Shown piece by piece: positions 1 through 44,673 of a stretch of 44,673 bases of DNA. The DNA is from an uncultured Rhodospirillaceae bacterium. Its GTDB lineage: Bacteria > Pseudomonadota > Alphaproteobacteria > UBA8366 > GCA-2717185. The position numbers were made by a program, and so were the translations under genes. The DNA is taken from the NCBI GenBank assembly GCA_913044215.1, contig CAJWOT010000005.1, positions 1 through 44,673 of the forward strand, in the 5' to 3' direction. Numbering within the stretch: the stretch's first letter is position 1; the number at the start of each line of letters is the position of its first letter. The notes under the pieces were generated by a model. That model worked only from the letters and a program-made list of their open reading frames with translations. It was not told where the DNA came from and made no database searches.

Positions 1-129
1 AGCTCCAGTGTCTTTATTGCAAATTCCGCCATGCTGCCGCCAATCAAATCTTTGCCGGCATAAATCCGTACGGCTTCTCTCGCCAGGCGTCTTCGTGCTA
101 AACCGCGCGCTCTTGTCTCACCTTCTGTG

Positions 130-135
130 AAAGGA
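130..135 (+). promoter_or_regulatory. Shine-Dalgarno deciding the gltX start
   Basis: AAAGGA lies 6 nt before the ATG at 142. It favours that ATG over the in-frame GTG at 127, which has no comparable site in front of it. Confidence 0.6.
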
Positions 136-141
136 CGCCGC

Positions 142-1548
142 ATGGCCGTCGTCACGCGCTTTGCCCCCTCGCCGACCGGCTTCCTCCATATTGGCGGCGC
201 CCGGACCGCTCTGTTCAACTGGCTGTACGCCAAGCACTTCGACGGCGAGTTCTTGCTGCGCATCGAAGATACCGACCGCAAACGCTCAACGCCGGAAGCG
301 ATTGACGCGATTTTGGACGGGCTGCGCTGGCTCGAATTGGATTGGGACCGCGACGCTTACTTTCAGTCGCAGCGCGCCGAACGCCATGCCGCCGCCGCCC
401 ATTCGCTTCTGGAGCAGGGCCGCGCGTATCGTTGCTATTGCACGCCCGAAGAGCTGGCCGAGATGCGGGAGGCAGCAAAACGCGAGGGGCGTTCCATGCG
501 CTATGATGGGTGTTGGCGCGATCGCGACCCCTCAGAGGCCCCGGAAGGCGTCGATCCCGTCATACGCTTGAAAGCCCCGCTGGACGGCGAAACCGTAATC
601 GATGACCAGGTCCAGGGACCAGTACGGGTCGAAAACAGCCAGCTCGACGACATGATCCTGCTGCGCAGTGACGGTACGCCGACCTACATGCTCTCCGTCG
701 TCGTCGACGACCATGACATGGGTGTCACGCACGTGATCCGGGGTGACGACCATCTGACGAACGCGGCGCGGCAAACCCAGCTTTTTCTCGCGCTTGATTG
801 GACACCGCCGGTGTTCGGGCACATCCCCCTGATCCACGGTGCGGACGGCCAGAAGCTGTCCAAACGCCATGGCGCGCTGGGCATCGACGCTTACCAGGAG
901 ATGGGGTACCTCCCGGCCGCATTGCGGAACTACCTGCTGCGGCTGGGCTGGAGTCATGGTGACGAGGAGATCATACCGACCGAGAAAGCCGTCGCGTGGT
1001 TCGACTTGGATGCGGTGGGCAAATCGCCATCACGGATCGATTTCGACAAGCTGGAAAGCGTCAATCAGCATTATTTGCGCGAAGCCGATACCGAAACGCT
1101 GGTCGAGCTTCTGCTGTCTCGCTTGGGCACTGGCGACGACGCAGCCGACACCGTCCGGGCGAGGCTGGCGGCCGGTCTTGGCAGCCTTACGGAGCGGGCG
1201 AAAAACCTGAACGAGCTGGCGGAGATGGCGCGCTTCTACGCGCAGGCCCCGAGCTACCCGTTGGAAAACGCAAAGGCGGCGAAATTGCTCAATGATGACG
1301 GCGTCGCGCATCTGACAGATTTCGCTGCGGCCTTGCAGCCACTCGACGGCTGGGGCGAAGCGGAGCTTGAGCAAGCGGCGCGCGATTTCGTGGCGGCTCG
1401 TGACATCGGACTTGGCAAGCTGGCACAACCGTTACGGGCGGCACTGACCGGTTCGAATGCATCCCCGGGGATTTTCGAGGTCCTGCACATCCTCGGCAAG
1501 GAGGAGGCCCTGACGCGCCTTTCCGCGGTTCCGGGAGCCGGGCAATAG
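142..1548 (+). CDS. gltX: Glutamate--tRNA ligase (GltX)
   Basis: Charges tRNA-Glu with glutamate in the cytoplasm; a class I aminoacyl-tRNA synthetase. The HIGH-type signature appears as HIGG in the opening [15 protein letters not shown] stretch. The KMSKS-type loop appears as KLSKR near residue 245. A Cys-containing region (CYC...C) lies around residues 97-122. Length is 468 aa, normal for bacterial GluRS/GlxRS. The open frame extends upstream to a GTG at 127, but the ATG at 142 has an AAAGGA site 6 nt upstream and gives the usual N-terminus ([13 protein letters not shown]). Many alphaproteobacteria carry two GltX paralogues; which type this is, and whether it also charges tRNA-Gln, cannot be told here. 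It reads in the same direction as gltA, with a 152-bp gap that appears to hold a gltA promoter. Confidence 0.97.
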
Positions 1549-1560
1549 AGCCCCTCAAAT

Positions 1561-1589
1561 TTGCTCGAAGGCGAATAAATCTCTATATT
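1561..1589 (+). promoter_or_regulatory. Predicted sigma70-type promoter for gltA
   Basis: TTGCTC at 1561-1566 and TATATT at 1584-1589 are separated by 17 nt. The -10 element matches the consensus at 5 of 6 positions and the -35 at 3 of 6. It lies about 110 bp before the gltA start in an AT-richer gap. Inferred by eye from the consensus only. Confidence 0.4.
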
Positions 1590-1700
1590 TGCGGTGACCG
1601 CGGAAGACAACTGACGCCAAGCTTCTAGGGGGTGGCGCAGATACCAAAAAGACGCCGCGACTACTTTGCAACTTATTGATAAATAAAAGAAAGGGCTGCA

Positions 1701-3017
1701 ATGAGTCAGGAAGCTAAGGGCTCCGGAAACGAATACGTTACGCTACAGGATCACAGCACGGGGAAGAATTACGACCTGCCGCTGATGCCAGGCTCGATCG
1801 GACCGAAAGTTATCGACGTTCGGCCGCTATACGCTCAAACAGGACATTTCACCTACGATCCGGGTTATACCTCGACGGGTTCGTGTGAATCCAAAATCAC
1901 CTATATCGACGGTGAAGAAGGTGTCCTGCTGCATCGCGGCTATCCAATCGAGGAACTGGCCGAACAAAGTACTTTCCTCGAACTCTGCTACCTGCTGCTG
2001 AACGGTGAGCTTCCGTCCAAAGCGGAATACGAAGATTTCGACAGCATCATCACCAACCACACGATGGTGCATGAGCAGCTGCACACGCTGTATCGCGGTT
2101 TCCGCCGTGACGCGCACCCGATGGCGATCATGTGCGGTGTCGTCGGTGCCCTGTCGGCCTTCTATCACGACTCGACCGACATCAACGATCCGCATCAGCG
2201 GATGATCGCCTCGCACCGGTTGATCGCGAAAGTGCCGACGATCGCCGCGATGGCCTACAAATACTCGATCGGCCAACCCTTCGTGTATCCGCGCAACGAT
2301 CTGACTTATGCGGAAAACTTCCTGCATATGATGTTCTCGGTCCCGGCAGAGGATTACAAGATCAGCCCGACCGTATCGCGCGCGATGGACCGTATTTTCA
2401 TCCTGCACGCTGATCACGAGCAGAACGCTTCGACGTCGACGGTGCGTATGGCCGGCTCGTCGGGCGCCAATCCCTTCGCTTGTATTGCCGCCGGTATCGC
2501 CTCGCTGTGGGGTCCGGCGCATGGCGGGGCCAACGAAGCGGTTCTCGAAACGTTGAGCGAAATCGGTTCCGTCGACCGGGTCGGCGAAATGATCGCCCGG
2601 GCGAAGGACAAGGACGATCCGTTCCGTCTGATGGGTTTCGGCCACCGGGTCTACAAGAACCACGACCCGCGTGCGCGCGTGCTCATGAAGAGCGCCCATG
2701 AAGTGCTGGGCGAACTCGGCATCGAAAACGATCCGTTGCTCGAAATCGCCATGGAATTGGAAAAAGTCGCGCTGGAGGACGAGTACTTCATTCAGCGTAA
2801 ACTGTTCCCGAATGTCGATTTCTATTCCGGCATCATCCTGAAGGCGTTGGGCTTCCCGACCTCGATGTTCACCGTCCTGTTCGCCCTCGCGCGGACGGTC
2901 GGGTGGATCGCACAGTGGAAAGAGATGATCGAGGACCCGTCGCAAAAGATCGGCCGGCCTCGCCAGCTCTATACCGGCTACACCAGCCGGCCCTATGTCC
3001 CCCGGGACAAGCGGTAG
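1701..3017 (+). CDS. gltA: Citrate synthase (GltA)
   Basis: Condenses acetyl-CoA with oxaloacetate to citrate, the first step of the TCA cycle. The 438-aa protein is the long, NADH-regulated bacterial type in size. The catalytic triad can be placed at His274 (GPAHGGANE), His315 (GFGHRVYK) and Asp373 (NVDFYSG). The ATG start is preceded by an AAAGGG Shine-Dalgarno 5 nt upstream. The gene has a plausible own promoter in the gap after gltX and ends at a strong hairpin terminator, so it is probably monocistronic or a short transcript with gltX. It converges on lpxB. Nothing in the sequence points to the 2-methylcitrate synthase branch (no prp genes nearby), so GltA is preferred. Confidence 0.97.
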
Positions 3018-3026
3018 AACCAATCG

Positions 3027-3053
3027 AAACGGCGCCCTCGGGCGCCGTTTTTT
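3027..3053 (+). terminator. Intrinsic terminator between gltA and lpxB
   Basis: An 11-bp perfect stem (AAACGGCGCCC pairing with GGGCGCCGTTT) encloses a TC turn and runs into a six-T tract starting at 3048. It begins 10 nt after the gltA stop. On the minus strand the same stem is flanked by an A-run and followed by TTT, so it may also end the lpxB transcript coming the other way. Confidence 0.9.
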
Positions 3054-3068
3054 CTTCCGGTCTGGGCA

Positions 3069-4223
3069 CTAGCCCTTATCGATAATTTCCAGCACCGCAG
3101 CCGCGGCCCGCTCGCTGGGCGGCGACCCGCCCAATCCCATTGCCTCCAGTGCCGGACGCATTGCCGCAACTTGCGCGGCACCACCGCCGTCGAGCAATTC
3201 ACTCACGTGACCGAAGAGCACATCCGGCTCGCATCGGGCCTGTATGCACTCCGGAACGACCTCCCTATCCAACGTAAGATTGATCAGGTTGGCGTAAGGG
3301 ACTTGCACCAATATCGATGCCAACCAATAGGTTACCGCCGTTACCTTATACGCCACGACATAAGGCACCTGTGCCATCGAGAGTTCCAACGTCACCGTAC
3401 CCGAGGCCGCCAAGCCCACATCGCAGGCGGCCATCGCTGAAAACTTTTCGTCGCGGTCTTCGACAATGACTGTCCGAAGCGGCAGATCCGCGAACGCTGT
3501 CTTAACAGTTTCGGCAACATTCGGGACCGTTGGAACAACGGCGGTAAGGCCGGGATACTTGCCTTCAAGCCGGCGCAAGGTTTCCGCGAACGGCTCGGCA
3601 AGACGCGAGACTTCGCCTTGGCGGCTGCCCGGGAGAACGCAAATTGCCGGCGCCGCGGCATCGATATCGTGACGCGCCCGAAACCCTGCACCATCGGCCT
3701 GCTGGATCTCACTCTCGACAACGGGATGGCCGACGAAGCGGCAATCCACATTGCGCTGCGCGAACCAATCCGGTTCGAATGGCAGCAGCGCCAACAGGTG
3801 ATCGAAGTGCCGACGGAACTTATGAACACGCCAAGGACGCCACGCCCATAGCTGAGGCGCGACGTAATGAATTCGCGGAATATCATCGGATTGGATACGC
3901 TTCGCCACACCGTGAGCAAAGGCAGGCGCGTCTATCGTCACCACCGCATCGGGCTGCAATGCATCGATCGCCGCCGCCGTCTCACGCATCCGGCCGAACA
4001 GTTTGCGGGCATGGGGCAAAATTTCGACGATACCCATGACGGAGAGTTCCGACATGGGGAATTGGCTTTTCAAGCCCTGCGCCTCCATCGCCGGTCCGCC
4101 GACGCCGTGGAACGCGACAGCGTCACCGGTCGCCGCTTTCAATGCGGCCATCAGGCGCCCCCCCAAAACATCGCCGGAAGGCTCACCCGCAACGAGACAT
4201 ATTACCAGTGGATCGCGGTTCAC
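3069..4223 (-). CDS. lpxB: Lipid-A-disaccharide synthase (LpxB)
   Basis: A family GT19 glycosyltransferase that joins UDP-2,3-diacylglucosamine and lipid X to give tetraacyl-disaccharide-1-phosphate at the inner face of the inner membrane. Visible family motifs are AGEPSGD near the N-terminus, PQLWAW near residue 122, GHP near 167, LPGSRQGE near 195 and ASGTVTLE near 280. Length is 384 aa, as usual. The start is a GTG at 4223 that overlaps the lpxI stop in a GTGA arrangement, which implies translational coupling. It is the last gene of the lpxD-fabZ-lpxA-lpxI-lpxB series and directly uses the LpxI product. It ends facing the gltA terminator. Confidence 0.97.
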   Translation of the reverse strand: MNRDPLVICLVAGEPSGDVLGGRLMAALKAATGDAVAFHGVGGPAMEAQGLKSQFPMSELSVMGIVEILPHARKLFGRMRETAAAIDALQPDAVVTIDAPAFAHGVAKRIQSDDIPRIHYVAPQLWAWRPWRVHKFRRHFDHLLALLPFEPDWFAQRNVDCRFVGHPVVESEIQQADGAGFRARHDIDAAAPAICVLPGSRQGEVSRLAEPFAETLRRLEGKYPGLTAVVPTVPNVAETVKTAFADLPLRTVIVEDRDEKFSAMAACDVGLAASGTVTLELSMAQVPYVVAYKVTAVTYWLASILVQVPYANLINLTLDREVVPECIQARCEPDVLFGHVSELLDGGGAAQVAAMRPALEAMGLGGSPPSERAAAAVLEIIDKG

Positions 4224-5044
4224 GACGATGCGGACAGGCCGATCACGAACAATCCCGCCGCATCGGCCGCTTCGATGACCGCGTCACTCGCGATAACCAG
4301 CGTAAGCCCTGCTTCTATGGCGATCCCGCGCAGACCTGCTTCCTTCGCGCGCGCAACGGTATCGGTCCCGATCGTCGGTAGGTCGGCCCGCTTCTCCTGC
4401 CCTGGCTTGCTGAGTTTCACTAGAACGCCCCCGGGCCCTTCGCGGCGCAGCCCGATACAGCGCTGCAATAAGGCGTCTGTCCCCTCGACCGCTTCCACAC
4501 CCAATACGATGCCGTCCTGCACGATCGCAGCCTGTCCGACGTCGGCAGCGCCCAGCGCGCGCACGACTTCCACACCGCGCCTTATATCCCGTTCGGCCTC
4601 GGCGTCCGGGACATGCGTACCCAGCGTCCCTTCCGGTGCCGTGATTCCGCCCAGCACATCGTCTACGCCGACGACCCGAAACCCTTCATCCTCTTCCAAC
4701 ATACGGATTACCCCGCGCAACAGGCTATCGTCGCCCATCGCTTTGCCGCCAGCTTTGGCGAAAAATTTAAGGGCGGTCGCATCGGGGCGCAAATCCATGA
4801 GCGAAGGACGGCGCACGGGTCCCGCAAGAACAAGGTCTTCGGCGCCTGCGTCCCGAAGGCATCTTAAGGCCTTGCCCGCCGCCCCCAAGCGGACCCAAGC
4901 ATGCTCGACACCCTGCGTGGTCTCCGCATCGGTATACCCTTCGAAAGCAAGCACAAAGACTGGGCGCTCTTGCGTATGGCATGCCGCCACGAGCAGCCGC
5001 GGCAGAACGCCGCCACCGGCCAGTATCCCTAGCTTTCTGGTCAC
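4220..5044 (-). CDS. lpxI: UDP-2,3-diacylglucosamine diphosphatase (LpxI)
   Basis: Hydrolyses UDP-2,3-diacylglucosamine to lipid X and UMP, the lipid A step done by LpxH in gammaproteobacteria. The 274-aa protein belongs to the LpxI (formerly DUF1009) family. It opens with the glycine-rich GILAGGGVLP and has the GPVRRPS stretch near residue 75. Its second half carries EAVEGTD and VLVKLSKPGQEKRADLPTIG, which is typical of the family. Its place between lpxA and lpxB supports the role. Start: GTG at 5044, 4 nt after the lpxA stop. Its 3' end overlaps the lpxB start by 4 nt. No metallophosphoesterase motif (LpxH type) is present. Confidence 0.94.
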   Translation of the reverse strand: MTRKLGILAGGGVLPRLLVAACHTQERPVFVLAFEGYTDAETTQGVEHAWVRLGAAGKALRCLRDAGAEDLVLAGPVRRPSLMDLRPDATALKFFAKAGGKAMGDDSLLRGVIRMLEEDEGFRVVGVDDVLGGITAPEGTLGTHVPDAEAERDIRRGVEVVRALGAADVGQAAIVQDGIVLGVEAVEGTDALLQRCIGLRREGPGGVLVKLSKPGQEKRADLPTIGTDTVARAKEAGLRGIAIEAGLTLVIASDAVIEAADAAGLFVIGLSASS

Positions 5045-5048
5045 TGTC

Positions 5049-5834
5049 CTAACGCGGTTGAGTTAATCCACGGGACGAGTCGGCGCGCATGAAATCAACA
5101 ATTTCCAGGATATCGGCATTGTCGCCGAAAAGACCCGCGACATCGTCAATGCGCTCCTGCAACGTACCCTCTTCCGCGAACAACATCCGGTATGCGGTTC
5201 GCAAATTGTGGATCTCATCCTTGGCGAAATTGCGCCGCTTCAGGCCAATCACATTGAGGCCGCTAAGCCGAGCACGGTCTCCCATAACAGAACCATACGG
5301 AATGACATCGTTCTCGACACCGGACATCCCGCCCACGATGGCGTGCCGGCCGATCCGTACGAACTGATGGACCGCTGACAGTCCGCCCAGTATCGCGTAG
5401 TCGCCGACCACCACATGTCCGGCAAGCGTCGCGTTATTGGCCATGACGATATGGTCACCCATCAGGCAATCATGCGCCACATGCGAGCCGACCATGAACA
5501 AACAATCGTCACCAACCCGTGTGATCATGCCACCTTCGGACGTACCCGGGTTCATGGTCACATGCTCCCGAATGCGGTTACGCTCGCCGATAATGAGTTC
5601 CGAGTGTTCACCCGAATACTTCAGGTCTTGCGGCGGCAAACCGATCGATGCGAAAGGGTAGATCTCCGTCTCTGCGCCGATCCGAGTCAACCCGCCCACG
5701 ACGACGTGAGAATGCAAGCGAACGCTATCGCCAAGCGTTACCCCTGCTTCCACGACGCAATACGGTCCGATGACGACCCCATCGCCGACCTTGGCTTTGG
5801 AATCGACGATCGCAGTCGGATGAATATCGGTCAT
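5049..5834 (-). CDS. lpxA: Acyl-ACP--UDP-N-acetylglucosamine O-acyltransferase (LpxA)
   Basis: Transfers a 3-hydroxyacyl chain from ACP to the 3-OH of UDP-GlcNAc, the first step of lipid A synthesis, in the cytoplasm. The 261-aa protein is a left-handed parallel beta-helix with repeated hexapeptides over about residues 1-190, followed by a helical C-terminal domain. The catalytic His is His121 in GSHVAHDC, corresponding to His125 of the E. coli enzyme. The ATG directly abuts the fabZ stop with no gap, so coupling with fabZ is likely. Acyl chain length cannot be safely read from the sequence. Confidence 0.97.
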   Translation of the reverse strand: MTDIHPTAIVDSKAKVGDGVVIGPYCVVEAGVTLGDSVRLHSHVVVGGLTRIGAETEIYPFASIGLPPQDLKYSGEHSELIIGERNRIREHVTMNPGTSEGGMITRVGDDCLFMVGSHVAHDCLMGDHIVMANNATLAGHVVVGDYAILGGLSAVHQFVRIGRHAIVGGMSGVENDVIPYGSVMGDRARLSGLNVIGLKRRNFAKDEIHNLRTAYRMLFAEEGTLQERIDDVAGLFGDNADILEIVDFMRADSSRGLTQPR

Positions 5835-6296
5835 TCACTCATCCATGATCATGGCGGCGAAGGTCGCTTCGGCGCACAGCACGTCATTCACTTTCGCTTC
5901 GCCGGTAAATCGCCAAACATTGCCGCGCATTCGATCCTTAGTCACATGCACATGCAGAACATCACCAGGGACGACTGGCTTGCGAAAGCGCGCTTTGTCG
6001 ACGGACATGAAGTACACCAACTTGCCTTCCGCCTCTGGACCAAGCGTATGGACCACCAACACCGCCGCTGTCTGCGCCATCGCTTCGATGATCAAAACAC
6101 CTGGCATCACCGGCTTCGAAGGGAAATGCCCTTGGAAATGCGGCTCGGCTATAGAAACGTTCTTTATTCCGACCGCGCTCTCATTGTCGACGACATCCGC
6201 GACCCGGTCGATCATAAGAAAGGGATATCGATGCGGTATCATCCGCATTATCGCGTTGATATCGATATCCCCTGCCCTCTCCGCGTGGTCATCCAT
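5835..6296 (-). CDS. fabZ: 3-hydroxyacyl-ACP dehydratase (FabZ)
   Basis: Dehydrates 3-hydroxyacyl-ACP to trans-2-enoyl-ACP in type II fatty acid synthesis, and competes with LpxA and LpxD for the 3-hydroxyacyl-ACP pool. The 153-aa protein is a single hot-dog fold. The active-site pair is His57 ([15 protein letters not shown]) and Glu71 (IIEAMAQ). It sits between lpxD (2 nt upstream) and lpxA (0 nt downstream), the usual arrangement in proteobacteria. The 10-residue N-terminal lead before the fold is slightly longer than in E. coli. Confidence 0.97.
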
Positions 6297-6298
6297 TC

Positions 6299-7321
6299 CT
6301 ACGCGCCCTTTTTCTTGGTTAGTTTTTCGATCGCCGCTATCTGCCGAAAGAACTGACGTGCCGGAACCGCCGGCGATCCCAGCATCCGTGCACCGGGCTC
6401 AACGTCCCGCATGATACCGGATTGGGCACCTATCTGCGCGCCCGTGCCGATACGAAGATGCCCGGCGACACCACTTTGCGCGGCCATGACAGCGAAGTCT
6501 TCAAGAACTGTACTCCCGGCAACCCCCGACTGCGCGATGATAATGCACCCCTTGCCGATCCGCACGTTGTGCCCGATCTGCACCAGATTATCAATCATCG
6601 TCCCGTCGCCAATAACTGTATCCGGGCCAGCCCCTCGGTCTATCGTCGAATTGGCGCCGATTTCGACATCGTTGCCAATGATCACCCGCCCCAATTGCGG
6701 CACCTTGACATGACCGCCGGTATCGATCGCGAAGCCAAACCCGCGCTGCCCAATCCGCACACCAGGATGCAACAAAGTGCGCACGCCGATATCGCAGTGG
6801 CTGACAGACGCGTTGGCGCCTATCACGGTGTCATCGCCGATCGAAACCGCATCACCGACAACCGCATTCGCTCCAATATGACAACGCGCACCCACCACCG
6901 CGTTCTCACCGATAACGGCACCGGCATCGACCCGACTACCCGCGCCGAGCGCCGCGGTTTCCGCCACAACAGCAGTTGGTGAAATTCCCGGTTCTGGCAC
7001 AGGTGTCGGATAGAACAGCTGAGCCGCCCGCGCGAACGCCTTATACGGTTCGTTGCTCACCAGCAGAGCCATTCCCTCGGGCGCCTTATCGACAAACTTG
7101 TCGGCCACAACGCACGCTGCAGCCGCACTCGCCTGGAATGCCGCCACATATTTCTGGTTATCGAGAAAACTCAAGGTGCCGGCATCGGCAACGTCCAGTG
7201 GTCCAACATCGATAAGTTGGAGTTCAGGGTCGCTGCTCTCGCCCAACTCTGCGCCGATTTCGCTCGCGATTTCCTTGAGCCGGAAGGGGCCTGCTCGAGT
7301 AAAAAAACGCGGGTCCGCCAT
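6299..7321 (-). CDS. lpxD: UDP-3-O-(3-hydroxyacyl)glucosamine N-acyltransferase (LpxD)
   Basis: Adds the second 3-hydroxyacyl chain, on the amine of UDP-3-O-acylglucosamine, in lipid A synthesis. The 340-aa protein has the LpxD-specific N-terminal uridine-binding domain (about residues 1-105), then a hexapeptide-repeat beta-helix, then a short C-terminal helix ending in a basic KKK tail. The catalytic His is His251 in NLVQIGHN. It lies 3 nt after skp and 2 nt before fabZ, within the conserved bamA-skp-lpxD-fabZ-lpxA series. Confidence 0.97.
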
Positions 7322-7324
7322 CGA

Positions 7325-7963
7325 TTACTGGACTTTCGGAACTTGCAGCCGCGGTGTCTGCGGGTTCGGCCGTTGTTTCAATACGGGTTCTACAACCTTG
7401 ATATCGGGAAGAATCTTATTGAGACGCGCTTTCGCCTGTTCGGTTACCACAAGTTTCGAATCGGAAAACAGAACGTTCCCGCGCCCAGGCCCCGCATCAA
7501 TCACCAGGTTCGCACCCATTTCCTGCGCCATATCTCTCAGAATTTCGGCCAGTTTCGCTTCAACTTTCAAGATGCTTTGCCCTAGCATCAGATCCAGTTT
7601 CTTTTGCTCCGTCTGAACCCCGCGCCGGTACTCCTGCACACGTATCTGAAACGCGCGCCAACGCTCCTTAAACGCATCAGGCGCTAAAACCGCCCGCTGT
7701 TGTTCCAACTGAGCTTTGGTGTCTTCCAACGCTGCGGTGTCCGCTGCGATTTCCTTTTGAATGCGCCGATGCCGTTCGTTGATCTGTTTGATAATACTCT
7801 TACCCGCTTCGGACTCCTCAACCGCGCGCTTGAAATCGATGACGGCGACTACAGGTGCCGGCAAATTACGAATCTGCTGGCTTTGCGCCGCAGGTGTCAG
7901 GAATGCAACCGATATCGCGACTGCCGCAGCCAACCAAATGCGGCTGAGATTTCTTTCAATCAT
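7325..7963 (-). CDS. skp: OmpH/Skp family outer-membrane protein chaperone
   Basis: Predicted periplasmic holdase that carries unfolded outer-membrane proteins to the BAM complex. From the ATG at 7963 the product is 212 aa. It has an N-terminal signal peptide (basic MIERNLSR, hydrophobic residues 9-24, likely cleavage after AQS near residue 28). A body rich in charged residues with long helices follows, with coiled-coil arms at about 65-145. The C-terminal tail is rich in Pro and Gln. The open frame runs on to 8158, but that part overlaps the bamA end and would bury the signal peptide. An ATG at 8002 is another option with no better ribosome site. It follows bamA by 62 nt. The call rests on context, signal peptide and size more than on sequence motifs. 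Confidence 0.88.
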   Translation of the reverse strand: MIERNLSRIWLAAAVAISVAFLTPAAQSQQIRNLPAPVVAVIDFKRAVEESEAGKSIIKQINERHRRIQKEIAADTAALEDTKAQLEQQRAVLAPDAFKERWRAFQIRVQEYRRGVQTEQKKLDLMLGQSILKVEAKLAEILRDMAQEMGANLVIDAGPGRGNVLFSDSKLVVTEQAKARLNKILPDIKVVEPVLKQRPNPQTPRLQVPKVQ

Positions 7964-8025
7964 TTGTGCGATTCCAATCTGCAGTTCCGGCAATTTCGAC
8001 ATCGCGAAACGTCGCGAATACCGTA

Positions 8026-10425
8026 CTAGAACCTGGTGCCAAAATTGAAACGGAAATTTTCGTCCTCGTCGAAATCTTCCTTGAGGATTGGTACCGCAAA
8101 GTCGAGCCGTACCGGGCCGAAGGGAGATCGCCAGGCGAGTCCGACACCAACGGACCACCTGAGACTACCGGTGTCCGCGATAACCGGGTCGTCAAAATCC
8201 AAGCCTGTCAAACTACCGGCATCCGTAAAGACCGCGCCGCTCACCCCGAACTGTTTAGGCAGGCCCAGCGGGAACGTCAGTTCGACAGTCCCGGAATAGA
8301 GAAACTTGCCGCCAAGTGCATCGTCCGTTGAGATATCACGGGGCCCCACACCGCCATTATCGAAACCGCGAAGTTTGTCGCCGCCTAAGAAAAACCGGTC
8401 GCTGATACGGACATCATCGTCACCAAGCCCGAATATATACCCAATATCGCCCCGCGTGCTGATGACCCAATCTTTCGCAATCCCGTAGTAGTAAGACGCC
8501 GTCGCTCGGTTTTTGAGAAATGCGATATCACCCCCAAGGCCGGCTATATCGTTCGACAATCGAATGATATAGCCATCGGTTGGTTCGATCTTTGAGTTTC
8601 GACGATCATAGGTCAGGTCCTGGCCGACAACAGAGACGAAATCGCTGCCTTCCTCGGCGCGGATAAACCTCGAAGCGTCAACATCAACATCCGTGACCTC
8701 GTCACGGCGCAATGTGTATCGGACACTGTGCCGCAAATTTTCTGCAAGAACGTATCCAAGACGGACGCGCCCGCCGGTCGAGATTGTTTCGAACTCGCTC
8801 ACATTACTCGAAGCAATGTGAAACCCGTCCAAGCCAAACGAAAGCTCTTTGTCGAGGAAGTATGGTTCGGTAAACCCGACATCGAAATTTTGCTGCTCCG
8901 CAGCGATCGTAATCGAAGCGCGAAGATCTTGCCCCTTACCCAACAAATTCCGCTCTCGAATACGCAGATCTACCAGTGGACCATTCTGGGACGAAAAGCC
9001 GGCGCCGACACTCAACTCACCGGTTGATTGCTCAGCGACATCGACTTTGATCACCGTCTTGTCCGCCTCGCTGCCGGGAACGTTGTTCACTTCGACACGT
9101 GAAAAATACCCCAGATTCTGAATTCGCGTCCGCGAACGCCGAAGCTTGGTTGAATTGAAGGCATCCCCTTCAACAATTTGAAACTCGCGCCTGATGACTT
9201 TGTCCAAGGTGCGCACGTTGCCACCAATATCGATTCGCTCAACGAAGACACGCGGCCCTTCCTGAACTACGAAACTGATGTCGATGGTTCGCTTGGCGCG
9301 ATCTCGCTTCACGCTCGGAAGAACGGCAACAAACGCGAATCCAAGATCGCCAACGGCGTTGGAAAGCGCAACCACGGTATCGTCAACGGCTTCCGAATCG
9401 TACCAATCACCCTTTTCGATTTCGATGACTTGCTGAATGGCCTCAGGCTTGACGTCTTTGATTTTCGACTCAATCGTCAACGCGTTGAAGGTGTAGCGTT
9501 TCCCCTCCTCGATCGTGAACGTAATGAAAAAGTCCTTACGGTCCGGCGTTAACTCGGCGACTGCCGACACCACCCTGAAATCGGCAAAACCGTTGCGGAG
9601 GTAATGCCGGCGCAACAGCTCCCGATCGAATGTGAGCCGATCAGGATCATAGGTATCGTTGGAGCTCAAAAACTGGTACCAGCGTGTCTCCGACGTTTGG
9701 ACGATCTCGCGGAGCGCGCGGTCGGAAAACTCCCGGTTGCCGATAAAACTGATGCGGCGAATTCCCGTCGGCTGCCCTTCGTCGATCTCGAAGATTAGGT
9801 CGACGCGATTCTGCGGTAACTGGACAACCTTCGGCTCCACCGTTGCGGCAAATCGGCCAGTTCGCCGATACAGATCAAGGATTCTCTTCACGTCGTTCTG
9901 CACGCGGGTGCGCGTGTAGACGATGCGCGGACGCAGTTGTACTTCGTTACGGAGAGTCTCTTCCTCGAGTTCCTTGTCCCCTTCGAATGCGATGCGATTG
10001 ATGATCGGGTTCTCAACAACCCTGACGAAGAGTACGTCGCCCTCACGGCGCAACGTCACATCGGCAAACAATCCTGTCGAATAAAGACCCTTGAGCGATT
10101 CGTTGACCCGATCAGCATCCAACGGATCGCCCTCTTTGATGAGCATGTAAGACCGTACGGTCTCTGGCTCGATGCGCTGCGTCCCCTCAACAACGATTTC
10201 GGCTACCACAGGAGTTCCGGGCCGGACGGGCGCGGACCTGCGTGGTATGGGAACTGTCGAGCCGCTACGGGGCGATGGTGGAACAATTGTCGGGCCGGTT
10301 TGCGCGAGAGCCGGGAACCAAAGCAGGAGCGCACTCAACAACAGCGCCCCAAGAGCTGATATCCTCACGACAATCGCCAAAGTAGACTCCCGAAAGACGC
10401 CAAAACGAAGCGCCGAAAAACTCAT
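8026..10425 (-). CDS. bamA: Outer membrane protein assembly factor BamA
   Basis: Central Omp85 component of the BAM machine, inserting beta-barrel proteins into the outer membrane. The 799-aa product has a long n-region plus a hydrophobic signal segment ending ALA/QTG near residue 42. A Pro/Ser/Arg-rich linker (about 45-75) comes before five POTRA repeats (about 76-425). The C-terminal 16-strand barrel has the lid-locking LRGF motif (GGDKLRGFDNGG) and ends in Phe (NFGTRF). The start chosen is the ATG at 10425, which overlaps the rseP stop as ATGA. A TTG 9 nt further up is possible but less likely. The Pro-rich linker before POTRA1 is longer than in E. coli. Confidence 0.97.
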   Translation of the reverse strand: MSFSALRFGVFRESTLAIVVRISALGALLLSALLLWFPALAQTGPTIVPPSPRSGSTVPIPRRSAPVRPGTPVVAEIVVEGTQRIEPETVRSYMLIKEGDPLDADRVNESLKGLYSTGLFADVTLRREGDVLFVRVVENPIINRIAFEGDKELEEETLRNEVQLRPRIVYTRTRVQNDVKRILDLYRRTGRFAATVEPKVVQLPQNRVDLIFEIDEGQPTGIRRISFIGNREFSDRALREIVQTSETRWYQFLSSNDTYDPDRLTFDRELLRRHYLRNGFADFRVVSAVAELTPDRKDFFITFTIEEGKRYTFNALTIESKIKDVKPEAIQQVIEIEKGDWYDSEAVDDTVVALSNAVGDLGFAFVAVLPSVKRDRAKRTIDISFVVQEGPRVFVERIDIGGNVRTLDKVIRREFQIVEGDAFNSTKLRRSRTRIQNLGYFSRVEVNNVPGSEADKTVIKVDVAEQSTGELSVGAGFSSQNGPLVDLRIRERNLLGKGQDLRASITIAAEQQNFDVGFTEPYFLDKELSFGLDGFHIASSNVSEFETISTGGRVRLGYVLAENLRHSVRYTLRRDEVTDVDVDASRFIRAEEGSDFVSVVGQDLTYDRRNSKIEPTDGYIIRLSNDIAGLGGDIAFLKNRATASYYYGIAKDWVISTRGDIGYIFGLGDDDVRISDRFFLGGDKLRGFDNGGVGPRDISTDDALGGKFLYSGTVELTFPLGLPKQFGVSGAVFTDAGSLTGLDFDDPVIADTGSLRWSVGVGLAWRSPFGPVRLDFAVPILKEDFDEDENFRFNFGTRF

Positions 10426-11537
10426 GTATTCCAAATGGGTAAGTTTACGAGATCATTAATAATAACAAATAGCATGAGACTTAATACCAGCACCAGCCCA
10501 ATTCTAAAGCCGTATTCCTGTACTCTTTCTCCTAAGGGGCGGCCTCGAATTGCTTCAAACGCGAAGAACATCAAGTGTCCGCCATCAAGCATTGGTATGG
10601 GAAATAAGTTAATCAATCCCAAGTTGATCGAAATCAAGGCGGTGAAATAGACCAGGGAGAGAACCCCCATTTTCCAGACTTCGCCGGACATTTGGGCGAT
10701 TTTGATTGGTCCGCCCAATTCATCCGACGAGCGAGACCCGGTAATGATTTGCCCGACCGCCTCAAGTGTCCGCACCGTGATCGTCTTGGTTTCGAGGATC
10801 GCCTGCCAAATCGCACTTACGAAGCCAAGCTGACGGACTTCTGTCTTGCCTTCACGCGTCACGCCGAGCAGCCCAATGCGTACGACATTGCCAAGCCGAT
10901 CCTTAAATTCACGCAACCTGGGCTTCACGCTGAACGCCTGTTCGATACCGTCCCGCGTCACGACGAGTTCGACAGTTTGTTCAGGGATCATGCGAATTTT
11001 TTGCTGAACCTGCTCGAAGCTCTCCATCTCCTCGCCGGCAATCCGTACGATCACGTCACCCGGTTTCAGCCCTGCCTTTTCTGCTGCGCTATCTTCGACA
11101 ACGGTCGCGATCTCTGCCGGTGTAAAGGGTTGCCCCAACGAAACGTAAAGGCCTGCCAAAACGATAACGGCGAAAATAAAGTTCGCGGCAGGACCGGCGA
11201 ACACGATCGCTGCGCGGCGGCCCAGCGATTTGTATCGAAAGGATACCTGCCGCTCTGCCGGCGTCAGGGGCCGGGGGGCTTCGCCCTCCCCGCTCATCTC
11301 GCCCTCGCCAAACATCTTGACGTAACCACCAAGCGGTATCGCACTGATTTTCCATCGTGTATCCGCCTTATCGGTCCAGCCCAGCAATTCGGGCCCAAAA
11401 CCAACCGAGAATACTTCCACACGGACACCGCAGCGGCGTGCGACCCAGTAATGGCCCAGTTCGTGAACGAAAACCAAGACGGTCAGGACGACCAGAAACG
11501 GCAGCACGTAGTCCCAGAGTACGGCGAGAAATTCCAC
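10422..11537 (-). CDS. rseP: RIP metalloprotease RseP (site-2 protease family)
   Basis: Inner-membrane zinc protease that cuts membrane segments, classically anti-sigma factors in envelope-stress signalling and signal-peptide remnants. The zinc motif HELGH is at residues 25-29 in the first membrane segment. The third ligand region is PMLDGGH near residue 318. There is a single recognisable PDZ domain at about 138-205, whereas E. coli RseP has two. Four membrane segments can be seen (about 10-30, 110-135, 295-315, 345-365). Length is 371 aa, short compared with about 450 in E. coli but usual for alphaproteobacteria. It overlaps bamA by 4 nt and follows dxr by 15 nt. No rseA or rpoE gene is in the window. 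Confidence 0.95.
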   Translation of the reverse strand: MEFLAVLWDYVLPFLVVLTVLVFVHELGHYWVARRCGVRVEVFSVGFGPELLGWTDKADTRWKISAIPLGGYVKMFGEGEMSGEGEAPRPLTPAERQVSFRYKSLGRRAAIVFAGPAANFIFAVIVLAGLYVSLGQPFTPAEIATVVEDSAAEKAGLKPGDVIVRIAGEEMESFEQVQQKIRMIPEQTVELVVTRDGIEQAFSVKPRLREFKDRLGNVVRIGLLGVTREGKTEVRQLGFVSAIWQAILETKTITVRTLEAVGQIITGSRSSDELGGPIKIAQMSGEVWKMGVLSLVYFTALISINLGLINLFPIPMLDGGHLMFFAFEAIRGRPLGERVQEYGFRIGLVLVLSLMLFVIINDLVNLPIWNT

Positions 11538-11552
11538 GGCTACACCCGTCGG

Positions 11553-12746
11553 CTAGTTGGAGGAGCGGGCGGCAAGATGGTGGTTGGCGATACGGCGCGC
11601 TTCTTCGTCAAAGGCCCGCACGTCATCAAGCGAATTCATGGCGCCATGCGAAAACTGCATCAACACATCCTCCACGATTGCCGCGATGTCGAGAAAACCA
11701 ATTTGGCCAGCCAAAAAGCCCTCGACCGCAACCTCATTCGCCGCGTTCAGAACAGTTGGTGCGCTCCCGCCATTCTTCAAGACCTCACGCGCCAGGCGAA
11801 GCGCGGGGAATCGCTCTGGATCAGGCGGCTCGAAAGTCAGCTTCGCCATCGCAGCGAGATCGAGACGCTCTTGCGGTGATTGCATGCGAGCCGGCCAAGC
11901 CAAGGCGTAAGCGATCGGGGTCCGCATATCCGGCGTCCCAAGTTGAGCTAGAACCGACCCGTCGACATAGGCCACCATGCTGTGAATAACAGACTGAGGA
12001 TGGACCAGGACCTCGATACGTTCCTCCGGTATATCGAACAGGTGGTGGGCTTCGATAATCTCCAGCCCCTTGTTCATCATCGTCGCGGAATCGACCGAAA
12101 TCTTGGCGCCCATATCCCAGTTGGGATGCGCCACGGCTTGGGCCGGCGTCACCGACCGCATGGCCTCATGATCGAATGATCGGAACGGCCCCCCCGAAGC
12201 TGTGAGGATGAGCTTGTCGACCGCATCGCGGCGCTCAAAATCAAAGACCTGGAAGATCGCGTTGTGTTCAGAATCAACCGGAAGCAGCACTGCGCTGTTG
12301 CGGTTGATCTCTTCGACCATCAGCGACCCGGCGCAGACAAGGCACTCCTTGTTCGCGAGCCCGACCATCGCCCCTCTGTTCACCGCCGCGAGCGTCGGCG
12401 CCAGACCGGCCGCTCCAACGATTGCCGCCATGACAAAGTCTGCCGGGCGCCTTGCCGCAGCAACAATCGCCTCCTTACCGGCAGCGACTTCGATACCGCT
12501 GCCCGAGAGGCCAGCCTTTACGGCGTGATAATGCTCTTCGTCACCAATTGCGACATATCGCGGCCGTAGCTTCTTGGCCTGTTCGACGAGAAGGTCGGCA
12601 TTGCGTCTCGCCGTCAACGCCTCAACGACATAGGCGTCCGGATTCCGTTCGATCAGGTCGATCGTGCTGCACCCTACGGAGCCCGTCGAGCCTAGAATCG
12701 TGACTGAACGCGGCGCCGATGTGGCGTCTTGCACCATTACTGCCAT
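11553..12746 (-). CDS. dxr: 1-deoxy-D-xylulose-5-phosphate reductoisomerase (Dxr)
   Basis: Converts DXP to 2-C-methyl-D-erythritol 4-phosphate with NADPH, the committed step of the MEP isoprenoid pathway. It thereby feeds UppS two genes upstream. The 397-aa protein has the NADPH-binding LGSTGSVG at residues 18-25, the metal/substrate motif VDSEHNAIFQ near 157, SGGPF near 185 and HPQSVIHSMV near 255. The ATG at 12746 has a GGGAG Shine-Dalgarno 9 nt upstream and overlaps the cdsA 3' end by 10 nt. An in-frame ATG at 12737 forms a TAATG junction with the cdsA stop, so the exact start is uncertain by three codons. Confidence 0.96.
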   Translation of the reverse strand: MAVMVQDATSAPRSVTILGSTGSVGCSTIDLIERNPDAYVVEALTARRNADLLVEQAKKLRPRYVAIGDEEHYHAVKAGLSGSGIEVAAGKEAIVAAARRPADFVMAAIVGAAGLAPTLAAVNRGAMVGLANKECLVCAGSLMVEEINRNSAVLLPVDSEHNAIFQVFDFERRDAVDKLILTASGGPFRSFDHEAMRSVTPAQAVAHPNWDMGAKISVDSATMMNKGLEIIEAHHLFDIPEERIEVLVHPQSVIHSMVAYVDGSVLAQLGTPDMRTPIAYALAWPARMQSPQERLDLAAMAKLTFEPPDPERFPALRLAREVLKNGGSAPTVLNAANEVAVEGFLAGQIGFLDIAAIVEDVLMQFSHGAMNSLDDVRAFDEEARRIANHHLAARSSN

Positions 12747-13561
12747 TCGAGCGGACTCCCACCTGCGATCCAGGTCATAAGAGCCGTCACCGGCGCTACC
12801 GTCAAGAACCCATCCATGCGGTCGAGCACACCACCATGGCCGGGAATAAGGTTTCCAGAATCCTTGACCCCGACATGCCGCTTAACCCCCGACTCAACCA
12901 AATCACCAATTTGTGCCACCACGGCCAGGATACCGGCTATAGCCATTACTTGGACGAAGTTGTCACCGTCGCGCACAGCGACCGTCACCGCCCCCGCCAG
13001 CGCAGCGCAGAGCACCCCGCCCAGTAAACCTGACCAGGTTTTTGCCGGACTTATCCGCGGCGCCAATTTGGGGCCGCCGATGCCACGTCCGGCAAAATAG
13101 GCCCCGACATCCGTTACGACGACGACCGCCATCATCCAAAAAAACAGACCGAGACCGCCCGACTCCGAGACCCGCAGCCAAACGACAGAGAGCAAAGCTG
13201 CCGAGATGTAGACGATCCCGGCGGTCAAGATGAACGGCGCCTCGCTCCTGCTGATTCGAGATAACAGGGCGACAACCGCCATTCCTACCCCAGCAATGGC
13301 AATCGACCCGAGGAATGACCCATAAATCGCCAGACCGCTCGTTAGCAGAAAAGTCACTGAAACGATGATCGTGAGTCCAGGTGCGGCCTGGCAAAGCCTC
13401 GAAAGCTCCCAACTCATGGCGGCTGCGATCAGCAAAACCATGATTGCGAATGCCCATCCGCCGAGCCAAATCGCGGAAATCGCCAACGGCAGGATGACCG
13501 CCGCAGACAGGATCCGCAATGTAAGCTCGCTGGGCTCAGGCCGGGCCAACGGCTGCGCCAT
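12737..13561 (-). CDS. cdsA: Phosphatidate cytidylyltransferase (CdsA)
   Basis: Makes CDP-diacylglycerol from phosphatidate and CTP, the branch point for all phospholipids, in the inner membrane. The 274-aa protein has about seven to eight hydrophobic segments. The family signature is near the C-terminus (about residues 226-253): KRHVGVKDSG followed by PGHGGVLDRMD, including the acidic residues needed for catalysis. Its 5' end overlaps uppS by 26 nt, and its stop overlaps dxr. uppS-cdsA-dxr-rseP is a widespread conserved order. Confidence 0.96.
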   Translation of the reverse strand: MAQPLARPEPSELTLRILSAAVILPLAISAIWLGGWAFAIMVLLIAAAMSWELSRLCQAAPGLTIIVSVTFLLTSGLAIYGSFLGSIAIAGVGMAVVALLSRISRSEAPFILTAGIVYISAALLSVVWLRVSESGGLGLFFWMMAVVVVTDVGAYFAGRGIGGPKLAPRISPAKTWSGLLGGVLCAALAGAVTVAVRDGDNFVQVMAIAGILAVVAQIGDLVESGVKRHVGVKDSGNLIPGHGGVLDRMDGFLTVAPVTALMTWIAGGSPLEWQ

Positions 13562-14276
13562 AGCGTCGCTCGCGGCTGTTGAACTCGCAAATGGCGCGAC
13601 CTAAGTCGACCTTCGAGAAATCGGGCCAAAGCGTATCGAGGAAGACAAACTCCGTATAGGCGACCTGCCACAGCAAAAAATTACTGACACGTTGTTCGCC
13701 GCTGGTCCGAATCAGCAGGTCGGGATCCGGAATATCCGCCGTCAAAAGATAACGGCACACTGTGTTCTCGTCGATCTCGGCCGGATCAAGCCGCTTGGCA
13801 GCAGCGTCTCGGGCGATCGCCTGTACGGCAGCAGCAATCTCCTGCCGCCCGCCATAACTCAATGCCAGTATGAGGGTCAGACCCGTATTGCCGGCTGTCG
13901 TACGCTCCCCCTCTTCGATAAGGGCAATGATATCGGGTTCGAAACGGCTGCGGTCACCGATCATCAGCAATCGGACATTCTTTTTGTGCAATTCGGCGAT
14001 CTCGGAGCGAAGATACAGTCGCAGCAACCCCATCAGGTCGCCAATCTCCTGCTTGGGGCGGTTCCAGTTCTCGGATGAGAAGCCGAACAAGGTCAAATAG
14101 GAAACACCGTACTCACCAGCCGCCTCGACAGTGCGCCGGACCGCTTCCGCGCCACTCTTGTGGCCCATCGCACGTGGCAGGCCGCGCGATTTCGCCCACC
14201 GGCCGTTGCCATCCATGATGATGGCAACATGCGTCGGCGGGGTCATGTCATCGGGTTTCTCAATCGCCGTTTGCAT
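13536..14276 (-). CDS. uppS: Undecaprenyl diphosphate synthase, cis-prenyltransferase (UppS)
   Basis: Condenses isopentenyl-PP units onto farnesyl-PP to give the C55 carrier lipid precursor for peptidoglycan and LPS synthesis. The 246-aa protein has the conserved MDGNGRWAK at residues 21-29, with catalytic Asp22. FGFSSENW is near residue 64 and RTSGEQRVSNFLLWQ near 190, all hallmark cis-prenyltransferase regions. It starts 3 nt after the frr stop and overlaps cdsA by 26 nt. Expression is probably coupled along frr-uppS-cdsA. Confidence 0.97.
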   Translation of the reverse strand: MQTAIEKPDDMTPPTHVAIIMDGNGRWAKSRGLPRAMGHKSGAEAVRRTVEAAGEYGVSYLTLFGFSSENWNRPKQEIGDLMGLLRLYLRSEIAELHKKNVRLLMIGDRSRFEPDIIALIEEGERTTAGNTGLTLILALSYGGRQEIAAAVQAIARDAAAKRLDPAEIDENTVCRYLLTADIPDPDLLIRTSGEQRVSNFLLWQVAYTEFVFLDTLWPDFSKVDLGRAICEFNSRERRYGAAVGPA

Positions 14277-14279
14277 GCG

Positions 14280-14837
14280 TCAAACCTGCATGATTTCCTG
14301 TTCTTTTGCCTCCAGGGCAGTATCAATCGATTTGACGTGGGCGTCTGTCAATTCCTGGATCTCGTCGGCGTAAAGATGCTGGTCGTCTTGCGACATTTCA
14401 CCAGCCTTCTCCATCTTCTTGAGCATGTCCATTCCGTCGCGCCGCACATTGCGCACCGCGATACGAGCCTGTTCAGCATATTGACCGGCGACTTTGGTCA
14501 GTTCGATACGGCGTTCTTCGCTCAGATCCGGAATCGGGATGCGGATCAAATTTCCCTCTGTCTGCGGATTGAGACCGAGGCTTGATTCCATAATCGCCTT
14601 CTCAACCGCTTTCACTAAACTTTGGTCCCAGACCTGTACCGTCAGCAGACGCGGTTCTGGAACACTGATTGTGCCGACTTGGTTCATCGGCATTTGCGAA
14701 TCGTATGCATCCACCGCAATCGGTTCGAGTAAGGCCGTCGAGGCACGTCCAGTCCGCAGCCCGGCAAACTCCCGATTCAAGGCCTCAATGGCCCCATCCA
14801 TCCGGCGTTCGATATCCGTTAAGTCTGCATCCGCCAT
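14280..14837 (-). CDS. frr: Ribosome recycling factor (Frr)
   Basis: Splits post-termination ribosomes together with EF-G. The 185-aa length is exactly that of the family. Conserved regions seen are GLRTGRAS near residue 26, the PEPR...VQVWD segment near 60, and the RRDG near 132 before the coiled-coil domain I helix. It starts from an ATG at 14837 with a GGGAG site upstream, 31 nt after pyrH, and is 3 nt from uppS. Confidence 0.97.
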
Positions 14838-14868
14838 GGTTCCGCTCCTCCCCTGTTTTACCAGCCAG

Positions 14869-15582
14869 CTATGAAATTATCGTGTACGTTCCTCCGCCTT
14901 TCGCGACGTCCACGAAAGCGCCGGCATTTTGTATCGAAAAGACAAGAATCGGAATGTTGTTTTCACGTGCCAACGAAACTGCCGCCGCGTCCATGACCTT
15001 CAGGTCCTTTGACAGCACGTCGAGATAGCCCAGTGTGTCAAACCGTTTTGCATCTGGATCGGTCTCCGGATCGGCACTGTAGACACCGTCTACCTTCGTA
15101 GCCTTCAACAAGGCATCGCACGCCATTTCCGATGCACGCAGTGCTGCCGCCGTATCCGTCGTGAAAAACGGATTGCCGGTGCCGGCGGCGAAAATGACGA
15201 TGCGCCCCTTTTCCATATGCCGTACCGCCCGGCGCCGGATATAGGGTTCAGACACCGATTGCATCGGGATGGCCGACAGAACGCGGGTCTGCGCGCCGAT
15301 TTCCTCGAGAGCGCTCTGCATGGCCAGCGCGTTCATAACCGTGGCCAGCATCCCCATATAGTCGGCGCTGGCCCGATCCATGCCAGCAGATGCGCCGGAG
15401 ACACCGCGAAATATATTCCCACCGCCGACCACGATGCAGACTTCGACACCAAGCTCGGTGACGCTCTTGATCTCGCTTGCGATCCGGTCGACGGTTTCGG
15501 TGTCCAGGCCGAATTCCTGTTCGCCCATCAACGCTTCGCCGGACAGTTTGAGAAGGATTCGTCCGTACCGTGGCTTTGCCAT
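14869..15582 (-). CDS. pyrH: UMP kinase (PyrH)
   Basis: Phosphorylates UMP to UDP with ATP in pyrimidine nucleotide synthesis; a bacterial-type hexameric enzyme of the amino acid kinase fold. The 237-aa protein has KLSGEAL near residue 12, the GGGNIFRG loop near residue 53, and the ATP-site region [13 protein letters not shown] near 133. It ends in the conserved GTYI/TI-type tail. A GGAG ribosome site precedes the ATG. It lies between tsf (49-nt gap) and frr (31-nt gap) in the common rpsB-tsf-pyrH-frr order. Confidence 0.97.
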
Positions 15583-15631
15583 ATCCGGGCTTCTCTCCTT
15601 TTCCGGCTAGGGTCGAGACTTTTTACGCCGG

Positions 15632-16558
15632 TCAGCCGGCCAGCGTGGCGGCCACCTCGTCGGCAAGGTTTTCCTCAACCTTCTCGATACCCTCGCCCAG
15701 CGTATACCGGACGAAGCCTTTCAGCGAGATGGAACTGCCGAGATCCTTCGAGGCCGTTTCCAGCACCTTGGAAACCTTGGTCTCGTTGTCGATCACGAAC
15801 ACCTGCTCCAACAGGGCAACCTCTTCATAATATTTGCGCATGCGGCCCTCGACCATCTTTTCGATGATTTCTTCGGGGCGGCCGCTTTCGCGGGCTTGCG
15901 CGGACAGGACGTCGCGTTCGCGTGCAAGGCTGCCTTCATCGATATCGGAAACCGCCACGAAAAGCGGCCGCGCGGCGGCGATATGCATCGCCAGCTGCTT
16001 CCCTAGCGCCTCCAAAGCACCGGTGTCGCCTTCTGACTCCAATGCCACGATCACGCCGATCTTGCCGATGCCGCTGGCCAACGCGCTATGCACGTAGGGC
16101 ACAACCACGCCGTTGTCGACCGATAGCCCCTCGGTCCGGCGCAGCGCCATGTTCTCGCCAATCGTCGCAATTTGATGGGTCAGCTCGTCCGCGACGTTGC
16201 GGCCCGTGCCCGGATAATCCGCCGCTGCCAGCCCATCCAGGGAGCCGCCACTGTTCAGCGCCAGCTCGGTTACGTTGCGTACGAAGGCCTGAAAATCTTC
16301 ATTCCGCGCGACGAAGTCGGTTTCCGCATTGACCTCAACGACAGCACCAGACTTGCCATCGACGGCGACGCCGACCAAACCCTCGGCGGCGACCCGCCCT
16401 GCCTTTTTGGCGGCCGTCGACAAGCCTTTTGTGCGCAGCCAGTCGACCGCTTCCTCTACATCGCCTCCGGTTTCCGTAAGCGCTTTCTTGCAATCCATCA
16501 TTCCAGCGCCGGTTTTGTCGCGCAGCGTCTTGACGAGCGCAGCTGTAATGTTCGCCAT
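15632..16558 (-). CDS. tsf: Elongation factor Ts (Tsf)
   Basis: Guanine-nucleotide exchange factor for EF-Tu in translation elongation. The 308-aa protein has an N-terminal UBA-like domain (residues 1-55, with [13 protein letters not shown]). The core follows, with the [11 protein letters not shown] motif near residue 78 carrying the Asp-Phe that disturbs the EF-Tu Mg site. The C-terminal dimerisation domain holds conserved helices. The ATG has an AGAGG ribosome site 7 nt upstream. It is 76 nt downstream of rpsB with no terminator-like hairpin between, so the two are probably co-transcribed. Confidence 0.97.
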
Positions 16559-16634
16559 TCCTCAACCTCTATCTAAGATATGCCAGCCCAACCCACTGGA
16601 ACTTACGACATATCAAGTATCTAAAATTTCGCCC

Positions 16635-17450
16635 TTAGGCGTTTTCCTCAGTCGCAGCCGGTGCGGCAGCCGCCGGTGCCTCGGCATCTTCGCTAACGGC
16701 TTCGGGAAGCGCTTCAACCGGGGCGACTTCGCCCTCGCCGATATCGACGCCGGTCGAAAGCAGTTCCGCCTGCAAGCCGTCCAGCACACAGTCGGCAACA
16801 AGATCGCAATAGAGCGTGATTGCCCGCATCGCATCGTCGTTGCCCGGAACCGGATGGGTAATCCCACGGGGATCGGAGTTGCTGTCCAGAATTGCCACGA
16901 CCGGAATACCCAGCTTCTGGGCTTCGGCCACCGCGATCGCTTCCTTGTTGGTGTCGACGACAAACAGGATGTCCGGCAGGCTGCCCATCTCCTTGATGCC
17001 GCCGAGCGCCCGCTCGAGCTTGTCCCGTTCCGCGGTCAGACGCAGCAGTTCCTTCTTGGTCAGACCGATATCCTCGACTGCCAATTGCTCCTCGATATCC
17101 CGCAACCGTTTGATCGAATTGGAAATTGTCCGCCAGTTCGTCAGCATGCCGCCGAGCCAGCGGTGATTGACGTAATATTGGCCGCATCGGATCGCCGCGG
17201 CAGAGACGATTTCCGTCGCCTGACGCTTCGTGCCCACAAACAAAACCCGGCCGCCGCCGGCCGCGACTTCGCGGATGGCTTCAAGGCCGCGCTGCAGCAT
17301 CGGCACGGTTTGTTCCAGATCGATGATGTGGATGCCATTCCGCTCGCCGAAGATGTAGGGCCGCATCAGCGGGTTCCATCGGCGTGTGGTGTGGCCAAAG
17401 TGAATGCCAGCCTCAAGCAGCTGGCGCATCGTAAAAGTCGGCATCGCCAT
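16635..17450 (-). CDS. rpsB: 30S ribosomal protein S2 (RpsB)
   Basis: Small-subunit ribosomal protein that binds late in 30S assembly. The 271-aa protein opens with [17 protein letters not shown] and contains [10 protein letters not shown] near residue 70, WLGGMLTNW near 97 and the [11 protein letters not shown] region near 185. The last 40 or so residues form an Ala/Glu/Pro-rich acidic tail absent from the E. coli protein (241 aa); such tails are frequent in alphaproteobacteria. The ATG at 17450 has an AAAGGA site 8 nt upstream. It is the first gene after a 182-nt gap holding a promoter-like site. Confidence 0.97.
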
Positions 17451-17562
17451 GGTCGTATCCTTTACCGGTTATTCCGCCGCGGGCGAAAGCCGGTTACCCG
17501 GCACCGGAGCGGCCACTGCCATGATCGACAGCAGGCGCAAACCCGCGTGAGAGATGGGCTGC

Positions 17563-17591
17563 GGTATAATGCCATTTCGGCGCCCGTGCAA
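17563..17591 (-). promoter_or_regulatory. Predicted promoter for rpsB-tsf and downstream genes
   Basis: Read on the minus strand, TTGCAC (17591-17586) and TATACC (17568-17563) are separated by 17 nt. This leaves a leader of about 105 nt before rpsB. Fit to the consensus is by eye. Position in the only sizeable gap before the long rpsB-to-lpxB series supports it. Confidence 0.45.
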
Positions 17592-17592
17592 G

Positions 17593-17608
17593 CGGTTAGC
17601 GCCAACCG
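17593..17608. repeat. Near-perfect palindrome just upstream of the rpsB -35 element
   Basis: CGGTTAGCGCCAACCG has arms CGGTT/AACCG around a near-symmetric GC core, with one mismatched pair. It lies 1 nt upstream of the predicted -35 hexamer of rpsB and 25 nt after the dnaE stop. No T-tract follows on the minus strand, so it does not look like a standard terminator. An operator or a chance palindrome are both possible. Confidence 0.3.
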
Positions 17609-17632
17609 ATTGAGGCCGCGGGGTAGGTCTTG

Positions 17633-20600
17633 CTAAAGGTCCTGGACGTCGATGACCCCGGGAATGGCCTTCACCGCTGAGCGGACCGCGACCGAGATCG
17701 CATAGCCCTGCGGCAGGTCCATTTCGATTTCCCGGTCGCCGGCCTCGAGCGTGAGCCGCACCTTGCCCGGCCCCTGCTCGCCATGCTCCCGGAAAACCGT
17801 CGCAAGGCTGCTGAGCGGTGCTTCGTCACGCACGAACACGCGCAATCCCGCCGCGGCCTTCACCGCCGCTTCGTCCAGCGGCTGAATATCCTGCGCGGTC
17901 AAGCGGAACCCGTCGTTCCAGCGCTGCACATCGACCACGGCGATTAACGGCGCGCCGGATTCCAGCAGATCCCGGCTGACCGCCAGCACCTCCGAGAACA
18001 CGGTGACTTCATAGGAACCGGTCGCGTCGGACATCTGAACGAACGCCATCTTGGCGCCGCGGGACGAGGTCGTGAACCGACGAGCCGAAACGATCCCAGC
18101 CAGCTTAATGCGTCCTTCGCTCATGCGGCCCGACGTAACCGAAGCCCACTCAACGACGCCCAGCTTGTCGCAGGTCTTTTTGTAGGACGCCAGCGGATGC
18201 GACGACAGATAGAAGCCGACCGCTTCGAACTCCTGCTGCAGCCGCTCCTGCACCGCCCAATCGTCCATTTCCGGCAACGGCGGTATGACGGCCGCCGTAT
18301 CTTCAACGCCGAACAGATTCACCTGGTTGCTTTCGCGATCGTTTTGCGCGGCGCTAGCATGGCGCACGAGGGTTTCCACCGCTTCGAATACCTGCCGACG
18401 GTTGGGATTAAGGTTGTCAAATGCGCCGGCACGGCCAAGATTTTCGATCTGCCGCTTGTTCATCACCCCGGTATCGAGCCGCCCGGCAAAGTCGAATAGA
18501 GATTCGAAGGGGCCGTTCTCCTTGCGCTCCTGCACGACCGTTTCCATCGCCGCCGCACCGACGTTCTTCAAAGCAGCAAGGGCGTAACGGACGGCGCTCT
18601 CGCTGTCGCTCACCCGTTCCACCGCAAAGTCCACTTCCGACCGGTTTATATCCGGTGGCAACAGAGCGATGCCCATTCGGTCGAGTTCGGCACGGAACAA
18701 GCCGAGTTTATCGGTATTGCCCATATCCTCGCTCATCGACGCGGCGAGGAATTCCACGGGATAGTTGGCTTTCAGATAGGCCGTCTGATAGGCGACCAGC
18801 GCGTAGGCGGCAGCGTGCGACTTGTTGAATCCGTAGCCAGCGAATTTGGCGACCTGATCGAATACCCGTCCGGCGAGCCCCTCCTCGACATCGTTGGCAA
18901 CGGCTCCATCGACAAAGTTGGCCCGCTGCGCGTCCATTTCCGCCTGGATCTTTTTGCCCATGGCGCGGCGCAGCAGATCGGCGCCACCGAGGCTGAAACC
19001 CGACAGGGTCTGCGCGATCTGCATCACCTGTTCCTGGTAGATCATGATGCCGTAGGTTTCCTTCAGGATCCCTTCCAGCGACGGATGCAGATAATCCGGC
19101 TCTTCCTCACCATGCTTGCGCCTGATGTAGCTCGGGATATTGTCCATCGGACCCGGCCGGTACAGCGCCACGACGGCGATGATGTCTTCGAAACGGTCGG
19201 GTTTCAGCTTCTTCAGCACGTCCCGCAGGCCCGAACTTTCCAGCTGAAACACACCGGTCGAATCCGCCTGGCACAACATCTCGAAGGTCTTCTTGTCGTC
19301 GAGCGGCAATTGATCGAGCGCGATGTCGACGCCCCGATCCTTCAGGCGCCTGACAGTACTGGACAGTACGGTCAGCGTCTTCAGGCCCAGAAAGTCGAAT
19401 TTCACCAAGCCCGCCTGTTCGACATATTTCATGTTGAACTGGGTGACAGGCATGGTCGAACGCGAGTCACGATAGAGCGGCACCAGCTCCTGCAACGGCC
19501 GGTCGCCGATCACGACGCCCGCGGCATGGGTCGACGCGTGGCGGTAAAGGCCCTCTAGCTTCAACGACATGCCGACAAGCCTGTCGACCGATGGGTCTTC
19601 CTTGCGCATCTCCTGCAACATCGGCTCGTCGTCCAGCGCCTTTTTCAGGCTGACGGGATTGGCCGGATTGTACGGCACCAGTTTGCTGATCCTGTCGACC
19701 TGGCCGTACGGCATTTCCAGAACCCGGCCGACATCGCGCAGGACGGCGCGCGCTTCCAGCTTTCCGAATGTGATGATCTGGGCAACCCGGTCATAGCCAT
19801 ATTCGTTCTGCACATAGCGGATCACATCATCCCGCCGGTCCTTACAGAAATCGATGTCGAAGTCCGGCATCGACACGCGTTCGGGGTTGAGAAAACGCTC
19901 GAACAGGAGATCGAAGCGCAGCGGGTCGAGATCGGTAATCGTCAGCGCCCAGGCGACGACCGAGCCGGCGCCGGAACCGCGCCCCGGCCCAACCGGAATG
20001 TCCTCATTCTTGGCCCATTGAATGAAGTCGGCGACGATCAGGAAATACCCTGGGAAACCCATTTGCGCGATGACATCGAGCTCATATTGCAGCCGCTCGC
20101 GGTAGGGCTTCGCGATCGCCTCCCGCTCCTCCGCGCTCTGACCTTCCTCGTAGACCTGCCGCTGCAGCCGTTCCTCCAGCCCTTCGGCCGACATCTCTCG
20201 CAGGACTTCTTCCTCGCCCCTGCCCTGCAATTTCGGATAAGGCGGCAGAATCGGCGCCCGCGTATCCGGCATATAGGCGCAACGCTGCGCCACGACGAGC
20301 GTGTTGTCGATCGCTTCCGGCAAATCAGCGAACAACTCGCGCATTTCTTCCGGCGATTTGAAATAATGTTCCGGCGTCACCCGGCGGCGGTCCGTCCTGG
20401 ACACCGTGGCACCCGCCGCAATGCACATCAGCGCATCGTGCGCTTCGTACATGCTGCGGTCAGCAAAAAACACCTCGTTGGTCGCGACCAGAGGCAGGTT
20501 GTGGCTATAGGCCATCTCGATCAATGCCGGTTCGATCTGCTCTTCGTCAGGCTGACCATGGCGCATCAGTTCGACATAGAGCCGGCCATCGAACATAGAT

Positions 20601-21094
20601 GCCAGGCGCAGCAGCATCTCTTCCGCCGCCGGCCTTTGCCCTTCGACCAGCAACCGCCCGACCCCGCCGCTCACGCCGCCTGTTAGGGCGATGAGCCCGG
20701 CATTGCAGGCTTCCAGGTCATCCAGGCTGACCTGCGGAGAATCTTCAGCGGCAGAGCTGAGATAGGAACGACTCACCAATTCGAGAAGGTTTCCATAGCC
20801 TTCCTCCGACTGAGCCAGAAGTACGATCCAATCACTGCCAAGGTTACCACCGCCATGGACATTCGCGTCCTCGCGCTGGATCGCGAGTTGACAGCCAACG
20901 ATCGGCTGGATGCCTTTCCCCCGGGCGGCGAGCGAAAACTCCAGCGCACCGAAGAGATTGCCCGTATCCGCAACACCCACGGCGGGCATGTCGTATTTCG
21001 TGCAAAGTGCGACCAAGTCCGGAATCTTGATCGCGCCCTCGGAGAGCGAGAAGGCGTCGTGCACCCTCAGATGTACGAAATCCGCATGCGCCAT
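17633..21094 (-). CDS. dnaE: DNA polymerase III subunit alpha (DnaE)
   Basis: Replicative DNA polymerase catalytic subunit. The 1153-aa protein is the DnaE1 type in length. It has an N-terminal PHP domain (HLRVHDAFSLSEG, residues 8-20), then the C-family polymerase core. GPGRGSGAGS is at 369-378 and the catalytic acidic motif PDFDIDF at 410-416. The Hha/fingers region, a helix-hairpin-helix region and a C-terminal OB-fold (about 985-1070, region KLAGIVSARR) follow. A clear AGGGAG ribosome site lies 7-8 nt before the ATG. It is 83 nt downstream of lolD; the order lolC/E-lolD-dnaE is conserved in alphaproteobacteria. It is not the shorter error-prone DnaE2, because it is not next to imuA/imuB and keeps the PHP and C-terminal regions. 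Confidence 0.97.
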   Translation of the reverse strand: MAHADFVHLRVHDAFSLSEGAIKIPDLVALCTKYDMPAVGVADTGNLFGALEFSLAARGKGIQPIVGCQLAIQREDANVHGGGNLGSDWIVLLAQSEEGYGNLLELVSRSYLSSAAEDSPQVSLDDLEACNAGLIALTGGVSGGVGRLLVEGQRPAAEEMLLRLASMFDGRLYVELMRHGQPDEEQIEPALIEMAYSHNLPLVATNEVFFADRSMYEAHDALMCIAAGATVSRTDRRRVTPEHYFKSPEEMRELFADLPEAIDNTLVVAQRCAYMPDTRAPILPPYPKLQGRGEEEVLREMSAEGLEERLQRQVYEEGQSAEEREAIAKPYRERLQYELDVIAQMGFPGYFLIVADFIQWAKNEDIPVGPGRGSGAGSVVAWALTITDLDPLRFDLLFERFLNPERVSMPDFDIDFCKDRRDDVIRYVQNEYGYDRVAQIITFGKLEARAVLRDVGRVLEMPYGQVDRISKLVPYNPANPVSLKKALDDEPMLQEMRKEDPSVDRLVGMSLKLEGLYRHASTHAAGVVIGDRPLQELVPLYRDSRSTMPVTQFNMKYVEQAGLVKFDFLGLKTLTVLSSTVRRLKDRGVDIALDQLPLDDKKTFEMLCQADSTGVFQLESSGLRDVLKKLKPDRFEDIIAVVALYRPGPMDNIPSYIRRKHGEEEPDYLHPSLEGILKETYGIMIYQEQVMQIAQTLSGFSLGGADLLRRAMGKKIQAEMDAQRANFVDGAVANDVEEGLAGRVFDQVAKFAGYGFNKSHAAAYALVAYQTAYLKANYPVEFLAASMSEDMGNTDKLGLFRAELDRMGIALLPPDINRSEVDFAVERVSDSESAVRYALAALKNVGAAAMETVVQERKENGPFESLFDFAGRLDTGVMNKRQIENLGRAGAFDNLNPNRRQVFEAVETLVRHASAAQNDRESNQVNLFGVEDTAAVIPPLPEMDDWAVQERLQQEFEAVGFYLSSHPLASYKKTCDKLGVVEWASVTSGRMSEGRIKLAGIVSARRFTTSSRGAKMAFVQMSDATGSYEVTVFSEVLAVSRDLLESGAPLIAVVDVQRWNDGFRLTAQDIQPLDEAAVKAAAGLRVFVRDEAPLSSLATVFREHGEQGPGKVRLTLEAGDREIEMDLPQGYAISVAVRSAVKAIPGVIDVQDL

Positions 21095-21163
21095 ACGGAT
21101 ACTCCCTGTTTGATCGTTGATGCGTTCTGGGCGACAGAATGCCGAATTGCCGGCCTCAGTTTA

Positions 21164-21178
21164 AGCGGATAATCCGCT
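21164..21178. repeat. Short perfect inverted repeat at the lolD stop codon
   Basis: The arms AGCGGAT and ATCCGCT are exact reverse complements separated by one base, and the repeat runs into the lolD stop. In RNA it would form a 5-bp stem with a 5-nt loop, followed by UUAAA. It may be a weak attenuator or mRNA 3'-end hairpin between lolD and dnaE. It is too short to call a terminator with confidence. Confidence 0.35.
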
Positions 21179-21861
21179 CAGGCGGCCACAAGCACACCGT
21201 CCTCGAGCCGAACGACCCGATCCATCTTCGCCGCCAGTTCCAGATTGTGCGTCGCGATCACGGCGGCCAGACCGCTTTGTCGAACGAAATCAATCAACAA
21301 CCCAAAAACATCTTCAGCCATATGGGCATCGAGATTGCCCGTAGGCTCATCCGCCAACAGCAATCGCGGAGAATTCGCCAATGCACGGGCGATCGCGACC
21401 CGTTGCTGCTCACCGCCGGACAGCCGGGCGGGCCGGTGGCTGGCCCGCTCCGCCAAGCCAACCGATTCGATCAACTCCGTCGCGCGTTCCCGCGCTGCAC
21501 GCCGGACGCGGCCGGTGATCATCTGCGGCAGCATGACATTCTCCAGGGCGGAGAACTCCGGCAGCAGGTGATGGAACTGATATACGAACCCGATCTCGTT
21601 ACGGCGCACGGCGGTCCGCTCGCCATCGGACATCGCTCCGCAGGCGCGCCCGGCGATACGGACTTCACCCCCATCCGGTAGTTCGAGCAGCCCGGCAACA
21701 TGCAGCAAGGTCGACTTCCCGGCGCCGGACGGACCGATCAGTCCGACCAGCTCTCCAGCCGGAACCTTCAGCGATGCCCCACGGATCACTTCGAGCGCCG
21801 TCTCAACCTGTTTATAGGTCCGAACGACCGCATCCAATTCGAGGATCGCCGGATCACTCAT
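21178..21861 (-). CDS. lolD: Lipoprotein-releasing ABC transporter ATPase (LolD)
   Basis: Cytoplasmic ATPase of the LolCDE-type complex, which extracts mature lipoproteins from the inner membrane and hands them to LolA. The 227-aa protein has Walker [10 protein letters not shown] at residues 43-51, the ABC signature LSGGEQQR at 147-154 and Walker B LLLADEP at 167-173. The GNLD that is typical of the MacB/LolD/FtsE group follows. Its start overlaps the permease gene stop by 8 nt, so the two subunits are translated together. Confidence 0.95.
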
Positions 21862-23098
21862 AACGCAGCACTTCCACAGGATCGAGGCGTGCTGCCCGCC
21901 GTGCGGGAAGAATCGAGGCCAAAAACGACAGGGTTAGCGCCATGACGACGACAGCGCCAGCTTCTATCGGATCGATTTTCGCCGGCAGACGCGACAGATA
22001 ATAAACTGTCGAGTCGAACAGGTCGGTTCCCGTCGCCCCCTGAAGCAACTGCCGAAGGGCTTCGATATTCTGTGCAAAGGCGATACCCAATACGCTGCCA
22101 ACAATCGTTCCGACAATGCCGACGCTCGCACCGGTCATGAAGAAGATCCGCAGGATCATCCCCTGGGTCGCCCCCATCGTACGCAGGATGGCGATACCCT
22201 TACCCTTGTCGTTGACCAGCATGATTTGACTGGAAATCACATTGAACACGGCAACGACGATGATCAGCGTCAAGATCAGGAACATGACGACACGCTCGAC
22301 CTGAAGCGCGGTGAAGAAACTCGAATTGACCCGTTGCCAGTCGATCACCCGGTAGCCGCCGCCGATTACCTGGCGAATGTCATACCCGATGCCGTATGCC
22401 CGGTCGGGATTGTCGGTAATCACCTCGATCGATGTCGCTTCGCCCTTCTTACGGAAGAAGATCTGCGCCTGCTTGAACGGCATATAGATGAAAGAGCTAT
22501 CGTACTCCGACATGCCCACATCAAACACGGCCGCGACACGATAAGCTTTCATGCGGGGGACCGTTCCGAAGGCGCTTGGATTGCCGCGCGGCGATACCAA
22601 CGTCACTTTCTGACCAGGCCGCAGCCGCATCGCCTGTGCCATGCGGCTGCCAATGATCACGCCCTTCCCTTCTTCGAAGCCTTCCAAACCACCGGTAACA
22701 ATGCTGTCGGCGAGCAACGGACGGCGCAAGAAGTCCTCTTCCCGCATGCCCCTCACAAGCGCGCCATTGGCCACACCGTTCGCTGTCGCCATCACCTGCC
22801 CTTCGACGATGGGCGCGGCGCTCAAAACACCGGACACTTCCTTGATCTGCGCGGCGATCGCGTCGAATTCGTCAAGGCTCTTCGTGCTGGCGAGGACGTT
22901 GACATGACCGTTTACGCCAAGGATGCGGGACAGCAACTCATGCCGGAAGCCGTTCATAACGGCCATCACGATGATCAGTGTTGCCACACCCAGCGTAATG
23001 CCCGCCAGAGAGAAAAAGGCAATGACGGAGATGAAGCCTTCCTGCCGCCGGGCGCGCAGATAGCGCAGCGCGACGAGACGTTCGAATGCGCCAAACAC
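21854..23098 (-). CDS. lolC: Lipoprotein-releasing ABC transporter permease (LolC/LolE family)
   Basis: Membrane subunit of the lipoprotein-release transporter. The 414-aa protein has one membrane segment near residues 24-48, a large periplasmic domain (about 50-265), and three more segments at about 275-300, 320-345 and 375-400. It ends with [16 protein letters not shown], the MacB/LolC-type cytoplasmic C-terminus. The [18 protein letters not shown] region is typical of LolC/LolE. Only one permease gene is present next to lolD, so the complex may use two copies of the same permease; C versus E cannot be distinguished. It lies 9 nt after proS and overlaps lolD by 8 nt. Confidence 0.93.
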
Positions 23099-23107
23099 GG
23101 TAAAGGC

Positions 23108-24427
23108 CTACCCGGCCAACCGCGTCAGTGCCGCGTCGATACTCAATTCGTCGGTTTCACCGGAGCGGCGGTTTTTAAGCTCGACCTTGCCTTCTTTCAG
23201 CCCGCGCGGCCCGGCAATGAGTTGCCACGGCAAACCGATCAAATCCATATCGGCGAACTTGGCACCGGCCCGCTCTTCACGGTCGTCATAGAGGACTTCC
23301 ACGCCAGCATCGCTCAGCTTCGCATACATGGAGTCACAGGCGGCATCGCACGCCTCGTCCCCGGTGCGCAGATTGACCAGCCCGACCTTGAACGGCGCCA
23401 CCGACTCCGGCCAGATGATGCCCTTGTCGTCGTGGCTCGCTTCGATGATCGCGCCGACCAGGCGCGAGACGCCGATCCCGTAGGACCCCATCTGAACGGG
23501 CACCTCATCACCGTCCGGCGTCGACACGAAGGCGCCCAGCGGTTTGGAATACTTGTCGCCAAAGAAGAAAATATGCCCGACCTCGATGCCGCGAGCAGCC
23601 ACGCGCCGATCCTCCGGCACCTCGCTCTCGAAGCGCGCCGCATCGTGCATATCGTCCGTCGCGGCGTAGAGGCTGGTCCATTCATCGACCAGCGGCTGCA
23701 GATCGGAATCGTAGTCGATATCCCGTTGTAGCACGTCTCGTTCAAGGAAATCGCGGTGACAGAACACCTCACTCTCACCCGTGTCGGCCAGAATGATGAA
23801 TTCGTGGCTCATATCGCCGCCGATCGGTCCGGTCTCCGCCTTCATCGGAATCGCCTGCAGATCCATACGTGCGTAAGTACGCAGGTAGGAGATAAACATC
23901 TTGTTGTAGGCGACCCTGCCCGCATCGGGATCAAGGTCGAAGGAATAGCCGTCCTTCATCAGAAACTCACGGCCGCGCATCACGCCAAAGCGGGGCCGCA
24001 CTTCGTCACGGAACTTCCATTGAATGTGGTACATATTCCGCGGCAGGTGACGGTAACTCTTCACATGAGCACCGAAAATCTCGGTGATCACTTCCTCGTT
24101 CGTGGGGCCGTACAGCATTTCACGATCATGACGGTCGGTGATACGCAGCATTTCCTGCCCGTAATCCTCGTATCGCCCGCTCTGGCGCCACAGATCGGCC
24201 GATTGGATCGTCGGCATCAGCACTTCCTGCGCGCCCGTCGCATTCTGCTCCTCGCGCACGATTTGTTCGATGTTTTTCAGCACCCGAAATCCCAACGGCA
24301 GCCAGGAATAGATCCCGGCGCTCGACTGGCGGATCATGCCGGCGCGCAACATGTAGCGGTGCGAAACGATCTGCGCTTCGCTGGGCGTTTCTTTCAGGGT
24401 CGGAAGAAAGTATTGAGAGAGGCGCAT
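23108..24427 (-). CDS. proS: Proline--tRNA ligase, short alphaproteobacterial type (ProS)
   Basis: Charges tRNA-Pro; a class II synthetase. The 439-aa protein has motif 1 around [18 protein letters not shown] (residues 45-62), motif 2 around [21 protein letters not shown] (residues 138-158), and motif 3 around [11 protein letters not shown]. An anticodon-binding domain follows (about 340-439). It lacks the roughly 180-aa INS editing domain between motifs 2 and 3 that E. coli ProRS (572 aa) uses to clear Ala-tRNA-Pro. Only about 90 residues separate the two motifs. This short form is known in alphaproteobacteria; editing would then need a free-standing deacylase, which is not in the window. 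It precedes lolC/E by 9 nt. Confidence 0.96.
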
Positions 24428-24496
24428 CGCGGCTGCTCGCTTGGGAAATTCACGGGTTCGCCGCGAATGTAGTTATTGCCCGGAAGCTTGTCCACG

Positions 24497-24913
24497 CTAC
24501 TTCGCGTCGCGGAGCCGGTCCTTGCATTTCCTGGAAATGCGCCGTGTTTCCGCGCGCGTCAGCGGTTTGCCGTTGAAGGTTGCGCGGCGGGTCTTCATAT
24601 CGAAGCTGACTTTGCCGACCTCTAGTGACGTTTCACCGAACCGGACAGCGCCGCCTTTCAACGGGTTCAGCGCCACGGAGAACTCGATCGCCTTGGGAAC
24701 GATGTCGCACAAATCAGGCGACGCGTCGACATCCACCGGTACAACTTTCTTGCCGCGCACATCGACACCGGGCTGATAGGCCACATCTGCTGAGGGGTGA
24801 TGCTCGACAATCCTGATGCAATCCGAAGTCGTCACGCGGATCGCCGTATCTTCGGCTGCCTGCGCGCCGGCGGCGGCCAACGACACCAATATGAGAAGTG
24901 CAATGCGTATCAT
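24497..24913 (-). CDS. Conserved secreted protein of unknown function
   Basis: I do not recognise a named family. The 138-aa product has a clear signal peptide (MIRIALLILVSLAAAGAQA, cleavage near residue 19-20) with no lipobox cysteine, so a soluble periplasmic protein is predicted. The mature part has three cysteines (32, 69, 130), an HHPSADVAYQPGVDV stretch at 38-52 and a basic C-terminal tail. The AYQPGVDV-type motif looks like one I would expect in small secreted proteins of related alphaproteobacteria, but this is recollection and untested. A GAGG ribosome site precedes the ATG. It lies between DUF1467 (66 nt) and proS (69 nt). Confidence 0.8.
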   Translation of the reverse strand: MIRIALLILVSLAAAGAQAAEDTAIRVTTSDCIRIVEHHPSADVAYQPGVDVRGKKVVPVDVDASPDLCDIVPKAIEFSVALNPLKGGAVRFGETSLEVGKVSFDMKTRRATFNGKPLTRAETRRISRKCKDRLRDAK

Positions 24914-24979
24914 GACTGATCCTCAAAATGACGAAGTCATGGAAACGGTCTTACAAAAATCGGGCCAAATTGCGGTTCG

Positions 24980-25219
24980 CTAAACGCTATCCCGGATACT
25001 GATCCAACCGAGATCGACAGCAACCCAGGCAAGCGCCGTGATCACGACGGCGATCCCCGTTGTGACGGCAACCTTCAGCCAGAGCCGGGGGTTTTCCGGT
25101 GCGCCCGCCTCATGGCCCGGTTCGGGGTCATCCTGGCGCCGGACACCCCAGGGCAACACCATGAAGAACACCATCCACCAGGAGATGATGAACGTGATAC
25201 CGGTGCCGACCCAACCCAT
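24980..25219 (-). CDS. DUF1467 family small membrane protein
   Basis: A 79-aa protein with two hydrophobic segments (about residues 5-24 and 48-70). They are joined by a charged loop after the conserved WWMVFFMVLPWGVRRQ stretch, the recognisable feature of DUF1467. Function is unknown. It sits 6 nt after mce and before the proS-lol-dnaE series, a position where this family is commonly seen in alphaproteobacteria, so it probably belongs to the inner membrane and is co-transcribed with mce. Confidence 0.88.
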   Translation of the reverse strand: MGWVGTGITFIISWWMVFFMVLPWGVRRQDDPEPGHEAGAPENPRLWLKVAVTTGIAVVITALAWVAVDLGWISIRDSV

Positions 25220-25225
25220 GCGCCG

Positions 25226-25630
25226 CTAGACCTGCTCTAACTCGACAAGCGTGCCGGCAAAATCTTTCGGATGCAGAAACAGAACCGGCTTGTCATGCGC
25301 GCCATTCTTCGGCTCGCCATCGCCCAGCACCCGCGCGCCCTGCGCAACCAAACGGTCGCGGGCCGCCAAGATATCCGAAACTTCGTAGCAAACATGATGC
25401 ATGCCGCCGGACGGGTTCTTGTCGAGGAAGGATTGGATCGGCGACCCCTCACCCAGCGGGTGCAGCAATTCGATCTTGCTGTTGTCCAGTTCAACAAAGA
25501 CGACCGTGACGCCGTGCGCCGGCAGATCTTCCGGCTCGGTCACGGTGGCGCCCAGCGCATCGCGATACATCGCGCGCGCGGCCTCCAGGTCCGGAACGGC
25601 TATCGCCACATGGTTCAAACGACCGATCAT
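25226..25630 (-). CDS. mce: Methylmalonyl-CoA epimerase
   Basis: Interconverts (2R)- and (2S)-methylmalonyl-CoA, linking propionyl-CoA breakdown to succinyl-CoA. The 134-aa protein is a two-module VOC fold. Likely metal ligands are His7 (NHVAIAV), His78/His79 (MHHVCYEV) and Glu130 (LVELEQ). FLHPKDFAGTLVELEQ near the C-terminus is typical of the family and separates it from glyoxalase I. No mutase or carboxylase gene is in the window. It is 6 nt from DUF1467 and 30 nt downstream of rnj. Confidence 0.93.
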   Translation of the reverse strand: MIGRLNHVAIAVPDLEAARAMYRDALGATVTEPEDLPAHGVTVVFVELDNSKIELLHPLGEGSPIQSFLDKNPSGGMHHVCYEVSDILAARDRLVAQGARVLGDGEPKNGAHDKPVLFLHPKDFAGTLVELEQV

Positions 25631-25660
25631 CGCCTCGACTCCAGAATTCCAAGCCCACTC

Positions 25661-27340
25661 TTATAAGCGGACAAGATGTACATCAACCGTCGGCCGCTTG
25701 CCACAGAGCGCGCGCAGCCGGCGCCGGACGGCGAGGCGCACGGCCTCATGCACGTGATCGTCCTTCAGCCGGGATTTGCGTGGCAGATCGTCGACCGCAT
25801 CCGCGGCTGAATCGATCAATGAGTCGGCGATCTCGTAATCTTCTTCCAAGTCGAAGACGCCATGCGTGGAGACCTGTGGATCAGCCTGCAGTTCACCCGT
25901 CTCGTCGATCACGACGGTGACCACAGCGGCGCCGCTGTGCAGCATCTTGCGGCGTTCGCGTAGTGCACCGCTGCCCATCGATATCAGGCGGTTGCCGTCC
26001 AACGCCAACCGGCCGCTGAACACCTCGTCCACGACCTCTGCCTGTCCCGGCGCAAGTTTGAGCAGCGTGCCGTTCGGCGCCAGATGTGCCTCCGGCACCT
26101 GACATTCCTGCGCCAATTGCGCATGCGCCTGCATGTGCCGCATCTCACCATGCACGGGCACGGCGATTTTCGGCCGGATCCATTGATACATCTGCGCCAG
26201 CTCATCGCGCGCCGGGTGGCCGGACACGTGGATATGCTTCTCGTCATGGGTGGTCAGCAGCTCCACGCCCCGTTCCGTCAACCGGTTCTGCAAGCGGCCG
26301 ATGGACTTCTCGTTGCCCGGGATGACGCGGCTGGAAAAGATCACCGCATCGCCGCGATCGAGAGCCACATCGGGATGGTCGTCGCGGGCGATCCGGGCCA
26401 GCGCGGAGCGCGGTTCACCCTGGCTGCCGGTACATATCAGCAGGACCTTGTCACGCGGCAACAGCGCCGCCTCCTTCGGCGACAGGAAGCGCGGAATATC
26501 GGTCAGATAACCGTTCTCTTGCGACGCCTCATAGAACCGCCACAGGGACCGGCCGACCAGACCGACGCTGCGATCATGCGCCGCCGCGGCGTGCGCTATC
26601 GAATCGAGCCGGGCCACGTTCGATGCGAAACAGGCGACGACGACGCGATTGTCGAAGCGGCCGATCATGTCCGTCAGCGTGTCACGCACCTCCCCTTCCG
26701 ACCCGGAACTGCCCTGCACCAACACGTTGGTCGAGTCGCAGACCATCGCCAGGATGCCTTCCTCGCCCGCGCGGATCAGTGCCGCCTCGTCCGTGCTGGG
26801 CCCGACTCTCGGGTCGGGGTCGAGCTTCCAGTCGCCGGTATGCATCACCGACCCGGCACCGGTGCGGATGACGCAGGCGTTGGGTTCCGGAATCGAATGG
26901 GTCAGCGTGATCAGCTCGATATTGAACGGTCCAACGTCAAACCGGCCGGACAGCGGAATTTCCGTGATCGGCGCCTTGTCCTTGAGCCCCGCTTCGGCAA
27001 GCTTGCGCCGCAGAATGCTCGCGGTAAACGGCGTCGCATAAAGCGGACAGCGCAGACGCGGCCACAAATGGGGCACGGCCCCAATATGATCTTCATGCGC
27101 GTGGGTCAAAACCAGACCGGCCAGCGTGTCGGCGCGTTCCTCGATGAAGGTCGGGTCGGGCATGATCACATCAATGCCGGGCGTCTCCTCATCGCCGAAT
27201 GTGATACCCAGGTCGACCATCAGCCACGCCCCCGCATGGCCGTAGAGGTTGAGGTTCATGCCGATCTCGCCAGCGCCGCCGAGCGACAGGAACAGCAGTT
27301 CATCGTCGCCGGGTTCACCGGCTTCCGCGTAACTGCTCAT
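25661..27340 (-). CDS. rnj: Ribonuclease J
   Basis: Metallo-beta-lactamase/beta-CASP nuclease with 5'-3' exo- and endonuclease activity in mRNA decay and rRNA maturation. The 559-aa protein has LGGAGEIGMNLNLY near residue 20 and the zinc motif HAHEDH at 80-85. CTGSQGEPRSAL near residue 305 and the VSGHPARDEL stretch near 370 belong to the beta-CASP and later motifs. A C-terminal domain completes the protein. Length matches single-copy alphaproteobacterial RNase J. The ATG overlaps the coaX stop as ATGA, so coupling with coaX is likely. RNase J alongside RNase E is the known alphaproteobacterial state; no rne is in the window. Confidence 0.95.
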   Translation of the reverse strand: MSSYAEAGEPGDDELLFLSLGGAGEIGMNLNLYGHAGAWLMVDLGITFGDEETPGIDVIMPDPTFIEERADTLAGLVLTHAHEDHIGAVPHLWPRLRCPLYATPFTASILRRKLAEAGLKDKAPITEIPLSGRFDVGPFNIELITLTHSIPEPNACVIRTGAGSVMHTGDWKLDPDPRVGPSTDEAALIRAGEEGILAMVCDSTNVLVQGSSGSEGEVRDTLTDMIGRFDNRVVVACFASNVARLDSIAHAAAAHDRSVGLVGRSLWRFYEASQENGYLTDIPRFLSPKEAALLPRDKVLLICTGSQGEPRSALARIARDDHPDVALDRGDAVIFSSRVIPGNEKSIGRLQNRLTERGVELLTTHDEKHIHVSGHPARDELAQMYQWIRPKIAVPVHGEMRHMQAHAQLAQECQVPEAHLAPNGTLLKLAPGQAEVVDEVFSGRLALDGNRLISMGSGALRERRKMLHSGAAVVTVVIDETGELQADPQVSTHGVFDLEEDYEIADSLIDSAADAVDDLPRKSRLKDDHVHEAVRLAVRRRLRALCGKRPTVDVHLVRL

Positions 27341-28110
27341 GCACCGCTGTTCCGATTGTAGACTTCGAGTAGGCCGCGGATTGTCAACTCGCGGTCGGTC
27401 TGGTCTATGGAGTCGGTCGATTCCGCGAAAAGCGCTGCCAAGCCGCCTGTTGCGACAACTTTCATCGACGCGCCGTACTCCTGCTTAATTCGCGCGATCA
27501 TCCCTTCGATCATCGCGATATAGCCCCAGAAGATGCCTGATTTCATGGCCGGGATCGTCGACTTTCCGATCACTTCGGGTGTCGATTCGACCCGCACGCG
27601 GGGCAGTTGCGCGGACGCCATATGCAGCGCTTCGGCCGACAAATTGATTCCGGGCGCGATAACGCCGCCGAAATAGTTGCCGTCCTTGTCCACGACGTCG
27701 AAGGTCGTGGCCGTGCCGAAATCGATCACGATCGACGGTCCCCCATATCGGTTATAGGCGGAGACCGCCGTCACAAGCCGGTCCGCGCCGACATGGTCCG
27801 GCCGGTCGACAAGGACATCGATACCCAGATCGACGTTTTCTTCGCCAATCACCAGCGGCGGGCCGCCATAGTAACGCTCGCACAGGGAGGTGAGGTTGAA
27901 CAGACCTTGCGGGACGACCGAGGCGATGATGCATCCGGAGATCGAATCCTGCGGAATTTCGCGCAATTGCATCAGCTGGCTGAGCCACACCGCATATTCG
28001 TCGGCGGTCCGGTTGGGATCGTTGGCACAGCGGAAGACACCCTTTAGGTCGTCCCCGTCATAGACGGCAAACACAACATTAGTGTTCCCGGCATCGATCG
28101 CGAGCAGCAT
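27337..28110 (-). CDS. coaX: Type III pantothenate kinase (CoaX)
   Basis: Phosphorylates pantothenate, the first step of coenzyme A synthesis; an ASKHA-fold enzyme needing a monovalent cation. The 257-aa protein has the phosphate loop DAGNTN at residues 6-11, GADR at 108-111 and DFGTATT at 130-136, with the GGVIAPG motif just after. This is the acetate-kinase-like type III form, unrelated to CoaA. It lies 1 nt after birA and overlaps rnj by 4 nt; birA-coaX-rnj downstream of nuoN is a common alphaproteobacterial order. Confidence 0.96.
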   Translation of the reverse strand: MLLAIDAGNTNVVFAVYDGDDLKGVFRCANDPNRTADEYAVWLSQLMQLREIPQDSISGCIIASVVPQGLFNLTSLCERYYGGPPLVIGEENVDLGIDVLVDRPDHVGADRLVTAVSAYNRYGGPSIVIDFGTATTFDVVDKDGNYFGGVIAPGINLSAEALHMASAQLPRVRVESTPEVIGKSTIPAMKSGIFWGYIAMIEGMIARIKQEYGASMKVVATGGLAALFAESTDSIDQTDRELTIRGLLEVYNRNSGA

Positions 28111-28111
28111 G

Positions 28112-28861
28112 TCAGGCGCTCCCTAAGAAAACGTCGCCTGCGGTAATACGCTTTCGGACGCCGTCGGGCAATTCCAGGAGCAACGCGCCGTCCGCGTCCA
28201 TGTCGTGAAACCGGCCGGAGAGTTCGCGGTCCGGCAGCCGGACGGTGATCGGTCCACCCAGCCCCGCGGCCCGGGCAATCCACGCGCGCCGCACCGGTTC
28301 GATGCCGCTTTCGCGCCAGATGTCGCGCCACGCGAACAGACACGCCAGATAGTGTTCGAGCATCGCTTCCAACATCACGGCACTGTCGCACAGCGCGTTC
28401 ACATTTGTCGCGGGATAGGCGGTCGTATCCGGATGGGAAGCGACATTCACGCCGCACCCGATAACGATCCAGCTTACCGCGTCGCCATTGCCCTGCGACT
28501 CCAAAAGGATTCCCGCGATCTTTTGCCTGTCCACAAGAACATCGTTTGGCCATTTACAGGCGGCCGCGACACCGTCGGGCAGGACAGCCTCCAATGCTTC
28601 CGCAAGAGCCACAGCGGCAACGAGCGAAAGCTGGGCCGCCTCCCCCGCCGGCCGCTCCGGCCGCAGAATAGTCGAGGTGTAGAGGTTTCCGACCGGTGAG
28701 GACCAATCGCGGCCGCGCCGACCCCGGCCAGCTTTCTGTTCGCGCGCCCAGATCACCGTGCCGTCCGTTGCGCCCGCCTCCGCCCGCGCGCGTGCCTCGT
28801 CGTTCGTGGAACCAACCGATTGAAGCTCGATCAGCGTGCAACCATCAGGCAGAGAAGGCAT
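28112..28861 (-). CDS. birA: Biotin--[acetyl-CoA-carboxylase] ligase (BirA, no DNA-binding domain)
   Basis: Attaches biotin to the carrier protein of acetyl-CoA carboxylase and other carboxylases. The 249-aa protein has STNDEA near residue 18, the biotinyl-AMP loop GRGRRGRDW at 45-53, KWPND at 103-107 and KIAGIL at 114-119. A short C-terminal SH3-like domain follows. No N-terminal helix-turn-helix is present, so unlike E. coli BirA it is a ligase only and not a repressor of biotin synthesis. It is 15 nt downstream of nuoN and 1 nt before coaX. Confidence 0.95.
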   Translation of the reverse strand: MPSLPDGCTLIELQSVGSTNDEARARAEAGATDGTVIWAREQKAGRGRRGRDWSSPVGNLYTSTILRPERPAGEAAQLSLVAAVALAEALEAVLPDGVAAACKWPNDVLVDRQKIAGILLESQGNGDAVSWIVIGCGVNVASHPDTTAYPATNVNALCDSAVMLEAMLEHYLACLFAWRDIWRESGIEPVRRAWIARAAGLGGPITVRLPDRELSGRFHDMDADGALLLELPDGVRKRITAGDVFLGSA

Positions 28862-28876
28862 GTGCGCGGTTTCGGA

Positions 28877-30337
28877 TCAGCCCGGTGTGGCGAACAGGGC
28901 AGCCGCGGCCACGCTGGCACTTTCGAGCAGCGGAGACGGCCAAATGAAGAACAGGATCGTGACGATACCCGTCGCCGCCATGATCACGCGCAACGGCCGG
29001 TCGATTGGCTTGTCGAACATCTCCATCAAATCGTCGAAGAACACGATCTTGACGATACGCAGATAGTAGTAAGCGCCGACGACGCTGGACACGACGCCGA
29101 TCACGGCCAGCGTGTAGAGCTCGGCCTCGATCGCCGACATGAAGATGAAGAACTTGCCGAAGAAACCCGCCATCGGCGGGATGCCGGCCAGCGAGAACAT
29201 GAAGATCAAAATGCCGAGCGCCATCATCGGGTGGCTCTTCGCCGTGCCGGCCAGATCGTCGATATTCTCTACCATGCGGTCGTTGACCTTCATGCTGAGG
29301 ATGCAGGCGAAGGCACCGACATTCATGACGAGATAGATCGCCATATAGATCAAGACGCCGCGCAGCCCTTCCTCCGAACCTGCGGCCAGACCGATCAGCG
29401 CGTACCCGACATGACCGATCGAGCTGTAGGCCATCAGCCGCTTGATGTTGTTCTGCGCGATCGCTGCGAAGGCGCCGAGCACCATTGACGCGACCGAAAT
29501 CAGCACGATGACCTGACGCCATTCCTCGATCAGCCCGCCGAACGGCTCCAGCATGACACGCAGGAATAGAGCGATAGCCGCGACCTTCGGCGCGACAGCG
29601 AAGAACGCCGTGACCGGTGTCGGCGCGCCCTCATATACGTCTGGCGTCCACATGTGGAACGGCACGGCGGAGACCTTAAAGGCGAGGCCCGCCGACAGGA
29701 ACACTATACCGACCACCAAGCCCGCCGAGGCTTCGGCGCTCTTGCCATCGAACAGGCCGGCAAGCGCCTCGAACTGGGTCGTTCCGGCAAAGCCGTAGAT
29801 CATCGAGCAGCCATAGAGCAGCAGGCCGGACGACAGGGCGCCCAGCACAAAATATTTCAAGCCCGCTTCCGAGGAGCGGATTCGGTCCCGCTGGATGGCC
29901 GCGATGACGTAGAGCGATAGGCTCTGCAGTTCCAACCCCATATAGAGCGAGATCAGATCGTTCGCGGAGATCATCATCATCATGCCGACAGTGGCGTAGA
30001 TGACGAGGATCGGGAACTCGAACCGGGCCATACCCTCACGCCGGACGAAGCTGTCGCCCATCAGCAGCACGAGGATGCCGCCCAACAGAACCAGTGCCTT
30101 CATGAAAATGGCAAAGGCATCGGTCACGAAGAGGCCCGCGAAGGCGACCGAACGCTCACCTGACGCCATAAACAGATAGTAGGCCAGGACGACGGCAAAA
30201 GATGCCACGGTCAGCCCGCTGACGATGCCAAGCGCCCGCTTCTCTGGCGAGAAGACGCCGATCATCATCAAGACCATTCCCATCACAGCGAGAAAGATCT
30301 CCGGTCCAGCAGCGAGCAAATCGGGAGTCGTAACCAT
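28877..30337 (-). CDS. nuoN: NADH-quinone oxidoreductase subunit N (NuoN)
   Basis: Antiporter-like proton-pumping membrane subunit of complex I. The 486-aa protein has about fourteen hydrophobic segments. The family's central Proton_antipo_M region (about 120-420) includes [11 protein letters not shown] near residue 131, [21 protein letters not shown] near residue 230 and [12 protein letters not shown] near residue 305. It is the last nuo gene, 12 nt downstream of nuoM, with a strong AGGGGG ribosome site about 9 nt before its ATG. birA follows 15 nt downstream with no visible terminator. Confidence 0.97.
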
Positions 30338-30349
30338 CTTTTATGCCCC

Positions 30350-31873
30350 CTACTGGTTCGCCGCCAACGCCGTGCCGCTTTCGGCAGCGGCCAGGGCGCC
30401 ATGGTAGTTGTCGACCAGATTGGCGACCGACGCGGATATCATGTCCAGAAACGGTGCCGGATAGATGCCCATCCAAAGGACCAGCACAACCAGCGGCGCG
30501 AAAATAGCAATCTCACGTGCGTTCAGGTCAAGGATCGACTTCAAATCGTCCTTCGTCAGTTCACCGAAAATGATACGGCGGTAGAGATAGAGCATGTACG
30601 CCGCGCCCAACACCATACCTGTCGCGATCAGGAAGGCGACCCAGGTGCTGACCTCGAACGCGCCCAGCATGATCAGGAATTCACCGACGAAGCCGCTCGT
30701 CCCTGGAAGTCCGACGGACGCCAGCATGAACAACATAAAGACGAACGCGTATTTCGGCATGCGATTGACAAGCCCGCCATAGCGTTTGATCTCGCGCGAA
30801 TGAATTCGGTCGTAGACGACACCAACGCAGAGGAACAGCGCGCCCGAGACGAAACCGTGGCTCAGCATCTGGATGATCGCCCCTTCAACCGCCTGCTGAT
30901 TGACGGCGAAGATACCGACCGTCACGAAGCCCATATGTGCGACGGATGAATAGGCGATCAGCTTCTTCATATCCTCTTGAGCCAAGGCGACCAGCGAGGT
31001 GTAAATCACCGCGACAATGCTCAACGTGAAGATCAGCGGCGTGAAGAATTCCGAGGCGACCGGCAGCATCGGTATCGAGAAGCGCAAGAAGCCGTACGCC
31101 CCCATCTTCAGAAGTACGCCTGCCAATATGACCGAACCTGCCGTCGGGGCCTCGACATGGGCGTCCGGCAGCCAGGTGTGCACCGGCCACATCGGCACCT
31201 TCACCGCGAATGACGCGAAGAAAGCGAGCCACAGCCAAGTCTGCAGGGCCGGATCGAACTTAAACTGCATCAAGGTTGGCACGTCGGTGGTGCCGGCTGC
31301 GATGTACATGGCGATGATCGCCAGCAGCATCAGTACCGAACCCAGCAGCGTGTAGAGGAAGAACTTGAACGCCGCATAGACCCGGCGCGGACCGCCCCAC
31401 ACGCCAATGATCAGGAACATCGGGATCAGCACGGCTTCGAAGAAAATGTAGAAGACCACGAAATCCAGAGCGCAGAACATGCCGACCATCATCGTCTCAA
31501 GGACGAGGAACGCGATCATGTACTCCTTCACCCGCTCCTGGATCGCCGTCCAGCTCGCCAAGATGCAGATCGGCGTCAGCAGGGTCGACAGCAGGACAAA
31601 GAAGACCGAGATCCCGTCGACGCCCATCTGATAGGCGATCTTGTAGGCGGGCAGCCAATCGTGCTGCTCGACGAACTGGAAGTCCGCCGTACCGGGCTCG
31701 AACTGGAACCACAAGACCAGAGAGGCGAAAAACGTGACCAGCGAGACCCAGAACGCGCCCCACCGCGAATTGCGCGCGACATCTTCCGCATCCCCGCGCA
31801 CGAACAGCAGGATCATGATCGCGCCGGCCAGCGGCAGGAAGGTGACGAAGGACAGAAGCGGGAAATCAGTCAT
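30350..31873 (-). CDS. nuoM: NADH-quinone oxidoreductase subunit M (NuoM)
   Basis: Antiporter-like membrane subunit of complex I. The 507-aa protein has about fourteen hydrophobic segments. [18 protein letters not shown] is near residue 84. The lysine-bearing helix [24 protein letters not shown] is near residue 220, and [15 protein letters not shown] near residue 297. The translation starts 4 nt after the nuoL stop and its ribosome site lies in the nuoL end, so the two are likely coupled. Confidence 0.97.
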
Positions 31874-31877
31874 CGCA

Positions 31878-33824
31878 TCAGTCCTTCATGAAGAAGTAGA
31901 AGGTGACGAGAACCACCACGCCAATCAGCATCGCGAAGGCGTAGTGATAGAGATACCCGCTCTGCAGCGCACTGGCCCGCTTCGAAGCCCGCACCGTCGT
32001 CGCCGCGACACCATCCGGCCCAACCCCGTCGATCACGGCACCGTCGCCGGATTTCCAGAACCCGTATCCAAGATAGAAGGACGGACGGACGAACAGACGG
32101 TCGTAAATCTCGTCGAAGTACCACTTGTTGAACGACATCAGGTAGAGCGGCCGCAACTGCGCCGCCCACTCCGCCGGCAGGTCCTTGTTCACAACATACA
32201 TGTAGTAGGCGAGGCCGATACCCAGGACCGCCATGACCAACGGCAGCGCCTTCACCCAGAACGGTACGTTATGCGCCTCTGCAAGCGCGTTGTGCTCCGG
32301 CAATATCAGGATCGAGTCGCCCCAGAACTCTGTCAGCCCACCGCCCACGAAATGATAGTAACCGGCGGCGCCCGCCACGAGCGCACCCAGCGCCAGCAGA
32401 TAAAGCGGCCAGATCATTACAGGCGGCGACTCGTGAACATGCGCAAGCGTCTTCTCGTCGCAGCGCGGTTCGCCATGGAATGTCATGAACAGCAGCCGCC
32501 ACGAATAGAACGCGGTCATAAAGGCGGCGGCTATTCCGAGCCAGAACGCGTAAAAGCCGACCCCGCTGCTGGCGGCGAATGCGGATTCCAGGATCACATC
32601 CTTGGACTGGAAGCCCGCAAAACCGACAAGCGTCCCAGGGATACCGATCCCCGCGAGCGCCAAACTGCCCAGCAGCATCAACCCATAGGTAACCGGGATC
32701 AATTTCGCCAGACCGCCCATATTGCGCATGTCCTGCTCGTCGGACATGGCGTGGATCACCGAGCCGGAGCCGAGGAACAGCAGCGCCTTGAAAAAGGCGT
32801 GGGTCATAAGGTGGAAGATCGCCGCCGGGTAGGCAGACACACCCGCGGCGAAGAACATGTAGCCGAGCTGCGAGCAGGTCGAATAGGCGATCACGCGCTT
32901 GATGTCGTACTGCGTCAGACCAATCGTGGCCGCCATGAACGCGGTCGAGGCGCCGACGATCGTAACAACCATCAAGGCCGTCTCAGACTGCTCGAACAGA
33001 GGCGACAGACGCACCACCATGAACACGCCCGCAGTCACCATGGTGGCCGCGTGGATCAGCGCGGAAACCGGTGTCGGTCCTTCCATCGCGTCCGGCAGCC
33101 ATGTGTGCAAGCCGATCTGCGCCGATTTGCCCATGGCACCGATGAACAGCAACAGACAGGTGACGGTCAACGCGTGGAATTCCATGCCCAAGAAGACCAG
33201 CGTCGCGTCCGCCTTGCCGGTCGCCGCCGCAAAGATCGCATCGAGCTGCACCGTGCCGAAGAGCACGAAGGTCGCGAAGATACCGAGGGCGAAGCCGACA
33301 TCGCCGACCCGGTTAACCAGGAATGCCTTAATCGCCGCCGCATTGGCCGAAGGCCGCTTGTACCAGAAACCGATCAGCAGGTAGGAGCACAGGCCCACCC
33401 CTTCCCAGCCGAAGAACAGCTGCACCAGATTGTCCGCCGTAACCAGCATCAGCATGCTGAACGTGAACAGGCTGAGATAGGCGAAGAAGCGCGGAATCGC
33501 GTCGTCGTGATGCATGTAGCCGACAGAATAGATATGCACCACGGCGGACACCGTGGTCACAACGATCAGCATCACTGCGGTCAGCGTATCGACCTTCAAC
33601 GACCAGAAAAATTCTAGATCGCCCGAGGTTACCCATTCGAACAGCACCACCGTCCGCGGATCGCCGCCAATCGCCACGGCAAAAAACAGATACCAGGAGA
33701 TCAGCGCCGAAATCACCAGGAACGAGCAGGTGATGACCATCGACGCCTTGTCGCCAATCATCCGCCCGAAAAAGCCGGCGATGAACGCACCCAGCAACGG
33801 CAGTAATACGACCGCAGCTTCCAT
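31878..33824 (-). CDS. nuoL: NADH-quinone oxidoreductase subunit L (NuoL)
   Basis: The largest antiporter-like subunit of complex I. The 648-aa protein has about sixteen membrane segments, including the extra C-terminal ones joined to NuoM/NuoN partners by the lateral helix. Motifs include [15 protein letters not shown] near residue 130, [31 protein letters not shown]-type helices near residue 230 and [16 protein letters not shown] near residue 310. A late region (about 500-590) matches the lateral-helix part. It is 3 nt downstream of nuoK. Confidence 0.97.
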
Positions 33825-33827
33825 CGA

Positions 33828-34139
33828 TTAGCCTTTCATCACGTTGATGTCTTCGACCGCGATGGAACCGCGGTTGCGGTAATAGACGACGAGGATCGCA
33901 AGACCGATCGCCGCTTCCGCCGCTGCGACAGTGAGGATGAACATCGCGAAAATCTGCCCCATCAGGTCGCCGAGATGGGTCGAGAACGCGACGAGATTGA
34001 TGTTGACCGCCAACAGCATCAATTCGATCGACATCAAGATGATGATGACGTTCTTGCGGTTCAGGAAAATCCCGAACAAGCCCAGCGTGAAAAGGATTGC
34101 CGCGACCGTCAAATAGTGCGCGAGACCGATTTCCAACAT
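33828..34139 (-). CDS. nuoK: NADH-quinone oxidoreductase subunit K (NuoK)
   Basis: Small membrane subunit of complex I, three membrane helices in 103 aa. The conserved buried glutamates of the proton path are visible as Glu39 ([11 protein letters not shown]) and Glu75 ([11 protein letters not shown]). It is 2 nt downstream of nuoJ and 3 nt upstream of nuoL. Confidence 0.97.
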
Positions 34140-34141
34140 GA

Positions 34142-34756
34142 CTAGATACCGCTCCCCGTCGTCACCTTGACGACTTCGATCGCATCATCCGGGCGGCGCG
34201 CCACCTGATCGCCGATCCGCTGTTTGCGCACACCCGCACGCGACCGCAGGGTCAACACAATGGCACCGACCATCGCGACCAACAGGACGAGACCCGCGGC
34301 CTGGAACAGGTAAACGTATTTGGTATAGATCAATCGGCCGATCGCCTCGGTGTTGGTGACCTGATCGATCGGTGGGATCGGCGCCGCGGCCACACTCTCC
34401 GCCTGCGGAATAACGACCCAGCCACTTCCGACAACCAGGAGCTCTGCCAATAAGATGAGCCCGACAAGGGCGCCAACCGGCAGGTATTGCGCGAAACCGC
34501 TGCGAAGCTCGACGAAGTTGATGTCCAACATCATGACGACGAACAGGAATAGCACCGCCACCGCGCCGACATAGACGATGACCAGTATCATCGCCAGGAA
34601 CTCCGCCCCCATCAGCACAAACAGTCCGGCACTGTTGAAAAAGGCGAGGATCAGGAACAACACGGAATGCACTGGATTGCGCGAAGCGATCACCAGCACG
34701 CCCGCGGCCACCGCCACAAACGCGAAAAGATAGAACGCCAAGGCTTGAATGATCAT
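34142..34756 (-). CDS. nuoJ: NADH-quinone oxidoreductase subunit J (NuoJ)
   Basis: Membrane subunit of complex I. The 204-aa protein has five hydrophobic segments, with the conserved [26 protein letters not shown]-type region at about 51-77, which includes the pi-bulge helix. The C-terminal tail after residue 170 is polar and basic. It lies 39 nt downstream of nuoI, the largest gap in the operon, and 2 nt before nuoK. Confidence 0.96.
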
Positions 34757-34795
34757 GCAGTCCCCTCCACGCTTGCCCTCACAAGCGCGCCTTGA

Positions 34796-35284
34796 TTACC
34801 GATACGGCAAATCCTGTTCGATGTTCGAAGCGATTTCCGCTTCCCACCGTTCGCCGTTCTCCAGAAGCTTGTCCTTGTCGTAGAAGAGTTCCTCGCGGGT
34901 CTCCGTCGCGAACTCGAAATTCGGTCCTTCGACGATCGCGTCCACCGGGCAGGCTTCCTGGCAAAAGCCGCAATAGATGCACTTCGTCATGTCGATGTCG
35001 TAGCGCGTCGTACGCCGACTGCCATCTTCGCGCGGTTCCGCTTCGATCGTAATCGCCTGCGCCGGGCAGATCGCTTCGCACAGCTTGCAGGCAATGCAGC
35101 GCTCCTCGCCGTTCGGATAGCGGCGCAACGCGTGCTCGCCGCGAAAGCGAGGCGACAGCGGTCCCTTCTCGTAGGGATAGTTGATCGTATGCTTTTGCCG
35201 GAACATCGAGCGCAGGGTCAGGGACATGCCCTGAACCAGCTCGGTGAGCAACAGACCTTTTACCGTGCGTTCTAGCAGCGCCAT
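34796..35284 (-). CDS. nuoI: NADH-quinone oxidoreductase subunit I (NuoI)
   Basis: Peripheral-arm subunit of complex I carrying the two [4Fe-4S] clusters N6a and N6b, which pass electrons towards NuoB. The 162-aa protein shows both ferredoxin motifs: Cys63, 66, 69, 73 and Cys102, 105, 108, 112, with a Pro after the last Cys of each set. The N-terminal amphipathic part (about 1-30) would contact the membrane arm. It is 22 nt downstream of nuoH. Confidence 0.97.
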
Positions 35285-35306
35285 GTCACATCCCTCACCA
35301 AATCAC

Positions 35307-36332
35307 TCACGCGCCCGGAACCTTGCCGAGCATGAACAACCAGCCGGCAACCACAATCACCCAGAGCAGCGAAATCGGCAGGAACACTTTCCAGCCGAGG
35401 CGCATCAACTGGTCATAGCGGTAACGCGGGAATGTCGCCCGCACCCACAGGAAGACGAACAAACAGAAAGCGATCTTGCCTGCAAACCAGATCGGCCCCG
35501 GGATCCAGGTGAATGGCGCGATGTCGAACGGCGCCATCCAGCCGCCCAGGAACAGGATCGAGGTCATCGCCGACATCAAGATCATGTTCGCGTATTCGCC
35601 CAGGAAGAACATGCCGAAAGTCATCGCCGAATATTCGACGTTGTAGCCGGCAACCAGCTCCGCTTCCGCCTCCGGTAAATCGAACGGCGCCCGGTTGGTC
35701 TCCGCCAGCGTCGAGACAAAGAAGATGATCGCCATCGGAAACAGGATGCCGCAGAAATGCCAGTTCCAAAACCCGCCGGCCTGCGCTTCGACGATCGCCG
35801 AAAGATTCAGCGAACCAACGAACAACAGCACGGTAATGATGACGAAGCCCATCGACACTTCGTAGGACACCATCTGCGCGGCCGAGCGAAGCGCGCCCAA
35901 AAAGGCGTATTTCGAGTTCGACGCCCACCCGGCCATGATGATGCCGTAGACACCCAACGAGGAAATGGCAAAAAGGTATAGAATCCCGACGTTTATGTCG
36001 GCGAGCACAAGTCCCGCATCAAATGGGATGACCGCCCAGGCGACCAATGCCAGGATGAAGGTCACCATCGGCGCGGCGAAGAACATGCCCCGGTTGGAAC
36101 TCGCCGGGATGATGGTTTCCTTGAACATCAGCTTGATGCCGTCGGCGATCGGCTGCAGCAATCCGAAGGGACCGACGACGTTCGGGCCCTTGCGCAGCTG
36201 CATCCAGCCGATGACCTTGCGCTCGGCAAGCGTCAGATAGGCAACACCGCCCAGCAGCGGCGCCACGATCAAAACGATATAGAAGACGATTACGATCGTC
36301 GGCCAGACGTATATGTCCCAGAATTCAGCCAT
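35307..36332 (-). CDS. nuoH: NADH-quinone oxidoreductase subunit H (NuoH)
   Basis: Membrane subunit at the foot of the peripheral arm, forming much of the quinone channel. The 341-aa protein has eight hydrophobic segments. Conserved cytoplasmic-loop motifs are [16 protein letters not shown] near residue 37, SYEVSMG near residue 156 and [21 protein letters not shown] near residue 210. Its start overlaps the nuoG stop by 8 nt. Confidence 0.97.
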
Positions 36333-38391
36333 CGGTGCCGGTCGCCCCGTCCGTATTGTTGACGAATTCCTGCGTACATTTCGCCATCGTCTCCGAGGCG
36401 CGGCTGATCGGGTCCGTCATATAGAAATTCGCGATCGGCGACTCGAAGGGTGCCGGGTCCATCGCACCGCTGCTGCCGAAATCGCCCCAGTCCGCCCGCT
36501 CCGGATCGTCGAGACGCGTAAAGTGCGGGCACGCCGCCTGCATCTGCTTACGCAAGGCCGACAGGCTGTCGAAGGGTAGCGTCTTGCCAAGCACGCCTGA
36601 TAGAGCCCGGATAATCGTCCAGTCCTCGCGCGCCTCTCCAGGCGGAAAGGAAGCGACCTGTCCCTGCTGCACCCGGCCTTCCGTGTTCACGTAGGTCCCT
36701 GATTTTTCGGTATAGGCCGCCCCGGGCAGGATGATGTCAGCCACATGTGCCCCGGCATCGCCGTGATGGCCTTGATAGATAACGAAGGCATTTTCCAACT
36801 TCTTGGTATCGACCTCGTCGGCGCCCATCAGATAAAGGATTTCGACCGCGCCCGACGCGGCGGCGTCGAGAATGCCGGCAGTATCGAGACCGCCGTCACC
36901 CGGCACGAAACCGAGATCCAGCCCGCCCACGCGTGCGGCAGCCGTGTGCAAGACGTTAAAACCGTTCCAATCGTCGCTGACCATGCCCGTGCTCTCGGCG
37001 ATCTGCCGCGCGGCTGCCAGAACCGCTGCGCCGTCGCCCCGGGTCAACGCCCCCATGCCGAGGATCAGCATCGGCCGTTCGGCGTCCTTCAGAACGGACG
37101 CGAAGGCGTGGCTGCCATCGGCGATCTGCTGCAGCGTCTCCGCGCCCGCGCCCAGATATTCGGTATCGTAGGTCAGATCGTGCGCCGGCCCGACCACGCC
37201 CACATTGAAACCGCCCTGAAGCCAGCGCTTGCGCAGCCGCGAATTGACCAACGGCGCTTCCCAGCGCGGGTTGGACCCGATGATCAGACAGGCATCCGCC
37301 GCTTCTACACCGGCGATGCCGCTGTTGAACAGATAGGAGGCACGCGCAGACGGGTCGAGCGCGGCGCCGTCCTGCCGGCAATCCATATTCGCGGAGCCGA
37401 GCGACTCCATCAGCGCTTTTAATGCGAACATCGCTTCCGCATCGCACTGATCGCCGGCCAGCGCCGCGATCTTGCCGCCGTCAACACCGTTCAACCGCTC
37501 CGCAATCGCCGCGAACGCCGCATCCCAGTCTGCTGCCTGGAGCTTGCCTTCCGCGTTGCGGATATAGGGCCGGTCGAGCCGTTGCCGGCGCAGACCGTCG
37601 CAGGCAAAGCGCGTCTTATCGGAGATCCACTCCTCGTTCACATCTTCGTTGAGACGCGGCAGGACCCGCAGCACCTCATTGCCGCGCGCGTCGATCCGGA
37701 TATTGCTGCCGATCGCGTCCATCACGTCGATGGTCTCGGTTTTGCGCAATTCCCAGGGCCGTGCGACGAAGGAATAGGGTTTCGAAGTCAGCGCACCGAC
37801 CGGGCAGAGATCGATCACGTTGCCCGACAGCTCCGACGACACCGCCTTGCCGAGGGTCGTGATCTCGGCGTTCTCGCCACGATTGATCATGCCCATGTCG
37901 GTAACGCCGCCGACTTCCGTGGAGAAACGGACGCACCGCGTGCAATGGATGCAGCGGGTCATGATCGTGTTGATCAGCGGGCCCATATATTTGTCATCGA
38001 CGGCGCGCTTGTTCTCTTCGAAGCGGCTACCGTCATGCCCAAAGGCCATCGCCTGGTCCTGCAGGTCGCATTCGCCACCCTGATCGCAGATCGGGCAATC
38101 AAGCGGATGATTGATCAGCAGGAATTCCATGACGCCGTGGCGCGCCTTGCGGACCATTTCCGAGTCGGTGAAGATCTCCATTCCATCGCCGACCGGCAAG
38201 GCACAGGATGCTGCCGGTTTCGGCGGCCCGGGCTTCACCTCGACCAGGCACATGCGGCAATTGCCGGCAATGGACAGGCGTTCGTGATAGCAAAAACGCG
38301 GGATTTCAGCCCCAGCCATCTCGCAAGCCTGCAGGACGGTCAGCCCGTCCGGAACTTCCAACTCGACACCGTCGACTTTGACGTTCGGCAT
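36325..38391 (-). CDS. nuoG: NADH-quinone oxidoreductase subunit G (NuoG)
   Basis: Large peripheral-arm subunit of complex I that carries clusters N1b, N4 and N5. In the 688-aa protein the [2Fe-2S] ligands are Cys34, 45, 48 and 63. The His-ligated N5 ligands are His95, Cys99, 102 and 108. The N4 ligands are Cys147, 150, 153 and 196. The C-terminal two thirds are a molybdopterin-oxidoreductase-like fold without a cofactor. The extra N7 cluster motif seen in E. coli NuoG is not visible, giving the mitochondrial-like shorter form. It is 9 nt downstream of nuoF. Confidence 0.97.
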
Positions 38392-38400
38392 GCCCCGCTC

Positions 38401-39690
38401 CTACTCCGCCGCCACGGCGACGGTCTTGCGGCCGACGATGCGGCTTTCGATCTCGTCACGGAAGTGGCGGATCAACCCCTGGACCGGCCACGCCGCGCCA
38501 TCGCCAAGCGCGCAGATCGTGTGGCCTTCGATTTGATGCGAGACTTCGAGCAGCATGTCGATCTCTTCGATCTCCGCCTGCCCCTTCGCCATACGCTCGA
38601 GAACGCGCCACATCCAGCCCGTGCCTTCCCGACACGGCGTGCACTGGCCGCAGCTCTCATGCTTATAAAAATAGGCCAGACGCGCGATCGCCTTGATGAT
38701 GTCCGTAGACTTGTCCATGACGATGACGCCGGCGGTTCCCAGACCGGATTTGTGCTCGCGCAGCGCATCGAAATCCATCAGCACATCGTCGCAAATGGAT
38801 TTCGGCAGCATCGGTGTCGAGCTGCCGCCGGGGATCACGGCCAACAGATTGTCCCAGCCGCCGCGCACGCCGCCCGCATGCTTCTCGAGCAATTCCTTCA
38901 ACGGGATCGACATCGCTTCTTCGACGTTGCAAGGCTTCTCGACATGGCCGGAGATGCAGAACACCTTGGTCCCGACATTGTTCTCGCGGCCGAATCCGCT
39001 GAACCAGTCGGCGCCGCGGCGCAGTATGGTTGGTGCGACCGCGATGGTCTCGACATTATTGACCGTACTGGGACAGCCATAGAGACCGGACATCGCCGGG
39101 AATGGAGGCTTCAGACGCGGTTGCCCTTTCTTGCCTTCCAGGCTCTCCAGCAGCGCGGTTTCTTCGCCGCAGATATAGGCGCCAGCGCCGCGATGCACAT
39201 AGACGTCGAAGGCCCAGCCGGTACCGCAGGCGTCCGGGCCCAGCAGACCGGCCTCGTATGCCTCGTCGACCGCGCGGTCGAGCGCCGCGGCCTCGTTATA
39301 GAACTCACCGCGAACGTATACATATGCCGCATGGGCGCCCATGGCGAAGCCAGCAACGAAGCAGCCTTCGACCAGTTTGTGCGGATCATGGCGCAGAATA
39401 TCCCGGTCCTTGCAGGTCCCGGGCTCGCTCTCGTCACCATTGACGACAAGATAGTGCGGTCGACCTTCAGTCTCCTCCTTGGGCATGAACGACCATTTCA
39501 AACCGGTCGGAAAACCGGCACCGCCCCGGCCACGCAGGCCGGAGGACTTCATCTCCTCAACGATCCAGTCACGACCTTTTTCGATGATCGCCTTGGTATT
39601 GTCCCAATCGCCCCGCCCCCGCGCGGCGGCGAGACCCGGGTCGTGCAGCCCGTAGAGGTTGGTGAAAATGCGATCCTTGTCCTGCAGCAT
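38401..39690 (-). CDS. nuoF: NADH-quinone oxidoreductase subunit F (NuoF)
   Basis: NADH- and FMN-binding subunit, where NADH is oxidised. The 429-aa protein has the glycine-rich [13 protein letters not shown] at residues 51-63, which binds [19 protein letters not shown] follows near 85. The N3 [4Fe-4S] ligands are Cys347, 350, 353 and 393 ([12 protein letters not shown] and [12 protein letters not shown]). Its ATG shares one base with the nuoE stop (TGATG), so the F and E subunits are translationally coupled. Confidence 0.97.
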
Positions 39691-40280
39691 CAGTCAGCCT
39701 CTGCGAAGTCTAGATCGTTAAGGGTTTGCGGTCCGCCGACCGGTGCCGATTTCTGGCGGTCGATCTGCGGGCCGTGCGGCGGCGTCTCGCCGGCCTTCAA
39801 GGCGTCGAGCACCGCGATCAATTGCGGACCGGTAAGATCCTCGTACATATCGTCGTTGATCTGAACGATCGGCGCGTTGACGCAGGCGCCGAGGCATTCC
39901 ACCTCGCGCATGGTGAACAGCCCGTCCTCTGTCGTCTGTTCGTAGTCGATACCGAGATGGCTTCGCGCGGCCTCGACCACCTCGTCGGAGTTGCGCAGCC
40001 AGCACGGCGTCGTCGTGCAGAACTGCAGCAAATACTTCCCGACCGGCTTCGTGTTGATCATCGTGTAGAAGCTGGCGACCTCGACCACGCGGATGCGCGC
40101 CATGCCGAGCAGCTCTGCGACCGCGTCGATGACCGCGTCCGAGGCGTGGTTGTTGTTCTGCCGTTGCGCCAGATCGAGCAAGGGCAAAACCGCGCTCGCC
40201 TGACGCCCTTCCGGATATTTGGCGATGTATTTCTGCGCGATCGCCATGTTTTCCGGTGTGAATTCGAATTTGTCGCTCAT
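39690..40280 (-). CDS. nuoE: NADH-quinone oxidoreductase subunit E (NuoE)
   Basis: Thioredoxin-like subunit carrying the off-path [2Fe-2S] cluster N1a beside NuoF. The 196-aa protein has the ligands Cys88, 93, 129 and 133 (FCTTTPC and ECLGAC). The C-terminal tail beyond residue 150 is longer than in E. coli (166 aa) and includes [18 protein letters not shown], resembling the tail of mitochondrial NDUFV2. The frame stays open to 40406, but the ATG at 40280 overlaps the nuoD stop as ATGA, and everything further up lies inside nuoD in another frame. Confidence 0.96.
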
Positions 40281-41458
40281 CGGTCGATCTCCCCGAACAC
40301 GACGTCCATGGCGCCCAGGATGGCGACCGAATCCGCCAGCATGTGGCCTTTGCAGAGATAGTCCATCGCCTGCAGATGGGCGAAGCCCGGCGCGCGAATC
40401 TTGCAACGATAGGGCTTGTTGGTCCCGTCGGAGACGAGATAGACGCCGAACTCGCCTTTCGGCGCTTCGACAGCGGTGTAGGTCTCGCCCGGCGGGACGT
40501 GGAAGCCTTCGGTGTAAAGCTTGAAGTGATGGATCAGCGCTTCCATGGAACGCTTCATCTCCCCGCGCGACGGCGGACCGACTTTACCGTCCTCGGTCAT
40601 CACCGGGCCGTCCGGCATGTTTTCAATACATTGGCGCACGATCCGAACGCTCTGTCGCATCTCTTCGACGCGGATCAGATAACGGTCATAGCAGTCGCCG
40701 TTCTTGCCGATCGGAATATCGAAATCCATCTCGTCATAGACGTCGTAAGGCTGCGACTTGCGCAGGTCCCATGGCACACCCGACGCGCGCAGCATCGGCC
40801 CGGAAAAGCCCCAGGCCATCGCTTCTTCCTCGGAGACGACACCGATATCCACAGTGCGCTGCTTGAAGATGCGGTTCTCGTTGAGCAGCGTTTCCATATC
40901 GTCGAGGAACTTCGGAAACGCATCGGCCCACGCCAGTATGTCGTCGCCCATACCAGCCGGCATGTCCTGATGCACGCCGCCGACGCGGAAATAGGCCGCA
41001 TGCAGCCGTGCACCGCAGGTGCCCTCATAGAACTCCATCAGCTTTTCGCGTTCCTCGAACGCCCACAACATCGGCGTCATCGCGCCAACATCCATCGCCA
41101 GGGCCGGCGCGTTCAGGAGATGATTGAGAATGCGGGAGATTTCCGCGAACAGCACCCGGACATATTGGCCCCGCGCCGGCGGCGCGATGCCGAGCAGCTT
41201 TTCCGCGGCCAGTACGAAGGCGTGCTCCTGACACATGGGCGCGACGTAATCGAGCCGGTCGAAATAGGGCATCGCCTGCAAATAGGTCTTGTACTCGATC
41301 AGCTTCTCGGTGCCGCGATGCAGGAGGCCGATGTGCGGATCAATCCGCTCGACGATTTCGCCGTCCATCTCCATGACCATGCGCAACACGCCGTGCGCCG
41401 CCGGATGTTGTGGCCCGAAGTTAAGCGTCAGATTCTTGATTTCCGCTTCCGCCGCCAT
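40277..41458 (-). CDS. nuoD: NADH-quinone oxidoreductase subunit D (NuoD)
   Basis: The 49-kDa-type subunit, which with NuoB forms the quinone-reduction site; it descends from the [NiFe]-hydrogenase large subunit but lacks the nickel cysteines. The 393-aa protein opens with [18 protein letters not shown] near residue 8 (the His loop at the quinone site). It has [14 protein letters not shown] near 43 and the conserved DVVFGEIDR end. nuoC and nuoD are separate here, not fused as in E. coli. Its ATG shares one base with the nuoC stop (TGATG). Confidence 0.97.
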
Positions 41459-42081
41459 CAGCCCTCTTCCGCCTCCGCCTTCTCGTCACCCGGCAATTCC
41501 CGGGTCATGCCCTCCCAGGGGCTGAGGAAATCGAACGACCGGAACGCTTGGGTCAGCTTTACCGGCTCGTAGACGACCCGCTTTTGCTCGTCGTCGTAGC
41601 GGACTTCGACATAGCCGGTGAGCGGGAAGTCCTTGCGCAACGGATGGCCTTCGAAGCCGTAATCCGTCAGCAAGCGGCGCAGATCCGGGTGCTCGGAAAA
41701 GAACACGCCATACATGTCCCAGCATTCCCGCTCAAACCAGGAAGCCGTTGGAAATACGGTGGAAACTGAAGGCACCGGTGTGTCTTCATCGGTGCGCACC
41801 TTGATGCGGATCCGCTGATTGTGCTTGTAGCTGAGCAGGTTGTAATTCACTTCGAAGCGCTTTTCCTGCTCGGGATAGTCGACGCCGCAAACATCCATCA
41901 GGCTCTTGAACTGACAACTCGCATCGTCGCGCAGGAATTTCAAGACGCGGACGATATCGTCACCGGTCGTCTCAACGTTCAGTTCGCCGTTCCCGATATG
42001 ATGATCGATCACCGCGTTGCCGAGTTTCGCGGTGACATGCGCCCCCAACTCTTCGAGCGCGTCTTGGTTGGCGTCGTCCAT
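41458..42081 (-). CDS. nuoC: NADH-quinone oxidoreductase subunit C (NuoC)
   Basis: The 30-kDa-type peripheral-arm subunit of complex I. The 207-aa protein has [20 protein letters not shown] near residues 70-89, then [22 protein letters not shown]-type sequence near 128 with the signature ERE..D..G..F..HPDLRR, and the [13 protein letters not shown] motif. The ATG at 42081 ([12 protein letters not shown]) is 14 nt after the nuoB stop. The frame continues to 42510, but that part covers nuoB in another frame and is not protein-like. Confidence 0.96.
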
Positions 42082-42095
42082 GTGCCGTCCCGTTC

Positions 42096-42626
42096 CTAGC
42101 GCGCGATCGTGCCGGTGCGTTTGATCTTTTTCTGCAATTGCAGAAATCCGTAGACCAGGGCTTCCGCGGTCGGCGGACAGCCAGGGACGTAGATGTCCAC
42201 CGGAACGACCCGGTCGCAACCACGCACGACGGCATAAGAATAGTGATAATAGCCGCCGCCATTGGCGCAGGACCCCATCGAAATGACCCAGCGGGGCTCT
42301 GCCATCTGGTCGTAGACCTTGCGCAGTGCCGGCGCCATCTTGTTCGTCAGGGTACCGGCAACGATCATCACATCCGACTGTCGGGGGCTGCCGCGCGGCA
42401 CGATACCGAACCGGTCGAGATCGTATCGCGGCATGTAAGCGTGGATCATTTCCACGGCACAACAAGCGAGACCAAACGTCATCGGCCAAAGCGAGCCCGT
42501 CCGGGCCCAATTCACCAACTTGTCGGCGTTCGCAATGATGAAGCCCTTATCGGCCAGCGTATCGTTGACCAGCCGCATCGCGCCCTCATGGTCGCCTTCT
42601 CTGAGCGCTGGAGTGTCTACTCCCAT
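42096..42626 (-). CDS. nuoB: NADH-quinone oxidoreductase subunit B (NuoB)
   Basis: Carries the terminal [4Fe-4S] cluster N2, which reduces quinone. The 176-aa protein has the tandem cysteines Cys55-Cys56 ([10 protein letters not shown]) plus Cys120 (GSCANGGG) and Cys150 ([10 protein letters not shown]). The ATG at 42626 is chosen because AAGGGAG lies 7 nt upstream. An earlier in-frame ATG at 42647 would overlap nuoA by 31 nt and would contain that ribosome site. As called, it overlaps the nuoA 3' end by 10 nt. Confidence 0.96.
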
Positions 42627-42982
42627 TCGAGCGCTCCCTTCCGCCATTCGTAAATGAAACCGATCGTCAGGATGCCAAGGAAGATCACCATCGACCAGAA
42701 GCCGAATAGCCCAATGCTGCCGAGCGAAATCGCCCAGGGAAACAGGAATGCGACTTCGAGATCGAAGATGATGAACAGGATAGCAACCAGATAGAACCGA
42801 ACGTCGAAGCGGCTGCGCGCATCATCGAACGCTTCGAACCCACATTCGTAGGCGGACAGTTTTTCCGAGTCCGGCTTCTGTTTTGCCAAGATGCCACTCG
42901 CCACAAGCATCGCAACCGAGATTCCGATGGCAATGGCGAGGAAGATCAGCACTGGGAGATATTCCCGCAATAAGCCGTCCAT
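42617..42982 (-). CDS. nuoA: NADH-quinone oxidoreductase subunit A (NuoA)
   Basis: Small membrane subunit next to NuoH and NuoJ; first gene of the operon. The 121-aa protein has three membrane helices (about 8-30, 63-85, 90-112). The conserved loop [21 protein letters not shown] lies at about 46-66, whose Cys is the one exposed in the deactive state of the mitochondrial homologue ND3. The ATG at 42982 has GAGGAG 7 nt upstream. The frame remains open to 43159 but that extension is not hydrophobic or conserved-looking and covers the leader. Confidence 0.97.
42634..42640 (-). promoter_or_regulatory. Shine-Dalgarno deciding the nuoB start
   Basis: On the minus strand AAGGGAG lies 7 nt before the ATG at 42626, inside the 3' end of nuoA. 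It supports the shorter NuoB start. Confidence 0.65.
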
Positions 42983-43100
42983 CAACTCACTCCTCAAACC
43001 GCTGACGCGGTCCCCCACCCATAGCATTGTTGCCGGACTGTGCCTTAGTCCCGCCGAACGGAAAGTGTCCGCAGCGCAGCGCTGTGCCGTCGGTCGCTGC

Positions 43101-43128
43101 AATATAAGGTTAATTACCGATGAAGCAA
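43101..43128 (-). promoter_or_regulatory. Predicted promoter of the nuo operon
   Basis: Read on the minus strand, TTGCTT (43128-43123) and TATATT (43106-43101) are separated by 16 nt. The -10 matches the consensus at 5 of 6 positions. It is about 120 bp upstream of nuoA and downstream of the terminator of the preceding gene, the expected place. Interestingly the same hexamer pair type (TTGCTN / TATATT) is proposed for gltA. Confidence 0.45.
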
Positions 43129-43235
43129 AGACCGAACGGAACAAAACAACGCACCGCACGAGTATTGCAAATTCAAAGTGTTAATATGCCGCTAACACCG
43201 AAAACAACTGGCCTAGAAAATCGCGCAAAAGCATA

Positions 43236-43275
43236 AATTAAAATAGCGAAGGCCGCGCGATTCGCTCGCGCGGCC
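43236..43275 (-). terminator. Intrinsic terminator of the oxygenase-like gene
   Basis: A perfect 10-bp stem, GGCCGCGCGA with TCGCGCGGCC (43251-43260 and 43266-43275), has a 5-nt loop and lies 30 nt after the stop at 43305. On the minus strand it is followed by a T-rich but interrupted tail (TTCGCTATTTTAATTT). It insulates this gene from the nuo operon. Confidence 0.75.
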
Positions 43276-43304
43276 CTCTTAAACGTTGTCTGACGCCTGT
43301 CTTA

Positions 43305-44573
43305 CTAGAAGAAGATATAGGAACGGACGACGATGTTTTTACGGCATGGCGCATCGAGCGGGACCGTCGGGTCGATGCAGGCGGTGTGGAAGGACCAGCG
43401 CGATACCGAACCGTCGGTCACCGAATCGTAGCATTTCAGCATCGAGACTTCCGTCGGCGTCTGCCGCGGGAACCAGTACCACTCATGGTCCTTGCGATAG
43501 GTGAAGCGCGTGGTCTCACCGACCCGGTCGTCGTAAATGCGGTAGTTGTTGATATAGGGCTGATCCGCGAAGGACGGCCAGGCACACAGCACGAACGGGA
43601 ACTGCTCGACGGTCTCCATCGGCTTCGCGAGGTTGATCGACATGAAACGCCGCGACATTTTCGCGTCGGCCTCGGCTTCCGTGTAGTTCTGTGTCCGGCC
43701 GAAGTTACGGAGGTTCTTGGTCAGCAACTCCCGGCAACGCACGCGGCCGCTGTTGTCGTTCAGATCATTATGCACGAGGTTGGCGTAGCGGGCGTTCACA
43801 CCGGGATTCTTTGCGTCCTGATCCTCAGTCCGATCGCCCTGATAGTCCTTGTCGAAGACATCGTGGTTATAGACGAGCGCGTCCGTCGCTCCGGGAAAGA
43901 AATCCAGAAGGAGTTTTTCGATCTCCGGATAGAACACACGTTCCACTTCTTTGGAATCGTAGAAATTTTCACATTTGGACTCGAGGTGTGCCAGGGAGAC
44001 ACCAAGCTTGTCCATGCATTCGGGACTGCTTGGCGACAAACCGGGATGATATTCCTCAATCCGCCGCGCATCGCGCATCACCTGCGGGAAGTAAAGATTG
44101 CGCTTCCGCGTATCTTCTTCCTCCTTGCGCAAGATATTCGCGTCCTCCGCGCGTGCCGGATCATTCCAGACGGCGTTGGAGGGCACGACCGAATAAGTCG
44201 GCCGTTCGTAGACCGTATAAGGCAACGGCAAGGCCAATCCGCCTTCCGGCGCCTCGATACCCTGCGCGCGAATATACTCGACGCATTCGTCATAGCTTCG
44301 GAAGCCTAGACCCCACTTCGTCTCAATCGGTCCCGGCGGTGCGTTTTCAATCATGTCGAGGACCCGCTGGCCTTCGCCCTCGGCGATCATGGCAAACGCG
44401 TCGTCCAGGGCGACCGCGGTCCCGGCATCCCCATCCTTATCGAAGGACATATAGGAAAGCCCGCCATGGGCGGCGACGGGCGGCGGCTGCCCCTCCGTCA
44501 GTTGGAGTGTCGGCACATAGGCCGAGGACGCATTCTCCGCCTCCTGATTCTCGATGACCTTGCCGTCGTCCAT
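43305..44573 (-). CDS. CmcJ/NvfI family oxygenase-like protein (predicted Fe(II)/2-oxoglutarate type)
   Basis: The 422-aa product has a C-terminal part (about residues 225-422) that fits the CmcJ/NvfI group, named after a cephamycin methoxylation protein and a fungal meroterpenoid oxygenase. Visible features are the His268-X-Asp270 pair (LVHNDL), RRFMSINLAKPM at 308-319 and the PFVLCAW segment. GETTRF, HEWYWFPRQTPTE and LKCYDS lie in the 350-385 region, followed by His396 (FHTA) and Arg411/Arg417 near the end. His-X-Asp...His would bind iron and a C-terminal Arg the 2-oxoglutarate. The first 110 residues are acidic and low in hydrophobic content, with no signal peptide; residues 80-225 contain aromatic stretches I cannot assign. 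A GGAGG site lies 7 nt before the ATG, and a terminator follows. Substrate unknown; no biosynthetic genes are adjacent inside the window. Confidence 0.75.
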   Translation of the reverse strand: MDDGKVIENQEAENASSAYVPTLQLTEGQPPPVAAHGGLSYMSFDKDGDAGTAVALDDAFAMIAEGEGQRVLDMIENAPPGPIETKWGLGFRSYDECVEYIRAQGIEAPEGGLALPLPYTVYERPTYSVVPSNAVWNDPARAEDANILRKEEEDTRKRNLYFPQVMRDARRIEEYHPGLSPSSPECMDKLGVSLAHLESKCENFYDSKEVERVFYPEIEKLLLDFFPGATDALVYNHDVFDKDYQGDRTEDQDAKNPGVNARYANLVHNDLNDNSGRVRCRELLTKNLRNFGRTQNYTEAEADAKMSRRFMSINLAKPMETVEQFPFVLCAWPSFADQPYINNYRIYDDRVGETTRFTYRKDHEWYWFPRQTPTEVSMLKCYDSVTDGSVSRWSFHTACIDPTVPLDAPCRKNIVVRSYIFF

Positions 44574-44673
44574 GGAACATCCTCCGAATTACAGTCGCAA
44601 TATCGTGGCATAGTGAACCCTGTATTTCCAGGTCCAGAGGCGTTCGCGCATACCTGTCGCCCCAGCGCCATAC

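Follow-up and report, generated by a model that had tools for sequence, protein, structure and literature searches.

A distinct long form of the CmcJ/NvfI oxygenase family with a conserved N-terminal segment and no constant gene partner

A long form within the CmcJ/NvfI family

The last gene of the window (the whole stretch of 44,673 nucleotides analysed here, the end of which is also the end of the contig) encodes a protein of 422 residues that belongs to a distinct subfamily of the CmcJ/NvfI family, called here the long form. Judged from its sequence and its structural model, this protein looks like an Fe(II)/2-oxoglutarate oxygenase by both its fold and its ligands. The explanation that we consider probable as a whole is that of a self-contained enzyme working alone, with a role in breakdown or detoxification being weakly favoured.

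The predicted open reading frame (ORF) lies at 43305..44573, as originally proposed, and is read on the minus strand (an addition to the original prediction), from an ATG at 44573 to a TAG at 43305-43307. Its assignment as a long-form family member is based on the ORF itself, on the profile match, on the model and on the fold match with NvfI. No Pfam family was found for the protein, even at an E-value of 10. It matches NCBIfam NF041278 (CmcJ_NvfI_EfuI) with 135 bits (E = 3.5e-39, curated cut-off 80) between protein residues 183 and 422 and profile positions 48 and 263; together with 80 homologous loci at 75-99% identity, this places the ORF beyond chance. The solved proteins found by sequence search are NvfI and CTB9. 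Membership of the CmcJ/NvfI type, as initially read from the sequence, is therefore borne out by profile, fold and conservation. We found no publication on the long form in a literature search with poor coverage of subscription journals.

The NF041278 members of 59 genomes (own genome included) split into two classes: full-profile canonical copies, which score 184-333 bits from profile position 1-5, and eight intact long forms, which score 132-140 bits from position 48. The same genomes also hold three truncated or broken long forms (61-95 bits), three other copies that begin at position 21-31 (208-290 bits), two pieces of 111 residues (146 and 156 bits) and one place that covers positions 2-63 only (35 bits). 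The canonical bacterial members (23 ORFs, 240-359 residues) match the same profile above its cut-off as the long form does. The window's genome encodes five family members, of which only the 422-residue protein is long, the other four being canonical paralogues.

The gene had been described as carrying its own ribosome site and terminator, and candidates for both can be read. A Shine-Dalgarno-like GGAGGA (44580..44585, minus strand) stands 6 nt upstream of the ATG, and a terminator-like hairpin of 13 pairs followed by a T-rich tail (GCTATTTTAA; 43248..43278, minus strand) lies just 3' of the stop codon, the latter coming from a weak scan (four terminator-like sites in the region, compared with a mean of 1.7 in shuffles). 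A scan of the region found no sigma-70-like promoter for the gene. Five nuo genes of the window, taken for comparison, have GC3 values of 0.734-0.816; at 0.749 the gene lies among them, and so its composition gives no sign of a foreign origin.

Predicted fold, active site and N-terminal segment

An AlphaFold2 model of the 422-residue protein has a mean pLDDT of 90.8 and a pTM of 0.87. It was built on an alignment, A1, of 80 long-form rows (the window, 78 of the 80 returned loci, L035 and L110 being excluded, and the second copy of L042) and five distant paralogues. The first ten Foldseek matches of the model are all NvfI or CTB9 (best E-value 9.7e-18, for NvfI, with a TM of 0.80 by target). 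With VIA-align, the model superposes on NvfI (7emz_A) with a Z of 27.4 over 264 residues at 2.3 Å and on CTB9 with a Z of 25.9; the next entry, PtlH, reaches only 9.8. The double-stranded beta-helix on which the original prediction had staked its assignment is thus present in the model, and by similarity to NvfI and CTB9 it is assigned to the canonical catalytic part, residues 106-422 (43308..44258, minus strand).

NvfI, the asnovolin A endoperoxidase (PDB entries 7DE2, 7EMZ and 7ENB), shares this catalytic fold over long-form residues 106-422 with 20% identity over the fold alignment, and the long form has an extra 105 N-terminal residues. CTB9 belongs to the cercosporin pathway of fungi. This 2-oxoglutarate dioxygenase of Cercospora (PDB entries 7EUS, 7EUT and 7EUU, with a pre-cercosporin complex named in an entry title) has the same fold and an aligned HxD motif at 18% identity; its alignment covers the model from residue 109 onward and so offers no counterpart of segment 17-105.

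The proposed iron ligands, His268 (43770..43772), Asp270 (43764..43766) and His396 (43386..43388, all on the minus strand), are found in 80 of the 80 long-form rows. His268 and Asp270 align with the His and the Asp of the CTB9 HxD motif, and His396 pairs with residue 270 of the NvfI chain. The W199F variant of NvfI places Trp199 at chain position 219, which gives an offset of 20, and His396 thus corresponds to NvfI position 250. The available text of PMC8292354 names position 250 as an iron ligand and prints the triad as 'His135-His137-Asp250'; as the aligned residue 250 is a histidine, we read the printed order as His-Asp-His. The ligand assignment of the original prediction is accordingly supported by conservation and by alignment with the ligands of solved relatives. 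An apparent loss of the distal His in five Binatota-type paralogues, with an Arg in that column, proved to be a misalignment, these paralogues carrying AHTSF.

The distal His and C-terminal Arg pattern of NvfI is likewise aligned with the long form. Two arginines could bind 2-oxoglutarate, Arg411 (43341..43343, minus strand) as the candidate and Arg417 (43323-43325, minus strand) as the alternative; both are invariant in A1 (85 of 85 rows, including 80 of 80 long-form rows). The motifs that had first drawn attention to the family are all present in the translation: GETTRF at 352-357, HEWYWFP at 363-369 and LKCYDS at 379-384. Glu208 of NvfI (chain numbering minus 20) aligns with Glu353 of the long form, and the gating Trp199 aligns with Tyr344 in a loop where the alignment is uncertain; the Phe127 region lies outside it. 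Trp199 and Phe127 are described as gating residues important for endoperoxidation in the available part of PMC8292354.

The N-terminal part of the protein had been described as long, unassigned and disordered at an acidic start. The extra segment does exist, and it ends near residue 105 instead of near 225: since the NvfI chain aligns with model residues 106-422, only residues 1-105 fall outside the canonical family. Positions 1-47 of NF041278 have no match in the sequence, yet the NvfI fold alignment covers that part from model residue 106 onward. The long form shows that, when only a sequence profile is used, the domain boundary is drawn in the wrong place. The disordered start also shrinks, to an acidic tail of low confidence at residues 1-16 (44526..44573, minus strand; pLDDT below 50, no column at 97% identity), the rest being conserved and confidently modelled, with blocks from residue 21 onward having mean pLDDT values of 85-97.

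Residues 17-105 (44259..44525, minus strand) form a conserved N-terminal extension that is outside the NvfI and CTB9 alignments (which start at 106 and 109, respectively) and has profile matches in relatives. Columns at 97% identity or more number 27 of 99 in residues 17-115, compared with 145 of 236 in residues 187-422 (85 rows); the segment is therefore conserved, although less so than the catalytic part. Modelled alone, residues 17-110 reach a pLDDT of 82 and a pTM of only 0.45, poorer than inside the full protein, which suggests an appendage packing on the core rather than a free domain. Searched alone, these residues matched no PDB structure at E <= 0.001, nor did any of 56 chains reach a Z of 2 with VIA, and the N-terminal profile A2 found nothing under an E-value of 0.065 among PDB sequences. 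We have therefore discarded an independent N-terminal domain, on the grounds of the poor lone model and the lack of a structural match, from which a novel fold does not follow. As far as the model and the sequence indicate, the most likely arrangement is that segment 17-105 lies against the catalytic core, where it would mould or cover the substrate site.

Genomic place and distribution

The gene had been described as standing alone beside the nuo operon, and no neighbour is indeed widely common to its relatives in the best 80 of 245 loci. In the 99% relative (G001), tRNA-Val, tRNA-Asp, the oxygenase gene and nuoA follow one another in this order, on a contig that matches the end of the window at 98% over a length of 4.3 kb. 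Read from this relative, the DNA to the right of position 44673, where biosynthetic partners might have been found, holds tRNA-Asp and tRNA-Val and no such partner over the approximately 1.5 kb that is visible. In the congener G003, tRNA-Asp and nuoA are separated by 257 bp without the gene, and the homologue lies on another contig. The empty site indicates that the gene entered or left the tRNA-Asp/nuoA spot together with the signals for its own start and stop. The interval from the gene end to nuoA has no word of at least 8 bp in common with tRNA-Asp and the 110 bp that follow it (L126), which leaves site-specific integration unsupported. The contig of G002 begins 177 bp before nuoA and is hence uninformative on the site. 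Among the loci compared, only those of the window species and of G001 have NuoA, NuoB or NuoD in their flanks. We thus rejected a functional link to complex I, the nuo neighbour being limited to two close genomes and the nuoF of G003 lying on a different contig from its homologue of the gene.

A constant partner was also rejected. The largest neighbour cluster, TauD-like by reading, occurs in seven of 80 loci, and no family exceeds nine of the 137 near ORFs. The Pfam tallies compare these 137 near ORFs with 137 sampled from 155 far ones and consider the first 25 of 120 and 25 of 128 families, respectively; as ORFs were called crudely, by length only, some 'neighbours' are not genes. The families that recur right beside the gene are hydrolases and oxidoreductases: near it we counted Abhydrolase_1 (9/137, including four EHN matches from Binatota-type loci), Amidohydro_2 (4/137), luciferase-like (3/137) and TauD (2/137) ORFs, and in the far control Amidohydro_2 (4/137) and TauD (3/137). 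The called ORF is preceded, at a distance of 44-77 bp, by the end of an amidohydrolase-like gene (Pfam call on L108) in three of the four Betaproteobacteria loci (L108, L111 and L113; not L104). The Binatota-type loci (L088, L093, L098, L106 and L112) have a second CmcJ/NvfI gene in five of five cases and an epoxide-hydrolase-like gene in four of five, with a varying mix of GST, luciferase-like, amidohydrolase and sulfotransferase genes (Pfam, examples) and of TauD-like and FMO-like genes (by reading). L106 is counted here by its place in the tree, and L105, which is labelled Binatota, does not have this cluster. The Binatota-type gene clusters look like an oxidative pathway.

An origin from a phage or another mobile element was considered and rejected. 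There is no match to the long form among 50,697 phage records, no relative on viral contigs and no PHROGs family, and the plasmid matches (15 records) are partial, covering 55-61% of the query in the catalytic part at less than 60% identity. A role in anti-phage defence was dismissed as well, no PADLOC family being found.

A genome_contigs scan matched 324 stretches, of which 245 encode relatives. The best 80 of these 245, which we analysed, are 75-99% identical and matched from residue 1-19 to residue 413-422. By record titles, which may err since most are MAGs, the best 80 comprise 59 Alphaproteobacteria, seven Gammaproteobacteria, four Betaproteobacteria, five Binatota, one Campylobacterota and four classless records (a list that also counts L115). 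Cultured carriers include Reyranella soli NBRC 108950 (L049) and Vineibacter terrae CC-CFT640 (L078). The long-form segment profile is matched in 11 of 43 genomes of the order and 19 of 385 genomes of the class, own genome included in each case, the enzyme part being checked in some of the class matches. Among 398 genomes of the phylum (own included), no long form other than the own one was found at an E-value of 1e-30. In the 59 genomes above, the segment profile matched ten frames of 365-541 residues and three weak places, besides a fragment of 77 residues in G005 and a broken copy in G006; the weak matches of A2 are in G034, G015 and G039:C54 (E-values of 4.5e-4 to 0.085).

Four of the 20 matches in the class sample have open frames of 207-241 residues, and the notion of split genes was set aside since they are mostly explained otherwise: two lie at contig ends (G764), and the G622 copy aligns in one frame over residues 1-422. 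In the one-contig genome G706 (L135, contig C1) the long form stands in two frames, and the copy of G776, from the same genus, is in one frame; the break could be either an assembly error or real. L015 (G006:C14) is a 58% identical copy with an interrupted frame that is apparently decaying. Two long forms stand on the same strand of one MAG, approximately 0.7 kb apart (L042:3762-5099 and 5821-7272), and belong to separate small groups in the tree.

A quick tree, with 34 of its 85 inner branches left open, unites the four Betaproteobacteria in a single clade (99, starred), the place of which beside Acetobacteraceae-labelled rows has a value of 89 (unstarred). Binatota group with Gammaproteobacteria and some Alphaproteobacteria in a starred set of 13 rows (95) that lies within the range of the alphaproteobacterial rows. 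Where two proteins are 75-80% identical, their genes differ at 48% of comparable fourfold sites in the median (84 of the 85 rows), so that the similarity looks old and held by purifying selection. Identity to the window copy is 85% for the long form and 93% for NuoF in G003, 79% and 86% in G005, 81% and 84% in G028, and 84% and 79% in G035. A single clade of the four copies from the window's genus was rejected (p-AU 0.007, 26 rows) in a test that followed sight of an earlier tree, that includes one truncated copy and in which the alternative sister group has only 80/57 support. Transfer and hidden paralogy both fit the history of these copies.

Possible mechanism and role

In the mechanism that we propose, His268, Asp270 and His396 would bind the iron, and an arginine near the C-terminus would bind 2-oxoglutarate. 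By analogy with the family, O2 and 2-oxoglutarate would then yield a ferryl species able to take a hydrogen atom from the substrate, and the product would probably be a hydroxylated, desaturated or otherwise oxidised form of it. The loop Tyr344-Glu353 may correspond, by alignment, to the substrate-gating loop II of NvfI (Trp199-Pro209). Segment 17-105 may wrap or lid the substrate site, as its conservation and its higher model confidence within the full-length protein suggest. The substrate itself would be small and probably environmental.

The lack of a constant partner and the differing genome places suggest that the enzyme probably acts by itself, on a compound within reach of many bacteria. 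Our preference for oxidative breakdown or detoxification over a fixed biosynthetic step is a weak one, and several observations count against the catabolic reading: four of the nine Abhydrolase_1 neighbours may be related epoxide hydrolases of the Binatota type, Amidohydro_2 is equally frequent in the far control, TauD is even slightly commoner there (three versus two), and the Binatota-type loci place the gene among oxidative genes, as a pathway gene would be. The protein might instead be a natural-product tailoring enzyme with its partner genes elsewhere in the genome, for which the chemistry would be unchanged and only the role would differ. The characterised relatives are biosynthetic: NvfI acts in biosynthesis according to the part of PMC6030086 at hand, and CmcJ, the putative cephalosporin 7-alpha-hydroxylase that gave the family its name, is assigned to act with the methyltransferase CmcI in the accessible portion of PMC6097109. 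The second family member in five of five Binatota-type loci points in the same direction, as does L093, which adds a sulfotransferase and a luciferase-like monooxygenase (Pfam) and two FMO-like genes (by reading). A CmcI-type partner is absent from the first 25 of 120 neighbour families of the long form, the neighbour in the window being nuo; nor is a meroterpenoid cluster seen beside this bacterial gene, unlike for NvfI. As the best 80 of 245 loci share no constant partner and the copy in the 99% relative sits between tRNA-Asp and nuoA, we regard a tailoring role as somewhat unlikely.

A lone, highly conserved gene would also be explained if the enzyme modified a macromolecule (protein, lipid or RNA). 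The absence of partners agrees with this, as does a conservation between families that is in the range of NuoF (84% versus 79% for G035 and 81% versus 84% for G028), but within the genus the long form is less conserved than NuoF (85% versus 93% for G003). Moreover, its patchy presence (19 of 385 class genomes, and only its own among 398 phylum genomes) fits an accessory trait, and the characterised relatives act on small molecules in the portions of the sources available, which makes a macromolecular substrate quite unlikely. We find it highly improbable that the fold was kept and the activity lost, leaving a sensor or a scaffold: nothing beyond the absence of a known substrate speaks for it, while the three ligands and both C-terminal arginines are retained in 80 of 80 long-form rows.

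The self-contained oxygenase working alone therefore remains our preferred reading. A more specific version of it, possible though on balance doubtful, is an undescribed clade of the CmcJ/NvfI fold in which a segment of about 90 residues caps the active site, the gene being a one-gene cassette that crosses classes and phyla and acts on one widespread environmental compound. If true, one widespread substrate would explain conservation between families in the NuoF range without a conserved partner. The relatives with known or assigned substrates come from fungal (NvfI) or streptomycete (CmcJ) pathways, in the parts of the sources available. A single gene at 75-99% identity in at least 80 loci, in several classes and a second phylum, is probably useful on its own, which makes the long form attractive for substrate discovery and perhaps as a portable biocatalyst. 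The worth of the finding lies in conservation and spread coming together with the absence of partners.

Finally, two RNA calls elsewhere in the window should be noted. ARAGORN calls a tRNA-Ile at 18756-18835 (plus strand), inside a minus-strand ORF of 1153 residues and unlike Rfam, which gives no tRNA there; this call is probably false. Rfam places an rpsB sRNA (RF01815) at 17453-17551 on the minus strand, its score of 45.2 bits exceeding the gathering score of 40.
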